Shown here one piece after another: positions 1 to 64,000 of a stretch of 64,000 bases of DNA. Positions within the stretch are counted from its first letter, which is position 1. Each line of letters begins with the position of its first letter. The notes beneath the pieces are model-generated. The model saw nothing but the letters and a program-made list of their open reading frames with translations. It did no database searches and was not told the origin of the DNA. The DNA is taken from positions 1,116,001 through 1,180,000 of the forward strand of contig NZ_CP049362.1 of the NCBI RefSeq assembly GCF_019343455.1, written 5' to 3'. The position numbers and the translations under genes were made by a program. The stretch comes from Alcaligenes ammonioxydans. Its GTDB lineage: Bacteria; Pseudomonadota; Gammaproteobacteria; Burkholderiales; Burkholderiaceae_B.

Positions 1-1539
1 CATGCGAGCGGTTTTCAGACCGCTTGCGTCACTATTGGAGCCGTGGTTGCCACCGGTATAGATTACAAATGTCGAGCCATCCCCGTTTTGCAGGGCTCGC
101 ACAACATAAGGCGGCCAGCAATCCGACGTAGCGGCGTGGATAGTCTGCCAAACGCTATTTGCGGGATCACCCAGTGGCGCCACCTCGGTAGATCGCCAGT
201 TGAAAAGACTGTTGTGCCCATTGGGTAGGTAACGCACCCGTAGCATTTGGTCCTCGCCGTGTTGCCACACGCAGCGAAGATCGGACCCGGACAGTCGCAC
301 ATACATAGGGCCAGCACCGACCCACTCAGACGGCGTCGGACCGTCTGAGGTCGGCAAAATGCCGCCCTCTACATCAACCGTCACAGCATCGAAGTCATCT
401 GCGAAGAAACGGTAAGGGTAAGCAATGAAGCGGCTGTAGCCGTCGAGTCGGGCGACAATAGCGCCGCGCACGTCTACCTTGTAGCTGTGGAAATCATCAC
501 CGAACGCGCAAAATGGGTAGAGCGTATGCCCTACTTCTCCCGAGTAAAGCGAGCTGCTTGAGCCATTGACGTACTTGGCGCGGATAATGCGATACTGTCG
601 ATCAGCCACAACCTCGGTCGGCAGGGTCAGGTAATAGTCTGCGTTCGGAAGCGCCCAGACTTGCTGTGCGGCATACGCACGAGCAATGGCGTAATTAGAT
701 TTTTTTTCAACCGCCTCACGGTTCGGGTAGGTGTCGATGTAAACGGCAGTACCAGAGACAACACGGTATAGGTCTAAAAACCCATCTTGAAACTGCGACG
801 GGGTTGTCGCGTAATGCCCCTCAGGCACGGGGGGGAAGTCACCGCCACCGTTAATAATTGTGTTGGTGTCTGGGTACAGGCCTGATGCGAGAGTTGCAGC
901 ATCGGCGGCCGCTTCTGCTCTGTCGGCATCAATTGCCGCTGTGGCCGCGTCCTGGGACGCTGATAAGGCATCTTCCTCAGCAGACTCGGCGGCTGCCTCG
1001 GCTCGCTCCAGGGCATCAACAAGTTGCGGAAGGTCGGACGGAATGGCGACAGGATCGCCATTAGCATCAAACCCAAGTGCATGATTAGCGCGTTGACGAC
1101 GTAAGGGTAAAAAACCAATGCCACCATCTGAGTCACGGACCATCAGCACGCGACGACCACCCAAAGACGTCATACCGAATATGCTGGCCAGCTGCTGGCA
1201 GATCATCGTCAGCTTATCCAGGGCGCGTTCGTGCGCACGCTCTGGAAACGGGTCGTTGCGCTGGTAAGCGGTCTCTTGGGTGATCGAGACGATGCGGTCA
1301 ATCAGTAGCGTTTGATCTGCAGGATAAGCGGCAGCAGTGGTAAGAGTCCCGCCAGACTGCTGGCCTGCGCCAGTAACGCTATAGTCTGCGTCGAGCGAAA
1401 GCTCCTGTTCGTTGCCCTCGCTGTCCACGAGAGTGACCCGCAGATCTCGATTCTGAAGAAACCTGAACGGGACGGGAAAGGACGTAGCCACACCATCGGT
1501 GGCGTACTGAACACGGGACTGTTCTGAGGAAACTGTCAT
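1..1539 (-). CDS. Tail fibre protein, T7-type N-terminus (partial, runs off window)
   Basis: The frame stays open from an ATG at 1539 to the left edge, about 512 codons, so the C-terminal receptor-binding part is missing. Residues 1 to about 120 look like the T7 tail-fibre N-terminal domain that docks the fibre to the tail: an FPVPFRFLQ-type segment, then a beta-rich stretch, then the ETAYQRNDPFPERAHERALDK region seen in many podophage fibres. Residues about 175-215 are Ala/Glu rich and should form a coiled coil. The rest has no recognised domain and is probably the shaft leading to the host-recognition tip. No strong Shine-Dalgarno precedes the ATG, so a nearby alternative start is possible. 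It is the last visible gene of the leftward late operon. The frame and its N-terminal character are read directly; the fibre assignment rests on family resemblance. Confidence 0.82.
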   Translation of the reverse strand, partial: MTVSSEQSRVQYATDGVATSFPVPFRFLQNRDLRVTLVDSEGNEQELSLDADYSVTGAGQQSGGTLTTAAAYPADQTLLIDRIVSITQETAYQRNDPFPERAHERALDKLTMICQQLASIFGMTSLGGRRVLMVRDSDGGIGFLPLRRQRANHALGFDANGDPVAIPSDLPQLVDALERAEAAAESAEEDALSASQDAATAAIDADRAEAAADAATLASGLYPDTNTIINGGGDFPPVPEGHYATTPSQFQDGFLDLYRVVSGTAVYIDTYPNREAVEKKSNYAIARAYAAQQVWALPNADYYLTLPTEVVADRQYRIIRAKYVNGSSSSLYSGEVGHTLYPFCAFGDDFHSYKVDVRGAIVARLDGYSRFIAYPYRFFADDFDAVTVDVEGGILPTSDGPTPSEWVGAGPMYVRLSGSDLRCVWQHGEDQMLRVRYLPNGHNSLFNWRSTEVAPLGDPANSVWQTIHAATSDCWPPYVVRALQNGDGSTFVIYTGGNHGSNSDASGLKTARM

Positions 1540-1553
1540 GGCAGGCACAATCT

Positions 1554-1595
1554 GGGGAGATAATGCCGTCCATGGTCTACGCGCGCGCGCGTAGT
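1554..1595. repeat. GC-alternating element, copy 1, between tail fibre and moron
   Basis: An ATGCCGTC block (1563-1570) is followed after 10 bases by GCGCGCGCGCGTAGT (1581-1595). Bases 1577-1594 form a perfect palindrome, CTAC(GC)5GTAG. The same two blocks recur with a 9-base gap at 18438-18469, in the same place relative to a plus-strand moron and a minus-strand late gene. Read on the minus strand the element ends 20-23 bases before the next leftward start codon. Its role is unknown: late promoter or leader, transcript boundary, or edge of an inserted cassette. Confidence 0.6.
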
Positions 1596-1638
1596 TTGAT
1601 GCGAATTACAAGAAGTTAATTACTACAGGAGGAGGGTC

Positions 1639-2265
1639 ATGGATATGAATGAACTTGCAACTCTTCTTTCATCTGCGGCAACGCTTTTAGGTACTGGTAT
1701 TGCAGGTGTTGCTCTTTACATTTCGGTCAAGGCAAGAAAGGACCAAAAGGTCAGGGACTCTGATGCGCTTTTGATAGAGCAGAGTGAAAATTACTTATCA
1801 AGAGCCTTCGCTATTTTAGCAAGCGGTGAAGGTGGCACGACTTTGCCCAGTGCCCCCTCACGGCTCGAATGGGTGTCGGCCGCAAGAATGATTGAAGAGC
1901 ATAAGAAGATCGTTCCAAAGATTATTTTGGCGCCAAATAAACTAAGGATAGAGGCGCTACAAGAATATTGGCGCACAAGGCTAACACACTTGTTTTTAGA
2001 GTTTAATTTCGATGTAACCTACTTCGATCAAACAGAGCTAAATGGTCAATCAATAATGCCAATCTCCCCTTTATCGGCAAGAATAATATTTGACTTTTTG
2101 AGCTGGCCAGACACAAAACTTGATGTTCTCGACCAAGTGAATGGTGAAAGTCTGAAGATCCCTGCTGGCTATGGATGGATGATGAATGCCATCGACGCGA
2201 ATGCCAATCGAACGGTTACACGAGTTATTCGGGGGGCGCGTTTGCCCCCAGACACTTCCAACTGA
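1639..2265 (+). CDS. Moron: small membrane-anchored protein of unknown function
   Basis: I do not recognise a family. The 208-residue product has one probable transmembrane helix near the N-terminus (about residues 8-29, ending YISVKARK). A mostly helical soluble region follows. The start is well set by GGAGGAGGG just upstream of the ATG. The gene is on the plus strand inside the minus-strand late module, is clearly AT-richer than its neighbours, and ends 2 bases before the stop of the convergent gene. Those are the usual marks of a moron, a cargo gene often expressed in the lysogen and acting in superinfection exclusion or host fitness. That role is inference from position and composition only. 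Confidence 0.75.
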   Translation: MDMNELATLLSSAATLLGTGIAGVALYISVKARKDQKVRDSDALLIEQSENYLSRAFAILASGEGGTTLPSAPSRLEWVSAARMIEEHKKIVPKIILAPNKLRIEALQEYWRTRLTHLFLEFNFDVTYFDQTELNGQSIMPISPLSARIIFDFLSWPDTKLDVLDQVNGESLKIPAGYGWMMNAIDANANRTVTRVIRGARLPPDTSN

Positions 2266-2267
2266 TT

Positions 2268-4817
2268 TTAATTCCCGAGCGATCTTGCTAGATCCGGCGC
2301 ACGCAGCCTACGCCCATCTGGTGAAGCAAAGTACTCCTGCTTGAACTCCTTCCGGGCGCGGCGCTCCATGCGACGTAGGTAACCTGGTGACGCCATCTCC
2401 TGCAACTGGTTGAAGATCATCCGATCAGTTGCAGCCTTTGTGTACCAGAGGTTGGCGAAGGGGACCTTGCCTTTAAGAAACTGAACTGCAGCACTTCCTT
2501 TCAGCTCTTTGCCCTCCGATAGAAGCCATGCATTACCCATGGTTGCACGCATCAAAGTGTCAACATCAGAAAGAATCGGGCCGCCCAGCACGCCAGCTAC
2601 AGAGGTGCCAAACTGTGTGTAATCGGCAAAAAGAAAGTCGCCATAAAGACCCAGCGCACCACCTTTTAGAAAAGCCTTTGCCCAGAACTTTGGATCGCTC
2701 ATATTTAATGGATCGCGTCCGGATGCTATCTCATTGGCCTGAACAGCCAGGCCGCCGAATACGGTTGTCAAAGCAACCATCCCCGCTATATAGGATGCTT
2801 TGCCTACGCCCGTACTTTGCCCCATAGCTCGTTGGCCATGTCGCATGATTATTGATATAGGGAAGCTTTTGAACTGCATGGCAGAGCGGTACAGCTCTGT
2901 GGGTATAGACCCCCGTTGCTGTCCAAAGCTACCGTACATTGCGACTCGCTCTCTCGCCGTTGGGGTTTCCAGTACAGCCATGTTTGTTTCTGAGCTGACA
3001 AATGCCATCAATCTGGTTGAGGCCTGATCGCGCAGCGACTGCGTTGAGATGCCTAGTTGTTTGGCTATAGGCTGAAGGGCATCGTCAGATACTCGGTAAA
3101 TGCTTTGAGCTGTCAGCACCGTATCACCCATGCCGCGCCAGTCCTCTGGCTGAGCTAGTTTCCATACGGCAAAGTCTGTATCGGTGATCCCATATTCTTT
3201 GGCTCGCTCAGCCAGCTTTCGGAACGGTCCAGTTTTTGCGTCACCAATCTGGCCCAAGGTGCGGGACATTTCCCCCAGGCTATCCATCATTACCGAGGCA
3301 TAAGCCTGCTGACCTGCGCGAGACAACGCATTTAGCCCGGATATTTTCATCAATCCAGAAGCTGCCCCTTGTGACCAACGGGACAGGCGATTAGCAACAT
3401 ACGCATCTTGTTGTAGACCATCGGTACCCCAACGACCAATAGAGCCAAGCAGTTGCTGTAAGCCAATCCCAGATCGGTGAGCTGCACGCCTGTCGGCTGC
3501 GTTAAGAGGATTTAGGCTCCGCAGCTCATTCATATACACGCGCACCAAAGGAATGCCGTTATAGATCGAGGTCAGTGCCTGTGTGCCTATATCAGAAATG
3601 GCAGTCAACGCCGCAGATCCAAGCCGAGCTGCCACATTCAAAAATCGGTAGGTGTCGAATGTCGATGCTACGGCCTCGGATATAACGGTTCGTCTTGCCC
3701 CTGCTACTTCGTTATATAGTGTGTTCAGCTTATCTGCCCGGTTGGCAATTTTGTCTGCTGATACGGCGTCCAGGTCCGTCATGTTTTTTTGTGCAATATC
3801 CGTCCAGTAACGCATCATTGCGTTTGGATTGGGGCCAAGTGCTTCGACCAATGCGATGTCGCGCGACATCATATCTATGTGGTTGAGCATGGTTTGCAGC
3901 ATGGGAGTTTCGCTGTACTGCCGTTGATACTCAATAAAGGACTCCGCGTCTTTGAAATGTATCTGGCGCTCAGCGCTACCACGGTTCCCGCGCATGCCGT
4001 TCCCTGTCGGCTTACCAGGTTCAATTTTGTTTGCGCCATTTTTAGCAATCGTGTTCCAGGCCTCTTTCAGAAACTCTGTCAGCTGAGCGTCATCCATTAA
4101 AGTGCCGTTTGGGTTTGTGTAGCGTTCTCGGTCAATTTTTCCAAGCATGTCCGCGACCCAACGATCTTCACCGGCTTTGGCTACCAGACGCTGGCTATGG
4201 GATTGAGGCATACCCCAATCTTCCAGTCTCCCGATGTTGCCACCAGCTCGGTTGAATCGTTGCCGTAAGCGTTCGGTCGTTTCTGCATACTGTTTGGCCC
4301 CAGCCTTGGCCAATGGGTTGCCAGAATCACCGCCGCGCAACTCAGTTACCAGATCCAGCACACCCTGCTTATTTGTAAACAGTCCAATTAGCTTTCCTTT
4401 GGTCGCGTCAATGGCGTCGAGCACTGAGCCTAGGGCATCATCGCGGATGGCACTGGCCATACTTTCAATAGAAATGGTTCCACTTTGTCCGTCGCTGTGG
4501 AACGCAAGCATTCTCTCCAGTGCGCTCAACTCATCATGTTTAGAGTTCTGTAAGTAGCTTTGGACAGCGTCATGCCGTAGAGCTTGTAATGCGACTCGAC
4601 GCCGCTTTAGTGCCGCATCGGCCGCAACGTCTCGTGCGGCCATGTCAGCGGCAGCCATAAAACGGTCGCCTTCTGTCATACCCAACCAGTTAGCCCGGTC
4701 CTGGCTGGCCAGCTTGCGCATGGCCTGCAGAATACGGGCTTCAATATTCGTCGCCTCGGCCTGGGTGATCTGGCGGCCCAGGGCACGGGAAACAGCATCA
4801 ATACATTCAGCGCGCAT
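2268..4817 (-). CDS. Large internal virion / DNA ejection protein
   Basis: This 849-residue protein, largely helical, follows a transglycosylase-bearing virion protein directly (gap 2 bases) and precedes the fibre region. In T7-like podophages the corresponding slot holds ejection proteins that leave the capsid with the DNA and form a conduit across the envelope. The N-terminus (about residues 1-70) is a helical segment with a DRANWLGMTEGDRFMAAAD run. A hydrophobic stretch near residues 670-700 (SYIAGMVALTTVFGGLAVQ) could insert in membrane. I see no enzyme motif. The assignment rests on size, order and composition, so the exact equivalence to T7 gp15 or gp16 is not claimed. Confidence 0.65.
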   Translation of the reverse strand: MRAECIDAVSRALGRQITQAEATNIEARILQAMRKLASQDRANWLGMTEGDRFMAAADMAARDVAADAALKRRRVALQALRHDAVQSYLQNSKHDELSALERMLAFHSDGQSGTISIESMASAIRDDALGSVLDAIDATKGKLIGLFTNKQGVLDLVTELRGGDSGNPLAKAGAKQYAETTERLRQRFNRAGGNIGRLEDWGMPQSHSQRLVAKAGEDRWVADMLGKIDRERYTNPNGTLMDDAQLTEFLKEAWNTIAKNGANKIEPGKPTGNGMRGNRGSAERQIHFKDAESFIEYQRQYSETPMLQTMLNHIDMMSRDIALVEALGPNPNAMMRYWTDIAQKNMTDLDAVSADKIANRADKLNTLYNEVAGARRTVISEAVASTFDTYRFLNVAARLGSAALTAISDIGTQALTSIYNGIPLVRVYMNELRSLNPLNAADRRAAHRSGIGLQQLLGSIGRWGTDGLQQDAYVANRLSRWSQGAASGLMKISGLNALSRAGQQAYASVMMDSLGEMSRTLGQIGDAKTGPFRKLAERAKEYGITDTDFAVWKLAQPEDWRGMGDTVLTAQSIYRVSDDALQPIAKQLGISTQSLRDQASTRLMAFVSSETNMAVLETPTARERVAMYGSFGQQRGSIPTELYRSAMQFKSFPISIIMRHGQRAMGQSTGVGKASYIAGMVALTTVFGGLAVQANEIASGRDPLNMSDPKFWAKAFLKGGALGLYGDFLFADYTQFGTSVAGVLGGPILSDVDTLMRATMGNAWLLSEGKELKGSAAVQFLKGKVPFANLWYTKAATDRMIFNQLQEMASPGYLRRMERRARKEFKQEYFASPDGRRLRAPDLARSLGN

Positions 4818-4819
4818 TG

Positions 4820-7342
4820 TTATTCACCTTTGGTCATTGCACACACCACGGCAGCATTGAATGCTTCGGGTGTGCTGTATTTCAGTTCGGCATCTGCTTC
4901 GGCAAGGGCGTGGCGCAGGGACACATTTACGACTTCACCGTTTTCCAGCTCCATCGGAACAACGATGTCGCCCTGCTCGTCCAGCAGAGCAAGCCCGGCC
5001 TGAGTCTCGGCGTCATCAGCTGCATTGATGATGCGGCTGCCGCTCTGTGTCTGCTGGCGTGCAGGTGGGGTTCCATCTGTCGGGCCGGTGGCATCGACTG
5101 CTTGGGTAGACTCTTGTGGAAACGTGGGGGCACGGGTCTGGCCTAGCTGGGCCTGTCCTGCACCCGGTTGACCAGCAGTAGGAGGCCGGGGAGCGCCTGG
5201 GGCCTGACCTGCTGGAGTTGGCGCAACGCCGGATTCAGCAGAACCCATTTCAGACAAAGCGCTCCGCACAGCGCCAGGTAACTGCTGCTCAACCAATGGC
5301 GGCGTTTCAATCATGGCCCGGTTGTCGCGCAATACGGCGGCCTGCTCATCGATACGGGCTAATTGCTGCGCGGCTTGGTTTGCCTGGGCATTCTCACGCA
5401 GCACGCCTTCCAGCCTATTTATGCGTGATTCCAGCTCCATTGCCTCAGATGCCCGTTGGCGACGGGCCATACTCAAAGCTTCCTTGTAGCTGGTACGTGG
5501 ATTGCTGGCTTGAATCTCCTTTGCAAGGGGCCGCACGTCGGTTTCATCCAAAGTGCTGCGCTGTGCCTGCAGGTCCAGCAGCTCCGAGCGGATCTGCACT
5601 ATCTGGCCAAGTTCTGCTTCGTTCCCGGCGGTAGCCAGAACTTGTGCACGTTCAGTGTCCAGGGCGGCCAACTCGACATCGATGGCGCGGGCCGCTCTGG
5701 CCTGTTCTGGCTGGATAACAGGCATGCGTTCAACGATGGCGCCAGGCTCGACAACTTGCCTGAGCGCTACCGGATCTTGTCCACGCCCAGAACCTTCCCG
5801 ACCAAGCCACTGGCGGACCCGTCGCAGATAGTCCTGCGTCTCTTTTGCCTTTGGCTGCCGTCCTGCTAGAACTTCTTTGGCTTGCCGTGGCCCGCCGTTG
5901 TAGTCGGCAATCACTGCGTCAACGTGGCCACCGTACTGGCGCATGGTGTCACGCAGGTAACGCCCGGCGGCGTCGATCATCTGAACAGGATCTGAGGCGT
6001 CAGTAACCCCATACTTGCGCAGGTTCTCCGGCATAAACTGCATTACGCCACGGGCACCGCGCGGGCTTACCTGATAGCTGTTGCTGCGCTCCCCTACGTT
6101 TTTCAGCGCATTAATCAGGCCGGGCGGTAGGTTGTATTGCTGTTCGACCTGGGCTGCGTACTCATTGAGCTCAGGGGCATCAAACCGTAAACGTGTACGG
6201 CTGACCACAGGCATAGCCGTGAGGCGGTCGCTGGGTAAGTATCGGGCGGCTGGCGGCAGATCCATCAGATACTCAGTGCGTGCCGCATCCGAGATCTCAG
6301 GGGATCGTGGGCGGGTGACAAAGGAGCCATCCTCAACGCCAGTCTGCCCAACATCGACACGCTGGCCACTCAATAGCTGCTGTGTGGCGGTTCCCATTGA
6401 GCGACTGTGTGCCGCAGCCGATGCTGGGTCAGACGGTACGCCTGGGGCGGTGTCGATGGCTGCGTGCTTGGCATCACGAGCAGTCAGGGCGGCATCAATG
6501 GCGGCCTGCTCTCCGGCGTTGGGCAGCCCAGCCCGTGCGCCGACTGCACCAAATGCAGCACCCAGAATCGCCTCGGCAGCCACTGATGCTGTATCCAGTG
6601 GCGAGTACTGCTGGGCCATAGTCGTGTAACCGCCTGCTTGCAGGAGCTCATGCGTAGCGCCACGCTGTGCAGCTCCCATTGCGACGTTGGCAGCAGCGCC
6701 ATAGGCCACGTTCGCGCCGTAATATGTGCCGCGACTTAACCCCACCCCGGCCTGACTCAAAGGCGTGGCTAGTGCCCCAAATCCAATTGAGGCTGGCATA
6801 GCAACACCAGCGCCAACAGTAAGGGCGTCAATGAACCCGATGTTCGCGGCGGTACCAGGATCGACGCCTTTTCCCGTCATGTCTTGGAAGGTGGCTCGGC
6901 CTGTAGCCGTGCCGGTTGTTGCGGCCCCCGTCAGCATTGCGGTCGTAGCTGTACCTCCTGTAGCCACGCTGGCAGCAGTACCCACGCCCACTTGAGTTAA
7001 GACGCGGGACACATCAAACATGATCTGGCCGACCATGCCAGTGGTCATTGGATCTGGCTTGTACTGCTGTGCCCATACATCAGCTTGGCCGCGCAAACTT
7101 GTGAATGGGTTCCAAGGCTCAATGCCCGTGGCGCTTTCAAGAGCGTTCAGCACCGGTTGATACGCACGCTCAGCCACCCCAGCAACAAGCCCCTCTACCT
7201 GCGCAACGCCGGTCACAACCCCTTGTGGAATTGCCGAAGCCGCGCCGGAGAACACCCCAGGCTCAGACCTGCCCAGGATCTCAGACGGAGTTTTGGCCGC
7301 GTCACGAAGGGCTTGCAGTCGCTTCTGATCAGCTCGCATCAT
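4820..7342 (-). CDS. Internal virion protein with lytic transglycosylase domain
   Basis: The protein has 840 residues. Residues about 395-512 match the soluble lytic transglycosylase (SLT) pattern: the probable catalytic Glu418 in NVGERSN, then SPRGARGVMQFMP, and later ADYNGGP. Such domains open the peptidoglycan so the phage genome can enter. The N-terminal 250 residues are rich in Ala/Gly/Thr hydrophobic stretches, plausible for membrane interaction during ejection. Residues about 520-680 are charged and helical, and the segment after that is Pro/Gly/Gln-rich and probably disordered. The start ATG overlaps the stop of the upstream gene (ATGATG/TGA), so the two are translationally coupled. 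The domain is visible in the sequence; the ejection role is known for the family. Confidence 0.85.
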   Translation of the reverse strand: MMRADQKRLQALRDAAKTPSEILGRSEPGVFSGAASAIPQGVVTGVAQVEGLVAGVAERAYQPVLNALESATGIEPWNPFTSLRGQADVWAQQYKPDPMTTGMVGQIMFDVSRVLTQVGVGTAASVATGGTATTAMLTGAATTGTATGRATFQDMTGKGVDPGTAANIGFIDALTVGAGVAMPASIGFGALATPLSQAGVGLSRGTYYGANVAYGAAANVAMGAAQRGATHELLQAGGYTTMAQQYSPLDTASVAAEAILGAAFGAVGARAGLPNAGEQAAIDAALTARDAKHAAIDTAPGVPSDPASAAAHSRSMGTATQQLLSGQRVDVGQTGVEDGSFVTRPRSPEISDAARTEYLMDLPPAARYLPSDRLTAMPVVSRTRLRFDAPELNEYAAQVEQQYNLPPGLINALKNVGERSNSYQVSPRGARGVMQFMPENLRKYGVTDASDPVQMIDAAGRYLRDTMRQYGGHVDAVIADYNGGPRQAKEVLAGRQPKAKETQDYLRRVRQWLGREGSGRGQDPVALRQVVEPGAIVERMPVIQPEQARAARAIDVELAALDTERAQVLATAGNEAELGQIVQIRSELLDLQAQRSTLDETDVRPLAKEIQASNPRTSYKEALSMARRQRASEAMELESRINRLEGVLRENAQANQAAQQLARIDEQAAVLRDNRAMIETPPLVEQQLPGAVRSALSEMGSAESGVAPTPAGQAPGAPRPPTAGQPGAGQAQLGQTRAPTFPQESTQAVDATGPTDGTPPARQQTQSGSRIINAADDAETQAGLALLDEQGDIVVPMELENGEVVNVSLRHALAEADAELKYSTPEAFNAAVVCAMTKGE

Positions 7343-9510
7343 TCTGTCGTCCCCGTAATGTTGCTCGGTTGGCGTGGGATCAGATCCGAGGCGGATACGC
7401 CAAACGAATCACGCCCAGAGTCTGCATCCGGAGACATCTCAATGATGATTAGGTCGCCAGTGGCTGGATCCATCAGGGGTTGATCCCCTAAGGTAGCTGC
7501 GTAAACTCCAGATCCAACGGCGATCAGGCCGATGTTATCTGCTGATTGGGCCAGGTCAGAGCCCAACTGTCGCTCTTTAATTTGGCGATTGATAGCAGAG
7601 TTGGCTCTGGCGGTGAATGAATCAGAGTCCATACCCCAGGGGGCCAGGACTCGGCCTTGGCCATTGAAATCGACCGGGGCACCAATCACGGCTGTAATCG
7701 CTTGGTCTAACCGATCTGTATCAACATCAGGAGATAGGCTGCCATCCTGCGCGGCCTTGCCCACGTAGTAGGCCTTGATAGCATAGGCGTCCTGCATGAA
7801 GTCGGTTGCGGCGCTACTACCAGCACCCAAGCCCCGATAGAGATCCTGTACCTTTTCTTCTAGGGCCTGCACAAACTCGTTATCTTTCGGGACTGGATAG
7901 CTGATTGTTCCAGCCTTCCCACCGGCGCGCAGGATCTCATCTCCATGGATTGCGGTAGCTGCCGCATCCCCGGCAGACTGCACCACGTCCTCACTGAACC
8001 AATAGTTTGTCAGCTTGGATTGCTCAAAACTGCTGGCCAGCCGTCCCATGCGGGCCATAAAGGCACCAGACTCCCCTAGGGAGTCAATTTGCTCGATGGC
8101 TCCTTGGAATGTGTCTGGCTCAGCAGCGACCCAATACAGTGATCCGAGTAACTCCCGCTTCTGCCTAGCGTTTCCTTCTTTGAATGCATTTGATAACGCT
8201 TGAGCCTCAGAGGGCTCAAGGGGGCGCATTAATACCGAGCCAGGAGGATTGCGCGCTTGAACTCCCCGGATTAGGTCAGAGCGATCACGCATTTGCTGCC
8301 CGAGTACTGCAATACCTTCTTGATTAGCGAGTAAAGACAAATCCAATGGAGCAATCTGTTGTGCGGCTCGTTGTTCAATCCATTTCAAGGGGTTTTCTTG
8401 AAGCAGTTTGCTGTTCGATTCGATTGCACGCTCTACTCGGTCCAGGTTAGCAATGGCAGTAGGATTTGCGCCGGCAGTTTGTTGCTGCATTCGGCGCTGC
8501 AGTACATATGACTTCTGCTCGGCAATGGGCATGCGTAAAACGTCCTGCACTTCCTGCTGACCTTTGAGCATGTCTCGGTATGATTGCTCGTAGTCGGTGC
8601 CAGCAACCATGCTCGACCAGCGGAGCATGTCATCAGCGGTAGCAGGCACACCAGTCGAGATCTGGCGATCAATTTCACCAATGGCACGCTGGCCCCGAGC
8701 ATCCGCCTTGTCTTGCTCAATCCGGGCTTTATTGTCGATGCGGTCGGCCTGGGTCTGGGCGCGGGTGCGTAGTTGCTGGATTCGGTCAGAGTCCAAACGG
8801 TTAATCCAGCGAAACCCGTTTACGGCCTCGCCACGGGAAGCGGCTTCCATTGCTGCCACGGCCCCATGCGGGTCCCGGTCGATCATTGCTGCGCCAGCGG
8901 CATAGGCCATGGTAGCTTCAGCATCCCCGATCAGCTTTGTTTTGACTGATGCAGGCAGAGTAGATTCATTCAGCGCTGCCAGTCGTAATGCCCGGCGCTC
9001 GTCATATAGAGACGGCTCCAGCGCAATGGAGCGTGCGTCAGAGTCCAGGCCGGTACCGTACTGAGACACAATGTGCTCACTGCGCTTCGTTGCCTCAAAG
9101 CTGATGGCGTTGCCACCGAACTGTGTGCGTTGTCGGGTAAGACTTTCACGATAAGCGGCACGCGCAAACTCGGGCGCGTTCTCTACAGCCTGGGCGGCGT
9201 AGTCATCAAATTCTTTGATAAAGCGCGGCGTGAAGTCAGGAGCACCGGCTTCTGCTGTTTCTTGCAGCTCGACCATGCGCTGCATCCATTTGATCTGGTC
9301 GTCACTGCTGGCCTTGGAAACCCAAGCGATTGCGTCTTCTTTCTGTTGTCGTTTAACTGCATCGCCGATCTGGCCAATTGCTTGGCCGAGCCCAGCAACA
9401 GCTCGGCCCGTCTGATCCTCAACAGCCACCATCGGTGCACGGGCGGCAGGCATACCCAGCGGCGTAGACTGACGTTGCTGGCCAAGAGGGATTGGAATAC
9501 GAGTTGCCAT
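7339..9510 (-). CDS. Internal virion protein
   Basis: This is a 723-residue, Ala/Gln/Asp-rich and mainly helical protein with no recognised enzyme motif. It lies between a gp14-like internal protein and the transglycosylase protein, the place taken by T7 gp15-type core proteins. It starts with a short proline-containing N-terminus (MATRIPIPLGQQRQS) common in this class. It overlaps the downstream gene by 4 bases and follows the upstream gene after 4 bases, so it sits inside one transcription unit. The function (core or ejection component) is inferred from gene order. Confidence 0.65.
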   Translation of the reverse strand: MATRIPIPLGQQRQSTPLGMPAARAPMVAVEDQTGRAVAGLGQAIGQIGDAVKRQQKEDAIAWVSKASSDDQIKWMQRMVELQETAEAGAPDFTPRFIKEFDDYAAQAVENAPEFARAAYRESLTRQRTQFGGNAISFEATKRSEHIVSQYGTGLDSDARSIALEPSLYDERRALRLAALNESTLPASVKTKLIGDAEATMAYAAGAAMIDRDPHGAVAAMEAASRGEAVNGFRWINRLDSDRIQQLRTRAQTQADRIDNKARIEQDKADARGQRAIGEIDRQISTGVPATADDMLRWSSMVAGTDYEQSYRDMLKGQQEVQDVLRMPIAEQKSYVLQRRMQQQTAGANPTAIANLDRVERAIESNSKLLQENPLKWIEQRAAQQIAPLDLSLLANQEGIAVLGQQMRDRSDLIRGVQARNPPGSVLMRPLEPSEAQALSNAFKEGNARQKRELLGSLYWVAAEPDTFQGAIEQIDSLGESGAFMARMGRLASSFEQSKLTNYWFSEDVVQSAGDAAATAIHGDEILRAGGKAGTISYPVPKDNEFVQALEEKVQDLYRGLGAGSSAATDFMQDAYAIKAYYVGKAAQDGSLSPDVDTDRLDQAITAVIGAPVDFNGQGRVLAPWGMDSDSFTARANSAINRQIKERQLGSDLAQSADNIGLIAVGSGVYAATLGDQPLMDPATGDLIIIEMSPDADSGRDSFGVSASDLIPRQPSNITGTTE

Positions 9511-9514
9511 TGTC

Positions 9515-10099
9515 TTACCCCCAGTATTGATTCACGTTGCCGACGCGCAGCCCGACGCCGCCACCAGCCGCGAGGCCGCCACCGCGTGTGGCCGCACTCG
9601 CCGCACCTGCCTTTGTGGCCAGACCATACCCAGCCGCACCAGAAAGTACGCTTGTTGCCGCACTGAGGTATCCGGCTCGGCGGGCATTCTTGCCTGACTG
9701 GCGCAGTGTTTTGGCGGCATAGCGATCCATCACCGCCTGTTGTTCAAAGCCTTGCCCCTGTAGCAGCGCCTGGTAACGCGTCTGCAGGGCATCCATTTCC
9801 AAGTCACGGGCAGACTGCTCTTGTATCGCCATGGCTGTTCCGCTGCCGGACTCAAAGCCGGATTCGGCGACCGAGGCGCGGACATCTGCTTGTTGTTTGG
9901 AGGCGCTACGGCGCTGGGCCAACTCGTTCTGTAGCCCGGCATCGTAGGCTTGGCGGGCTTGGATATCGGACATCTTGGCATTGCGCTCAGCAGCGTTCGC
10001 TTGTTGTCCATAGGCTGCGGCCTGCTGGTTGCCCTGCATGATGGCCCCACCAGCCTGCAGCGCTGTAGAGCCAATGATGGCGGCGGTAAATGGATCCAT
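9515..10099 (-). CDS. Internal virion protein, gp14-like
   Basis: The 194-residue product starts MDPFTAAIIGSTALQAGGAI, a short hydrophobic helix followed by long Gln/Ala-rich helices and a C-terminal Gly/Ala-rich hydrophobic segment. This matches the small ejection proteins (T7 gp14-like) that enter the outer membrane. I chose ATG 10099 rather than an in-frame start 69 bases upstream because AAGGTGA lies just before it and the ATG shares one base with the stop of the preceding gene. Confidence 0.7.
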   Translation of the reverse strand: MDPFTAAIIGSTALQAGGAIMQGNQQAAAYGQQANAAERNAKMSDIQARQAYDAGLQNELAQRRSASKQQADVRASVAESGFESGSGTAMAIQEQSARDLEMDALQTRYQALLQGQGFEQQAVMDRYAAKTLRQSGKNARRAGYLSAATSVLSGAAGYGLATKAGAASAATRGGGLAAGGGVGLRVGNVNQYWG

Positions 10100-10527
10100 T
10101 ACTTCACCTTTGCGTAGAGAAAGCAGTCCCGGCCATCCGGGGTATAAGCGGCCATGAGGCCTTCGCATGTAAAGCCCAGTCGTTCAGCCCAAGCGATTCC
10201 AGCTGTGTGCCGGCTATCAACCGTCATTTCCAGCCGACGCCAGGGCGCAGATTCGACAACGCGAGACACCACCCGATGAATGGTTTTGAACTGACTGAGT
10301 GCTGCATCAGAGAGTAAAGCCCAGGCCATACCGCGCTGAGGGTGCATTTCAACAATCCCCGCGCAGGCTATAGCGGTGCCGCCGTCGTCCAGTGCTGCCC
10401 AGCCCACGCCATTCGCTGATACCAAGGCTTGGGCGTGTTCTGGTGTCACAGTCTGGATGGCATAGGCCTGGGCCTGTTGCAGTTGCACAGACAGCAGGTG
10501 CTCAGAGGTAAGGGTTACGATTTTCAT
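10099..10527 (-). CDS. GNAT-like protein in the virion module (gp13 position)
   Basis: The 142-residue product looks like a GCN5-type acetyltransferase: a beta-strand core with ACAGIVEMHPQRGMAW, a central helix, and a C-terminal HTAGIAWAERLGFTCEG segment typical of the GNAT fold. Many podophages carry such a protein between the tail tubular protein B gene and the internal virion genes, where T7 has gp13. Whether it acetylates anything or is only a structural relative is unknown. It overlaps both neighbours by 1-4 bases. The fold call is by eye. Confidence 0.7.
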   Translation of the reverse strand: MKIVTLTSEHLLSVQLQQAQAYAIQTVTPEHAQALVSANGVGWAALDDGGTAIACAGIVEMHPQRGMAWALLSDAALSQFKTIHRVVSRVVESAPWRRLEMTVDSRHTAGIAWAERLGFTCEGLMAAYTPDGRDCFLYAKVK

Positions 10528-13091
10528 CGGTCGTCACTTGTAGAAACGACCGGCATCAAAGCCAGCAACGTGACCGGCAACGGCTGGTCGTTCGTGTACC
10601 AAATCTTGGCCGAACGCTCGTAACCGCCACGCCATGGAATTGGCTCACTGTCACCGGAGTAAAGAGGCGGCGGATTATTCATGCGCTGGCTGGGCCTACG
10701 GAAGTTCAACGTCTCAAGATTGTCAGGAGACGGGCCGAGGTTGCCGCCCAGGCTGCGGTGCATGCGAACAATGACATTGGTTAAGCGTTTGGTCTTTCCC
10801 TGCGCGGTACCGTTTGTAGCGCCTGCCTCAACTCCCATGGTCGCCATCGCGCACGGCGCTGGAAGCCCAACATGGACAACCTCGCCGGCGTACTGAAGCT
10901 CTATGGCACCATTAGTGACGACACGATCAGGCGAAGCCGCGCCGTCCACTAGCGCCTGCACGGTTTGCCCCTCAAGGTGATCAAGACCTGAAATGACCGT
11001 CACCTCAGGGCCGCGATACGTCAGCCCACAATCGACATAAAAGGCTTCGCTAGGGTTCTCAGTGCTTCCCAGTGGATTGCGCAGGAGTTCCACATACCTG
11101 ACGGTCTGGCCGTTGATCTCGCGCCGTACAATCAGCCACAGATCGCTGCCTTCACCATTGGGGGCGGGCATAGTCTCAATCGACTCCACCCAGCCATTGA
11201 TCATTGGGTGTGGATGCCAGGCATATACGTCACTGCGGCCAGGCTCTTGGTCATATGTGCAGCCAACAAGCACGCCATCAGCTCGGGCTACCCAGATAAT
11301 TGAATCCGGCTCCTGCTGGTAGGTCAGATCAATGGCACCCGCACGTAGCACGTGCTCTGCCAGTTTGGTCGTGTCGTTCGAGGCGTAGTTGTTGGTGTCG
11401 TAGTTGAAGACGTAATCACGCAGCTTTTGACCAGAAGCCTGGACGAACAGCACGCGGCCGCCCACTTCGACCGGAACGATGGCACGCGATCCGTAGGCGG
11501 TACGGCGCTCAGCTCGCACGTTTGCCGGCCCCACGGCTTGGTTTGGTTGAATCGGCCCGATCAGCCACTCGTCGCCGTCGGTACCGATAATGAGCTCGTC
11601 CGACTCAGCAACCCACACTGCTCGGTTAATTTGGCGAGCATTCAACGTCTGAACGATTGCCGAATCGGTTTCGACTTCCCCACCGATTTTGGATGCAAAG
11701 TTTTCAAAGTCACCTGTGACTGACATGGCGACCTTCCGACCACGTACCAGCACCAGGCGCTGCCGCCAGAAGGCTCCGTGCTCAGGCCACCCATCATCTT
11801 GGTTGTAGAGGCTCTTGGCCCATTTATATGTCGCGCCCCCAGCAGGGACTGTTACGACATGCTCAACCTTGGCAATCGAGCCAGGAGAGTATGAAAGTGC
11901 AGGCTGGCTGAGCAAGAGCGTTACTCGGAACGTCGTGGGTGTGACTTGGTGCACCTCATAGGTGCCATCAATTGTTGACATGACCGGGGGCGGACCAGCA
12001 TTCGCCACCACGACTGTTCCGAGCAAGCGCACAGTGTCACCGTTTGACAGGAAGTGTGGGCCATCTGTCGTGAACTCGGCGTAACGCTCAAACATGCTCG
12101 AAACAATCTGGCCAGACGCAATGCGTACCTCCCGAGTGATTATCTCGGAGACAGGGACAAGGTCATTGGGCAGCCGCCGAATGACATCGGCAGTTGCTTG
12201 CGTGCTGCTTTGCACAGAGGTAATCCGAACTTCGCCTGAACTGTCATGTAGATACTCCCACTCCACGCCAATGGGGCCGCGCTGGTCGTCAGGTACATCA
12301 ATGCCGTCCCCATCCCAGGCCTTGCCTTCGGTATGAATCGGAGTGTTGTTTCCCGTGACTGGTTCGTTTCCTTCGCCAACAGCGGTGCATTGATACACAC
12401 GCATATCGACTCGGCGTAGCTCACCAATGTTCACGCGCTGGTATACCGCCCATGGCCTGACTGCAGAGAAGTCCATGGATTCAAGGTAGAAGATATTGCC
12501 CACCATGGATTGCGTGAAAATCCCCCAAGAAGAGGTCAGCGTGACTGTTCCAGTCGTGCCGCTGGCCAAAACAGTGGAAGCTTTCTCAGTGTTCAAGTCT
12601 TGGTACGGCCCGCCTTGAAAGTCCACGTCTTGTAGCTGAAACTGCTCAGACGTGGTGCGCAGCAATTTACGCGGCCGGTGTCGAGGGTGAAACAGGTACA
12701 TCGTGTCAGCAGATTGCACAGCACGCAGAGTAAACAGGCCATTCCCGTCTGTCAGATCCTCGGCAGAGTACGGCGTGGCCACCTCTACCGGCACGCCACC
12801 AGGCGCAAGCAGACCCCGTCCTGTATAGAAACGGATGTAATACGGGCCAATTTCCAGCATGTAGGAGACACGCTCTGACACTTGGAACCGCAGCAGCCAA
12901 GCCCGGCCAGCCTTTACTGGGTTGATGAACTGGGTACCGCCACGGCGCACAAGCGGCCCCTGCACGAGCGGCAGAAAGTTTTGCAGCACGCTGCAGCTAT
13001 TGAAGTACTTGGCCAAGTCGGTGCGGCCACCCATCAACGGGGACATTTCGCCCCCATCGAAGGTTTGCAGGATCGGAGTTTCTTTCGCCAT
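10524..13091 (-). CDS. Tail tubular protein B-like (nozzle) protein
   Basis: This 855-residue, strongly beta-rich protein begins with the conserved segment QTFDGGEMSPLMGGRTDLAK and then a LVRRGGTQFI motif. Both recur in the large nozzle proteins of podophages, which form the distal tail tube with tail tubular protein A. It follows the tail tubular protein A gene, whose stop it touches, and overlaps the GNAT-like gene by 4 bases. The start is the only plausible ATG at the frame's 5' end. Family and position agree; no enzymatic role is expected. Confidence 0.8.
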   Translation of the reverse strand: MAKETPILQTFDGGEMSPLMGGRTDLAKYFNSCSVLQNFLPLVQGPLVRRGGTQFINPVKAGRAWLLRFQVSERVSYMLEIGPYYIRFYTGRGLLAPGGVPVEVATPYSAEDLTDGNGLFTLRAVQSADTMYLFHPRHRPRKLLRTTSEQFQLQDVDFQGGPYQDLNTEKASTVLASGTTGTVTLTSSWGIFTQSMVGNIFYLESMDFSAVRPWAVYQRVNIGELRRVDMRVYQCTAVGEGNEPVTGNNTPIHTEGKAWDGDGIDVPDDQRGPIGVEWEYLHDSSGEVRITSVQSSTQATADVIRRLPNDLVPVSEIITREVRIASGQIVSSMFERYAEFTTDGPHFLSNGDTVRLLGTVVVANAGPPPVMSTIDGTYEVHQVTPTTFRVTLLLSQPALSYSPGSIAKVEHVVTVPAGGATYKWAKSLYNQDDGWPEHGAFWRQRLVLVRGRKVAMSVTGDFENFASKIGGEVETDSAIVQTLNARQINRAVWVAESDELIIGTDGDEWLIGPIQPNQAVGPANVRAERRTAYGSRAIVPVEVGGRVLFVQASGQKLRDYVFNYDTNNYASNDTTKLAEHVLRAGAIDLTYQQEPDSIIWVARADGVLVGCTYDQEPGRSDVYAWHPHPMINGWVESIETMPAPNGEGSDLWLIVRREINGQTVRYVELLRNPLGSTENPSEAFYVDCGLTYRGPEVTVISGLDHLEGQTVQALVDGAASPDRVVTNGAIELQYAGEVVHVGLPAPCAMATMGVEAGATNGTAQGKTKRLTNVIVRMHRSLGGNLGPSPDNLETLNFRRPSQRMNNPPPLYSGDSEPIPWRGGYERSAKIWYTNDQPLPVTLLALMPVVSTSDDR

Positions 13092-13678
13092 CAGTTACGA
13101 GCCTCCAGCCAGGTGTCATCAGAGATGGCCAGTGCGGGGCGCTCGATGGCATTGGCGCGTCGTGCTGCCTGCAGAGCTTGCTCATATTCTGCCCACATGG
13201 CTTGTTTCTTTGTGTTCGATTGCGTCAGTGTCTCGCAAGCTTCGGCTGCAAGGCGGCAGGCCAGCGCTTCGACAAACAGGGCATCAAACAAGGTAGGGTC
13301 ATCGACCCGTTTGATGTACCTGATTCTCAGGGGGCCTGGATGATCAATCAGGATCCTGTTCCCCTCGATGCTGTACCAGCCGCCAACAGTGGGTCGTGGT
13401 GTAGCACGTACATCACTGATCTTGACCAAGCGCAGATAGTCCGAAGGCAACTGAAACTGATGGGTGTAGCCGAAGGCTGGGTGCTCAGATAGAGCGGGCA
13501 ACTCTGCCCGCGCTTTGGCGAAGTGCCAGAGGTTTGCCCGCAGCTCTGCTTCGCACACGATGTCAAACATGGAGTCCATGGTGTTTGACGATTGGGAGTC
13601 ATCATCCAGCGCAATAATGCGCGCTTCACCGAGTTTGGTGAGCGCGCGGTTTGCGATGGCTACTTTGGAAACAGCCAT
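13091..13678 (-). CDS. Tail tubular protein A-like (head-tail adaptor)
   Basis: The 195-residue N-terminus KVAIANRALTKLGEARI, followed by AELRANLWHFAKARAELP, is the hallmark of gp11-type tail tubular proteins. These form the ring joining portal and nozzle. The protein then carries a beta-rich segment with QLPSDYLRLVKI, also typical. It sits between capsid genes and the nozzle gene, as expected in a podovirus morphogenesis operon. Confidence 0.82.
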   Translation of the reverse strand: MAVSKVAIANRALTKLGEARIIALDDDSQSSNTMDSMFDIVCEAELRANLWHFAKARAELPALSEHPAFGYTHQFQLPSDYLRLVKISDVRATPRPTVGGWYSIEGNRILIDHPGPLRIRYIKRVDDPTLFDALFVEALACRLAAEACETLTQSNTKKQAMWAEYEQALQAARRANAIERPALAISDDTWLEARN

Positions 13679-13690
13679 GGCGTTACTCCA

Positions 13691-14008
13691 TCACTGCGAG
13701 TTGGGGGCGGCGGTTCCGTTGTCGCCCTGTGTCGACTGCGACTCGTCCTGGTTCGTCTGGGAGTTCTCTGGCTTGCCCCCAGATTTTGGGGAGGTCTCGT
13801 TTCCCTGGTCACCTTTACTCTTGGCCGTAGACTCTTTCTTGTTGGAAACGAGCTCCATCCATTTCCCAGGTTTGCCATGGAACTCAAACTCTTCACCGGC
13901 TTCGACGATACGCATGACGCGTCGATTAGGGGAGGAGTCTGCGCGTTTGACCGGTTTATATGCATCAGCTGGGATTTGACCACGTTGTTTGGCGATGTAT
14001 CGGGCCAT
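13691..14008 (-). CDS. Small hypothetical virion-module protein
   Basis: The 105-residue product has a short N-terminal folded part (to about residue 55, with an EEFEFHGKPGKWMEL beta segment). A Ser/Gln/Asn/Lys-rich tail with no hydrophobic residues follows and is almost certainly disordered. It lies between the cement protein and tail tubular protein A. I do not recognise a family. Position suggests a capsid or connector accessory protein. Confidence 0.65.
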   Translation of the reverse strand: MARYIAKQRGQIPADAYKPVKRADSSPNRRVMRIVEAGEEFEFHGKPGKWMELVSNKKESTAKSKGDQGNETSPKSGGKPENSQTNQDESQSTQGDNGTAAPNSQ

Positions 14009-14011
14009 GGT

Positions 14012-14458
14012 TTACTCCACGATGTAGCCAGATGCATAGGCGCGATTGGCTTGGGCATCTTTAACAATGAAAGCCGAGAACGAACCTGCCGTCAGTGGCC
14101 CGGTATCGACCGTGTAACGGATTCCTAGGTATCGCTTGTAGTCGCCACCAGGCAAACGAACTCGTACCAACTCTGCACCTGCAGTGATGTTTGCCAGAGC
14201 TTTAGGGCCAGAGTTGTAGTGCACCGTAGGAGAGGACATCCCAGGTGCAGCACTGGACTCCAAGGTAATTGCCACGGTCGCTGCACCTGCCGCAGTAGCT
14301 GCTTTGTCGACTTGCACCACCAGCCATACAGGCTCACCTGCACCGATGTCCTGAACAGGATTTTTACCGGACGGGTTCAGGTCGATCACGTTCGTGGAAA
14401 GGGCCGAGGCTGTGATTGCTTGGCTGTCCGAGAACTCATTGGATTTATCGAGAATCAT
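14012..14458 (-). CDS. Capsid cement protein, Bbp16-like
   Basis: The 148-residue protein starts MILDKSNEFSDSQAITAS and contains a beta-rich core (VWLVVQVDKAATAAG, ELVRVRLPGGDYKRYLGIRY). This pattern is that of the Bbp16-type cement protein that decorates the capsid of Bordetella phage BPP-1. It lies directly after the major capsid gene, as in BPP-1. I use ATG 14458, preceded by TTGGAG, instead of a start 54 bases upstream. The family name is from recognition, not a search. Confidence 0.75.
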   Translation of the reverse strand: MILDKSNEFSDSQAITASALSTNVIDLNPSGKNPVQDIGAGEPVWLVVQVDKAATAAGAATVAITLESSAAPGMSSPTVHYNSGPKALANITAGAELVRVRLPGGDYKRYLGIRYTVDTGPLTAGSFSAFIVKDAQANRAYASGYIVE

Positions 14459-14512
14459 GATGTATTGCTCCAAATTGAGGAAAGAGGGCAGGGGCCCAGA
14501 GGCCCCGGCCAA

Positions 14513-15526
14513 TTACGCCGTGACTCGCGCCTCGGTGTTCAGCAGTTGGTCCACCGTGCGGATGGGAATGCCGAGGAAGTTGGTTTCGAACTGGTCAGCA
14601 GCTTCACGGATGGACAGTGCGTTGTGCGACTTGTTGAGCGCCATCTTGTCCAGAGCTGCGCGTATGGTGCGATTGACGTAGATGCGCGGCTGCACATTGC
14701 CGGACAGGCGCGGCAGGCGGTGCTTAAGATCGATTAGCAGCTCAATCAGTTTCTGATCGGCCATGGTGCCAGTGCCCGAGCTGGCGTCGGAGACGTCCAC
14801 GTTTGCCAGGCGTGCCACATAGCGCCAGTCTTTCACTACCAACCCGCAATCCCACTTGAACAGGTCGCCGTAAGCTCGGTAGCGGTTATTGTTGGTGTCG
14901 AACGCGTCGATCTCACCCAGGTCCTGGTGGACGATGCCGGCCTTGGAGTTCTTCGGATAGATGCCGAAAGCCGTGGTTTTGCCCCAGCCGATCAGGTAAA
15001 TCGAGGTGTTGTCACTGCCGGTGCCACGACCGTCTACCACGTTCTGAGCACTGGACGAATTGCTCGGGTCGGCCAACTCGTTGTATCGAGGTTGCAGGCC
15101 GTAGAATTGCTCGGGGTTGATCGAGGTATCGCCGTAGAGCAAGGCAGTGCAGAAGCCCTGGCCCATCGCTTCGATGTGTGTAGAGGCTTCATCCATGCGG
15201 AACGTGGCCGGGTTGTTCGCCATGCGTACGGAATCCACATCCGGCTCGCTGCGGGATGTGAGTTGCCCAGTGGTGTCATCGACTTGCGCAGTAGTACTCT
15301 TGGACACCGGCACGCCGCCGTACATTTTGCGCCAGGTTGGGGTGGGCAGGCCGGTTCGGATCGTGGTGCGGTTACCGGTCGGCAGGTTACCTTCTACCCA
15401 AGGGATGTCTTGAATGATTTCGTTGGTCTGAGCCAAGAGCTCAGCCACGTCGGCTGTGTCGCCATTCGGATCCAGCCGTTTTGCGACATCGATGATGCTG
15501 AGGGATTGATTTCCAATGGTGGGCAT
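14513..15526 (-). CDS. Major capsid protein (BPP-1-type)
   Basis: The 337-residue protein has the features of the short-tailed phage capsid family: an N-terminal LSIIDVAKRLDPNGD segment, a PTPTWRKMYGGVP loop, a GDTSINPEQFYGLQPRYNEL segment and a C-terminal VNRTIRAALDKMA helix. Its position between scaffold and cement genes supports the call. An HK97-like fold is expected from the family. AGGAGG lies about 6 bases before the ATG at 15526. Confidence 0.85.
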   Translation of the reverse strand: MPTIGNQSLSIIDVAKRLDPNGDTADVAELLAQTNEIIQDIPWVEGNLPTGNRTTIRTGLPTPTWRKMYGGVPVSKSTTAQVDDTTGQLTSRSEPDVDSVRMANNPATFRMDEASTHIEAMGQGFCTALLYGDTSINPEQFYGLQPRYNELADPSNSSSAQNVVDGRGTGSDNTSIYLIGWGKTTAFGIYPKNSKAGIVHQDLGEIDAFDTNNNRYRAYGDLFKWDCGLVVKDWRYVARLANVDVSDASSGTGTMADQKLIELLIDLKHRLPRLSGNVQPRIYVNRTIRAALDKMALNKSHNALSIREAADQFETNFLGIPIRTVDQLLNTEARVTA

Positions 15527-15544
15527 TTCGGCCTCCTTTGATGA

Positions 15545-16285
15545 TTAACGATTCATGCTCGGAAACATCCGAGCGGCTCGGGCGGCTTCAGGATCAGCCG
15601 GAGAGGCTGCGCCGCCACGGTCGCCTCCCTCCGGAGTAAGAGTTCCTTCGCCCAGGTGCTTACCGATTCGGGAGAACAAGCGCAGCGTTTCGGCATCGCC
15701 CAGGGCACTGGAGATTTTCTCGATGGCGTCGGCCTCCACTCCGAAGGTGCGAACAGCGCGGCGGCCCAGCTCGGCATTGGCGTCAAACTGTTGGCCCCAC
15801 TCTTTACGGAGCGTGGCAAGATCGGCCTCGCCCTGTTGCTCACGAGCCAGGTCAGCGGCTTGCTGTTGGGCTGCGGCGTACTCGTTCCACTTGGTAGCCA
15901 GGGCCTGGGCCTGTTCGGCTGGCACACCGGCTTCGTGCATCCATTTGGCTGCTTCGGTCGCAAAGGCAGCGTCCTGGCCTTCGGGTATAGGCAACTGGTA
16001 GGCTTCGGGCGATTCGGGAACAGCCGTTTTGCCTTCCAGATCCTGCAGCGCCTTGGCGGCTTCGCCTGGATCCTTGAAGCCTTTGCCGGAGATAAAGGCT
16101 TTTAGGCCCTCGTCCTGGATGCTGTCGTGCCATGCGGGTTGCGTGCCAGTTTCTTGGCCAGCTGGTGTTGGTGGGGCGGCAGGGGGCGGCGTCTGCTCGC
16201 CACCGGAACCACCTTCTGCACCGCCTTCACCTACTTGTTGACGCAGCAAACGAGCAAAAAGCCCACGTTTATTCAGTACGTTCAT
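15545..16285 (-). CDS. Capsid scaffold protein
   Basis: This 246-residue acidic, helical protein is rich in Ala, Glu and Gln. A Pro/Gly-rich low-complexity segment near residues 25-45 is followed by long coiled-coil-prone helices (about 95-220). Such proteins guide procapsid assembly and are then lost; the gene lies just before the major capsid gene as usual. The ATG at 16285 has GGAG 7 bases upstream and is preferred to a GTG two codons earlier. The first 17 bases overlap the preceding gene. Confidence 0.75.
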   Translation of the reverse strand: MNVLNKRGLFARLLRQQVGEGGAEGGSGGEQTPPPAAPPTPAGQETGTQPAWHDSIQDEGLKAFISGKGFKDPGEAAKALQDLEGKTAVPESPEAYQLPIPEGQDAAFATEAAKWMHEAGVPAEQAQALATKWNEYAAAQQQAADLAREQQGEADLATLRKEWGQQFDANAELGRRAVRTFGVEADAIEKISSALGDAETLRLFSRIGKHLGEGTLTPEGGDRGGAASPADPEAARAARMFPSMNR

Positions 16286-16562
16286 TCTCACGCTCCATGA
16301 TTTGATTGATCTGCTCGTCGGTCATGCGTAAGACCTTGGCAATGTGAAAGAAGGCTTCCCGGCGTCCCTCGGCCAGCATGGTGGCGTGGGTATCAACTGA
16401 GCCGGTAATTCGGGAGGTGGCAACCGATGAACTGCCCACCTTGCAGAACTTGGCTAGGTCGGCCATCACGGTCTCACCATCTCGACCGGAGAACGTGCGG
16501 CGGTAGGCGTTGCGTAGGCCCGTCAACAGGCGCACGCGGCGTGCGATTCGGTCCAGGCTCAT
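16269..16562 (-). CDS. Bbp19-like small phage protein
   Basis: The 97-residue helical protein contains RTFSGRDGETVMADLAKFCK and a C-terminal acidic helix. The block matches the Bbp19-type proteins found between portal and scaffold genes in BPP-1-like phages; their function is not established. It overlaps the portal gene stop by 4 bases (ATGA) and the scaffold start by 17 bases, which indicates coupled translation. Confidence 0.65.
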   Translation of the reverse strand: MSLDRIARRVRLLTGLRNAYRRTFSGRDGETVMADLAKFCKVGSSSVATSRITGSVDTHATMLAEGRREAFFHIAKVLRMTDEQINQIMERENERTE

Positions 16563-18208
16563 ATCTGTGCACTCCCTGCTATTTGTTGAGCTTGTGCAAT
16601 ATCTTTGGCGGCACCAGCAGCCACGGGGGCGGCCTCAAGGATCTGTGCGGCCTGCTCTTGCTGTGCCGCCGCTTCATCCGCTGCTTGCACATCTTCTTCG
16701 TCCACCATGTATTTCTCGGGGACGCTGAATACACGTCCAAGACCGCGGACAATGGCCGGGGAGTTCATGACGCGTGCTGCGTTCGGGTCGGCCTGAATGA
16801 AGGGAGAGGCGGCTTCGGCCCAGCGCAAAACATTTGCGCCTTCTTCGGCGCGCATTGCCTGGTTGAGCGGGCTGTCATATTCAATCTCAATGGCCCCGCC
16901 AATTTCCTCCAGCTCCGGTGGCATAGGAGGCAAGGCACCGGCATTTGAAAGAATGTCGATCTCACGGGTGATCTGTGGCCCCAACTGCTCAGACTGGACA
17001 CGGCCCATGGTGGGGCCCAGCAAGATCCCTTTTTCTTGGGCGCGTTGCAGCACCTCTGTGGCGGTCATCTGGTGGTTGTCGACCAGGATTTGGAAGAGGG
17101 TCACGTAGAACGCTAGGTTGATGGCCTCGCGTTTCTGGTCCGCGTAATTGATACCCATGGGCACGTTCTTGCCCAAATCGAGAGGCTTGATAAGCTGCTC
17201 ACCGCGCTCGTTCAAATACCCGAAGTTCAAAGCGCCAGAGCGCAGATCAAACGACTCAAGGGCACCGTCATCAGCAAGAATCAGTGGTGGGTCAACTGCC
17301 TTCTGGGCCGACTTGATGTTGGTCTTCTCGATACGGTTGAGCATGCGCACATCGGGCAATGCTTCCATCGCAGGAGAGTAGCCATAGGCAGAGTCGTCGG
17401 CAGCGTAGAAGCGACCAATGGCAAGCGGAAACACGCGGTATCCGCTGTGCTCGACAATCTCACTACCAGCATCCAACGCAATCCAGACGGATTGAATCGG
17501 CATGTTCCGGCTACCAACAAGGCCAGATTCACGATCGCGCCGTGGACGAATGGCGTGCAAGAACTCGAACTTGCGCTCCATGTCATTGCGATCAATTGCA
17601 TTGCGGATTGCCAACGGCAGATCTTCTGCCCCCCAGCGTTGAGCGGCCTGCCGGGCGGTTAACGTCCAGGCAATGTGAGCCTTATCCACGACCCCATAGG
17701 CATCCTCGGAGAACCAGAGCCGGTTCAGGCGCAGATTGCGGTACCGGATACCCTGACCAAGAACGTCATCAATCATCAGACCACCGGCACCAAACGAGCC
17801 ATGGCTGATGTAGGACTCACCAGATTGAGACGCGAAGTTCGCCCGCCACTGGTAGCGCTGGGCAAACAGAATATTGGTTACCTGTTCCAGATACTGGCGC
17901 ACGGCAGGAGACTCACGCAGGTTCTCATCAGAGACGGTGAGCTTGTGCCAGCGTTGTGTGCGAGGCGTGATCATCGAGTCCATAGCGGCCGCAAAGTGGC
18001 GCAACGCCAGCATTGGCGTGGAGTCGTAGATTTCTTGAGTGCGCTTTTCGCCAGGATTGATATTGCTGTCCTGCTTAAACTTGCGATAGCGCGGCAGGAC
18101 GGTGGAGATCACCTCGTCCCATTGAGACTCAAAGGACCGACGCGCCTGTTTCATAGCTTCGTGATCAGCCAGAATCTCGCGTACCAGATCGACGTCGGCG
18201 TTCTGCAT
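16559..18208 (-). CDS. Portal (head-tail connector) protein
   Basis: The 549-residue protein matches the T7 gp8-type connector family. The N-terminal helix ends QWDEVISTVLPRY, then comes YDSTPMLALRHFAAAMDSMI, and further on YGYSPAMEALPDVRMLNR. A long C-terminal Ala/Gln/Glu-rich tail follows the crown region. Twelve copies are expected to form the DNA entry channel and nucleate capsid assembly. It overlaps the upstream 69-residue gene by one base. Confidence 0.87.
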   Translation of the reverse strand: MQNADVDLVREILADHEAMKQARRSFESQWDEVISTVLPRYRKFKQDSNINPGEKRTQEIYDSTPMLALRHFAAAMDSMITPRTQRWHKLTVSDENLRESPAVRQYLEQVTNILFAQRYQWRANFASQSGESYISHGSFGAGGLMIDDVLGQGIRYRNLRLNRLWFSEDAYGVVDKAHIAWTLTARQAAQRWGAEDLPLAIRNAIDRNDMERKFEFLHAIRPRRDRESGLVGSRNMPIQSVWIALDAGSEIVEHSGYRVFPLAIGRFYAADDSAYGYSPAMEALPDVRMLNRIEKTNIKSAQKAVDPPLILADDGALESFDLRSGALNFGYLNERGEQLIKPLDLGKNVPMGINYADQKREAINLAFYVTLFQILVDNHQMTATEVLQRAQEKGILLGPTMGRVQSEQLGPQITREIDILSNAGALPPMPPELEEIGGAIEIEYDSPLNQAMRAEEGANVLRWAEAASPFIQADPNAARVMNSPAIVRGLGRVFSVPEKYMVDEEDVQAADEAAAQQEQAAQILEAAPVAAGAAKDIAQAQQIAGSAQI

Positions 18209-18417
18209 TACGAGCCCAGCAGAGTTTTAGTCGCCACAGAGCCGGGCGTGGCAGTAGCGTCACCGGCCAGGACCGTACTTGCAGTCCCACGACGACGGCG
18301 CAGGCGTTCAGCCTCTGCAGAGCCTGCGGCAGCCGCGTCCGTAGTGCTAGGCGGCGCAGCTGGTGCTGGTGGGTCAGGGATCTTTGGAGTGCTGGGTTTA
18401 CTGAAGAAGCTGGACAT
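18208..18417 (-). CDS. Small Pro/Ala-rich protein upstream of portal
   Basis: The 69-residue product starts MSSFFSKPSTPKIPDPPAPA and is rich in Pro, Ala and Thr with an RLRRRRGTAS segment. Short proteins of this composition are common just before the portal gene in podophages and have no assigned role. The terminal base is shared with the portal start. The ATG lies about 20 bases downstream of the shared GC-alternating element at 18432-18469. Confidence 0.6.
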   Translation of the reverse strand: MSSFFSKPSTPKIPDPPAPAAPPSTTDAAAAGSAEAERLRRRRGTASTVLAGDATATPGSVATKTLLGS

Positions 18418-18431
18418 AACGACATCCGTTA

Positions 18432-18469
18432 GGGAAGATGCCGTCAGTTTGTGTGCGCGCGCGCGTAGT
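18432..18469. repeat. GC-alternating element, copy 2, between late gene and moron
   Basis: ATGCCGTC (18438-18445) is followed after 9 bases by GCGCGCGCGCGTAGT (18455-18469), the same blocks as at 1563-1595. The palindrome is imperfect here, but CGTAG and CTACG on the minus strand (about 18463-18476) can still make a small hairpin. As in copy 1, the element separates a leftward late gene from a rightward AT-rich moron. Confidence 0.6.
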
Positions 18470-18511
18470 AATCTACGAGATTTTTAAGGATTAATAAAAA
18501 GGCCTGGAAAT

Positions 18512-18985
18512 ATGAGCGGAACAGATAGGTTTATGGAGCTACAAAAAACGCTCACTGAAATAAACCAAAAATACACATACTTTTTAATGGCCGCTGTAGG
18601 CGCAGCTGTAGGTTTTTCAATTACACAAACCAGTAAAGCTCCGCTTTCTTGGTGGTTTTTGCCTTTAGCATTCGCTCTGTTTCTGTGGGGCACGAGCTTT
18701 GTATTTGGGTGTGTGACTTTACAGTTAGTGGTGAGAATGTTTAATTTGAGTATCGCTGGCCTTGATATGAGTGCGGGTAGAAATCCTATATGTAAACATG
18801 ACCCAGCTGCCATTGAGATTGGCGTGGCTACTCTAAAAAAGGAATTTGATAAGGAGAATGCAAGAGCTACACTTTTTCAACGTTGGCAGTTCTACCTATT
18901 TATCTTAGGGGTTGCATTTTTCATAATGTGGCACATCATTGAAATGTGGCGTCGCATTCCAGAGAACATGTGCCTCTGGGTTTGA
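18512..18985 (+). CDS. Moron: small membrane protein with three hydrophobic segments
   Basis: I do not recognise a family. The 157-residue product has hydrophobic helices near residues 18-34 (FLMAAVGAAVGFSI), 42-72 (WWFLPLAFALFLWGTSFVF) and 129-148 (FYLFILGVAFFIMWHIIEMW), with a Lys/Glu-rich loop between the last two. It lies on the plus strand between the terminase large-subunit gene and the portal block, is AT-rich, and ends 5 bases from the convergent terminase stop. The ribosome-binding site is weak (GGCCTGGAAAT). Membrane location is well supported; a role such as superinfection exclusion is only inferred. Confidence 0.72.
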   Translation: MSGTDRFMELQKTLTEINQKYTYFLMAAVGAAVGFSITQTSKAPLSWWFLPLAFALFLWGTSFVFGCVTLQLVVRMFNLSIAGLDMSAGRNPICKHDPAAIEIGVATLKKEFDKENARATLFQRWQFYLFILGVAFFIMWHIIEMWRRIPENMCLWV

Positions 18986-18990
18986 GGCCA

Positions 18991-20421
18991 TTAGTCCATC
19001 CTCGCAAACCGCTGTCTAGGTGCTGCTCCCGCAGGTCTCTTTATCCTAACGAGAGGACGATGCTCACCACCACCGACCAGCAGATATTGAGCAGCTTCCG
19101 CAACGTGGGAGTATTCATTTTTCAAGGGTTTGTCTGCAAACCGTTCACCGGACACAGCCAGGCGGCGGTAGCAGTAGCCCCCAGACAGTGCCTTACGCAA
19201 TGACTTACAGTCAGGGTGCACCACGAGGCCGGGTTCACCGTCAATAATCCTTGTCAGGGCACCGTCAACAGCACCGCAGCGTAGCAGCGGATCGTTTGTT
19301 GGTGCCGGTACCGCAGGCAATCCCGCTGCTTTGAGGATCTGGAACGCTGTGCTTTCGTCGCTCTGGGCCCGGTTATCTCCAGAAGGGTCCCCCCAGAATC
19401 CGCCAATATGAAACCCTTGGTACTGCTGTGCCAGGTGTAGATGAATTTCATGGGCGAATTTCTCAGCCCCCATGTTGGTGGCCACCAGCTCAGTGCGAAT
19501 ACGCCAGCCCCCCATTTGTCTACGCTGGCCAAACACAGCGGCAGGAGTAAGACCGAAGTCCATGCCCACTAACAGCGGCTCGCGTGGATCCAGCTCAAAT
19601 GCACGGCAGTGCATGGAATCTTGGTAGTCGGGGTGAATCGGACGGCCATCAACCACAAAGCCGTATTCATTGGCCAGGTTGACCTTGATCCAGTCCAGCT
19701 TCTTTCCCTGCATGCCGCGCTCGTAGTAGCCGGGCGGCAGGTTGTGTAGGTTCTCAGCGTTTGGATTGATGGCATAGGAGTCGCCTTGCTTGATAACGCC
19801 CCCAGGCTGTCGTAAGAACAACCAACCTTCTGGCTTTTCTTCCTCTGCCAAGCGGTAGTACCAATGGTCGCTATCCGGCGCGTTGGTATCTCCGAATATG
19901 CCGAACCATGTGGGGCGTACGTCTTTTGGAAAACGCCCCACGCGCAGGTCCAGCATGTCGATAATCGCCTTGGCCAGTTCCTTGACCTCGTTGACCCATG
20001 CAAATGTGAGCTGCAGCCCGCGTAGCTTGCGCTCATGCTCGGGCCGGTCCAGGGCAATGAATACCAACTCGGCTTCTACGCTGGTGCCGTCGTCCAGGTC
20101 GAACGAGAGATAGTGTGTTGGTGGTTCCAGACCGCCAGCTACCCAACGCCCCAAGTCTCCGAACATTTCCAGCCAATCCTTGGATGTAGTGCTGATCAGA
20201 TCCGGGTAGGTGTTTCGCACTGCAGCGCCACGGGTACGCCTTACTCCATCAGCATCTGGCTCCTGTTCACACATGATGTCCATAGCCCGCCAGCAACTGG
20301 CGTTGGTCTTACCGCTACCTAGCGGTCCCATGATCATCGTACGAGGTGCACGGGAGGCGATGTATTGAGCCAAGGTCTCGCCTTGGGCGGCATAGTCGTA
20401 GTGGATCTCTGGCTGACTCAT
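18991..20421 (-). CDS. Terminase large subunit
   Basis: The 476-residue packaging motor has a Walker A motif GPLGSGKT at residues 32-39, a Walker B-like LTFAWVNEVKE near residue 140, and an RNase H-like nuclease domain beginning VGMDFGLTPAAV. A later Asp-containing GDPSGDN segment completes the nuclease pattern. It would cut concatemeric DNA and drive it through the portal. The small-subunit stop overlaps its ATG. The moron on the other strand ends 5 bases beyond its stop. Confidence 0.92.
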   Translation of the reverse strand: MSQPEIHYDYAAQGETLAQYIASRAPRTMIMGPLGSGKTNASCWRAMDIMCEQEPDADGVRRTRGAAVRNTYPDLISTTSKDWLEMFGDLGRWVAGGLEPPTHYLSFDLDDGTSVEAELVFIALDRPEHERKLRGLQLTFAWVNEVKELAKAIIDMLDLRVGRFPKDVRPTWFGIFGDTNAPDSDHWYYRLAEEEKPEGWLFLRQPGGVIKQGDSYAINPNAENLHNLPPGYYERGMQGKKLDWIKVNLANEYGFVVDGRPIHPDYQDSMHCRAFELDPREPLLVGMDFGLTPAAVFGQRRQMGGWRIRTELVATNMGAEKFAHEIHLHLAQQYQGFHIGGFWGDPSGDNRAQSDESTAFQILKAAGLPAVPAPTNDPLLRCGAVDGALTRIIDGEPGLVVHPDCKSLRKALSGGYCYRRLAVSGERFADKPLKNEYSHVAEAAQYLLVGGGEHRPLVRIKRPAGAAPRQRFARMD

Positions 20422-20909
20422 TTTGTGCCGTTTTCCTTCTTTCTCCCCGTCAGGTCGCGCCGGACAACACGAGGCCGCTGCAGGGTGAGTTTGTCATTGA
20501 ACAGGCCAAGGTGACGCATGGCCATACCGCTGGCATTGAGTTTGTCTGCAAGCTTGAGAGTGAAGTTACCGGCCTTGTCCCATGACCACCCGACTACGCA
20601 ACGTCGTAGCTCTTCCGGCAGTTTTTCGATGTCGCTCGGTTGATTAATTTCGTAGCGCCCAATTTCGCCAGCGTCATAGAACGTCATGGCCGCCAGCTCG
20701 CGCAACACATTGTCGGCGGTAATCTTTGTACGCTCAGAGCGTTGCTTCATGGCTTCCTGTAATGCAGCCTGGACATCAACATCTCTCAACAGGCGCTCAC
20801 CTTGGGAGGCTGCTGTTCTTGCGCTGTATCCAGCTCGTATAGCGGCTTGTGTGGCGTTCAAGTCCTTGATGTATTCCTCGACAAATCGCCACTTCTTCGC
20901 GGTCATCAT
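20418..20909 (-). CDS. Terminase small subunit
   Basis: The 163-residue protein has the typical N-terminal helix-turn-helix of the Terminase_2 group: KWRFVEEYIKDLNATQAAIRAG, here read in two parts as KWRFVEEYIKD and LNATQAAIRAGYS. This part recognises pac or cos DNA. A central helical region probably oligomerises. Two ATGs in tandem (20909 and 20906) overlap the stop of the preceding gene; either may be used. Confidence 0.87.
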   Translation of the reverse strand: MMTAKKWRFVEEYIKDLNATQAAIRAGYSARTAASQGERLLRDVDVQAALQEAMKQRSERTKITADNVLRELAAMTFYDAGEIGRYEINQPSDIEKLPEELRRCVVGWSWDKAGNFTLKLADKLNASGMAMRHLGLFNDKLTLQRPRVVRRDLTGRKKENGTK

Positions 20910-21331
20910 TCTTCAAATCCAGGCAAAGAGAGGTTACGGCCCGCATCGGCACGTCCAGCTGGTTTTTGCTTGGCCAGCATCTGGAGTAGGGCGGGCACTG
21001 TTATTCCGTAGGCTTGAGCGACGGCCGGCAGGTGCTCGGTAGGCATCAGTGCTGCTGGGCGTTGTCGTGGACGACGAGCTGTTGTTGCTCTGTGCATTTC
21101 GGCAGGACGACGCGGGGCCTTGTCGCGTGGCTGTCCTGTCCTTCGTTCCCATATTTTCAGCAGCATTTCTCCACGCCAGTGAGCAGGTGAGGCGCCAGCC
21201 AGGTACTGACGTACCATTGCTTCCCCAACGGCGTGGCCCATTTCTCGGGCGATCTCGTTCTGGCCCATCCCTGCTCGGCGCAGGTCCAGGATGATTTCAG
21301 ACCAATCGAAATCGACCAGAACTCCCCGCAT
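20906..21331 (-). CDS. Hypothetical protein with helix-turn-helix-like N-terminus
   Basis: The 141-residue product carries an N-terminal segment (about residues 8-45, LRRAGMGQNEIAREMGHAV) that looks like a DNA-binding helix-turn-helix. A basic Arg/Pro-rich linker and a short C-terminal helix follow. It lies between RusA and the terminase small subunit, where lambdoid phages often keep late regulators or packaging accessory genes. No family is recognised; DNA binding is inferred. Confidence 0.6.
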   Translation of the reverse strand: MRGVLVDFDWSEIILDLRRAGMGQNEIAREMGHAVGEAMVRQYLAGASPAHWRGEMLLKIWERRTGQPRDKAPRRPAEMHRATTARRPRQRPAALMPTEHLPAVAQAYGITVPALLQMLAKQKPAGRADAGRNLSLPGFEE

Positions 21332-21784
21332 TTAACCCCCACGGTCCAAAGGTGTGATGATGGTTTGCACGCCTGGCATTGCCCCGTAGCGTTTGCGTAC
21401 GTGCATGTCCACCACCTGGGTATCGTCGTTCCAGACAACACCGTTGATGGCATCGAAAACAGCTTTGACGACGTTGTCCGAATCGGGCTTGCCAATGGGC
21501 AGTACAGTGCCATCTAGGGCCTGGGCTTGTTTCCGTTTCGACCAGGACGCTGCGATAGGCAGCACAATCCGCATGGTGACTTCGACCGGGCCCGCGAGAA
21601 GGGGCTGTCCTGCCATCGCCTGTTGCGCAGCCAGGGCTACGGTCGATTCATAGGCGACGGTTTCTTTAGGCGTGTACAGCGTGATGTGCTTGCCGCGCTT
21701 TGCTGCTCGGGGACGGCCTTTCCCTCGTGGAGGGCCTGGAACGAAGAACGCCACACCGGCGCTTTGATCGGCATGAACTGTCAT
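21332..21784 (-). CDS. RusA-family Holliday junction resolvase
   Basis: The 150-residue protein contains the RusA signature: GPPRGKGRPR near the N-terminus and the acidic active-site segment KPDSDNVVKAVFDAING, followed by WNDDTQVVD. RusA dimers cut four-way junctions and, in phages, probably resolve replication and recombination intermediates before packaging. ATG 21784 is preceded by GGAGATAGGG and overlaps the upstream stop (ATGA); the frame extends further upstream but without a ribosome-binding site. Confidence 0.88.
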   Translation of the reverse strand: MTVHADQSAGVAFFVPGPPRGKGRPRAAKRGKHITLYTPKETVAYESTVALAAQQAMAGQPLLAGPVEVTMRIVLPIAASWSKRKQAQALDGTVLPIGKPDSDNVVKAVFDAINGVVWNDDTQVVDMHVRKRYGAMPGVQTIITPLDRGG

Positions 21785-22011
21785 AGCCCTATCTCCAATC
21801 GAAATTTTTGACGCTGGGTTTCCAGCCAGTCCTGACGTGCTTGGACGGTCACACCATCGCTGGCCAGGAACGCCGAGCAATTTCGGCCTGCATCTGCTCC
21901 GTAAAACGTGTGGGGGCGCTGGACGCGCTGGCAGTGTCCGAACCCGTGTCGTGCCATGTGGCGAGCGTCACGCAGAGAAAAGTGGGTGCATTCCACGCAT
22001 TGAACGGTCAC
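21781..22011 (-). CDS. Small Cys/His-rich protein
   Basis: The 76-residue product begins MTVQCVECTHFSLRD and carries Cys-x2-Cys followed by His and Cys residues to about residue 25, consistent with a small zinc-binding knuckle. The GTG start at 22011 overlaps the stop of the replication gene (GTGA) and its own stop overlaps RusA (ATGA). That tight coupling supports this short frame over the longer upstream one. The function is unknown; similar small zinc proteins are common in phage replication blocks. Confidence 0.65.
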   Translation of the reverse strand: MTVQCVECTHFSLRDARHMARHGFGHCQRVQRPHTFYGADAGRNCSAFLASDGVTVQARQDWLETQRQKFRLEIGL

Positions 22012-23087
22012 AGCGATACCCCCCAGTCCACGCGCAGGGCAGATTTTTCTGCTTCGCTCAGTCCTGCCGCAGAAATCACCCTGGCTTTGAATGCCGGGGC
22101 CTGCTCCCCATCGTGCTGCGTGATTCCCAACTCTTCGCCTTTGGCAACGATTCCCGACCAGGAACATGGCCAGGGTTTTGCTGCCAGTCCGGACTTGGCC
22201 AGTGCGCTTTCAGAGCCGGAGGCCGCAAGCACTTTGGCCAGCATGGTGTCAACGAATCCGGCATTGACGGCAGAGTTGTCCCCGCTATTGATGCGGTCAG
22301 TCACGGCGAGGTCATAGGCGGCACGCAGTTGGGTTTCACTGATTCCCCGTTCTGCCCACGTGGCAAGTCGAGCATCGTTTGCAGCAGCTTTGCACACCTT
22401 CCCCCGCACCAGCTCCCAGCTACGCAGTAGCTCCGCAAAGCGGGCTTGTTGTGTCGTTTGATCGGAAGCAGGCAAATCCGGCGGCAGCGCGATGTCGTCC
22501 TCGCGCACGTGTGTATGTGCGTGCGTATGCGGGGGAGGTGCTGCCGCTGCTGTTTCTTTATTTATTGGTTCTTGGTTATTGGGATTGGTTATTGGGATAG
22601 CCGTTGCAGGGGGTGTGACAGAGACGTTGCAGTCACCGCCTGTCACGCGTGACTGGTACCGTGACAGGAGCGTTTCAAGGTCGGCTGTTTTGGTGTCCCA
22701 GGCAGGCACCACATCATGCTCACGTAACGCTGCAAACAACTCTTTGCGACGCTGTCGGTGACGTCTTTGGCGTTCTTTTTCGTTTTCCTTGCGAGCCTCG
22801 TCATCGTCACTCTTGTCTTGGTATGACTCAATCTCTTCATCACAGCGCGTGTGGCGAAAGCCTTCCGGCGTGGCCGTAAAGTATTCGTCCAGAATGATGT
22901 CGATTGCTTTACGCTCAGCGGTGGCACTAGCACGGGCGAGCCTGTACACCTGTCGCTTATCAGAAGGCAGTGGCTTCTCATGCAGGTAATAGAGGTCGAT
23001 CAGACGACGGTAGGCCCCGTCCTCAATCATCGAGAGATGCGCTGTGTCTTTGAGGTAATCGCCAATATGGTGCGGATAATAATTCAT
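22008..23087 (-). CDS. DUF1376-domain phage replication protein
   Basis: The 359-residue protein starts NYYPHHIGDYLKDTAHLSM, the DUF1376 (YdaU-type) signature, which has a winged-helix character and is found in replication regions of lambdoid phages. A highly charged Arg/Glu helix follows (about residues 95-115), then a Pro/Thr/His-rich linker containing HTHAHTHV, then a helical C-terminal domain resembling primosomal loader proteins. It lies where lambda has its O/P-type genes, downstream of the CII-like gene. The replication role is inferred from family and place. Confidence 0.75.
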   Translation of the reverse strand: MNYYPHHIGDYLKDTAHLSMIEDGAYRRLIDLYYLHEKPLPSDKRQVYRLARASATAERKAIDIILDEYFTATPEGFRHTRCDEEIESYQDKSDDDEARKENEKERQRRHRQRRKELFAALREHDVVPAWDTKTADLETLLSRYQSRVTGGDCNVSVTPPATAIPITNPNNQEPINKETAAAAPPPHTHAHTHVREDDIALPPDLPASDQTTQQARFAELLRSWELVRGKVCKAAANDARLATWAERGISETQLRAAYDLAVTDRINSGDNSAVNAGFVDTMLAKVLAASGSESALAKSGLAAKPWPCSWSGIVAKGEELGITQHDGEQAPAFKARVISAAGLSEAEKSALRVDWGVSL

Positions 23088-23311
23088 GGCAGGAAACCCT
23101 TGCTGGTTCCAACTTCCTTTCCATAGGCAAACTGCCGCCGCAGCTCATGGAACCTTGCAGCGGCTGCGCTATTGCAATCCAATTCCCGACGGGAGCTAAC
23201 TCTACAGCGGGTACGGATGTGCATAGCGGCGTCCTCGGCGCTGGTAACGCCCAGGTAAGCCTGGAATCGTGGGTTCTGGCAGAGAATGGCGGAAGCAGTG
23301 GAGATCTTCAT
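23084..23311 (-). CDS. Small hypothetical phage protein
   Basis: The 75-residue product (MKISTASAILCQNPRFQAYL...) lies between the CII-like gene and the replication gene and overlaps the latter by 4 bases. It contains two Cys residues and a basic RTRCRVSSRREL segment. I chose ATG 23311, four bases after the CII stop. Proteins of this kind follow cII in related prophages but have no assigned function that I know. Confidence 0.6.
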   Translation of the reverse strand: MKISTASAILCQNPRFQAYLGVTSAEDAAMHIRTRCRVSSRRELDCNSAAAARFHELRRQFAYGKEVGTSKGFLP

Positions 23312-23315
23312 GGGG

Positions 23316-23612
23316 TCACCGTGTGGAGCAGTCGCCCAGCCCTTCGCGTGCACACCAACATTTCACGCCGGTACCGGCCAGCTCAGTAATTGCTTCAAGA
23401 TAGCGACGGGTCACCGGGCGCAGACTCAGAGCAGATACAGCTGCATCCAGTTTGTCGATGGTGATTCCGGTATGCCCGGACAAGAAGCGGCTGGCCTGGC
23501 TGTCGTCCCAGCCTAGAGCCTCACGCACTTTATGACGCTCGTCTGGGTCGGTCAGGGCCTCACGAAAAGCACGCTCCATGCTTGGGCGACGTATTGCTGT
23601 TTGAACATTCAT
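23316..23612 (-). CDS. CII-like transcriptional activator
   Basis: The 98-residue protein has a helix-turn-helix segment LGWDDSQASRFLSGHTG, followed by ITIDKLDAAVSALSL, the arrangement seen in lambda CII and relatives. CII directs lysogeny by activating repressor and integrase promoters. It is the second gene of the leftward operon after the Cro-like gene and just downstream of a terminator-like hairpin, as in lambda. The C-terminal CWCAREGLGDC segment is unusual and could bind metal. Confidence 0.75.
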   Translation of the reverse strand: MNVQTAIRRPSMERAFREALTDPDERHKVREALGWDDSQASRFLSGHTGITIDKLDAAVSALSLRPVTRRYLEAITELAGTGVKCWCAREGLGDCSTR

Positions 23613-23630
23613 TGCTATACAACCTTCAAC

Positions 23631-23657
23631 AAAAAGACCTGAATGTCATTGCAGGTC
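23631..23657 (-). terminator. tR1-like terminator between cro-like and cII-like genes
   Basis: On the minus strand a GACCTG/CAGGTC stem with a 10-base loop is followed by TTTTTG. It lies between the Cro-like and CII-like genes, the position of tR1 in lambda. Leftward transcription must pass it to reach replication and late genes, so antitermination is likely. Confidence 0.65.
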
Positions 23658-23804
23658 GAGTGCCGCACACTGGCGGTATGGAAAAAATCTCAAATATCAG
23701 TCGGGCCAATCGGGATCTTGTTGTCCTGGTTGGGAAGGGTGCCCGGCTCCTTTTCGGTAGACTGGTGGCTCTGACCCCTACCAACTGCCAAAAAGGAGCG
23801 TTTT

Positions 23805-24071
23805 ATGGGCATGGAAAAGAAAAAGTGGCAAGTAACCAAAGTCCGGCATTTGATGACCAGAAGCGGCCAGATGCTTGGCCACTGCAATTCAGATATGGTT
23901 TTCATCGAGGGTGCCCCTTTCGTCGTTTTGGAGTGGGGCGACTATCCAGATGGAGAGTCTGTTCCGCTGGTAACCGTGCAGTTGGATCCAAAACAGCTAG
24001 ATCGCCTGGATTGGGACGAAGCGGAGTACATGTATCAGTCGCCGATAGAGGATCCAGTACGCCACAACTGA
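23805..24071 (+). CDS. Small hypothetical protein on the strand opposite the cro-cII operon
   Basis: The 88-residue product starts after AAAAAGGAGCGTTTT, a strong ribosome-binding site, and is moderately acidic with a KKKWQVTKVRH N-terminus. No family is recognised. It lies on the plus strand between the CII-like and Cro-like genes, so leftward lytic transcripts run antisense to it. This suggests expression when the lytic promoter is off, that is in the lysogen. A longer overlapping frame starting at 23582 is rejected because it lacks this ribosome-binding site. Confidence 0.65.
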   Translation: MGMEKKKWQVTKVRHLMTRSGQMLGHCNSDMVFIEGAPFVVLEWGDYPDGESVPLVTVQLDPKQLDRLDWDEAEYMYQSPIEDPVRHN

Positions 24072-24142
24072 TAAATGGAGCATCAAGGGCTGGGTTGCCT
24101 ACCGGCCCCAAGAAAACGGTTCCTGATCGGCGCTGTTGTGAC

Positions 24143-24382
24143 TCAGCCATCAGCCTCCTCCTTCTCAGCCAGCTCGGGCCAGATGTGTTGCCAGTCGTCA
24201 GGGCGTAGGTCGCGGCGAGTTACTGCGCCATTGGTGGCGCGTTCAATTGCGGCGCATCGTTCCACCGGAACTGGGCGCATACCATTCGCCCAGTGATAGA
24301 CCGATACCGGCGGCACCCCTATTGCACGAGCAATACGAGACTGCGATCCGCGTTCGAGTTGGGTGTATTGATATAGATTCAT
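24143..24382 (-). CDS. Cro-like regulator (YdaS-type helix-turn-helix)
   Basis: The 79-residue protein carries SQSRIARAIGVPPVSVYHWA near its N-terminus, a helix-turn-helix of the YdaS/Cro kind, followed by RPVPVERCAAIERATNG. It is transcribed away from the repressor gene across a shared operator region and is the first gene of the leftward lytic operon, so it should act as Cro, shutting repressor synthesis during lytic growth. The ATG falls only 6 bases after a good -10 box, so the mRNA is probably leaderless. Confidence 0.82.
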   Translation of the reverse strand: MNLYQYTQLERGSQSRIARAIGVPPVSVYHWANGMRPVPVERCAAIERATNGAVTRRDLRPDDWQHIWPELAEKEEADG

Positions 24383-24388
24383 GATTTC

Positions 24389-24417
24389 ATATTAGCGTTT
24401 CGCTAATAGTAAGTCAA
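24389..24417 (-). promoter_or_regulatory. Leftward early promoter (PR-like), leaderless start
   Basis: On the minus strand TTGACT (24417-24412) and TAATAT (24394-24389) are separated by 17 bases, a near-ideal sigma-70 promoter. The Cro-like ATG at 24382 lies about where transcription should start. The palindromic operator at 24391-24407 covers the -10 region. Confidence 0.75.
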
Positions 24418-24455
24418 TCGCGTTTCGCGTATATAAAGTCTTAGCGTTTTGCTAT
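24391..24455. promoter_or_regulatory. Three immunity operators between cro-like and repressor genes
   Basis: Three related inverted repeats lie in the divergent region: ATTAGCGTTTCGCTAAT (24391-24407), CGCGTTTCGCG (24419-24429) and TTAGCGTTTTGCTAT (24441-24455). The consensus TTAGCG-N3-CGCTAA recurs at the second early promoter (25631-25671). The number and spacing match a lambda-type OR, presumably bound by the CI-like repressor and the Cro-like protein. Confidence 0.8.
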
Positions 24456-24467
24456 CAAATTAAACAC

Positions 24468-25178
24468 ATGAAAGACATTGATGAAATCCGACGCGTCAAC
24501 CTCCGTCGCCTTGAAGAAGAGTCTGGGAGCCCTTCTGCTGCCGCACGTCTGCTTGGCATGTCACCGGCTCAATTCATGAACCTGAGAGATGGGGCAAAGG
24601 ATTCCAGGACAGGAAAAAGACGTGGCATGCGCAAAGAGACTGCGCGCCGGATTGAGGAAAACTCCGGTAAACCCTTCGGATGGCTTGATATTGACCATGA
24701 GGCCGACGGAGATGCAATGGGGGTTAGCTCCCTAACAGAATCCACATCAGGATCCGTTACCATCAGCCAATACCAGACAGGAGGGCGAATGGGTGCGGCA
24801 GGGATAGAATTACGTGACCAGCCCGGAGTAATAGAAAGCTGGCGCGTCAGCCGAGAATGGCTAGAAAAAAACGTGAAGGGCTACTCACGCGTAGATAGCC
24901 TTTGCATTGTGACTGGCTTCGGGGATTCAATGCGCCCGATGTTCAACTCTGGCGATCCACTTATATTGGACTCCAGCATCAAGACCGTGGAATTTGACGC
25001 CGTCTACTTTTTCCGTGTAGGTACTGAAGGATTTATTAAGCGCCTGCAACGAGTTCCGGGGAAAGGATTGCTGGCCATCTCAGAGAATCCAGCCTATAGG
25101 GACTGGGTGATAGATCAAAGCATGGACTTTGAAGTGTTTGGGCGTGTCCTAAAGGTTTGGCGCAGTGAAGACTTCTAG
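24468..25178 (+). CDS. Prophage repressor, LexA/CI-type with autoprotease domain
   Basis: The 236-residue protein has an N-terminal helix-turn-helix region (about residues 8-40, with SPSAAARLLGMSPAQF) and a C-terminal S24 peptidase fold. The Ser/Lys dyad is Ser154 in FGDSMRPMF and Lys191 in FIKRLQR. Ala111-Gly112 is a candidate self-cleavage site. Such repressors bind early operators and inactivate themselves when RecA filaments form, giving SOS induction. It is divergent from the Cro-like gene across three operators. All catalytic elements look intact. Confidence 0.9.
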   Translation: MKDIDEIRRVNLRRLEEESGSPSAAARLLGMSPAQFMNLRDGAKDSRTGKRRGMRKETARRIEENSGKPFGWLDIDHEADGDAMGVSSLTESTSGSVTISQYQTGGRMGAAGIELRDQPGVIESWRVSREWLEKNVKGYSRVDSLCIVTGFGDSMRPMFNSGDPLILDSSIKTVEFDAVYFFRVGTEGFIKRLQRVPGKGLLAISENPAYRDWVIDQSMDFEVFGRVLKVWRSEDF

Positions 25179-25524
25179 CACTTACATCTTCCTGAGGGCT
25201 AAGCTGCTCTTCAGTAAAATAGTGCCCGGCATCAATCAGAGACTTAATTCCCCAGTAAAAAGAGTGGGTGGGTTGCTACTTTTTGTAGGGTTAATACTGT
25301 TATTTATTGGCCTGATACAAATCCTTGGCTACCTAGGTAGATCAGCGTCCCTCTTCAATTTCTTAGAGTATTGGTTTCGTGCGGTCACCTTTGACAAGTA
25401 TGTGACCCGCAGGGCCCCTCTTGTAAGCACTGGGACATATCTAACCCTCGGAGGGCTGTTGCTCTCGTTTGCGTACGACAAAACCTTGGGGCGCATTTTG
25501 ACCTGGATTGTTAATGGAAGATAA
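25165..25524 (+). CDS. Small membrane protein coupled to the repressor gene
   Basis: The 119-residue product begins at a GTG overlapping the last 14 bases of the repressor gene. It has two clear hydrophobic helices: VGGLLLFVGLILLFIGLIQIL near residues 34-55, quoted here split as VGGLLLFVGLI and LLFIGLIQIL, and TGTYLTLGGLLLSFA near residues 90-105. It should be made together with the repressor in the lysogen. Co-expression with the repressor and membrane location suggest a superinfection-exclusion or other lysogenic function. No family is recognised. Confidence 0.65.
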   Translation: MKTSSTYIFLRAKLLFSKIVPGINQRLNSPVKRVGGLLLFVGLILLFIGLIQILGYLGRSASLFNFLEYWFRAVTFDKYVTRRAPLVSTGTYLTLGGLLLSFAYDKTLGRILTWIVNGR

Positions 25525-25589
25525 CCCCCTCCAATCATCTCGCAGCACGACTTACCCCTTGCTGTAAAGAAAATAAGATCAGCATTGTC

Positions 25590-25612
25590 ACCGCCTCACG
25601 GCGGTTTTTTTT
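25590..25612 (+). terminator. Terminator after repressor transcript
   Basis: ACCGCC and GGCGGT form a 6-bp stem around a 4-base loop, followed by eight T residues. It should end the repressor/membrane-protein transcript before the rightward early promoter. Confidence 0.85.
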
Positions 25613-25630
25613 CGTCTAGCGCAAACTTGA

Positions 25631-25674
25631 TTAGCGTTTCGCTATTGACTTTCAAGTTAGCGTTACGCTAACAT
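25631..25674 (+). promoter_or_regulatory. Rightward early promoter (PL-like) with two operators
   Basis: TTGACT (25645-25650) and TAACAT (25669-25674) are separated by 18 bases. One operator (TTAGCGTTTCGCTAT, 25631-25645) touches the -35 box and another (TTAGCGTTACGCTAA, 25657-25671) covers the spacer and -10 box. The arrangement corresponds to PL/OL of lambda and should be repressed in the lysogen. Transcription would begin near 25681. Confidence 0.78.
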
Positions 25675-26168
25675 TCATTCCAACGCTTCACCAACCGCAG
25701 AACACCTTTAGGCAAAGCCACGGTAAGTAACGGTCCATAGAGCGCCAGCAGCAAAGGCTGCGCCCGCTACGGCGGAGGCTCTTTAAAAATCAGCAGTGTG
25801 GTCCACACCAGTCCTACGGATTGGTGAATAACGGCACACGAAAGACGCTGCGCACTGCCGTGAGGTGTAGGTGCGCCTGGTGAACAGAGGGAGACGCGCT
25901 GCGTATGCCCTGGCAAAAAGATGGCAGAAAAAACCGGATAGATACATTCCCACGATTGGTGTGAGACGCCTACAGGCGTGGGGTCCGGCGCTCCCCTGAT
26001 GTAGTTGGTAGGGGACGGTAAGGAAACCGTACCGCAGTACTTACGGAACCGAGCAGCTTTCCCGGTCCAACCGGGAAACGCCGTGCAAGTCGGCAGCCTG
26101 CGCCAGCCATCGCGGTATCTTGGCGGCGCAGGGCGTATCTAAAACCGTCCTGTGGTAGGTCGGTTTTT
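25675..26168 (+). ncRNA. Candidate structured leader RNA or phage noncoding RNA
   Basis: About 490 bases without a credible frame lie between the operator-controlled promoter and the first gene. Several strong hairpins follow one another: CACCAGTCC/GGATTGGTG (25806-25826), ACGCC/GGCGT near 25965-25980, ACGGT/ACCGT near 26015-26030, TTTCCCGGT/ACCGGGAAA with a 3-base loop (26058-26078), and CCTGCGCC-A-GCCA/TGGC-GGCGCAGG (26097-26132). The stretch ends with an AAAACCG/CGGTTTT hairpin and T-run (26141-26168). It could be an antitermination leader, an attenuator for the Acb2 gene, or a free regulatory RNA. No Rfam class is recognised by eye. The hairpins are seen; the RNA is inferred. Confidence 0.5.
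26141..26168 (+). terminator. Terminator/attenuator before the Acb2-like gene
   Basis: AAAACCG (26141-26147) pairs with CGGTTTT (26161-26167), with an inner CCT/AGG pairing, and is followed by T residues. It lies 15 bases before the Acb2-like start codon, so it would release the structured RNA upstream or attenuate the early operon. Confidence 0.55.
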
Positions 26169-26182
26169 CATGCGAGAGGTAT

Positions 26183-26407
26183 ATGGACAATCAACATAAA
26201 CACATCAAGGGCTATCGAGATTTGTCGGAGTCCGAGATTGCAGCAATGAACGAAGGCAAGGAACTGGCCGAGAAGGTCGGTGCTTGGATAGAAAAGCTGC
26301 AGGCTGATAGCTCTTTGGATCAGCGTGCTGTGGCCTTGGGAAAAACCAACCTGCAGCAAGGCTTCATGTGGGCTATTCGCGGTATTGCCCAGCCCACTAC
26401 TTTTTAA
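26183..26407 (+). CDS. Acb2/Tad1-type anti-CBASS protein
   Basis: The 74-residue protein matches the compact Acb2/Tad1 hairpin family: HIKGYRDLSESEIAAMNEGK, then a helix with KVGAWIEKL, then RAVALGKTNLQQGFMWAIRG and a terminal AQPTTF. Family members assemble into small oligomers that sequester cyclic oligonucleotides (Acb2: CBASS cyclic di- and trinucleotides), blocking the abortive-infection effector. It is the first gene after the early promoter, fitting an anti-defence role at once after infection. GAGAGG precedes the ATG. The family call is by pattern; which signal it binds cannot be read. Confidence 0.75.
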   Translation: MDNQHKHIKGYRDLSESEIAAMNEGKELAEKVGAWIEKLQADSSLDQRAVALGKTNLQQGFMWAIRGIAQPTTF

Positions 26408-26423
26408 ATAAAGCTGACTCCCG

Positions 26424-26591
26424 ACCAGGCGGGCCGCTTCGGCGGATCTCCTCAGGCTCGCGGCGGGCCACCTGGTAAAGCCGAAGCGGCACTGATACTG
26501 ATCAGCTCCCTCTGCCAGATGAGGGCCTTCCAGCCGCAGCATTCCCATTCCCCTCACTTTTTCGATATCAGTACCGCCCATGCCTGGGCGG
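26424..26591 (+). ncRNA. Second structured noncoding stretch, pseudoknot-like
   Basis: Between the Acb2-like gene and the next gene (26408-26718) no frame is convincing. ACCAGG (26424-26429) can pair with CCTGGT (26471-26476), and GCCGCTTCGGC (26433-26443) with GCCGAAGCGGC (26480-26490), 11 of 11. The two pairings cross, giving a pseudoknot or two exclusive states. GGCACTGATA (26488-26497) pairs with TATCAGTACC (26566-26575) with one mismatch, and CCGCCCA-TGCC-TGGGCGG (26574-26591) is a perfect hairpin. A regulatory RNA, an operon attenuator or a DNA-level site (origin, binding site) are all possible. Confidence 0.4.
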
Positions 26592-26718
26592 CGGGAGTGC
26601 TGCGCCTGGAGGGTTTTGAAGAACTCCGGAAAACACCAACACCGCGCCGGTGCGCAACGGCCGTGACGGTGTGGCCTGCAAGCTTTTCCCCTCCTGTTCT
26701 TTCTATTAGGAGCGTTAC

Positions 26719-27012
26719 ATGCAAGTTCATTCACCTAACTTTCTGCTGGCGCGTCGTCGTCGGCAATTGCGTGACGCGGCGATTACTGACTCTCCTGCAA
26801 TCGCCCGTCGCACCTATGGCGCCAAACGGCCCAAAGTAGTCATTGGCCGTCAGTGGCGTGGTGGTGCCATCCAGATCCAGCCTGCAGTATTTCTGCCCGC
26901 CCCGGCTGAGCGCTGGAGCTCGCTTCGCAAAGCAGCACGGTTTGCTGCTTGCGCATTCATTCCTGTTGTTGCCACTGTCGGCGGCTGGTTGTCGGCCGGC
27001 GGCTCGTTCTGA
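26719..27012 (+). CDS. Small basic hypothetical protein with C-terminal hydrophobic helix
   Basis: The 97-residue product starts after TTAGGAGCGTTAC, a good ribosome-binding site. It is Arg-rich at the N-terminus (LLARRRRQLRDAA) and ends in a hydrophobic helix (about residues 74-95, FAACAFIPVVATVGGW). No family is recognised. It is co-directional with the recombination genes and ends 13 bases before the Cas4-like start. Confidence 0.55.
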   Translation: MQVHSPNFLLARRRRQLRDAAITDSPAIARRTYGAKRPKVVIGRQWRGGAIQIQPAVFLPAPAERWSSLRKAARFAACAFIPVVATVGGWLSAGGSF

Positions 27013-27025
27013 TTCGAGAACCCCT

Positions 27026-27841
27026 ATGCAAAACATCACTATCCGGGCCAGCTCGCTGAGCGACTTGTTTGACTGCCCGCAGCGCTGGTACGCCCGCAAC
27101 ATCCTCAAAATGTGGATGCCAACCAATTTCAAGGCTCGTCTGGGTACGGCCATCCATGCAGGTGCTGCGGCATTCGACCAGGCGCGGCTGGATGGAGCGC
27201 CTATCACTGCTGACGATGCTGCTGGCGTCTTGGTGGATACGCTCTACCGCAAAACTGACGAAAGCGGTGAAGACGAGCAGGTGGAATGGGAAGGTGAAGA
27301 TCCCAGCCGTTACGAGCAAATCGGGTTGGCTCTGCACACCACCTACTGCAATGGCCTGGCACTGGAGCAGGACTATGTGGCGGTGGAGCTTCGCTGCGAA
27401 AACCTGCATTTTCAGGATCTGGGCCTGACGCTTACCGGTACCACGGACCGTGTCTATCGTGACGCCGACGGCAAGCTGGGCATTGCGGACATTAAGTCTG
27501 GCGGTACCGCAGTCGCTGCTGATGGCACGGTCAATACAGGCGGGCATAAAGCACAGCTGGGGGTTTACACCGTGCTTGCTGAATATGCCATCGGCCATCC
27601 GCTTGACGCCCAGGCCAAGATCATCGGCATGCAAACCGGCAAAACACCAAAGGCCCAGCGCGTAGCCGAAGGGTATATCGACGGCGTCCGCCAAGCCTTG
27701 GTGGGCGATGACGATGATCCCGGCCTGTTGGAGCATGCCTCCAATCTTCTTCATGCGGGCAAGTTTTACGGAAATCCCCGCTCCATGCTGTGTAGCGAGA
27801 AATTCTGCCCAGCATTCGCAACCTGCAAATTCCGAGGATAA
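27026..27841 (+). CDS. Cas4-like PD-(D/E)XK nuclease of the recombination operon
   Basis: The 271-residue protein has the RecB/Cas4 nuclease pattern: LTGTTDRVYRDADGKLGIAD, then IKSGG, giving the Asp...Asp-x-Lys metal-binding core. Cysteines at DCPQRWY near the N-terminus and at LCSEKFCPAFATC at the C-terminus are placed as in the iron-sulfur cluster of Cas4/AddB-type nucleases. It precedes a RecT-like annealase, so it probably makes the single strands that the annealase pairs. ATG 27026 is preferred to the longer frame starting at 26843, which overlaps the preceding gene. Confidence 0.82.
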   Translation: MQNITIRASSLSDLFDCPQRWYARNILKMWMPTNFKARLGTAIHAGAAAFDQARLDGAPITADDAAGVLVDTLYRKTDESGEDEQVEWEGEDPSRYEQIGLALHTTYCNGLALEQDYVAVELRCENLHFQDLGLTLTGTTDRVYRDADGKLGIADIKSGGTAVAADGTVNTGGHKAQLGVYTVLAEYAIGHPLDAQAKIIGMQTGKTPKAQRVAEGYIDGVRQALVGDDDDPGLLEHASNLLHAGKFYGNPRSMLCSEKFCPAFATCKFRG

Positions 27842-27846
27842 ATCCC

Positions 27847-28857
27847 ATGGCAACACAACAATCAGCCTCCACCAGCTTGGCTCAGGCTCGTCAAGGCGCT
27901 CAAGCAGCGCCACCAGTCGTTGCAGGTTTCTTTGACCTGCAGGGATTTGAGTTGATGCAGCGCACGGCTAAAGCTTTTGCATCCTCCAGCTTGGTCCCGC
28001 AGCAATATCAAGGGAATCTGGCTAACTGCATGATCGCCATGGATATGGCTCAACGTATCGGCGCGAACCCGCTGATGGTCATGCAGAACCTCTATATCGT
28101 GCATGGCAACCCCGGCTGGTCCAGCAAGTTCTTGATTGCCACCATCAACGTGTGTGGCCGGTACAGTTCCTTGCGCTACGAGTGGAAAGGAAAGCCTGGG
28201 AGTGATGATTTCGGCTGCCGTGCTTGGGCGATTGAGAAAGCAACGGACGAGCGCCTGGATGGAATCTGGGTTACTTGGGAAATGGTGAAAGCCGAAGGCT
28301 GGCACAGCAAGAAAGGCTCCAAGTGGGCAACGATGCCCGATCAGATGTTTGTGTATCGGGCGGCAGCATTCTGGCAACGTGCCTATGCCCCGGAATTGGG
28401 TATGGGTCTAAGCACTGCAGAGGAATTGGCAGATGTGATCGACGCCAAGACGGGGTTGGACGGCTCCATTCAGGTGGATGTGGATGCGTTACGCGCTCAG
28501 GGCGAAACACAACAAGCCGCGAAAGCGGGCGATGCCCCTAACGAGAACGTCACAGACGTTGAACTGACCGAAGCCAAGGGTCAGAAGGCTCAGGAAGATA
28601 ACTCGCAGCCGCCAGCGCAGGACTATCTGGATGCTGAAAAGGTGTTGGCCAACATTCAAGGCTCCAAGGATCACGAAATTCTTAGTCTGGCAGCCGACAA
28701 CATTCAAGACTGCCATCCGGACGAGCAAGAACGTCTGAGCGCCGCATACCGCCAACGCCTGGACGAGCTGGACGGCGTTGTTCACGTGACAGCGGATCAA
28801 CCAACCCAAGCCCCCGAACAAACTCGCACCCGCCGGGCTGCAGCTGATATGGAGTAA
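27847..28857 (+). CDS. RecT-like single-strand annealing protein
   Basis: The 336-residue protein has the RecT-family core in its first 210 residues: a helix with ELMQRTAKAFASSSLVP, then NLANCMIAMDMAQRIGANPL, then VHGNPGWSSKFLIATIN. The C-terminal 120 residues are acidic, low-complexity and probably disordered. The family anneals complementary single strands in phage recombination, partnered with an exonuclease, here the Cas4-like protein 5 bases upstream. Confidence 0.82.
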   Translation: MATQQSASTSLAQARQGAQAAPPVVAGFFDLQGFELMQRTAKAFASSSLVPQQYQGNLANCMIAMDMAQRIGANPLMVMQNLYIVHGNPGWSSKFLIATINVCGRYSSLRYEWKGKPGSDDFGCRAWAIEKATDERLDGIWVTWEMVKAEGWHSKKGSKWATMPDQMFVYRAAAFWQRAYAPELGMGLSTAEELADVIDAKTGLDGSIQVDVDALRAQGETQQAAKAGDAPNENVTDVELTEAKGQKAQEDNSQPPAQDYLDAEKVLANIQGSKDHEILSLAADNIQDCHPDEQERLSAAYRQRLDELDGVVHVTADQPTQAPEQTRTRRAAADME

Positions 28858-28862
28858 CCCCG

Positions 28863-29549
28863 ATGACAACAGAGAGCAATATTTTGGAAATGACGGCTGA
28901 CAGTGTTGGCCGAGATCTGCTGCAGGCCCTGGTGACAGAGTTGAAGCTACTGCCAAAACCGTGGGTAGCTCTGACGAAGGCCAAGCAGGACGATGTGATC
29001 GACCGCTTGCGTTCCCGTGTTGAATACCAGATCAATATGGCGGTCCACGTGCTGGCCAGCGATGGCCGTACCACTATCGCTGCTGACCTGGAGCAAGTCA
29101 CTGCCAAGGATGGGATTAAAGCGCAGTTCAAGATTAGCCAGGCCAGCCAAGGCCGTCATGACTTGTTCGATAGTGTGGGACGAGCTTGCTTGATTGTTCT
29201 CGCCAATGCCGAAGATCACACCGGTGGCATGAGCGAAATTCAGGGTGAGCATGATCAGCGTGCCATGGATCTGGGGCGTGAGTACACAGACGACGATGGT
29301 GACGGCATGCCTGATAGCAATGTGGTGGATGCTGAAATCCGTGAAGTCCCTGCGATTGAACAGCAGCCTTTGCAGGCCGATCTGAATCAAGCATATCTGG
29401 ATGGCCGTATTGCAGCCGAGGAGGGCAGAGCACAGGCTGATTGCCCTGTAATGGCAGGTCCTCTGTGCATCCAGTGGGTCAAGGGCTGGAAGGATTGGCA
29501 TGCGGAACAACGAGAGCCGGAGGCAAGTGATGAAGATCAGCAAGATTGA
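28863..29549 (+). CDS. Recombination-operon protein with C-terminal Rmf/CrpP-like domain
   Basis: The 228-residue protein has two parts. Residues 1 to about 120 form an alpha/beta region (SRVEYQINMAVHVLASDG) of a kind common in this position in betaproteobacterial phages but without a known role. The last 45 residues, with AYLDGRIAAEEGRAQADCP and then IQWVKGWKDW, closely follow ribosome modulation factor, which ends QWLGGWREA in E. coli. Rmf dimerises and silences 70S ribosomes; the related phage/plasmid CrpP group is small and of debated function. The link between them is acidic (DDDGDG). The gene overlaps the SbcC-like gene by 20 bases. Confidence 0.65.
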   Translation: MTTESNILEMTADSVGRDLLQALVTELKLLPKPWVALTKAKQDDVIDRLRSRVEYQINMAVHVLASDGRTTIAADLEQVTAKDGIKAQFKISQASQGRHDLFDSVGRACLIVLANAEDHTGGMSEIQGEHDQRAMDLGREYTDDDGDGMPDSNVVDAEIREVPAIEQQPLQADLNQAYLDGRIAAEEGRAQADCPVMAGPLCIQWVKGWKDWHAEQREPEASDEDQQD

Positions 29550-31347
29550 TGTCCAGGGCCTGCTGGGAGCTCAGCAGGTTACCTTGTCCCTGACCAGCCC
29601 CGTGGTGCTGGTCGCTGGAGACAATGCAGCAGGGAAGTCCAGCGTGCGTGAAGCTGTACGGGCAGCGTTCCTCGGTATGCCTGAGCGCGTTCTGAAAAAG
29701 AAAGACCTTGGCCAGCTTGTGCATGAAGGGATGGCGGCGGGGGCGATTACCGTAGAGTTTGATTCTGGTACCGCTCAGTTCACCGCCCCCGGTGGTGACC
29801 AGGAGGTGCAGCATGATTTCAAGCAGCGGCAATGGGAGCAGATCAGTGCCGCGCTACCTTATTGCATGGATCCTGCATTGTTTGCGGCCAGTGCATCTGA
29901 TGATCGCCGCAAACTGCTGTTCGGAATTACGGGGGCATCCAGCTCCCGTGAGGAGGTTCAAGCTTTGCTCCAGCAGCGGAATCTGGACCAGGACGTTATC
30001 AATGCGGTCATGCCCATGTTGCGTTCCGGTTTCCCCGCTGCGGCTAAGTTTGCCGAGGAGCGTTGCCGAGATGCCAAAGCATCCTGGAAGGTAACCACAG
30101 GCGAAACTTACGGCCATGTGAAGGCTCAGGCTTGGCAGGCCCAGTTGCCTGCTGATGTAGATTTAATCGGTCTGCAAGACCTTGAATCCAAGCGCTCGGC
30201 CGTTTCCGGCAAGATTGATTCAACTCGCACTCGTTTGGGCGCGGCAGAGCAGAAGCTAAAAGCTTGGTTGGCCTATCAAGAGAGCCGTCAGAATGATCAG
30301 GCTATTTTTGATCGCCTACCTAGCTTGGAAAAGAAGCTGGCTTTTGATGAAGCAGAGCTTGAAAAGTGGAAGGCGGAGCTTGAGCGTCTATCCGGCAAAG
30401 ACGGTGCGAGGAACCGCAAGGGGCTGGTGCATGAATTGGCTCTTGCTTTGTTTGATGCGCTTGAGTTCATTGACGCGAACGGTGGGCAGTTCGAGGGTAA
30501 GGATAAAGCGGACGCGCTTCTGTACACATATCAAAGTGAACACGGAGCATTGCTTGCGTCGGAGCCTACGGAGCCAGAGGATCAGCAGAAACTGCCGCAG
30601 GCCATTAAAGCCCATGGCTTGATGGTGACCAGTGTGGCAGCTGACAAGCGGGCTATTGAGGTGGCTAAAGCCGCAGGCTCACGCTTGGAAAGCCTAGCGA
30701 CGGTGGAGCAGGGCAGTGAACGTGAAGTTGAGGCTGTGCAAGCTGAGCTGGCCGGGCTTCAGCAGGAGTTTGCCGCGATCAATGATCAGCTGAAAGCTTT
30801 GACCGCAGCGAAAGATGCTCGGGAAGGTGCTGAGCGAAAAACTCAGCAGGCACAATCCCATCACCAGTTGGCACAGCAATGGCAGGCCGCTATTGATGCG
30901 CTGTCGCCTGACGGTATCCCGGCCGAGATCCTGGCAAAAGCCATCGGGCCAGTCAATGAGCAGCTTCAACAGGTGTCTGAAACATTCGACTGGCCATGTG
31001 TCTACATTGACGAGGACATGATGGTAAGCGCGGGTGGCCGGGCGTACGTGTTGCTGTCCGAGTCTGAGCGTTGGCGTACCAACACCATCCTTGCTCTGGT
31101 GCTGGCCAATCTGTCCGGTGCTCGCTTTGTGACTCTGGATCAGGTGGATGTTCTCAGCTTGTCTGGGCGTTCAGAGCTGATTGATGGGATGGACCATCTT
31201 GCGGAAGCCAGCTATCTGGACACTGCCCTCCTATTTGGCACATTCAAGAAACTGCCGAATTTCGCCCAGTTCCCGCAATGCAGCGGGCACTGGCTTGAAA
31301 ACGGTCAGGTAATCGCCGAAGCCGAGGCGCTACGCGCTCTCGCGTAG
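29530..31347 (+). CDS. SbcC/Rad50-like ATPase
   Basis: The 605-residue protein has Walker A GDNAAGKSS (residues 30-38), a long charged coiled-coil region (about 200-480, split by globular segments), an ABC-type signature LSESERWR and Walker B FVTLDQVD near the C-terminus. This is the layout of SbcC/RecN-like SMC ATPases. SbcC normally works with the nuclease SbcD, but no SbcD-like gene is present here; the Cas4-like nuclease in the same operon may replace it. ATG 29530 has GGAGGCAAG just upstream, so I reject a start 30 bases earlier. Confidence 0.82.
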   Translation: MKISKIDVQGLLGAQQVTLSLTSPVVLVAGDNAAGKSSVREAVRAAFLGMPERVLKKKDLGQLVHEGMAAGAITVEFDSGTAQFTAPGGDQEVQHDFKQRQWEQISAALPYCMDPALFAASASDDRRKLLFGITGASSSREEVQALLQQRNLDQDVINAVMPMLRSGFPAAAKFAEERCRDAKASWKVTTGETYGHVKAQAWQAQLPADVDLIGLQDLESKRSAVSGKIDSTRTRLGAAEQKLKAWLAYQESRQNDQAIFDRLPSLEKKLAFDEAELEKWKAELERLSGKDGARNRKGLVHELALALFDALEFIDANGGQFEGKDKADALLYTYQSEHGALLASEPTEPEDQQKLPQAIKAHGLMVTSVAADKRAIEVAKAAGSRLESLATVEQGSEREVEAVQAELAGLQQEFAAINDQLKALTAAKDAREGAERKTQQAQSHHQLAQQWQAAIDALSPDGIPAEILAKAIGPVNEQLQQVSETFDWPCVYIDEDMMVSAGGRAYVLLSESERWRTNTILALVLANLSGARFVTLDQVDVLSLSGRSELIDGMDHLAEASYLDTALLFGTFKKLPNFAQFPQCSGHWLENGQVIAEAEALRALA

Positions 31348-31391
31348 CCGCCTATTCCAATAGACTAAATGGTGCCGCCCGGTCAATAACC

Positions 31392-31419
31392 AAGGTGGTG
31401 GTAATACTCGCCACCTTTT
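31392..31419 (+). terminator. Terminator of the recombination operon
   Basis: AAGGTGG (31392-31398) pairs with CCACCTT (31411-31417) and is followed by TT and an AT-rich stretch. It lies between the SbcC-like gene and the convergent moron. Confidence 0.6.
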
Positions 31420-31426
31420 CAATTAA

Positions 31427-32104
31427 TCAATCCCCACCCGCTTGCTTATCCGGCGATGACCGATGCCTAAATCGCCATAACTCGCCATTTACCGAATTCC
31501 AGTTATTTTTATATATCCCATATGACTCCCTCGCTTTGCCACTTAACTTCTCTAATTTCATACGCAAAGAATTTGCTTCATCTTTTATCAAACAAGCAGC
31601 CACGGCATCTGATTTTCTCAAAACATCTAACGCCTGATATTGCATTGAACGCAATTCAAAAGAAAAAGCCATAAATCTCTCTGGCATAAGCTCTGGAGAA
31701 AACTTGCTCGTCGATAGAATCAATCCTCGAATTCGTTCAGCATCTATCAAATAATCAGCCCCTTCAGAACTTTTTCTTATTTTCTTACAGACTGATCTTA
31801 GGGTTCTTAAGGTTTCAAATATCGCGATCAGCAATGCATACATTTCCCTAAGCCTAAACTCAGTCCCCTCTCGCCTCGCTATCTCTCGATCTATTTTTCT
31901 TTGTTTATATGGAAGATAAATAGCAATACCAATTGCCCCAATAGAACCGACCGCCTGAACCCAAGCAGCTACCTCAGTCGCACTCTCGACAGGATACGTT
32001 CGAAACAACCATATAAATAGGCGCATACACTCAAAGGAAACCGCCGCCACCAGCATAAAGACCATAGCGTTTCCCAGCCATAACGATCGTATACCTTTAT
32101 TCAC
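31427..32104 (-). CDS. Moron: membrane protein of unknown function
   Basis: The 225-residue protein has two hydrophobic segments near the N-terminus, around residues 8-30 (LGNAMVFMLVAAVSFECM) and 45-65 (WVQAVGSIGAIGIAIYLPY). A long charged helical cytoplasmic part follows. I chose the GTG at 32104, because GGAGG lies 8 bases upstream, over a TTG at 32122. The gene is AT-rich and opposes the early operon. Its ribosome-binding site lies inside a broken copy of the methyltransferase 5' end (32108-32194). No family is recognised. Its anchor-plus-helix design recalls the moron at 1639-2265. Confidence 0.7.
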   Translation of the reverse strand: MNKGIRSLWLGNAMVFMLVAAVSFECMRLFIWLFRTYPVESATEVAAWVQAVGSIGAIGIAIYLPYKQRKIDREIARREGTEFRLREMYALLIAIFETLRTLRSVCKKIRKSSEGADYLIDAERIRGLILSTSKFSPELMPERFMAFSFELRSMQYQALDVLRKSDAVAACLIKDEANSLRMKLEKLSGKARESYGIYKNNWNSVNGELWRFRHRSSPDKQAGGD

Positions 32105-32107
32105 CCC

Positions 32108-32194
32108 ATGACCTCCAAACAATTTCTGTTACCGATAGCCTGGGAGATCATAGTCGATCCTCTGTGGCTAAAACATAGGATGCCTCCCCTATGA
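32108..32194 (+). pseudogene. Diverged 5' fragment of a C5 methyltransferase gene
   Basis: The frame MTSKQFLLPIAWEIIVDP at 32108 parallels the start of the intact methyltransferase at 32272 (MTTKQFLLPIASEITVDL). Over the first 51 bases 41 are identical and most changes are in third codon positions, so the copy is a diverged homologue, not a recent duplication. After codon 18 the similarity stops and the frame ends at a TGA. The fragment abuts the start of the minus-strand moron. Confidence 0.7.
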
Positions 32195-32221
32195 AGCATC
32201 GCGACTACAGCAACACCCCAT

Positions 32222-32258
32222 AACCCCGCTTGATTTACTCAATCGGGGTTTTTCTTTT
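32222..32258 (+). terminator. Terminator-like hairpin before the methyltransferase gene (repeat copy 1)
   Basis: AACCCCG pairs with CGGGGTT and is followed by TTTCTTTT. The hairpin and its upstream CTACAGCAA...CCATAACCCC context recur at 33943-33992. It lies 14 bases before the methyltransferase ATG and would attenuate or isolate its transcription. Confidence 0.7.
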
Positions 32259-32271
32259 CTAGGATCAACCC

Positions 32272-33930
32272 ATGACCACCAAGCAGTTTTTGTTGCCCAT
32301 CGCCTCGGAGATCACGGTCGATCTTTTCGCTGGCGGTGGTGGCGCTTCCACCGGCCTGGAACAAGCCCTGGGGCGGCACGTTGATATTGCCGTCAACCAC
32401 GACCCAGAGGCCATTGCCCTGCACACCATCAACCATCCTCAGACTGAGCACTATGTCAGTGATGTGTTTGAGATCAATCCACACGTTGCTACACGCGGTC
32501 GGCCAGTCGGGCTGCTGTGGGCCAGCCCAGACTGCAAGCACTTCAGCAAGGCCAAAGGCGGTAAGCCGGTATCCAAACACATCCGTGGCCTGGCCTGGGT
32601 CGTCGTCAAATGGGCCAAAGCCGTGCGCCCCCGCGTAATCATTCTTGAGAACGTGGAGGAGTTTCAGACCTGGGGGCCGTTGACTGATGAGGGCATGCCC
32701 TGCCCTGAGCGTAAGGGAGAGACGTTTCAGCTATGGAAAGAGCAGCTTCGCGCCCTTGGGTACCGCCTGGAATACAAGGAGCTGCGGGCCTGCGATTACG
32801 GCGCTCCCACCATCCGCAAGCGGTTCTTTATGGTTGCTCGGTGCGATCGCCTGCCTATCGTGTGGCCGCAGCAAACTCACTTTGCCAAACCAGCCAAGGG
32901 CCAACAAGCCTGGCGCCCTGCATCGGACATTATTGACTGGTCCATCCCCTGCCCATCTATATTCGAACGCAAGCGCCCCTTGGCTGATGCGACATGCCGG
33001 CGCATTGCAAAGGGTGTGATGCGTTATGTAGTGGAAGCTACCAATCCATTTATCGTCAGTATTGCGAACTGGTCTGGCGAAAGCATGCGCTCCACGGAAG
33101 ATCCTCTTTCCACTGTCACAGCCAATCCCAAAGGTGGCCATCATGCTGTGGTCGTGCCTACCCTGATCCAAACTGGCTACGGGGAACGGCCAGGGCAAGC
33201 GCCGCGTGTTCCAGGCTTGGAAAAGCCGCTGGGCACCATCGTCGCCTCGCAGAAGCATGCCGTTGTGGCCGCATTCTTGGCCAAGCACTACACCGGCGTG
33301 GTGGGCAGCGACCTGCAGGACCCTATTGGCACAGTTACTAGCGTGGATCACCACAGCCTGATTACCGCTCACATCACAAAGTTCCGGGTCGGAAGTGTGG
33401 GCACATCACTGGATGAACCACTGCACACGGTTACGGCCGGTGGCACACCCAAACGCGCCTCTACGGGTAACACCATGGGCTTGGTGACCAGCCACCTAGT
33501 GAAGCTGCGAAACAACCAGTTCGGCCAGAGCCATGGTGAACCCATGCCGACGCTGACAGCGGGTGGCGGGCATGTGGGTGAAGTTCGCTCGTTCCTGGTG
33601 AAGTACTACGGGAATGAGCAGGACGGAGTGAGCTTGCGAGAGCCTCTGCACACAATCCCCACCCGTGACCGCTTCGGGCTGGTGACTGTCCATGGCATCG
33701 ATTATCAGATCGTGGACATTGGCCTGCGCATGCTGACACCTCGCGAGCTTTACCGAGCCCAGGGCTTTCCTGACTCGTACATCATCGACCGCAAATCTGA
33801 CGGCAGCCCACTCACCAAAACGGCTCAGGTTCGCATGTGCGGTAACAGCGTCTGCCCGCCGTTGGCCCATGCCTTGGTCCAGGCCAACTACTCCGATCAG
33901 CAGATCTCCCCTCGGGAGAAAGTCGCATGA
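32272..33930 (+). CDS. DNA cytosine-5 methyltransferase with repeat-built recognition region
   Basis: The 552-residue enzyme carries motif I DLFAGGGGAS (residues 17-26), motif IV with the catalytic Cys88 in SPDCKHFSK, motif VI ENVEEF (126-131), motif VIII YGAPTIRKRFFMVA (176-189) and C-terminal motifs IX/X with TPRELYRAQGFPDSYII. Between VIII and IX six copies of a motif like EPLHTVTA begin at residues 277, 318, 350, 382, 423 and 457, spaced 32-41 residues apart, each followed by a short strand such as HAVVVPTL. This replaces an ordinary target-recognition domain. The usual PPC is SPDC here, as in some phage members. It would modify phage DNA against host restriction. AGGA precedes the ATG. 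Confidence 0.87.
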   Translation: MTTKQFLLPIASEITVDLFAGGGGASTGLEQALGRHVDIAVNHDPEAIALHTINHPQTEHYVSDVFEINPHVATRGRPVGLLWASPDCKHFSKAKGGKPVSKHIRGLAWVVVKWAKAVRPRVIILENVEEFQTWGPLTDEGMPCPERKGETFQLWKEQLRALGYRLEYKELRACDYGAPTIRKRFFMVARCDRLPIVWPQQTHFAKPAKGQQAWRPASDIIDWSIPCPSIFERKRPLADATCRRIAKGVMRYVVEATNPFIVSIANWSGESMRSTEDPLSTVTANPKGGHHAVVVPTLIQTGYGERPGQAPRVPGLEKPLGTIVASQKHAVVAAFLAKHYTGVVGSDLQDPIGTVTSVDHHSLITAHITKFRVGSVGTSLDEPLHTVTAGGTPKRASTGNTMGLVTSHLVKLRNNQFGQSHGEPMPTLTAGGGHVGEVRSFLVKYYGNEQDGVSLREPLHTIPTRDRFGLVTVHGIDYQIVDIGLRMLTPRELYRAQGFPDSYIIDRKSDGSPLTKTAQVRMCGNSVCPPLAHALVQANYSDQQISPREKVA

Positions 33931-33956
33931 CACAAAGCACCTACAGCAATATCCAT

Positions 33957-33992
33957 AACCCCATTTGTTTTACTCAACTGGGGTTTTCTTTT
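33957..33992 (+). terminator. Terminator-like hairpin after the methyltransferase gene (repeat copy 2)
   Basis: AACCCCA pairs with TGGGGTT, followed by TTCTTTTTTT. Together with the upstream CTACAGCAA block (33941-33949) it repeats the arrangement at 32208-32258. It lies just before the start of the next gene. Confidence 0.7.
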
Positions 33993-34005
33993 TTTGGACA
34001 GCCCC

Positions 34006-34485
34006 ATGAACCGTGAACAACGACGCCAAGCTGAACGCATGCAGGCCAGACATAGGGCCACGAGACGGGTTCAGCGTCTTTTGCCAATACCCATGATCGT
34101 CAAAGCTGCAACTGTGTTGGGGCCTCTGGAAGAGATTCTCGACCAGTTGGAGATGCACGGCACTGTCCATGTGGATGAACGTGGCCGCCCAATTTTCCTG
34201 GCACCGCTTGAGAATGAGTGGTTTGCCATGGTGCCAGCGCTGCAGGGCATGGTCGATTTGTTTGAGATGTGGGCGATCCGGCATAACCGGGCCATCGATA
34301 TGAGTGCGCTGACCCAGTTGGCCAACAAGCTGCACTACAGCATGCCCATTACAGAGTCCGACATCAGTAGCGTTAGGGCTCTGCTTCCCGGAATGCGGAG
34401 GGTCGCTGGTCTTCTTCCGCATGACGAAGCTCGTGATCTGGTTTTGCAAACACAAATTAAAGAATGCCTGGAGGCCACACCATGA
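34006..34485 (+). CDS. Hypothetical phage protein
   Basis: The 159-residue product begins MNREQRRQAERMQARHRATR, a strongly basic helix, and continues with a mixed alpha/beta region. It has no recognised domain. The ATG at 34006 follows a terminator-like hairpin. A TTG start 12 bases upstream is in the T-run and is rejected. It overlaps the next small gene by 4 bases, which supports it as a real gene in the rightward arm. Confidence 0.6.
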   Translation: MNREQRRQAERMQARHRATRRVQRLLPIPMIVKAATVLGPLEEILDQLEMHGTVHVDERGRPIFLAPLENEWFAMVPALQGMVDLFEMWAIRHNRAIDMSALTQLANKLHYSMPITESDISSVRALLPGMRRVAGLLPHDEARDLVLQTQIKECLEATP

Positions 34486-34670
34486 CCGCGATTCAGCATA
34501 TGGCCGCGCAGCTAGCGCGTCTGCAACGCACGCCAGACCGTAAGACTCGCGTGCTGCAGCTGTCTGCCTCTGGGTTCAGCCAGCGACAGATAGCGTTGGA
34601 GGTTGGCGTTTCCAGATCCACGGTATTCAACATCATGAAAGCCAATCACAAGGGGGTAGCCCATGAATAA
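34482..34670 (+). CDS. Small helix-turn-helix protein
   Basis: The 62-residue product is largely a helix-turn-helix: LSASGFSQRQIALEVGVSRS, then TVFNIMK, the type found in resolvase C-termini and small DNA-binding regulators. GGAGGCC precedes the ATG at 34482. It lies just before the serine integrase, so a role in integrase control or as a directionality factor is conceivable but unproven. Confidence 0.7.
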   Translation: MTAIQHMAAQLARLQRTPDRKTRVLQLSASGFSQRQIALEVGVSRSTVFNIMKANHKGVAHE

Positions 34671-34745
34671 GCCATTGAAACCAGCGCACCGAGCCCTCGT
34701 ACACTGGCTTGCCCACCAACTTGTTCAAGAGGAACAGAACAGCAA

Positions 34746-36381
<1,636 letters not shown>

Positions 36382-37196
36382 TCAGAGAAGTAACTATAAC
36401 ATAGTTTTTGATTATGTACATAGCATGGCGTGTTTATTTCATTTTTATGCCTGAGGCGCCCTGCACGGGGAGGTGTGGATAAAAGGGTCTTTCAATTTTC
36501 TTGCGTCTTGCCGGTCGCAATGGTGTAATACATAGTGTGCTTACAGGTTCAGTCGGTCTGGCATTTCTAAAAGCTCAAACGCGCAAGCGGCTTCCTGTAT
36601 AGCGACCAGCTCTTGATAGCTGGCATCTGGCTGTAATGGCAGTCGGCTCCCCTACTAGGCGGGATGTACCGGCAAAACGAATTTCTCTGTTTCTGGCTTT
36701 GTTTCAGGTGTAGGCAATCGATAAGCCTTGTGGTGCTTGCTAGGTGTAGCGCTGCAGGTGTTTGATTGTGCCGACCTGAATTGTGCCCCGATCAGTTATT
36801 GCCCCAAACGTTGTTGTGCTGTTTTCGCGGTCCTGAATGTGGATCGCCAATTCAAATCCAGTCCGATAGGGCTTGCGGACGTACTCATCATCAGCATGTG
36901 TGCTTACACAAAATTGTTTATCGCTTGTAATGCGGCCGTGTCGGGTTTGAACCGGGGGCGTGTATGGGCGCGCGCGTCTTTAGCGGTATCCGCCTGTTTG
37001 GCAGCGATGGCGGTTGGTGGGACACGGCTGGCAAGCATGACAGTTCGCCTGCGTGTTGCAACAGGGATCGCGCCTGCTGCTTTGTGCCAGCGCGCGCAGG
37101 CTGCGGTGCATCACAAGGCGGACCCAAACGGCGGGCAACAAAAAAGCCAGCACAAATTGGCTGGCTTGATTGATTCTGCTAAGCAGTTCCGGGTGA
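36382..37196. other. Noncoding stretch between two tRNA-fMet genes
   Basis: About 815 bases separate the two tRNA genes. The only long frame (36728-37240, plus) ends in antisense tRNA and has no ribosome-binding site, so I do not accept it. The stretch holds the minus-strand promoter of the first tRNA at its left end and the terminator of the second at its right end. The middle is unremarkable, perhaps a decayed remnant of an earlier integration. Confidence 0.5.
37138..37167 (-). terminator. Terminator of the second tRNA-fMet
   Basis: On the minus strand AGCCAGC/GCTGGCT with an 8-base loop is followed by TTTTTTG. It lies 30 bases beyond the CCA end of the tRNA at 37197-37273. Confidence 0.8.
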
Positions 37197-37273
<77 letters not shown>

Positions 37274-37345
37274 CCGGAAAAAATAGATATTAACATGGAA
37301 TTTTTGCTTTATGCAAGTATCGCCAGAAAGTGAGGCTTCCCAGCA

Positions 37346-38341
37346 GTGACCGAAAGTGAAATAATCCGAGTCCTGGAGACGGCTTTGCTGTGTGCGCAGC
37401 AGCCCATGAACAGCGCCGAGTTGCGCAAGATGTTCGTCTCCCCGCCGCTGAGCGCAGATGATCTGCGTCGTTATCTGGCCATCTTGCAATTGGATTGGAA
37501 GGAGCGTGGCCTGGAACTGGTTCAGGTTGCCTCGGGTTGGCGCTTTCAAAGTCGCCCGGCCATGCAAGTGTTTTTGTCCCGCCTGAGTCTGGAGCGCGCG
37601 CCCAAGTATTCGCGGGCCGTGCTGGAAACCTTGGCGATCATTGCTTGGCGGCAACCCGTTACCCGCGGCGATATCGAGGATATACGTGGCGTTAGCGTAT
37701 CGACTCAGATTGTGCGGACGCTGGAAGATCGGGGTTGGATTGAAGTGCTGGGCTATCGTGATGCGCCCGGTCGCCCTGCATTGCTGGGCACGACCCGTCA
37801 GTTTCTGAATGATTTGGGTTTGCGCTCTTTGGATGAGTTGCCCTCGGTTGAGACCTTGGATTCTCTGGATGCATTGGCCTCCTTGCCCAATGGTCAGCCG
37901 TTGGTGTCGGCTGACCCGCCACAGGAGCAGGGGGCGGATCAAGAGCAGAGCCAGCCCCTGGGTCCTCAGCAAGAGGCGGATCTTCGGGACCAAAGTCAGG
38001 AACAAGTGGCAGGGCAGGCGCCCGCACCCGCTGGGGTGCAGCCGGCTGGCTCCCAGGCAGAGCAGGGCATAGAACAAGAAGCAGAGCAGAGCGCTGCTTT
38101 GGAAGAGGGTACGGAGCCGCTACAGGTCTGTGCTGCTCAGCTTGAGCTGGAATCCGAACCGGGTTCCGAGTCAGGCAATCAGGACAATTGGCTTGGGGTG
38201 GCCTCAGAAGCGGGGTCGCCACAAACGGAACAAGCTGAAGTGAATATGACACCGGACTCCTTGGATGAGGCCCAGGCTGCGGCTGGCCTATCGGATACAC
38301 AGGTACCGGACGAAATAAAAAACTCTGGAGTAAATGATTAA
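37346..38341 (+). CDS. scpB: Segregation and condensation protein B
   Basis: The first 190 residues show the ScpB winged-helix pair: [21 protein letters not shown] at the start, read here in part as [12 protein letters not shown], then [20 protein letters not shown] and the [20 protein letters not shown] segment. ScpB binds ScpA and SMC to compact and separate chromosomes. At 331 residues it is longer than usual (about 200) because of a Gln/Glu/Pro-rich, probably disordered C-terminal extension (about 195-331). The GTG start at 37346 gives the family N-terminus. It is 2 bases from rluB, so the two form an operon. Confidence 0.9.
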
Positions 38342-38343
38342 AA

Positions 38344-40161
38344 ATGACTGATTCGCACGAGACGAACACAGCCTCCACGTCGGATACCGCTGGCGCGGCC
38401 GACCCCAAGAATCCCCGCGCGAAAGGCCAGGGGCGCAAATTGCGTACTCCGTTTCGTCGCCGTCGTGGTGACGCGACCCAAGAGTCTGCTCCACGCCAGA
38501 ATGACGAGGCTCAGACGAGCGCTGCCGGTGAGGTCAAGGCGCGTCCGGCCCGCCCACAAAACAATCGCCGCAAACCTGCGCCTGTTGGCCGTCGTCAGGA
38601 CGCGCGCGGCGGCCCCGGCAAGCGTTCTGGCACTGCCCAGCCGGCCCGTTACTCGAACCCGGCTGATGATGCGCCAGTCGTGATTCTGGACGGTGATGAT
38701 GACATCGCATTCAGTCATCTGGACAAGCAAAATCGCCTCTCGCAGCGTCTGGGCAAGTACATGGGCAGCGAGCTGGTGCAACCAAAATTGCACAAAGTGC
38801 TGGCTGAAGCCGGTATTGGCTCACGCCGCGACATGGAGGAGTTGATCGTTGCGGGACGGGTTTCGGTAAACGGCGAGCCCGCTCATATCGGGCAGCGCGT
38901 GAGTGCAGATGACAAAGTGCGTATCAACGGTCAGTTGATCAATCGTGCCAATACCAAGCGCCCTCCGCGTGTGATTCTCTATCACAAGCCAGCGGGTGAA
39001 ATTGTGACGCATGATGACCCCGAAGGCCGTGCCACGGTGTTCGGTCGCCTGCCTTCGCTGAAAGTGGGTAAGTGGCTGTCGGTCGGTCGTCTGGACTTGA
39101 ACACGGAAGGTTTGCTGATCTTCACCACGTCCGGTGATATTGCCAACCGCATGATGCATCCTCGCTACGGCGCCGAGCGTGAGTATGCTGTCCGGGTCTT
39201 GGGTGAGCTGAGCGAAGAGCAGATGCAGTCCATGCGTGATGGTGTTCAGCTTGAGGATGGTTTGGCCAAGTTTGGCATGATCGAGTTTCTGGGTGGCGAG
39301 GGCAGCAATCGCTGGTATCGCGTCACCATTCACGAAGGGCGCAACCGCGAGGTGCGTCGCATGTTTGAAGCCATGGGCGTGACGGTGAGTCGTTTGATTC
39401 GGACCCGTTTCGGTGACGTGAGTCTGCCCAAGAGCCTGCGTCGCGGTCGCTGGGAAGAGCTGGATGCGGACGTTGTGATGGCATTCATGTTGCGCCTGGG
39501 TCTGATGAAAGAGGTGGATGAAGATGGCTCGCATCAGCGTCGTGAGCGTCAGCCGCTGTCGCATGACAGCGCTTTGCCCCCTGGTTTCGGTACGCTGGAA
39601 CACAATGGGCTGAGCGGTGCGCGGATTGGGCGTGGCGGTCGACTGGCCAGCGGGCGTGGTCGTTCTTCCAACAATGTGCGCGTTAACGAGTCCGTCAGCG
39701 GTGCGCTGTTTATCAGTGGTGGTCTGGCTAACGGCCATCCTGATGGTGGGCGTCGTGAGCAAGGCGGCCGTGAGCGTACCGGAAACGGACGGGGTGCGCC
39801 CCGCGCCACCCAAGGTGGTCGCGGTCCGCAGCGTGGTCGTACGACAGAAGGACGTTCCCTGGAAGGTCGTGCCCCGGACAATCGTTCACAAGAGGGGGCG
39901 CGCGCTCATGCTGGCCGCCGTCCGGCGCGTGGCGAGCTGCCTCGCGGTGAATCTGCTCGTGGCGGTCATGCCCGCGGCGCACAGGAGGGGCGGGCGCCTT
40001 CGGCTCGTCGCGGCACTTCGGAACGTGCTGCTGCCGGGCAAACAGCCAAGGTTCATGTGAAGAAAACAACAGTCGTGCGCCGTGTCAGCCGTCGTGATGA
40101 TGACTGGCAACCGGCCGGCTCGGCTGCTCACGAGTCCCACTTGGGGCGCGGGCGCCGGTAA
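38344..40161 (+). CDS. rluB: 23S rRNA pseudouridine synthase RluB
   Basis: The 605-residue protein has an S4 RNA-binding domain (about residues 145-195, with [19 protein letters not shown]) and the synthase catalytic segment [20 protein letters not shown] near residue 245, with the catalytic Asp in GRLD. E. coli RluB converts U2605 of 23S rRNA and has about 290 residues. Here a basic N-terminal extension of about 140 residues and a Gly/Arg-rich tail of about 200 residues (RGG-like repeats) are added, as in several Burkholderiales. The tails are probably disordered RNA-binding parts. Confidence 0.88.
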
Positions 40162-40485
40162 AGCCGGATCTCGCGGTCCTTGAGTTTGTGGCCCGAACCC
40201 TGCGGTTTGGGCCTGTAAGGCCGTGTGAATGCACGTATTTTCCGGTTTTCTGGTAGAATATGGAACTTGGCTCAGAGACATTTGTGTCGGCTGGGTCTTT
40301 TTTGATGCTGCGCGCCAGCGAATAGGGCGGCCTTTCAAGGCAAAGGCCGCATAAATCATCCGGTTCGGTTGCGCCTGCAACCATTCCGAGTTTGACGTTG
40401 GCAATGCGCAAGACCAGGGCCCGCTTGACCCTCAAGTGAGCATGGTTACCATGGGCTGGCGTACAGCCCATTTTTTTTGGATTTT
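40162..40485 (+). promoter_or_regulatory. Leader region of the rimP-nusA-infB operon
   Basis: The 324 bases between rluB and rimP hold a TAGAAT -10-like box near 40255 and several possible stems, including GGCGGCCTTT/AAAGGCCGC near 40327-40351. A strong terminator stands right before rimP. In E. coli the same operon is controlled by NusA acting on its leader; a comparable attenuator is likely here. No gene is seen in the stretch. Confidence 0.5.
40451..40478 (+). terminator. Attenuator-like terminator just before rimP
   Basis: ATGGGCTG (40451-40458) pairs with CAGCCCAT (40464-40471) around a 5-base loop and is followed at once by eight T residues. The rimP ATG is only 7 bases further, so the hairpin would both end transcription and cover the ribosome-binding region. 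Confidence 0.82.
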
Positions 40486-40977
40486 ATGGCAGACATTCTA
40501 GCTTTGGCACAAGAGACCCTAGCGGGTACTGAGTACGAACTGGTGGACGTTGAGCGTGCGCCGCTTGGCTTGTTACGCATCGTCATCGATCACCCTGAAG
40601 GGGTACGTATCGAGCACTGTGAATGGGTGTCTAAACAATTATCGCGCGTTTTCGAAGTGGAAAACGTGGACTACAAACGCATGGAAGTGACCTCTCCGGG
40701 GGTGGATCGTCCCCTGTTGCGGATTGGCGATTACGTGCGTTTTGCCGGCAGTCGGGTGCAGGTGCGCCTGCACGAGGCTATCGACAATCGGAAAGTGTTT
40801 GTGGGTACGCTCCACGCTCCCGAAGGGGCGCTACCGGCTAGTGTTCCGCTGGATACCGTTTTTAGGCTGGAACTGGACGAAGCATCGGGCAAGCTGACGC
40901 AGGTCGAATTCACCTATGACCAGGTGGATCGTGCCAAATTGGATCCCGTTCTTGATTTCAAGGGTAAGAAGCGATGA
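40486..40977 (+). CDS. rimP: Ribosome maturation factor RimP
   Basis: The 163-residue protein has the RimP pattern: [20 protein letters not shown], then [20 protein letters not shown] and [12 protein letters not shown], and an SH3-like C-terminal half ending DFKGKKR. RimP assists early 30S assembly. ATG 40486 is chosen over an in-frame TTG in the T-run of the upstream terminator. Its stop overlaps the nusA ATG by 4 bases. Confidence 0.93.
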
Positions 40978-42458
40978 GTCGCGAAATTCTATTGCTGGTC
41001 GATGCGCTGGCGCGTGAAAAATCTGTAGCGCGTGAAGTCGTGTTCACCGCGCTTGAAAGCGCTTTGGCCTCGGCCATGAAAAAGCGCTTCAAAGAAGATG
41101 TTGATATCCGAGTGGAAATCGACAGGGAAACCGGCGCCCATGAAGGGTTCCGGCGCTGGCTGGTCGTGCCCGACGAGGCTGGCCTGCAAGAGCCCGACAA
41201 GCAGGAAATGCTGTCGGATGCCCAGGAAATCGACCCCGATCTGCAAGTGGACGATTACATCGAAGAGCCGCTCGAGCCTATCGAGTTTGGTCGTATCGGT
41301 GCCCAGGCGGCCAAACAGGCCATCTTGCAAAAAATCCGTGACGCCGAGCGCGAACAGGTCCTGAACGACTTTCTGGAGCGTGGTGAAACCATTGTCTCTG
41401 GCACGGTCAAACGTATGGACAAGGGCGACGCCATTATTGAAATGGGCAAGATCGAGGCGCGTTTGCCTCGCTCGGAAATGATCCCCAAGGAAAATATCCG
41501 TGTGGGCGATCGAGTTCGAGCCTGGGTGCAGAAAGTGGATTACGCCGCGCGTGGCCAACAGGTCATCTTGTCGCGTACCGCTCCTGAATTTATCAAGGAA
41601 CTGTTCGAGAACGAGGTTCCCGAGATCGAACAGGGTCTGCTGGAGATCAAAGCAGCTGCCCGTGATGCGGGTGTGCGCGCCAAGATTGCCGTGATTGCTT
41701 ACGACAAGCGTATCGATCCTATCGGTACGTGTGTGGGGATGCGTGGTTCGCGGGTGACCGCCGTGCGCAATGAGCTGGGCGGCGAGCAGGTCGATATCGT
41801 GTTGTGGGCGGATGATCCGGCCGAGTTTGTGATCGGCGCTCTGGCTCCGGCACACGTCGAGTCCATTCTGGTTGACGAAGACAAGCACGCCATGGACGTG
41901 GTGGTCGATGAGGAAAACCTGCCCAAGGCCATTGGTTCGCGAGGTCAGAACGTGCGTCTGGCATCGGAGCTGACCGGCTGGCAGATCAACATCATGACAC
42001 CGGAAGAAAGTCGCAACCGTCAGGACGAAGAGCGCGAGGAACTGCGTGCCACCTTCATGTCCCGTCTGGATGTGGACGAAGCTGTGGCCGATATTCTGAT
42101 CGACGAAGGATTTACTGGTCTGGAAGAAATCGCTTATGTGCCGTTGCAGGAGTTGCAGGAAATCGAAGCCTTTGACGAGGAAACCGTCAACGAGCTGCGT
42201 GCCCGCGCCCGTAATGCACTGCTGAGCGAGGCCATTGCCAAGGAAGAGCTGGTACAGACCGCGGTCAAGGAGCTGGCAGGAGTCGAGGGCATGACGCCCG
42301 AGCTGATCGCTGTCCTGGCCGAAAACGAGATTACAACGCTGGATGAACTGGCGGAACTGGCAACGGACGAATTGTCCGAGATGACCGGCCTGGCGCAAGA
42401 TGCGGCCAGCGAGCTGATCATGCGTGCCCGTGCCCACTGGTTTGACGACGAGGCCTGA
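40974..42458 (+). CDS. nusA: Transcription termination/antitermination factor NusA
   Basis: The 494-residue protein (E. coli 495) contains the N-terminal RNA polymerase-binding domain, an S1 domain ([16 protein letters not shown] near residue 145), two KH domains (with [20 protein letters not shown] and [18 protein letters not shown]) and two C-terminal acidic repeats ([17 protein letters not shown] and [17 protein letters not shown]). NusA modulates pausing and termination and, in lambdoid phages, antitermination. It is overlapped by rimP and followed by infB after 67 bases. Confidence 0.96.
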
Positions 42459-42525
42459 TATGTCTAGCTAGGTCCCGCGCGTTGTATTCATTAAGAATAG
42501 TTGTAGTAAAGCAAGAGAGAGTCGA

Positions 42526-45500
42526 ATGTCGAGTAACACTGTCGCCCAGTTCGCTCAAGAACTGAAAATGCCTGCGAATGTTCTGCTGGAGCAGTTGCGT
42601 AGCGCAGGTATTGAGCTCAAATCAGTGGATGATGCCATCACTGATTCGGATAAGGCGAAGCTGCTTGAATCGTTGCGCCGCTCGCACGGCAGTCAGGAAG
42701 GCAACAAGATCACCCTGACTCGCCGTCAAACATCGGAGATCCGTCAGGATGACGGGTCGGGTCGCTCCCGCACCATTCAAGTGGAAACACGCAAAAAACG
42801 TGTGTTTGTAAAGCGTGATCCGTCCGAGCTGGTGGCAGAGGCCAATGCGGCATTGGCGCAGGAAAATGCGAAAGAGCAGGCCGCCCAGGTGGCCAGTCAG
42901 GAAAAACCGGCTGTTCAAGCGGCGCCTGCCGCTCCTGCCAGTCAGCCTGCTGCGCCTGTCGCTGCGGCCCCCGAAGCGCCTGTGAAGGAGCCCGCCGCGC
43001 CTGTCGAGTCCAAGCCAGAGCCCAAGCCTGAGCCTGAACCCGAAGTGCGCACCGCGCCTGAACCGACCCCTGTTGCTGAGCCCGCGCCTGAACCGGCTGC
43101 TCCTGTGGAGCCCGTTGCGGCTGCCCCGGAAAGTCCAACCCAACCCGAGCCCAAGCCTCAGGAACCCGCGCCTGCCGCCAAGGCAACCGCCCCGGCGGCG
43201 GCCACCCCTGTTCAGCAAAAGACTGAATCGGCTCCCTCTCCTACGGCACAAGAAAAGCCGGTGGAACCTACTAAATCTGTAAACGACGCCCGTCAAGCTA
43301 ACTCTGTGAATAAAACTCAGCACCCTCAAGGGACTAAAACGCCCACATCGACTGCAAAACCACGGGATGTGGCTGCCACCAGCCCGCGCCGTGCCGCGCG
43401 TGGCCCGGTGATTCCTCCTGTTGCCGCCGATGTGGAGCAAGACCAGGATCGTGATCGCGCCCGTAAGGCCGCAGAGGCAGAAGCCGCTGCTTTGCGCGAT
43501 ATGTTGAATCGTCCTCGTAAGGTCTTGCGCGCACCCGAGCCGGAAGCTGACACCAAGACAGCGGCCAAGGGCGCTCAAAAGAAAGACGTTAAAGGTTCCA
43601 AGGTCGAAAAAGTCCCGGGTAAACCCGTCAAGACGGACAGCACGCCAGGCTGGACCAGCGATGCCAGCCGCAAGAAGCAGCCTTCCAAGGCGGATGTGGC
43701 GTCGGCCGGTGCCGGTGGTGGTCGCGAAGGCTGGAAAGCCAATGCCAAGGCCGGTCGAGGCAAAGGTGGCCGTGGTGGCCGCAACGCTCAGGCCGAGCGT
43801 CGCGAACCACAAGTGGCAGAATTCATTGCCCGTGAAGTGCACGTGCCTGAAACCATTTCGGTCAGCGATCTGGCTCACCGTATGGCGGTGAAAGCTGCCG
43901 AGGTGATCAAACACCTGATGAAGCTCGGTCAGATGGTCACCATCAACCAGGTGCTGGATCAGGAAACGGCCATGATTCTGGTCGAAGAGCTGGGTCACAA
44001 GGCCATTGCTGCCAAGCTGGACGATCCAGAAGCCTTCCTGGTTGATACGGACGCGCAAAACGATGCTGAACTCAAGCCCCGTGCGCCTGTCGTAACGGTG
44101 ATGGGTCACGTTGACCACGGTAAGACATCGTTGCTGGACTACATCCGTCGCGCCAAGATTGCCTCGGGCGAAGCCGGTGGTATTACGCAGCACATTGGTG
44201 CCTACAACGTCAAGACAGCACGTGGTACAGCCACATTCCTGGATACTCCCGGTCACGAGGCCTTTACAGCCATGCGTGCCCGCGGTACTAAAGCCACTGA
44301 CGTGGTGATTCTGGTGGTGGCCGCCGATGACGGCGTGATGCCTCAGACGCGTGAAGCGATTCACCATGCTCGCGCCGCCGGCGTGCCGCTGGTGGTGGCG
44401 ATCAACAAGATCGACAAGCCCGAAGCCAACCCAGAGCGCGTCAAGCAAGAGCTGGTGGCCGAGGAAGTGGTGCCCGAAGAATACGGTGGCGATGTGCCCT
44501 TTATTCCTGTGTCGGCCAAAACCGGCCAGGGTATCGACGAATTGCTGGAAAACGTGCTGCTGCAAGCTGAAATGCTGGAGCTCAAGGCACCCGTTGACGC
44601 TCCTGCCAAGGGAACGGTTATTGAAGCGCGCCTGGACAAGGGTCGCGGTCCTGTCGCCACCATTCTGGTGCAAAGCGGCACCCTGAACCGTGGCGACAGC
44701 GTGCTGGTTGGCGCGTCTTTCGGTCGCGTACGTGCCATGCTGAATGAAACGGGCAAATCGCTGACGTCGGCTGGTCCTTCGATTCCGGTGGAAATTCAAG
44801 GTTTGACCGAAGTGCCTGCCGCTGGTGATGAACTGGTGGTGATGGCTGACGAGCGCAAAGCCCGTGAGATCGCTCTGTTCCGCCAAGGCAAGTTCCGTGA
44901 TGTGAAACTGTCGCGTCAACAGGCCGCCAAGCTGGAGTCCATGTTCGACAACCTGGGCGAGGGCATGCAGACCCTGTCGCTGATCATCAAGACCGACGTA
45001 CAGGGCTCGCAAGAGGCGCTGGTGCAGTCGCTGGTCAAGCTCTCTACCGACGAAGTGCGTGTGGTGGTAGTACACGCTGCCGTGGGTGGCATCTCCGAGA
45101 GCGACGTCAACCTGGCGATTGCCTCCAACGCGGTGGTGATCGGCTTTAACGTCCGTGCCGAGCAAAGCGCCAAGAAGCTGGCCGAAGCCAACGGCATTGA
45201 TCTGCGTTACTACAACATCATTTACGATGCGGTCGACGAGGTCAAAGCAGCCCTGTCTGGCATGCTGGCTCCTGAGCAGCGTGAAGAAATCATCGGCATG
45301 GTTGAAATCCGCGAAGTCTACAACGTGTCACGTATTGGTAACATCGCCGGGTGTATGGTTACCGAAGGCGTGGTACGTCGTGATTCGCAGGTTCGCCTGC
45401 TGCGCAACAACGTTGTGCATTGGACCGGCTACCTGGACTCCCTGCGCCGCTTCAAGGACGATGCCAAGGAAGTACGTTCCGGCTTCGATTGCGGTATTAC

Positions 45501-45579
45501 GCTGCGCGGCAACAACGACATCCAAGTGGGCGACCAGCTTGAGATCTTCGAGATCAAAGAGATCGCCCGGACACTGTAA
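42526..45579 (+). CDS. infB: Translation initiation factor IF-2
   Basis: The 1017-residue GTPase has an N-terminal IF2 helical domain ([20 protein letters not shown]), a long Ala/Pro/Glu-rich linker (about residues 115-390), a second N domain and the G domain. The G domain carries GHVDHGKT at about 527-534, DTPGHEAF and NKID. Domains II, C1 and C2 follow. IF-2 brings fMet-tRNA to the 30S subunit. The length is greater than E. coli (890) because of the linker, usual in betaproteobacteria. The large antisense frames opposite this gene are composition artefacts. Confidence 0.97.
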
Positions 45580-45582
45580 TTT

Positions 45583-45996
45583 ATGGCACGACACAAGTCC
45601 AAACCAAACCCAGGGCGCAATCTGCGCCTGGCCGACCAGATCCAGAAGGATCTGGCGGTCTTGATCCAGCGCGAGATCGACATGAGCCGCGCTGGTCTGA
45701 TTACTCTGACCGGCGTGGAGCTGTCTCCGGACTACGCGCACGCCAAAGTGTTTTACTCGGTGCTGGGCGCCGAGCCTGAGGTCGCCCAGGCGGCCCTGAC
45801 CGAGAAAGCCGGTTGGTTGCATTCCCTGCTGTTCAAGCTGCTGCATATCCATACCGTTCCTACTCTGCATTTTCATCACGACCGGCAGTTGGAGCGGGGC
45901 ATGGAGCTCTCCAAGCTTATCGACAGCGCCAACCAGGCCGATAGCGAATTGACTGGCTCTGCGTCCAAATCGGACGAGCCGGACGAGCAGCCCTGA
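45583..45996 (+). CDS. rbfA: 30S ribosome-binding factor A
   Basis: The 137-residue protein has the KH-like RbfA pattern: [40 protein letters not shown], and [20 protein letters not shown]. It binds the 5' end region of 16S rRNA during late 30S maturation and cold adaptation. A Ser/Asp/Glu-rich tail ends the protein. The gene starts 3 bases after infB. Confidence 0.95.
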
Positions 45997-46029
45997 CGCG
46001 GCTGTTGTTTCTTCACGGATTGACACACA

Positions 46030-46782
46030 ATGGCTACGCGAAAACGCGGGCAGTTGATTGATGGTGTGCTGCTGCTGGACAAGTCCGACGGGATGTCCAG
46101 CAACCACGCTTTGCAGCGTGCCCGCCGCACTCTGGATGCCCGCAAAGCTGGCCATACTGGAACCCTGGACCCGTTTGCAACGGGCCTGCTGGTTTGCTGT
46201 TTTGGCCGGGCTACCAAAATTTCCGCCACGATGCTGGAAGCAGACAAAGCCTATGAAGCTACCTTGCAGTTTGGACAAGAAACCGATTCAGGTGACTTGA
46301 CCGGCAATGTGGTGTCCCAGGCTCCGGCAGAGTTTGCCGGCGTCACCCTCGAGGCGCTGGAGGCAGTATTGCCTGCCTTTCGAGGACCCATTACGCAGGT
46401 GCCGCCCATGTATTCCGCGCTCAAGCGCGATGGCAAGCCCCTGTATGAATATGCCCGTCAGGGTATAGAGCTGGAACGTGAGGCACGACATCTCGTGATT
46501 CACGATTTGCAGGTGCAAGACTTTACGCCGCTGTCGGCACGTTTGTTTGTACGTTGCAGCAAGGGAACCTATATCCGGACCCTGGCGCAAGATATCGGAC
46601 GTGCTCTGGGGTGTTTTGCCCATCTGACGGCCTTGCGCCGGACAGAATTAGGACCTTTTCATATCGACGATGCCTACACCCTGGACGGGTTGCAGGCGAT
46701 GGAAGACCCGATGTCGGCCTTGCTGGCCATCGAGAGCTTGCCTACCGAGATTTTGCCCAAAAAACTTCAATCAGAAGGATGA
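46030..46782 (+). CDS. truB: tRNA pseudouridine-55 synthase
   Basis: The 250-residue protein carries the TruB catalytic segment GHTGTLDPFATGLLVCCFG with the nucleophilic Asp near residue 47, ADKAYEATLQFGQETDSGD, and KGTYIRTLAQDIG. It converts U55 in the T-loop of most tRNAs. The usual C-terminal PUA domain is short. It lies 33 bases after rbfA and 3 bases before typA. Confidence 0.95.
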   Translation: MATRKRGQLIDGVLLLDKSDGMSSNHALQRARRTLDARKAGHTGTLDPFATGLLVCCFGRATKISATMLEADKAYEATLQFGQETDSGDLTGNVVSQAPAEFAGVTLEALEAVLPAFRGPITQVPPMYSALKRDGKPLYEYARQGIELEREARHLVIHDLQVQDFTPLSARLFVRCSKGTYIRTLAQDIGRALGCFAHLTALRRTELGPFHIDDAYTLDGLQAMEDPMSALLAIESLPTEILPKKLQSEG

Positions 46783-46785
46783 GTT

Positions 46786-48603
46786 ATGAGACGCGCATTG
46801 CGCAATGTGGCCATTATTGCCCACGTTGACCATGGTAAGACCACCTTGGTCGATCAATTGTTGAGACAGGCAGGTACGTTCCGTGACAACGAACATATCT
46901 CCGAACGTGTCATGGACTCGGGCGATATCGAGAAAGAACGCGGCATTACGATTCTGGCCAAGAACTGTGCCGTTGAGTACGAAGGCACTCACATCAACAT
47001 TATTGACACCCCCGGTCACGCTGACTTTGGCGGCGAGGTCGAGCGTGTGTTGTCCATGGTCGATGGCGTGTTGCTGTTGGTGGACGCGGTCGAGGGCCCG
47101 ATGCCCCAAACCCGTTTTGTGACCCGCAAGGCGCTGGAATTGGGTTTGCGTCCAATTGTGGTGGTCAACAAGGTGGATCGTCCTGGCGCTCGTCCAGACT
47201 ACGCGATCAACGCGACTTTTGATTTGTTCGACAAACTGGGCGCGACTGACGAACAACTGGACTTTCCCATCATTTACGCATCGGGCCTGTCGGGCTACGC
47301 CGGTTTGACCGAAGATGTGCGCGAAGGCGATATGCGTCCTTTGTTCGACGCAATCTTGCAGCACGTTCCTCAGCGTGAAGATGATGTCAACGCTCCTTTG
47401 CAGTTGCAAATCTGTTCCCTGGACTACAGCTCCTACGTGGGCAAGATTGGTGTCGGCCGTGTAAACCGTGGTCGTGTCCGCGCTGCTCAGGATGTCGTTG
47501 TGAAATTTGGTCCTGATGGCGAAGTCATCAAGGGCCGTATCAACCAGGTTCTGAAGTTCAAGGGTCTGGAGCGTGTCTCGGTGGACGAGGCTGAAGCAGG
47601 CGACATCGTTCTGATCAACGGGATTGAAGAGCTGGGCATTGGTTGCACCGTCACGGACCCCGCCCATCCGGAAGCCTTGCCCTTGCTGCGCATTGACGAG
47701 CCTACACTGACCATGAACTTCATGGTGAATACCTCGCCCTTGGCCGGTCGTGAAGGCAAGTTTGTGACCAGCCGTCAATTGCGTGATCGTCTGGACCGAG
47801 AGCTGAAGTCCAACGTGGCTCTGCGCGTGAATGAAACCGACGACGATACCGTGTTTGAGGTATGCGGTCGTGGCGAGTTGCACCTGACCATTCTGATCGA
47901 GAACATGCGTCGTGAAGGCTATGAAATGGCCGTGTCACGTCCTCGCGTGCTGATCCGTGAAGAGAACGGTGTCAAGATGGAGCCCTACGAGCAACTGACG
48001 GTGGACGTCGAAGACGGCCACCAAGGCGGCGTGATGGAAGAGCTGGGTCGACGTCGTGGTGACTTGCAGGATATGGTTGCCGATGGCCGTGGTCGTACCC
48101 GTCTGGAATACCGGATTCCCGCTCGTGGCCTGATTGGCTTTCAGGGCGAGTTCATGACGCTGACACGCGGTACCGGTTTGATGAGCCATACCTTTGATGA
48201 GTTCCGTCCGATGCGTGAAGGTACGGTTGGCGAGCGCCGTAATGGTGTGCTCATCAGCCAGGATGATGGGGACGCCGTAGCCTACGCTTTGTGGAAGCTG
48301 CAAGATCGTGGTCGCATGTTTGTGTCGCCGGGTGATGCGCTCTACGAGGGCATGATCATCGGTATTCACAGCCGTGACAACGATTTGGTGGTCAACCCCA
48401 TCAAGGAAAAGAAGCTGACCAACGTGCGAGCTTCCGGCAAGGACGAGCATATTGATCTGGTTCCACCTATTCGCCTGACCCTGGAGTATGCGGTGGACTT
48501 CCTGGATGATGATGAGCTGGTCGAAGTGACGCCTAAGTCGATTCGTCTGCGCAAACGTTACCTCAAGGAACACGAGCGCCGTCGCAGCCAACGCGAAAGT
48601 TAA
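46786..48603 (+). CDS. typA: Ribosome-associated GTPase TypA/BipA
   Basis: The 605-residue translational GTPase has P-loop [15 protein letters not shown] (near residues 14-28), switch I with [15 protein letters not shown] and NKVDRP, followed by EF-G-like domains II, III and V and the BipA-specific C-terminal domain ending in basic residues. BipA acts in 50S assembly and stress adaptation, especially cold. It is the last gene of the operon; a terminator follows 24 bases after its stop. Confidence 0.95.
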
Positions 48604-48626
48604 TCTTTCGGGTTTAGCGATACGAG

Positions 48627-48658
48627 AAAACGCCTGCTTGATGCAGGCGTTTTTTTTA
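48627..48658 (+). terminator. Terminator of the rimP-typA operon
   Basis: ACGCCTGC (48630-48637) pairs with GCAGGCGT (48643-48650) around TTGAT, flanked by A and T runs (eight T). A strong rho-independent terminator. Confidence 0.92.
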
Positions 48659-48660
48659 TC

Positions 48661-48968
48661 CTATCGTGCTTGAGTCCAAGCCTATTTCCAAAAGTATTAA
48701 GAAGCTGGAGTGCTCATTTAGACACTCCGGCTTGATTTTTTTAAACATCAATGGCTAAGGCGTTACCTATAGGAGTGAAGCAGTACCTACAAAAGGGGTA
48801 GCTTTTTTAATGCTCGCTTAATCTCTCTTTGATACGAATTGCTTGGGTGGATTACCAGGTTGGCGTTGCCCAGTCTCATTTATGACTGTGCAGCTACTTG
48901 TTTTCACTAGGTTTGTTGAGCACAGGCGGCAACGTTTGGTTTTACCTCTTTTTTTTAGGAGAAGACTG
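48661..48968. other. Intergenic region with a second hairpin and paired TACCTA motifs
   Basis: No gene is seen. AAGCTGGAGTG (48702-48712) pairs with CACTCCGGCTT (48723-48733) with one G-T wobble, followed by GATTTTTTT, a second terminator-like hairpin. Further on TTACCTATAGG and GTACCTACAAAAGG are two similar blocks 22 bases apart (near 48764 and 48786) that could be a regulator site for the flavoprotein gene. Confidence 0.45.
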
Positions 48969-50159
48969 ATGGTGCAGCATATCTTGATTGTCGGTGGTGG
49001 AATTGGCGGTACGATGACCGCCAATCATCTGGTGACCAAGCTCTATCCGGAAATTCGCACGGGCAAAGTTCGTATTACCCTCTTGTCCAATTCTCCCTGG
49101 CATTATTACAAGCCCGCTTTCATGTATGTGGCGTTTGATGCTTTTTTTCGGGACGAATTGCGACGACCGCAACTCTCCCTTTTACGTCCTGAAATTGATT
49201 TTCAGCTGGAAGAAGTCAGTGGTTTTGATTTTGCGGCCAGCCGTCTGCACTGCGCCAGCGGCAAGAAAGTAGATTACGACTATCTCGTGCTGTCGACGGG
49301 CTGCGTACCGGCTCCGGAAAAAATAGAAGGTTTGAAAGAGGGGGGAGATCACTTCTATCAGCATGCCCCCGCACGCCAACTGGCTGAGCGCCTGAGCAAG
49401 CTGGAAAAAGGCCGTGTGCTGGTCACAGTAACGTTCCCCAAAACTCATAACGTCCCCCATCAGTGCGGAATTGCACCGGTGGAAACCACGTTGATGCTGG
49501 ACGATTACCTGCGCCGTCGCGGGGTGCGCGACAAGGTGGAGATTGCCTACACGTATCCCACCACCTCCCAGCTTCTGCGCAACTGCCTGTTCATGCAGAA
49601 CGAGGTGTGTCAGGTCTTGCCGCCCATTTTTGAAGATAGGGATATCAAACATCAACGGGGCTTCACGTTGAGCCGGGTGGACCCTGAACGCAAGATTGCC
49701 TATTCCGAGGAAGGCGGGCAGGAGCCATTTGACCTCTTGATGGCCACGCCGCCGATTACCGCTGTGGCAGCCGTGCGGGATTCAGGGATCTCGCAAGCCG
49801 CTGATGATGAAGGCTGGGTGCCTACCGATCATCAAACCTTGAAGGTGCTGGGCCTGGACAATGTCTATGTGCTGGGCGACACGGTGGACTTGCCTATCAG
49901 CAAAGCCGGCGGCTCTTGCCATAATCAGTCACCCGTTGTGGTCAACAATCTGGCCTCGGAGCTGCGATTCGGGCGTACCAGTGACGAATACGACGGACGG
50001 GTGGTGGCGGTCGCTCAAATGGGGCTGGAGGGCGGCATGCCGCTCTGGTACGACTATAAGGAGGATGTGCATCCTACCCCGCCCACCAAGTTGGGGGGCC
50101 TGTTACGCAAGGGCTTTAATCGGGGTATTTACTGGGCTGTGGCCCGTGGCTTGGTTTAA
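48969..50159 (+). CDS. Sulfide:quinone oxidoreductase-like flavoprotein
   Basis: The 396-residue protein begins with the FAD-binding Rossmann motif ILIVGGGIGGTMTANHL and has YLVLSTGCVPAPEKIEG, NVPHQCGIAPVETTLMLDD and a C-terminal GLDNVYVLGDTVDLPISK, read in part as NVYVLGDTVDLP. Cysteines at TGC, HQC and GSC are placed like the redox Cys of SQR and flavocytochrome-c sulfide dehydrogenases. Such enzymes oxidise sulfide and reduce quinones. ATG 48969 follows TTAGGAGAAGACTG, so I reject the 42-codon upstream extension. The DUF1641 gene follows after 14 bases. Confidence 0.8.
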   Translation: MVQHILIVGGGIGGTMTANHLVTKLYPEIRTGKVRITLLSNSPWHYYKPAFMYVAFDAFFRDELRRPQLSLLRPEIDFQLEEVSGFDFAASRLHCASGKKVDYDYLVLSTGCVPAPEKIEGLKEGGDHFYQHAPARQLAERLSKLEKGRVLVTVTFPKTHNVPHQCGIAPVETTLMLDDYLRRRGVRDKVEIAYTYPTTSQLLRNCLFMQNEVCQVLPPIFEDRDIKHQRGFTLSRVDPERKIAYSEEGGQEPFDLLMATPPITAVAAVRDSGISQAADDEGWVPTDHQTLKVLGLDNVYVLGDTVDLPISKAGGSCHNQSPVVVNNLASELRFGRTSDEYDGRVVAVAQMGLEGGMPLWYDYKEDVHPTPPTKLGGLLRKGFNRGIYWAVARGLV

Positions 50160-50173
50160 GTCAGGAGAGACAG

Positions 50174-50632
50174 ATGAATTCGGTATCGGATAAATCCTCG
50201 AACCCCGAAGATGCGGGTGCGGCTCAGAAAAAACCAACAGCCCTGGAAAGTTTGCTGGGAGAAGACCCTGGCATCAAGGGCCTGGACGAACTGATCGGCA
50301 AGATCGAGCCATTGCTGGCCGGTGGTCGCCTGAATCGGGTAGTGGATGCGGTGTCCCTGCTGGCCGATCTGGTGGATATGACGGACGACTACATGCTTGA
50401 AAAGCTCATGAAGGGCTTTGAGGAGGGCATAGGAGCCGCCTGGTCGGTTGGAAATGCGGCACGTATGGCTTCGGACCAGGTGCGGGCTACGGAGACCACA
50501 CCGACCCTGATGGGGCTTATACGCCTGGCCAAGGAGCCGGAAGTGCGTCGTGGTCTGACTTTCTTTCTGATGATGGCCGGTGTGATGGGACGCCAGATGC
50601 GTTATCAGAATCTGGATCACACGGGGGACTGA
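50174..50632 (+). CDS. DUF1641 family protein
   Basis: The 152-residue helical protein contains GLDELIGKIEPLLAGGRLNRV and VDAVSLLADLVDMTDDYMLE, then EVRRGLTFFLMMAGVMGRQ, the DUF1641 pattern. Members are often encoded directly after SQR-like flavoproteins or formate dehydrogenase genes and may be membrane-associated partners; the function is not known. AGGAGAG precedes the ATG. Confidence 0.82.
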   Translation: MNSVSDKSSNPEDAGAAQKKPTALESLLGEDPGIKGLDELIGKIEPLLAGGRLNRVVDAVSLLADLVDMTDDYMLEKLMKGFEEGIGAAWSVGNAARMASDQVRATETTPTLMGLIRLAKEPEVRRGLTFFLMMAGVMGRQMRYQNLDHTGD

Positions 50633-50654
50633 TGCGATAGCTGTATCGTTAAAG

Positions 50655-50690
50655 AAAAATGGGCCGCTTTTGCAAGCGGCCCATTTTTTT
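50655..50690. terminator. Bidirectional terminator between DUF1641 and ABC permease genes
   Basis: TGGGCCGCTT (50660-50669) pairs with AAGCGGCCCA (50674-50683). T runs follow on both strands, so it can end both convergent transcripts. Confidence 0.9.
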
Positions 50691-50707
50691 GCTCAGCATC
50701 TCAGCGG

Positions 50708-51409
50708 TCAGTGATTCAAAAACGCCATTTGGCGCTTTTCCACAATCCGGAAAATACCGACCAGAATGAAGGACACGCACAGGTAAATCAGGGCGGCGAT
50801 CCCATAGGAGGTAAAAGTCTGGTACGTGGCCGCATTGGCATCACGCGCGATCTTGAGCAGGTCAGGAACCGTGGCGGTAAAGGCCAGCGAGGTGGCGTGC
50901 AGCATCAAGACAACCTCGTTGCTGTAGGCAGGCAGAACGCGGCGCAAGGCTTGCGGCAAAATCACCCGGCGGTATAGTGTCCAGCCCGACATGCCATAGG
51001 CACGGGCGGACTCGATCTCACCGGGCGGCATGGAGCGGATGGCCCCCGCAAAAATCTCGGTGGTGTAGCCGACAGTATTGAGGGTCAGGGCCAAAATCAT
51101 GCAATTGAAGCCGCTCATGAAAAAAGCTTCCAGTGCCGGCACGGATTTGACGATGGCCAGCTTGTACATGGCGGTATAGATCAGCAGGATCTGTACGTAC
51201 AGCGGCGTACCCCGGAAAAAGTAGGTGAAGGCGCCGATGGGACGCGACAGCCAGGCTTTGCCCGACACCCGGCCAATGGCCATGAAGATCGACAGGAAAA
51301 AACCGATGGTGACCGAGATTACCAACAGCCACAGCGTCATGGCCAGGCCCGAGAGCTGCCCGTTGCTTTGATAAAGGTAGGCGCGCCAGAATTCGTTCAG
51401 GACATCCAT
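50708..51409 (-). CDS. Amino-acid ABC transporter permease (HisM/ArtM type)
   Basis: The 233-residue protein has five to six membrane helices and the binding-protein-dependent permease loop MPPGEIESARAYGMSGWTLY, the EAA motif that contacts the ATPase. FFRGTPLYVQILLIY is typical of the polar amino-acid (HAAT) permeases. It starts on the last base of the partner permease, so the two are coupled. No ATPase gene follows before the terminator. Confidence 0.88.
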   Translation of the reverse strand: MDVLNEFWRAYLYQSNGQLSGLAMTLWLLVISVTIGFFLSIFMAIGRVSGKAWLSRPIGAFTYFFRGTPLYVQILLIYTAMYKLAIVKSVPALEAFFMSGFNCMILALTLNTVGYTTEIFAGAIRSMPPGEIESARAYGMSGWTLYRRVILPQALRRVLPAYSNEVVLMLHATSLAFTATVPDLLKIARDANAATYQTFTSYGIAALIYLCVSFILVGIFRIVEKRQMAFLNH

Positions 51410-52098
51410 TAGAACTGCGCTCCTTTTACGCCGATGTTATAGCGTCGCTCCAGGTAGCTCAGCCCGATGTTGCTGACTGCGGTCAGGCCCAGATAGATCA
51501 GGGCGGTCAGGCCCACAAACAAGAAAGAGTTGAAGGTGGCGTTGCCGGCATTCTGGGCAATCTTGACCACGTCGCTCAGGCCGATCAGCGATACCAGGGC
51601 AGTGGATTTAAGCAGAATCTGCCAGTTGTTGCCCAGTCCGGGCAGAGCGTAGCGCATCATTTGAGGGATCTGTATGCGGTGCAATATTTGCCAGGCGCTC
51701 CAGCCACAGGCTTTGCCAGCTTCCATCTGGCCTTTGGGGATGGCCATCAGGGCGCCCCGGAAGGTCTCGGCAAAATAGGCGCCATAAATAAAGCCCAGAG
51801 TGACCACTCCGGCGCCGAAGGGATCGATCTCGATCATGTCCCATTCCAGCCAGTCGGTCAGCTCGTTCAGCCAGATTTGCAGGCTGAAAAAGAACAACAT
51901 CAAAAGCACCAGATCCGGGACACCCCGGATCAGGGTGGTGTACAAACCGCCCAGCCCTCTTAGCAGCGAGGTGCGGGACAGTTTCATCAGGGCAGCCACC
52001 AGGCCAAGCAGCAGGGAAACCAGCAGCGAGAGTACCGCCAGCTTGATGGTTTCCCAGGTGCCCGCCAGCAACTGCGGCCCATAACCGTAAAGCAGCAT
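51409..52098 (-). CDS. Amino-acid ABC transporter permease (HisQ/ArtQ type)
   Basis: The 229-residue protein is a second HAAT permease with LIRGVPDLVLLMLFFF near residue 55 and the EAA loop AIPKGQMEAGKACGWSAWQI. With the HisM-like partner it should form a heterodimeric channel for basic amino acids such as lysine, arginine, ornithine or histidine. It lies 16 bases downstream of the binding-protein gene. Confidence 0.88.
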   Translation of the reverse strand: MLLYGYGPQLLAGTWETIKLAVLSLLVSLLLGLVAALMKLSRTSLLRGLGGLYTTLIRGVPDLVLLMLFFFSLQIWLNELTDWLEWDMIEIDPFGAGVVTLGFIYGAYFAETFRGALMAIPKGQMEAGKACGWSAWQILHRIQIPQMMRYALPGLGNNWQILLKSTALVSLIGLSDVVKIAQNAGNATFNSFLFVGLTALIYLGLTAVSNIGLSYLERRYNIGVKGAQF

Positions 52099-52114
52099 GG
52101 TTCAGATATCCAGG

Positions 52115-52906
52115 TCAGGGCGCAATGCGAATGTTGTCTTTTTGGAAGTATTTGTCGGCAAAGGCCTGCATGGTGCCATCGGCTTTCATTTCGCGCAGAA
52201 CTTCATCAACGGTTTTCTTGAGTTTTTTGTTGCCTTTGCGAATGCCCATGGCAATCGGTTCGTTCAAAATAGGGCTGTCATCGACGGTACTGCCGGTCAG
52301 TTCAAAGTCGGCGCCGGCCGGTTTGTTCAAAAAGCCTTCGATGGCGTTCTGGGCTTCCTGGAAGGTGGCGTCAACGCGGCCACCGGCCAGGTCATTGAAG
52401 GCGTCGGTGTAGCTGGGGTAGGCCACAATGGTGACGCCGTTATTGGCCCAGTTCTGGCGCGCATACGTTTCCATGGTGGTGCCTTGCTGCACGCCCACAC
52501 GTTTACCTTTCAGTGATTCGGCGGTGGGCTCCAGGCCGCTGCCCTTGCGGGCGGCCAGGCGAACCGGCACGATGTACATGGGTTCGCTAAAGTCGATGAC
52601 CTTGGCCCGCGCTTCGGTGGCCGTCATGGTGGAGTTGGCCAGATCGAATTTGCGGGCCTGCAGGCCGGGGATCAGGCTGTCAAAAGACTGATCGATCCAC
52701 ACGCACTTGGCTTGCAAGCGTTTACAGATCTCGTTGCCGATATCGATGTCAAACCCCTGCAATTGGCCGCTGGGGTCCAGGTATTCGAAGGGGGGGTAGC
52801 CTGCTTCAGTGGCAAAACGGATTTCGGATGGCCCGTCAGCATGGGCAACGGGCGCCAAGGCGGTGCAAAAAGCCACCATCAAAAGGCGGGCAAGGATTTT
52901 GTTCAT
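52115..52906 (-). CDS. Periplasmic basic-amino-acid-binding protein (ArgT/HisJ type)
   Basis: The 263-residue protein has a signal peptide (MNKILARLLMVAFCTALAPVAHA, quoted only as its ending LAPVAHA, cut after residue 23). The family-3 solute-binding pattern follows: EIRFATEAGYPPFEYLDPSG, GFDIDIGNEICKRL and KRVGVQQGTTMETY. A Cys pair near residue 65 (CKRLQAKC) matches the disulfide of ArgT/HisJ. Those residues and the order with HisQM-like permeases favour Lys/Arg/Orn or His, but the ligand is not certain. Confidence 0.87.
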   Translation of the reverse strand: MNKILARLLMVAFCTALAPVAHADGPSEIRFATEAGYPPFEYLDPSGQLQGFDIDIGNEICKRLQAKCVWIDQSFDSLIPGLQARKFDLANSTMTATEARAKVIDFSEPMYIVPVRLAARKGSGLEPTAESLKGKRVGVQQGTTMETYARQNWANNGVTIVAYPSYTDAFNDLAGGRVDATFQEAQNAIEGFLNKPAGADFELTGSTVDDSPILNEPIAMGIRKGNKKLKKTVDEVLREMKADGTMQAFADKYFQKDNIRIAP

Positions 52907-52945
52907 GTGAAGGACTCCGGCAAATATCGACTAGCTTGTGGCATT

Positions 52946-52981
52946 CAATACAAATTCGGCCCTGCTGATGGAGGGCCGAAG
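52946..52981 (-). terminator. Hairpin after the LOG-family gene
   Basis: TTCGGCCCT (52955-52963) pairs with AGGGCCGAA (52972-52980). On the minus strand a short TTTGTATT follows. It separates the LOG-family gene from the binding-protein gene; the T-run is weak. Confidence 0.5.
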
Positions 52982-53008
52982 AAAGACTGCAAATTTAACC
53001 CGGACGCC

Positions 53009-53677
53009 TTACTGGGGCAATGCGGGTTCCGCCCTAGGCAGCACGCAGCACTGGTTGATGTAGCCCATAACCTCGTCCAGATCATCGGTCAGGACCAGCA
53101 AATTCAGGTCTTTGGGGCCAATCAGGCCCAACTCCATCAATTGGTCACCAATCCATTCGATCAGGCCGGACCAAAAGGAAGTGCCGATCAGTACAATGGG
53201 TGCAGGTGGGACTTTGCCGGTTTGGACCAGCGTCATGACTTCAAACAGCTCATCCAGTGTGCCGAAACCGCCGGGCAGGGCAATGTAGGCCCAGCTATGC
53301 ATGAAAAAGGTGGCTTTGCGCGAGTAGAAATACTCGAATTGCAAACTGTGCGTCTGGTAGGGATTGTTGGTCGTTTCGTGAGGCAAGCGTATATTCAGGC
53401 CAACACTTTGCCCGCCTGCTTCGTACGCGCCTTTGTTGGCGGCTTCCATCAGCCCGGGGCCGCCGCCTGCAATCAGGGTGACGCCCGCTTCGGCCAGACG
53501 ACGGCCCAGCTCCTGGGCCAGTTCGTAGTAAGGATGACCGGGTTTGATGCGTGCGCTGCCAAAAACACTGACGCCAGCACCCATTTCTTTTAATGTATCG
53601 ACCGCAGTTTGCAGTTCCTTCATGATGGTAGGAATCTGCTCAGAGGCCGGTAAACGGACGATTTTATTGTTAGACAT
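53009..53677 (-). CDS. LOG-family Rossmann-fold protein (TIGR00730 type)
   Basis: The 222-residue protein carries the LOG motifs VTLIAGGGPGLMEAANKGAY, read in part as GGGPGLMEAANKGA, and PGGFGTLDELFEV. Enzymes with these motifs release free bases from cytokinin riboside monophosphates or act on AMP-like nucleotides; the bacterial role is often unclear. Its start codon shares two bases with the divergent polA start (CATG palindrome). A probable AAGG ribosome-binding site lies inside the polA coding start. Confidence 0.85.
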   Translation of the reverse strand: MSNNKIVRLPASEQIPTIMKELQTAVDTLKEMGAGVSVFGSARIKPGHPYYELAQELGRRLAEAGVTLIAGGGPGLMEAANKGAYEAGGQSVGLNIRLPHETTNNPYQTHSLQFEYFYSRKATFFMHSWAYIALPGGFGTLDELFEVMTLVQTGKVPPAPIVLIGTSFWSGLIEWIGDQLMELGLIGPKDLNLLVLTDDLDEVMGYINQCCVLPRAEPALPQ

Positions 53678-56393
53678 GAAAAAAACCTTGTTGCTCGTTG
53701 ATGGTTCCAGCTATCTGTATCGAGCGTACCATGCGATGCCCGATCTGCGAAACGCGCAAGGCCAGCCTACAGGCGCTTTGTACGGGGTCATCAATATGCT
53801 TCGTCGCCTGCTGCAGGATTATCAGGCGGACTATATGGTATGCGTGTTTGATGCCAAGGGCCGCACCTTCCGGGACGATCTGTACGATCAATACAAGGCA
53901 AACCGGCCTTCCATGCCCGATGACATGGCGGTGCAAATAGAACCGCTTCACAGAGCCGTGCGGGCCATGGGCTGGCATCTGATTTGCCAGTCCGGCGTAG
54001 AGGCTGACGACATCATCGGCACGCTGTCTCGCCTGGCCGCTGAAAACGGCATTGAGACGGTGGTCTCGACCGGGGACAAGGACCTGGCCCAGTTGGTCAA
54101 TGAGCATGTCCGGCTGGTCAACACCATGAGTAACGAGAAGCTGGATGTTGACGGGGTGATCAGCAAGTATGGGGTGCGTCCCGATCAGATCGTCGACTAT
54201 TTGATGTTGATTGGCGACACCTCGGATAATGTCCCCGGTGTTCCCAAAGTAGGCCCCAAGACCGCCGCCAAATGGCTGGGGGAGTACGGCAGTCTGGACG
54301 AACTGTTGCGTCACGCCGACAAAATCAAAGGTGTGGCGGGGCAGAACCTGCGCGACTTCAGTGCCAACTTTGAAATGACGCGCCAACTGGTGACCGTCAA
54401 GCTCGATTGCGAGGTACCTGGTTTTACGGGGGATTTCGAAGCTCTGGAACCGGAACCGCGTGACAAGGCCACTTTGCAGGACATTTACGAGACTTATGGT
54501 TTTCGGACCTGGCTGCGCGAGTTGACGCAGGACCCGGATCGTGTGCCTGCACAGGACAGCCGCGTCGAAGCGCAAACGCCGCAGGCGCCGACGGAGCTGG
54601 ATTACCAGACCGTCACCACCAAGGAGCAATTGAGTTCCTTGTTAAGCCTGCTTGAAAAGGCGCAACTGGTGGCACTGGATACCGAAACTACTTCCCTGGA
54701 CCCCTTGATGGCGCGACTGGTGGGTCTGTCGGTCTCAGTCAAGGCAGGCCAGGCTTTCTATGTTCCCGTCGCACACCGGGGTTCGCTGGACCTGGAGCAA
54801 CTGGACAAAGACTATGTATTGCAGACCTTGCGGCCCTGGCTGGAGAATGCGCAGGCGGCCAAGGTCTTGCACAACGCCAAATACGATACTCACGTCCTGC
54901 TCAATGAGAAGGTCCATTTGCGCGGTATTCAGGACGACACCATGTTGCAAGCCTATGTCCTGCAGTCGCACAAGCGCGTCAGCATGGACGAGCTGGCCCT
55001 GCAATGGTTGGGGCTGAAAGGCACCTCGTATGAGGACATTTGCGGCAAGGGCGCCAAGCAGATTGGCTTTGATGAAGTCGAGATCTCAGTGGCTTCCCAC
55101 TATGCCTGCGAAGATGCAGATTACACCTTGCGACTGCATCAGTGTCTGCGTCCTCAGCTCGCCCAGGAGACAGGGCTGGAGCGCATTTATCGGCTGGAGG
55201 TGCAGGCCTCGGAAGTGCTGACCATTGTGGAGCGCAACGGCGTCAAAATCGATGTGTCCACCCTGGCGCGTCAAAGTCACGAGCTGGGGCAGAAAATGCT
55301 GGAGCTGGAGAACAAGGCCTACGAGCTGGCTGATCAGCCCTTTAATATGAATTCACCCAAGCAAGTCGGTGAGATCCTGTTTGGCAAGCTGGGTATTCCC
55401 GTCGTGCGTAAAACGGCCAGCGGCGCGCCGTCCACCGATGAGGATGTATTGACCCGTCTGGCCCAGGACTACCCCTTGCCCCAGGTGTTGCTGGAGTACC
55501 GGGGCTTGGCCAAACTCAAGTCCACGTATACCGACAAATTGCCCAAAATGGTGAATCCGGACAGCGGGCGGGTGCATACGCGTTATTCACAGGCCGCCGT
55601 TATTACAGGGCGTCTGGCCTCCTCGGATCCGAATCTGCAAAATATTCCTGTACGTACGGCAGAGGGTCGTCGTGTCCGGGCTGCGTTTGTCTCCGAGTTG
55701 GGCAAGGTGGTGTCTGCTGACTATTCCCAGATTGAATTGCGCGTGATGGCTCATGTTTCAGGGGACGCCAATTTGCAGCAGGTGTTCGAGCAGGGCGGTG
55801 ATGTACACACTGCCACGGCCGCCGAGATTTTCGGTATTCAGACCCAGGACGTCAGTTCCGATCAGCGTCGTGCCGCCAAGGCCATCAATTTTGGCTTGAT
55901 TTACGGCATGGGGGAATTTGGTCTGGCCAGCAATCTGGGCATCACCCGTGATGCCGCTCGCGCTTACATCGACCGCTACTTTGCGCGTTATCCGGGTGTG
56001 GCCAGCTACATGACTCGTATCAAGGCCCAGGCTCACGAGCAGGGTTATGTGGAAACTGTGTTTGGCCGACGCTTGTGGCTGCCAGAGTTAAAGGGAGCAA
56101 AAGGGCCTCGCATGGCGGGCGCAGAGCGTGCTGCCATTAACGCGCCCATGCAAGGCACCTCGGCTGATCTGATCAAGATGGCGATGGTCGCGGTGCAACG
56201 CTGGCTGGAAGACAATAAGCTGCGTACACAAATGGTGATGCAGGTGCACGACGAACTGGTGTTTGATGTGCCCGAAGACGAGTTGGACACCTTGCGTGAG
56301 CATCTGCCGGGGCTGATGTGCAATGTGGCCAAGCTGGATATTCCACTGGTGGCGGAGGTAGGGGTGGGCGACAACTGGGAGCAGGCCCACTAA
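53676..56393 (+). CDS. polA: DNA polymerase I
   Basis: The 905-residue protein has all three domains. The 5'-3' exonuclease (about 1-290) begins KKTLLLVDGSSYLYRAYHAM. The 3'-5' exonuclease (about 340-520) keeps LVALDTETTSLDPL with the Asp-x-Glu pair, so proofreading should be active. The polymerase has motif A SADYSQIELRVMAH, motif B RRAAKAINFGLIYGMG and motif C VHDELVFDV. ATG 53676 gives the normal N-terminus; the frame upstream lies antisense to the LOG gene. Pol I acts in repair and Okazaki-fragment maturation. Confidence 0.96.
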   Translation: MKKTLLLVDGSSYLYRAYHAMPDLRNAQGQPTGALYGVINMLRRLLQDYQADYMVCVFDAKGRTFRDDLYDQYKANRPSMPDDMAVQIEPLHRAVRAMGWHLICQSGVEADDIIGTLSRLAAENGIETVVSTGDKDLAQLVNEHVRLVNTMSNEKLDVDGVISKYGVRPDQIVDYLMLIGDTSDNVPGVPKVGPKTAAKWLGEYGSLDELLRHADKIKGVAGQNLRDFSANFEMTRQLVTVKLDCEVPGFTGDFEALEPEPRDKATLQDIYETYGFRTWLRELTQDPDRVPAQDSRVEAQTPQAPTELDYQTVTTKEQLSSLLSLLEKAQLVALDTETTSLDPLMARLVGLSVSVKAGQAFYVPVAHRGSLDLEQLDKDYVLQTLRPWLENAQAAKVLHNAKYDTHVLLNEKVHLRGIQDDTMLQAYVLQSHKRVSMDELALQWLGLKGTSYEDICGKGAKQIGFDEVEISVASHYACEDADYTLRLHQCLRPQLAQETGLERIYRLEVQASEVLTIVERNGVKIDVSTLARQSHELGQKMLELENKAYELADQPFNMNSPKQVGEILFGKLGIPVVRKTASGAPSTDEDVLTRLAQDYPLPQVLLEYRGLAKLKSTYTDKLPKMVNPDSGRVHTRYSQAAVITGRLASSDPNLQNIPVRTAEGRRVRAAFVSELGKVVSADYSQIELRVMAHVSGDANLQQVFEQGGDVHTATAAEIFGIQTQDVSSDQRRAAKAINFGLIYGMGEFGLASNLGITRDAARAYIDRYFARYPGVASYMTRIKAQAHEQGYVETVFGRRLWLPELKGAKGPRMAGAERAAINAPMQGTSADLIKMAMVAVQRWLEDNKLRTQMVMQVHDELVFDVPEDELDTLREHLPGLMCNVAKLDIPLVAEVGVGDNWEQAH

Positions 56394-56459
56394 ACGCGCA
56401 CGCCTTAAGGCCAGGGCAGGCGGGTTGGCGCGTCTGCCTGTGCAAGCTTGAGGTCAGTA

Positions 56460-56494
56460 AAAAGGGCGACCTGGAAACAGGTCGCCCTTTTGTG
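56460..56494. terminator. Terminator after polA
   Basis: AAAGGGCGACCTG (56461-56473) pairs perfectly with CAGGTCGCCCTTT (56478-56490) around GAAA. T runs flank it on both strands, so it can serve the convergent transporter gene too. Confidence 0.92.
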
Positions 56495-56558
56495 TGCTCA
56501 CGAGGCTATTTTGCGCTTGTCTGGCGCTGTGTTCCTGGTCACCTAAGGACTGGAGCGT

Positions 56559-58223
56559 TCAGTCGTCGTTGGAGCGTACCCGATTGGGAAGCAACTCATC
56601 GTGCTTGGCCAAAATGGGATAGGCGGCGGCACTGACCAGATACGAGTTGATTGTGCGCACGTCGCGCAAGATTTCCAGATACAGGGAGCCTTGCTCGGCC
56701 GAATCCAGTTGGCCGGCTTTGATCTTGCGAATATGGCGGTCGGCGGCGGCCACTTCCAGTTCGCGGAAAAAATCTTTCTCAAAAGCCAGGAAGCGGGCGG
56801 TTTTGACGTCTTCGGCCACAAACAGCGCGGCTGCCTGACGCTGATTGCGAATCAGCCTGTCCATGACCTTGCCAATTTCCGTCTGTTCTTCCGCTTGCAA
56901 TATCCAGCCCTGTTTGCGCAACTTGGCGGTATGGCTGAGCAAGCCGTTCACGCTGATGGTGGCGGCATGCGAGATATTGGTCGAGAAAGTCAGAATATCG
57001 TTAAGGCGGCGGGTATCTTTCTTGTTCAGATTCTCCTGGTCCAGGCGGGCCAGATACGTGGTAATCAAAGGCTCCAGGCGATTGACGGCATTGCTGATAT
57101 AGCGTGCGTGGTTAATGCTGTGGGTGCTGTTGTTAAGCATGTTCTGGCGTGCCGTATCCAGGATTTCCTGCAGCATGTCGGACAGGCGCAGGGCTTCCCT
57201 AGCTGCATTGCCCAGGGCCACGGCAGGGACTTCCAGAGCCGACTGATCGAGGTATAAGGGCAGGCCGGGATCGTCCGGGTCTGTGCGACGGGGCAGATAG
57301 CGACTCAGCAAGCGCGAATAGGGTTTGAGCAAAGGCAGGAACAAGGCGGCCACTGCCAGATTGAAGAAGGTATGGAAGTTGGCAACGGCGCGGGCCGGGT
57401 CATGGGTGAACCAGCTCATCAGATCGGGAATCCAGGGCAGCAGAATCATGCCTATCAGACAGCCGAACAGCCGGGTGCCCAGGTTGCCAATCGGCAGACG
57501 TTTGTTGGCGGGGTCTTTGGTGCTGCCGGCGCCTTCCAGAATCGGGTTGATGGCAGTGCCCACATTGGCACCCAGGACCAGGGCGTAGGTCAGTTGCGGG
57601 TCCATATGCTGGTGGCTGGCCAGGGAAATGATCAACACCACGATGGCAACGCTGGAGTGAGCGGCCCAGGTCAGCAGGGCGGCCAGCAACATGCCGGTCA
57701 TGGGGCTGCCGGCCAGGGCTTCCAGGATGGTCTGCAGCAAGGGAGCATCCTGAATGGGCGAGAAAAGTCCCACCAGTTCATGCAAAGACAGCAGCAGCAG
57801 GCCCAGGCCGATAAAGACCCGTCCCAGATCACGGCGTCGTCCCGGCTCTTGCGAGCGGAACAGCCAAACACCCAGAAGAATCAGGGCAGGGGCCAGCGCG
57901 GTCATCTTGAAGGACAGCAATTGCACGATCAGCGTCGTGCCCACATTGGCGCCCAGCATGGCGGCCAGGGCTGGCACCAGGGCGACCATCCCGGTAGCGG
58001 CAAAGCTGGTAATCATCAAGCCAGTGGCGGTACTGCTCTGAATGGCTGCGGTAATCGCGGCGCCGGCAAAGAACGCGCGTCGTGGCCGTCCCAGTGCGTG
58101 GCCCATCCAGATGCCCAGCTCGGCACCGAATGCGCGCTGAACCCCGCTTTGCACCATGTGGATACCCCACAGGAGCAAAGCGATATAACCCCCGAAATCG
58201 AGAAGTGCGAAGATTTCTTTCAT
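56559..58223 (-). CDS. Na/Pi cotransporter family protein with PhoU-like C-terminus
   Basis: The 554-residue protein has two Na/Pi-cotransport repeats with the QSSTATGLM motif (TAAIQSSTATGLMITS near residue 60) and TWAAHSSVAIVVLIIS (near 190). About eight hydrophobic helices fill residues 1-310. The C-terminal 200 residues are helical and PhoU-like. Such YjbB/NptA-type proteins move phosphate, generally as exporters or Na-coupled carriers. It is a single gene between two terminators. Confidence 0.85.
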   Translation of the reverse strand: MKEIFALLDFGGYIALLLWGIHMVQSGVQRAFGAELGIWMGHALGRPRRAFFAGAAITAAIQSSTATGLMITSFAATGMVALVPALAAMLGANVGTTLIVQLLSFKMTALAPALILLGVWLFRSQEPGRRRDLGRVFIGLGLLLLSLHELVGLFSPIQDAPLLQTILEALAGSPMTGMLLAALLTWAAHSSVAIVVLIISLASHQHMDPQLTYALVLGANVGTAINPILEGAGSTKDPANKRLPIGNLGTRLFGCLIGMILLPWIPDLMSWFTHDPARAVANFHTFFNLAVAALFLPLLKPYSRLLSRYLPRRTDPDDPGLPLYLDQSALEVPAVALGNAAREALRLSDMLQEILDTARQNMLNNSTHSINHARYISNAVNRLEPLITTYLARLDQENLNKKDTRRLNDILTFSTNISHAATISVNGLLSHTAKLRKQGWILQAEEQTEIGKVMDRLIRNQRQAAALFVAEDVKTARFLAFEKDFFRELEVAAADRHIRKIKAGQLDSAEQGSLYLEILRDVRTINSYLVSAAAYPILAKHDELLPNRVRSNDD

Positions 58224-58344
58224 GGCTAAATAATAGCCCAGCGCCTCTTACAAGCGTGAGTCCCAGATTACGGACACACCGATTCGCTTGGTAGAGGGCT
58301 GACGCGCAGGCGGATGACGACGGGCAGGCAGGCAGAAAGCCTGC

Positions 58345-58386
58345 AAAAAACGCTCCGAAAGCACCTAGGCTTGCGGAGCGTTTTGT
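58345..58386. terminator. Terminator between transporter promoter region and htpX
   Basis: AACGCTCCG (58349-58357) pairs with CGGAGCGTT (58374-58382), with A and T runs on both sides. On the minus strand a six-T run follows, as needed to end htpX transcription. Confidence 0.85.
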
Positions 58387-58407
58387 CTGGCTTGAGTGCC
58401 GGGGTGC

Positions 58408-59289
58408 TTACACGGACTGGGCGCTTTGCAGTGCCTGGATGCGTGCGGCAATCGGCGGGTGCGAGGCGAAGATGGCGCTGATGGAGCGACCGCCCGAAAT
58501 GCCTGCAGCTTCAAAGTTCTTGGGCAGCTCGCCCGGCGCCATGCCACCCAGACGGGCCAGGGCGTGAATCATGGGCTGGCGCGAACCGAGCAGTTGGGCA
58601 GAGCCGGCATCGGCGCGGTATTCCCGTTGACGTGAGAACCAGGCCACGATGATGGAGGCCAGTACGCCAAAAATCAGCTCAAACACAAAAACCGAGGCGT
58701 AGTAACCCATGCCCACATCACGATCATTACGCAGCAGTACGCGGTCCACAAAGTAGCCGGCCAGACGGGCCAGGAAGATCACGAAGGTGTTCACCACACC
58801 CTGGATCAAGGTCAGGGTCACCATATCGCCATTGGCGATGTGAGCGACCTCGTGGCCCAGCACGGCCATGACTTCTTCTTCGGTCATGCCGCGCAGCAAA
58901 CCGGTGGACACGGCGACCAGCGCATCATTCTTGAACGCACCGGTGGCAAAGGCATTGGGTTCGCCTTCGTAAATGGCTACTTCCGGGCGGCCAATACCGG
59001 CACGGTCAGCCAACTGATGCACGGTGTCGACCAGCCAGGCCTCTTCGGCGTTGGCAGGGGCGTTCGGGTCGATGACGCGGGCGTTCACGCTTTGCTTGGC
59101 CATCCACTTGCTCATCAGCAGGGAAATGATGGCGCCGGTAAAACCGACCAGGGCCGAGAAGATCAACAGTTGCGTCAGGTCCAGACCCTGCGCGTTCAGG
59201 TAACGTCCCACACCCAAAATATTCATGGAGGCGCTGAGCACCAGCATGACGGCCAAGTTGGTTATTAAGAAAAGGACAATTCGTTTCAT
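58408..59289 (-). CDS. htpX: Membrane zinc metalloprotease HtpX
   Basis: The 293-residue protein carries the zinc motif HEVAH in [17 protein letters not shown] (near residue 140) with the third ligand Glu in [15 protein letters not shown]. Hydrophobic helices lie at both sides ([18 protein letters not shown] at the N-terminus). HtpX degrades misfolded membrane proteins together with FtsH under envelope stress. The length is that of the E. coli protein (293). Confidence 0.93.
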
Positions 59290-59381
59290 GAATGCGGATT
59301 CCGGTGTGACAGAAAAAAGCGTGACCGTGAGTACACGATCTGCGCGAATTTTAGCCTTGATTCCAGGCGTGAAAATAAAAT

Positions 59382-59403
59382 AGTCAGCTTTTAGTCAGCT
59401 TTT
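59382..59403. repeat. Tandem 11-base repeat upstream of htpX
   Basis: AGTCAGCTTTT occurs twice without a gap (59382-59392 and 59393-59403) in the divergent region between htpX and the EamA gene. It may be a paired regulator site or simple slippage; nothing else supports a function. Confidence 0.6.
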
Positions 59404-59535
59404 GGACAAGATAGCTTCGTGGGCTGTCTTGCCTGCTGTTGTGTAAGTGGTCTGGATATGGGGTTGGCGGACCACTTTTACAAGGTGGGGAGTATAGTAA
59501 TGGCTTTCCCTTATCACTGAATCTGGTCTGATCAC

Positions 59536-60435
59536 ATGCAGTCATTGTGGATGCTGGTAGCCTGCGCCATGTTTGCCATTATGGGGGCCTGCGTCAAAGT
59601 GTCCGCCGATGCGGGGGCCTCGATGGCACAAATCGTTTTGTTCCGGGGTGTACCGTCGGTTCTGCTATTGGTGTTCTGGGCCAAGAGTCGCGGTTTGAGG
59701 CTGGCCCCGCAAAGCTGGAAGCTGCATATCCGACGCAATGTGTCGGGGGTCAGCTCCATGTGGCTGGGCTTTCTGGCCCTGGCCAATCTGCCTTTATCCA
59801 CGGCGGTTAGCCTTAACTACACTGCTCCCCTGTTTATTGCCTGCTGGATGCTCGCCTGGGGCGGTACCCAGCGCGATCCTGTGCGTCTGATCGCGGTGCT
59901 GCTGGGTTTCATGGGGGTGATCGGCGTACTGCGCCCCAGTATTACTCCCGACCAGTGGTGGGCGGCCATGCTGGGCCTGTGTGCCGGCGCGCTAAGCGCC
60001 GTCGCCATGATGCAGGTGCGGGCTTTGGGGCGTTCTGGCGAACCCGAATGGCGCACGGTGCTTCTGTTTTCCTGTTTTGTCGTCTGTTCCAGCCTGCTTG
60101 GCCTGCTGTGGGAAGGTTGGCGGGAGCTGAGCTGGCGCGCCTGGCTGGCTTTGCTGGGCGTGGGCCTGTCGGGCTTGTTCGGGCAGTTGACCATGACACG
60201 GGCATTCGGGCTGGGCTCGGCCTTGTTGACCGCGGCCCTGCAATACACCACCATTATTTTTGCTGCCCTGATTGGCATAGCGTTCTGGGGCGATGTGCCC
60301 GACTGGCTGGCATGGGCGGGCATGGGATTGATTATTGGGTCTGGCCTGTTGTCGGCCTGGCGTACCTACAGCGAGGATCGTATTTTGCGAGGTCAGGCCG
60401 CGGCGCAGGAGCAGGCTTCTGTCAAGGAGGCATGA
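59536..60435 (+). CDS. EamA-family (DMT) transporter
   Basis: The 299-residue protein has about ten hydrophobic helices in two EamA repeats: MQSLWMLVACAMFAIMGACV at the start and AGALSAVAMMQVRALGRSGE opening the second half. It contains the LNYTAPLFIACWML segment frequent in the family. These carriers export metabolites such as amino acids; the substrate cannot be read. Its stop is 1 base before the GTG start of sseA, so the two are cotranscribed. Confidence 0.85.
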   Translation: MQSLWMLVACAMFAIMGACVKVSADAGASMAQIVLFRGVPSVLLLVFWAKSRGLRLAPQSWKLHIRRNVSGVSSMWLGFLALANLPLSTAVSLNYTAPLFIACWMLAWGGTQRDPVRLIAVLLGFMGVIGVLRPSITPDQWWAAMLGLCAGALSAVAMMQVRALGRSGEPEWRTVLLFSCFVVCSSLLGLLWEGWRELSWRAWLALLGVGLSGLFGQLTMTRAFGLGSALLTAALQYTTIIFAALIGIAFWGDVPDWLAWAGMGLIIGSGLLSAWRTYSEDRILRGQAAAQEQASVKEA

Positions 60436-60436
60436 G

Positions 60437-61288
60437 GTGTTTGAATTTCTGGTTAGCGCCGAGCAGGTCCAGGCCGAGCTGAACAATCCGCAGTGGTTGA
60501 TTCTGGACGTACGCCATGATCTGGCCGATCATCAGGCCGGGCGGCGCGCTTATGAGCAAGGACATATTCCCGGGGCAGTTTTTCTGGATCATGAATTGGA
60601 TCTGGCCGCGCCCAAGACGGGTTTCAATGGCCGCCATCCTTTGCCCAGCCGTCAGGAGCTGGTCCAGCTTTTGCAGGGAAAAGGGTTGAGCGATGACACG
60701 CAGGTGGTGGTGTATGACGCCCAGGGGGCGCTGTTTGCCAGCCATATGTGGTGGATGCTGCGCTGGTTGGGGCACTCCCGGGTCGCTATTTTGAACGGCG
60801 GCTGGCAAGCCTGGCAACAGGTGGGGGGAGCCGAGCAGCAAGGGGCCGCCACGCCGGTTCAGTCCACTGGCACGGTAAGCCTGCCTGAGCACGCTGCCAT
60901 GCCTACGGTCAGCACTCAGGAAGTGCTCAAAAACCTGACGACGCCTGTTTTCACGGTACTGGATGCGCGCGCTGCGGAGCGTTATCGGGGAGATGTGGAG
61001 CCGATGGACCCCGTGGCCGGCCATATCCCCGACGCCTTGAATCGTTCCCATCTGAATAATCTGGATGAACAGGGGCGTTTCAAGCCGGCAGCGCAGTTAC
61101 GTCAGGAGTTTCAGGATTTGCTGGGTGCCACTCCTGCCCATCAGGTCGTACATCAGTGTGGTTCAGGTATTACCGCTTGTCACAATCTTTTTGCGATGGA
61201 GTTGGCAGGCCTGACGGGTTCCGGTCTTTATCCGGGCTCCTGGAGTGAATGGGTGAGTGATGCGAGCCGCCCCGTAGCGCGCAGTTAG
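60437..61288 (+). CDS. sseA: 3-mercaptopyruvate/thiosulfate sulfurtransferase
   Basis: The 283-residue protein has two rhodanese domains. The first is inactive, with WLILDVRHDLADHQAGRRAY. The second has the active loop CGSGITACHN with the nucleophilic Cys near residue 236. A CGSG(I/V)TA loop is that of 3-mercaptopyruvate sulfurtransferases, whereas thiosulfate enzymes have CRxG. I use GTG 60437, preceded by AAGGAGG, instead of an ATG far upstream inside the EamA gene. Confidence 0.88.
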   Translation: MFEFLVSAEQVQAELNNPQWLILDVRHDLADHQAGRRAYEQGHIPGAVFLDHELDLAAPKTGFNGRHPLPSRQELVQLLQGKGLSDDTQVVVYDAQGALFASHMWWMLRWLGHSRVAILNGGWQAWQQVGGAEQQGAATPVQSTGTVSLPEHAAMPTVSTQEVLKNLTTPVFTVLDARAAERYRGDVEPMDPVAGHIPDALNRSHLNNLDEQGRFKPAAQLRQEFQDLLGATPAHQVVHQCGSGITACHNLFAMELAGLTGSGLYPGSWSEWVSDASRPVARS

Positions 61289-61315
61289 GCTTGCCCTGCC
61301 ACCCTGGCAGAATTG

Positions 61316-61343
61316 AAAAGGCCGCCCACGGGCGGCCTTTTTA
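61316..61343 (+). terminator. Terminator after sseA
   Basis: AAAGGCCGCCC (61317-61327) pairs with GGGCGGCCTTT (61330-61340) around a 2-base loop, followed by T residues. Confidence 0.9.
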
Positions 61344-61538
61344 CCGCCGGGCCTCCTCAAGGTAAAAGAGTCCCCTTGGGGAGTTGCAAGCCGCAGGCGC
61401 GGCGTGGGGGGCATTTTTCTTTTTTGTACCGGCTCTCTATCCGGATTGTAGACTTCCCTCCCGCGCCAGCTCCCGTACAATGCCACTTCCAATTGGGTGT
61501 CGGCTTGTCCGGACCGCCCTCATTGATCAGGAATAATT

Positions 61539-61805
61539 ATGGTTAAATCTCGCGATGATAATCAAAGCGCCCAGGCGCCAGCCCAGCAGGATTTCGAGTC
61601 CGCTCTGGCGCAACTGGAGGCGCTGGTCGCTCGTATGGAAAGTGGGGCGTTGCCACTGGAGCAAGCCTTGCAGGCGTACGAGCAGGGCGTGGAGTTAGCC
61701 CAATTGTGTCAACGCAAGCTGGACCTTGCCCAAGAACAGGTCAGCGTATTGCAAGGCAATCTGTTGCGTCCCCTGTCCGGGGATGAGGCCGTTGGAGATA
61801 GTTAA
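61539..61805 (+). CDS. xseB: Exodeoxyribonuclease VII small subunit
   Basis: The 88-residue helical protein has FESALAQLEALVARMESGAL and PLEQALQAYEQGVELAQLCQ, the XseB pattern. It joins XseA to degrade single-stranded DNA. As in many bacteria it stands directly before ispA (1 base) and dxs. TACAAT near 61480 is a possible -10 box. Confidence 0.93.
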   Translation: MVKSRDDNQSAQAPAQQDFESALAQLEALVARMESGALPLEQALQAYEQGVELAQLCQRKLDLAQEQVSVLQGNLLRPLSGDEAVGDS

Positions 61806-61806
61806 G

Positions 61807-62715
61807 ATGAGTTCTACCAGTTTTTCTGATTGGCTTCAGGCTCGGGTTGAGCAAACTGAACATGTACTGGATCAGTCCTTGCCCCCAGTCAGTCAGGAGC
61901 CTGCTCGTTTGCACGAGGCCATGCGTTATTCCGTGCTCGGGGGGGGCAAGCGTGTGCGTGCCGCCCTGGTGTATGCTGCCGGTGAGGCTGCCTTGCAAGG
62001 CAAGCCGATGGCCGCTGCGCAACAAAAAGCTCTGGAGTTGGCGGCTGCAGCCGTGGAGCTGATTCACGCCTATTCTTTGGTACACGATGATTTGCCTTGC
62101 ATGGACGATGACAAGCTGCGTCGCGGCCGTCCGACCACGCATGTGCAGTTTGACGAAGCCTGCGCCATGCTGGCTGGCGATGCTTTGCAGCCCTTGGCCT
62201 TCGAGCTGTTGGCGCAAATGCCAATTGCGCCCGCTCTCATCGTGCAGGCGATCACCCAGTTGGCTCAGGCTGCGGGCAGTGCCGGTATGGCGGGCGGTCA
62301 GGCCATTGACTGCGATAGTGTGGGTATTGCCCTGGATCGCGATCAACTGCAGGAAATGCACAGCATGAAGACCGGTGCCATGCTGCAGGCCAGTGTATTG
62401 CTGGGCGGTATTGTGGCAGGCGCCTCGTCTACCGTGCGCAATGGCCTGGAGGAATATGCCCAGGCTGTGGGTCTGGCTTTTCAGGTTGTGGACGACATTT
62501 TGGATGTCACCGCGGATACGGAGACCTTGGGCAAGACGGCGGGCAAGGATGCCGCTGATAACAAGCCCACCTATGTGTCCATTCTGGGTATGGAAGGATC
62601 GCGAGAGTTGCTGGGGGCGCTCAATGAGCAGGCCCAACTGGCGTTGCGACCTTTGGGGCCTGCCGCGACACGCCTGACGCAATTGGCCGATTACATCGTG
62701 GGCCGCGATCATTAG
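61807..62715 (+). CDS. ispA: Farnesyl diphosphate synthase (polyprenyl synthetase)
   Basis: The 302-residue enzyme has the first Asp-rich motif in HDDLPCMDDDKLRRGRPTTH (near residue 95) and the second in QVVDDILDVTADTE (near residue 225), plus GGGKRVRAALVYAAGE. It condenses isopentenyl diphosphate with allylic diphosphates to C15. I chose ATG 61807 immediately after xseB rather than the longer frame overlapping it. Confidence 0.93.
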   Translation: MSSTSFSDWLQARVEQTEHVLDQSLPPVSQEPARLHEAMRYSVLGGGKRVRAALVYAAGEAALQGKPMAAAQQKALELAAAAVELIHAYSLVHDDLPCMDDDKLRRGRPTTHVQFDEACAMLAGDALQPLAFELLAQMPIAPALIVQAITQLAQAAGSAGMAGGQAIDCDSVGIALDRDQLQEMHSMKTGAMLQASVLLGGIVAGASSTVRNGLEEYAQAVGLAFQVVDDILDVTADTETLGKTAGKDAADNKPTYVSILGMEGSRELLGALNEQAQLALRPLGPAATRLTQLADYIVGRDH

Positions 62716-62830
62716 ACCGTTGCCGGTCTGTGTGACTTTGGCACAGGCCGCGAAGCGTTTTACAATAGCCGATTGGCGATTGTTCTTGGACAGTCGTTTC
62801 ACTTATTTGCCCGGATAGACGTCTTTTAGT

Positions 62831-64000
62831 ATGACAACCGTTTCCCTAGAGCAGATCCACTCTCCCGCCGACTTGCGCCAGCTTGATCAACGCGATCTTC
62901 CCGAGCTGGCCCGTCAGTTGCGCGAGTTTGTTCTGCAGTCTGTATCCAAAACCGGTGGGCACTTGTCGTCCAATCTGGGCACGGTTGAATTGACCACGGC
63001 CTTGCACTATGTGTTTGAGACGCCGCACGACCGTATCGTGTGGGATGTGGGTCATCAGTCCTATCCGCACAAGATTCTGACTGGCCGGCGCGAACAAATG
63101 GCCGGCTTGCGTCAGCAAGATGGTATTTCGGGCTTTCCCAAGCGCTCCGAGTCCGAATACGACGATTTTGGCACCGCGCATTCCTCCACCTCCATCTCGG
63201 CGGTGCTGGGTATGGCCGTGGCCTCGCGCAATGCCGGTATCGAACGTCAGCATATCGCCGTGATCGGCGATGGAGCCATGACGGCCGGTATGGCCTTCGA
63301 GGCCCTGAACAATGCAGGCGTGACTCCCGATGTGAATGTGCTGGTGATCCTGAACGACAACGACATGTCGATCTCGCCACCCGTGGGTGCCCTGAATCAC
63401 TATTTGGCGCGCCTGATGTCGGGCCGTTTCTATGCCGCTGCCAAGAATGTAGGTCGTGCTGTTTTGCAGCATGTACCGCCCGTACTGGATCTGGCGCGCA
63501 AGTTTGAAGGCCATGCCAAGGGGATTCTGACGCCCGCTACCTTATTTGAAGAGCTGGGTTTCAATTATGTCGGTCCGATCGACGGCCATGATCTGGATGC
63601 CTTGGTCTCTACCCTGAGCAATCTGCGCGATCTGGGCGGCTTGCAGTTTTTGCACGTCGTCACCCGCAAAGGGCAGGGCTACAAGCTGGCAGAGGCTGAC
63701 CCTGTGCTCTATCACGGCCCTGGCAAATTTGATCCCTCCGTGGGTTTGGTCAAACCTGCCACCAAGCCGCGTCCGACCTTTACCCAGATTTTTGGTCAGT
63801 GGCTGTGTGACATGGCCAGACACGACCAACGCTTGTACGGTATCACCCCCGCCATGCGTGAGGGCAGTGGGATGGTGGAGTTCGAGCAGCAGTTTCCACG
63901 CCGGTATTTCGATGTGGGCATTGCCGAGCAGCACGCTGTCACCTTTGCGGCCGGGTTGGCCTGTGAGGGGCAAAAACCCGTTGTGGCTATTTATTCGACC
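62831..64000 (+). CDS. dxs: 1-deoxy-D-xylulose-5-phosphate synthase (partial, runs off window)
   Basis: The frame starts at ATG 62831 and stays open to the right edge (390 codons of about 620). It shows the thiamine-enzyme pattern of [40 protein letters not shown] and [18 protein letters not shown] with the thiamine-diphosphate motif ending LNDNDMSIS, then [19 protein letters not shown] makes the first intermediate of the non-mevalonate isoprenoid pathway and so feeds IspA just upstream. A 115-base gap separates it from ispA. Confidence 0.95.

Follow-up and report, generated by a model that had tools for sequence, protein, structure and literature searches.

Antitermination in the early operons of phages is known mainly in two forms, namely, protein N acting at short nut sites and the short put RNA. 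The leaders of bacterial rRNA (rrn) operons carry the elements boxB, boxA and boxC and engage NusA, NusB, NusE, NusG and SuhB. The published boxA consensus is GYTCTTTAANA, and in boxA-regulated host genes such as suhB, boxA is located near the start codon and represses (PMC5725501); in Enterobacteriaceae rrn leaders, boxC follows boxA at 18–19 nt (PMC10250234). The put RNA of phage HK022 is characterized as an RNA of about 70 nt with two stem-loops that needs no boxA (PMC9378689, with no mention of boxA).

Here, we describe a 508-nt segment (25675–26182) of a prophage in the 3.77-Mb genome of Alcaligenes ammonioxydans that, judging from its sequence, probably serves the left (PL-like) early operon as an antitermination leader of the boxA/Nus type. 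All coordinates refer to the window, that is, the whole stretch of 64,000 nt that was analyzed (contig NZ_CP049362.1, positions 1,116,001–1,180,000). An unusually long antitermination leader was among the options raised in a preliminary description of the segment, and it is the one favored by the consensus boxA, the position at a left early promoter and the relatives at the same position in other phages. No description of such leaders was found in the literature searched.

The prophage encodes an S24-peptidase repressor (24468–25178, plus strand) and, divergently, a YdaS/Cro-like protein (24143–24382, minus strand). An intrinsic-terminator-like hairpin on the plus strand (25590–25612; stem 25590–25605, 6 pairs, then Ts) appears to close the upstream, repressor-side transcript, and is followed by a plus-strand sigma70-like promoter (TTGACT-18-TAACAT, 25645–25674), from which transcription would start near 25681. 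This promoter matches the consensus at only 9 of 12 positions and, with 2 sigma70-like matches in the region compared with 2.5 expected from shuffles, is weak when taken alone. Two operator-like palindromes, to which no strand is assigned, lie over the promoter (25631–25645 and 25657–25671), and the same palindrome recurs beside the repressor start, between the repressor and cro genes (24392–24406 and 24441–24455); 7 matches were found at no more than 3 mismatches, with 1.01 expected and none of 100 shuffles reaching 7. Because palindromes resembling TTAGCGTTTCGCTAA overlie the promoter and also flank the start of the repressor gene, the leader is probably controlled by the repressor.

At the other end, a plus-strand terminator-like hairpin (26141–26168; 7 pairs, a U-U mismatch, 4 pairs, then Ts) shortly precedes the first gene, and the predicted energy of 26136–26174, which includes it, is −11.9 kcal/mol. 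This hairpin corresponds to the 12-bp stem with one bulge reported previously, and together with the promoter and the ATG at 26183 it upholds the earlier placement of the segment between an operator-overlapped promoter and a terminator. The first gene encodes a 74-aa Acb2/Tad1 hairpin-domain protein (26183–26407, plus strand; PF24729, E 5.7e-19) and is followed by genes for a PD-(D/E)XK exonuclease (at 27026) and a RecT-like protein (at 27847). We take this order, from the repressor and the divergent YdaS/Cro-like gene through the leader to the acb2-like, exonuclease and RecT-like genes, to be the lambda-type left operon layout. An upstream divergent Cro homologue was identified at 8 of the 21 leader loci tested. 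In the annotated phage vB_BaM-IFTN1, genes for a repressor and a TerB-like protein precede the leader, and the operon after it reaches exonuclease VIII; the annotation of this phage includes a hypothetical gene of 135 bases that spans the leader on the minus strand.

The anchor of the leader is its boxA (GCTCTTTAAAA, 25778–25788, plus strand), which had been overlooked in the preliminary description, as had the modular build of the segment. This element fits GYTCTTTAANA and is one base off the boxA of the host rrn operons (GCTCTTTAACA), differing solely at the N position; the host boxA is present in all three rrn operons, about 185 nt before the 16S rRNA gene, and is repeated after it. The source genome contains 13 sites matching GCTCTTTAAMA (6 in rrn operons, 2 in prophage leaders and 5 elsewhere), compared with 4 for the reversed control pattern, and the 9-base core of boxA occurs twice in the window, a count equalled by 3 of 100 shuffles. 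Across the leaders, boxA is positioned 9–170 nt after the −10 element, with the longest distances derived from poor promoter matches; the separation is just 9 nt in L099, L103 and L110. Among the scans of viral contigs, the one that used a 17-base core of the leader tail can test for boxA, the other patterns having included CTTTAAMA. Of the 14 viral contigs containing this 17-mer, 9 presented leader contexts, all with a same-strand boxA 219–361 nt upstream, and the remaining 5 were judged by eye to be unrelated sequence. When tail matches from viral and genome loci were considered together, a same-strand boxA-like site was detected in 20 of 28 and an antisense one in none, in a set that includes near-duplicate loci; L026, L028 and L029 had no tail match in this comparison. 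NusB and NusE would be expected to bind the boxA of the leader.

Compared with an rrn leader, the prophage leader has nearly the same boxA and likewise a GTGTGG motif downstream of it, at 7 nt instead of the 15 nt seen in the host rrn leader; the full boxC (UCUGUGUGGG) is absent from the leader, and what follows is its own 255-nt body and an mRNA rather than rRNA. With the lambda nut sites, at which protein N acts, it shares the presence of boxA in an early phage leader and the left-operon position, but its class of leaders (class I, below) lacks a conserved boxB-like loop, no N-like protein was found in common downstream of the leaders, and the body is several-fold longer. The resemblance to HK022 put consists in a structured RNA just after PL and a proposed action in cis, and would extend to independence from protein factors if that were shown for the prophage leader, whereas boxA and a length of about 255 nt set the prophage leader apart from a small RNA with two stem-loops. 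As in suhB-type genes, boxA is found outside rRNA, but in those genes it is close to the start codon. The Rfam family RF02917 resides inside bodies of another class (class II) that replace the class I body after boxA in sister phages, and the window does not match it. Because defining features that were tested are lacking, we do not file the leader as a nut site, put, an rrn leader or RF02917; its organization is best explained by a mode of action like that of an rrn or nut leader.

The segment has no convincing reading frame, as noted earlier: internal ORFs span only 42–56 aa and the indels in alignments of homologues are not multiples of three. A 188-aa minus-strand ORF (26168–26734) overlaps its final bases. 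The minimum free energy of the segment, −204.2 kcal/mol, is lower than in all 100 dinucleotide shuffles (z −3.2). In number, the hairpins of the segment, characterized earlier as hairpin-rich, are unremarkable, given that perfect stems of at least 7 bp were as numerous or more so in 73 of 250 sliding 508-nt windows and in 162 of 1000 shuffles. Two hairpins had been singled out as perfect, with 9-bp stems and 3-base loops; the one at 26058–26078 (plus strand) is perfectly Watson-Crick paired, and such a hairpin arises in 10 of 1000 shuffles, but the one at 25806–25826 (plus strand) contains a G-U pair. The case for RNA structure depends on covariation, not on the number of hairpins. A search of the whole window against Rfam at the gathering threshold returned two tRNAs only and left the leader unmatched, and a lenient search of 25600–26200 produced a single match, ascribed to chance (Erse, E 4.1). 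The two tRNA matches are both on the minus strand (36308–36381 and 37200–37273), about 900 bases apart, with equal scores of 62.6 bits.

BLAST comparison of the 508 bases with 268 genomes of the family produced matches in 43 at E ≤ 0.01, many of them weak. The strong matches form blocks, namely, a 5′ module (bases 1–115 of the segment; module A), the class I body (bases 106–376) and a tail (bases ~377–458; M3), with boxA marking the point where module A meets the body. The predicted fold of module A (25675–25788, plus strand) is a three-way junction, the outer stem of which includes part of boxA. Among 12 distinct homologues, both sides changed in 5 of its 27 predicted pairs, all of them in hairpins. 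The stem that involves boxA shows no covariation, and two of the 12 sequences, the window among them, have lost one of the 7 pairs of this stem. That module A hides boxA and serves as an optional on/off switch is a speculation from this predicted fold. The tail M3 (26062–26132, plus strand), which contains GCCGTGCAAGTCGGCAG, is common to several classes of leaders and is also present in 8 Bordetella avium phage records.

The class I body extends from GTGTGGTCCACACC to TTACGGAACC (25796–26050, plus strand) and is represented by 10 distinct sequences (alignment A1), of which the 8 full-length ones make up alignment A2; L045 and L055, whose 3′ halves differ, are omitted from A2, repeated identical contigs were counted once, and two of eight genome contigs found by pattern (L080 and L084) were dropped as chance matches. 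In class I, some relatives have A in place of Y in boxA (GATCTTTAA), and L055 has ATTCTTTAA. The A2 alignment predicts 9 helices in about 255 nt, including a long-range closing helix (helix 3) between 25858–25868 and 26037–26046 on the plus strand, in which 98.8% of the cells across 10 pairs are paired and one pair changes on both sides; the stem of the 25806–25826 hairpin (helix 2) also varies with changes on both sides. The preliminary description had named covariation in homologues as a check, and such covariation is present: in A2, both sides changed in 12 of 54 pairs, a count that, like that for class II, is inflated by relatedness among the sequences, compared with a shuffle mean of 5.2, and none of 500 shuffles reached it. 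With the partners slid by 1–3 columns, only 0–1 such pairs were obtained. For one of the five covariation measures, that of further pair types, 422 of the 500 shuffles attained the observed value. The comparison with Rfam and related prophages, also proposed earlier, yielded class I homologues among the relatives and no match to the segment in Rfam. Together with the results for class II below, these patterns indicate that the folds of both classes are under selection. The consensus energy of class I is nearly the same for the leader strand (−48.35) and the opposite strand (−47.39), and the shared pairs in A1 contain 13 G-U and 10 A-C cells; covariation leaves the folding strand of class I undecided, and solely the orientation of the promoter and boxA points to the plus strand.

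Class I was found only within the family of the window, in the sequences searched. A covariance model of its 5′ domain, built without boxA, matched the source genome alone among 399 genomes of the order, under stricter filters, and the window alone among 24 sources, so that class I has a narrow range and shows no recognizable homology to the other classes. No match was found in plasmids. Further classes comprise the leaders in L047/L089, L053, L046/L048, L040/L042 and L024/L025/L034/L035, and the class I model failed to recognize those among them that were tested with it.

The class II body contains RF02917 (Burkholderiales-2, typed Cis-reg) on the opposite strand in all 8 leaders scanned (L005, L012, L013, L016, L056, L098, L103 and L109); the strand given in Rfam may be wrong. 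The RF02917 covariance model (threshold, 67.9 bits) did not match the window but was matched above this threshold by class II leaders; RF02917 was detected in 4 of 399 genomes of the order. Class II bodies were found in 19 viral contigs with a pattern that includes boxA. In an alignment of 27 sequences (A3), from which L107 (cut) and a chance hit in L052 were excluded, 20 of 36 pairs changed on both sides, compared with a shuffle mean of 7.8 and none of 500 shuffles reaching this value; sliding the partners by 1–3 columns gave 4–8 such pairs. The consensus energy shows a mild preference for the leader strand (−36.2 versus −30.8). In four class II loci of other families, the only boxA-like sites are divergent; in one genome hosting such a site, 3 of 5 rrn operons were examined and had no boxA-like site upstream of 16S, and in two others the 16S search gave no match. 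The source genome itself has a second boxA leader (L013/L041), composed of module A and a class II body, such that two classes occur in one host.

Gene calling downstream of the leaders was crude (ATG plus a purine-rich site, at least 40 aa), with probably spurious picks in L038, L044 and L083; on this basis, a gene was predicted at 33 of the 36 leader loci, and the first genes are mostly unrelated. Behind class I leaders lie the acb2-like gene (the window and L073) or other genes (L043, L045 and L055). The acb2-like gene is also found behind a leader of class II (L109), and one and the same small gene comes after class II leaders (L099 and L101) and a leader of another class (L040).

Under the antitermination reading, RNA polymerase would transcribe boxA once the repressor leaves the operators, and it would be bound by the host machinery of rRNA operons, namely, NusB and NusE together with NusA, NusG and possibly SuhB. 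The structured body after boxA could then stabilize or specialize the Nus complex, and the modified polymerase would pass the hairpin at 26141–26168 and any Rho sites, allowing expression of the acb2-like and recombination genes, presumably with no phage protein being required. Several observations speak against this reading: in 3 of the 27 class II bodies (L006, L007 and L114), boxA is missing from the nearest 45 nt, any terminator-like hairpin is present in only 10 of 36 leaders (the AAACCG...CGGTTTT type in 7 of 36), no boxA was found on the cro side of the prophage, and some boxA-like sites are divergent.

An unlikely alternative, with which the occurrence of boxA in nut sites agrees, is a nut-type site in which boxA and a protein-bound hairpin serve an unrecognized arginine-rich, N-like antiterminator in each phage. 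At seven loci, a downstream gene indeed specifies a small protein containing an RTRRRN stretch, and the 97-aa ORF at 26719 in the window has an arginine-rich start, but apart from the window, only L073 was found to encode the protein of this ORF. No downstream family extends beyond 16 of 33 loci, the largest consisting of small proteins linked by hydrophobic segments, and only 7 members possess RTRRRN. In class I, neither the length nor the sequence of the loop is conserved in the hairpin closest to boxA. No convincing candidate for an N-like protein was detected downstream of the leaders, 8 of the 36 loci having less than 2 kb of downstream sequence.

The satellite P4 has a regulatory RNA that acts in immunity. 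A discrete regulatory RNA of this kind, with the transcript usually ending at 26168 and the RNA itself being active, would fit the terminator-like hairpin at the leader end, the extensive structure and the lack of an ORF, but the scarcity of such hairpins among the leaders and the constancy of boxA, while bodies are swapped between classes at the same place, make it rather improbable. Repression mediated by boxA, as in Escherichia coli suhB, whereby the Nus complex would lower expression of the downstream gene, is quite improbable: boxA outside rRNA can repress, but the search in PMC5725501 covered 50 bp around start codons, whereas in the prophage leader boxA is separated from the first gene by 395 nt, with a conserved structured body in between. 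The preliminary description had also suggested an attenuator specific to the acb2-like gene; the position of the terminator-like hairpin, immediately upstream of the ribosome-binding site of this gene, and the acb2-like first gene of L073, a locus of the same class, agree with this idea, but the mostly unrelated first genes behind similar leaders, with the acb2-like gene behind class II and other genes behind class I, render it highly implausible. A DNA-level element (an origin or protein-binding site) with the hairpins as cruciforms would accord with the near-equal folding potential of the class I strands and with GTGTGGWCCACAC, an invariant near-perfect DNA palindrome in class I, but hardly merits consideration in view of the promoter-like site upstream and boxA being confined to one strand.

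If the antitermination reading is true, the long, modular, boxA-headed leader would represent a third layout of phage early antitermination, the orphan motif RF02917 would gain a context as a part of such leaders, and the compact natural variants would make it possible to test how a strong antiterminator of phages can arise from boxA alone. More tentatively, it is possible that temperate phages of Burkholderiales draw on a set of large, interchangeable leader RNAs. The host ribosomal boxA would be the fixed dock of these leaders, and a swappable body of 200–300 nt would set the strength or specificity of antitermination that needs no phage protein; in some of them, the added 5′ module would conceal boxA within a three-way junction and might act as an on/off control of the system.

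Several other features of these early regions were observed. In 7 of the 33 loci (the L036:2912 region and six others), spanning classes I, II, III, V and VI, the small protein with the RTRRRN stretch, which is conserved and also contains a hydrophobic segment, is encoded 1.8–3.3 kb downstream of boxA. In L006 and L007, a boxA-headed leader belonging to another class is followed, after about 490 nt, by the boxA-less class II body (L006, 2106–2285; L007, 2092–2271), in tandem. The early regions of related phages contain other Rfam RNAs, namely, RT-15 in L109 (6070–6252, 165.9 bits) and sRNA-Xcc1 in L056 (7158–7244, 68.1 bits). In the window, a second GC-rich noncoding stretch is situated 3′ of the acb2-like gene (26408–26718), and copies of 26420–26500 with about 80% identity are present in L039, L041 and L049, 1.1–1.3 kb downstream of boxA.
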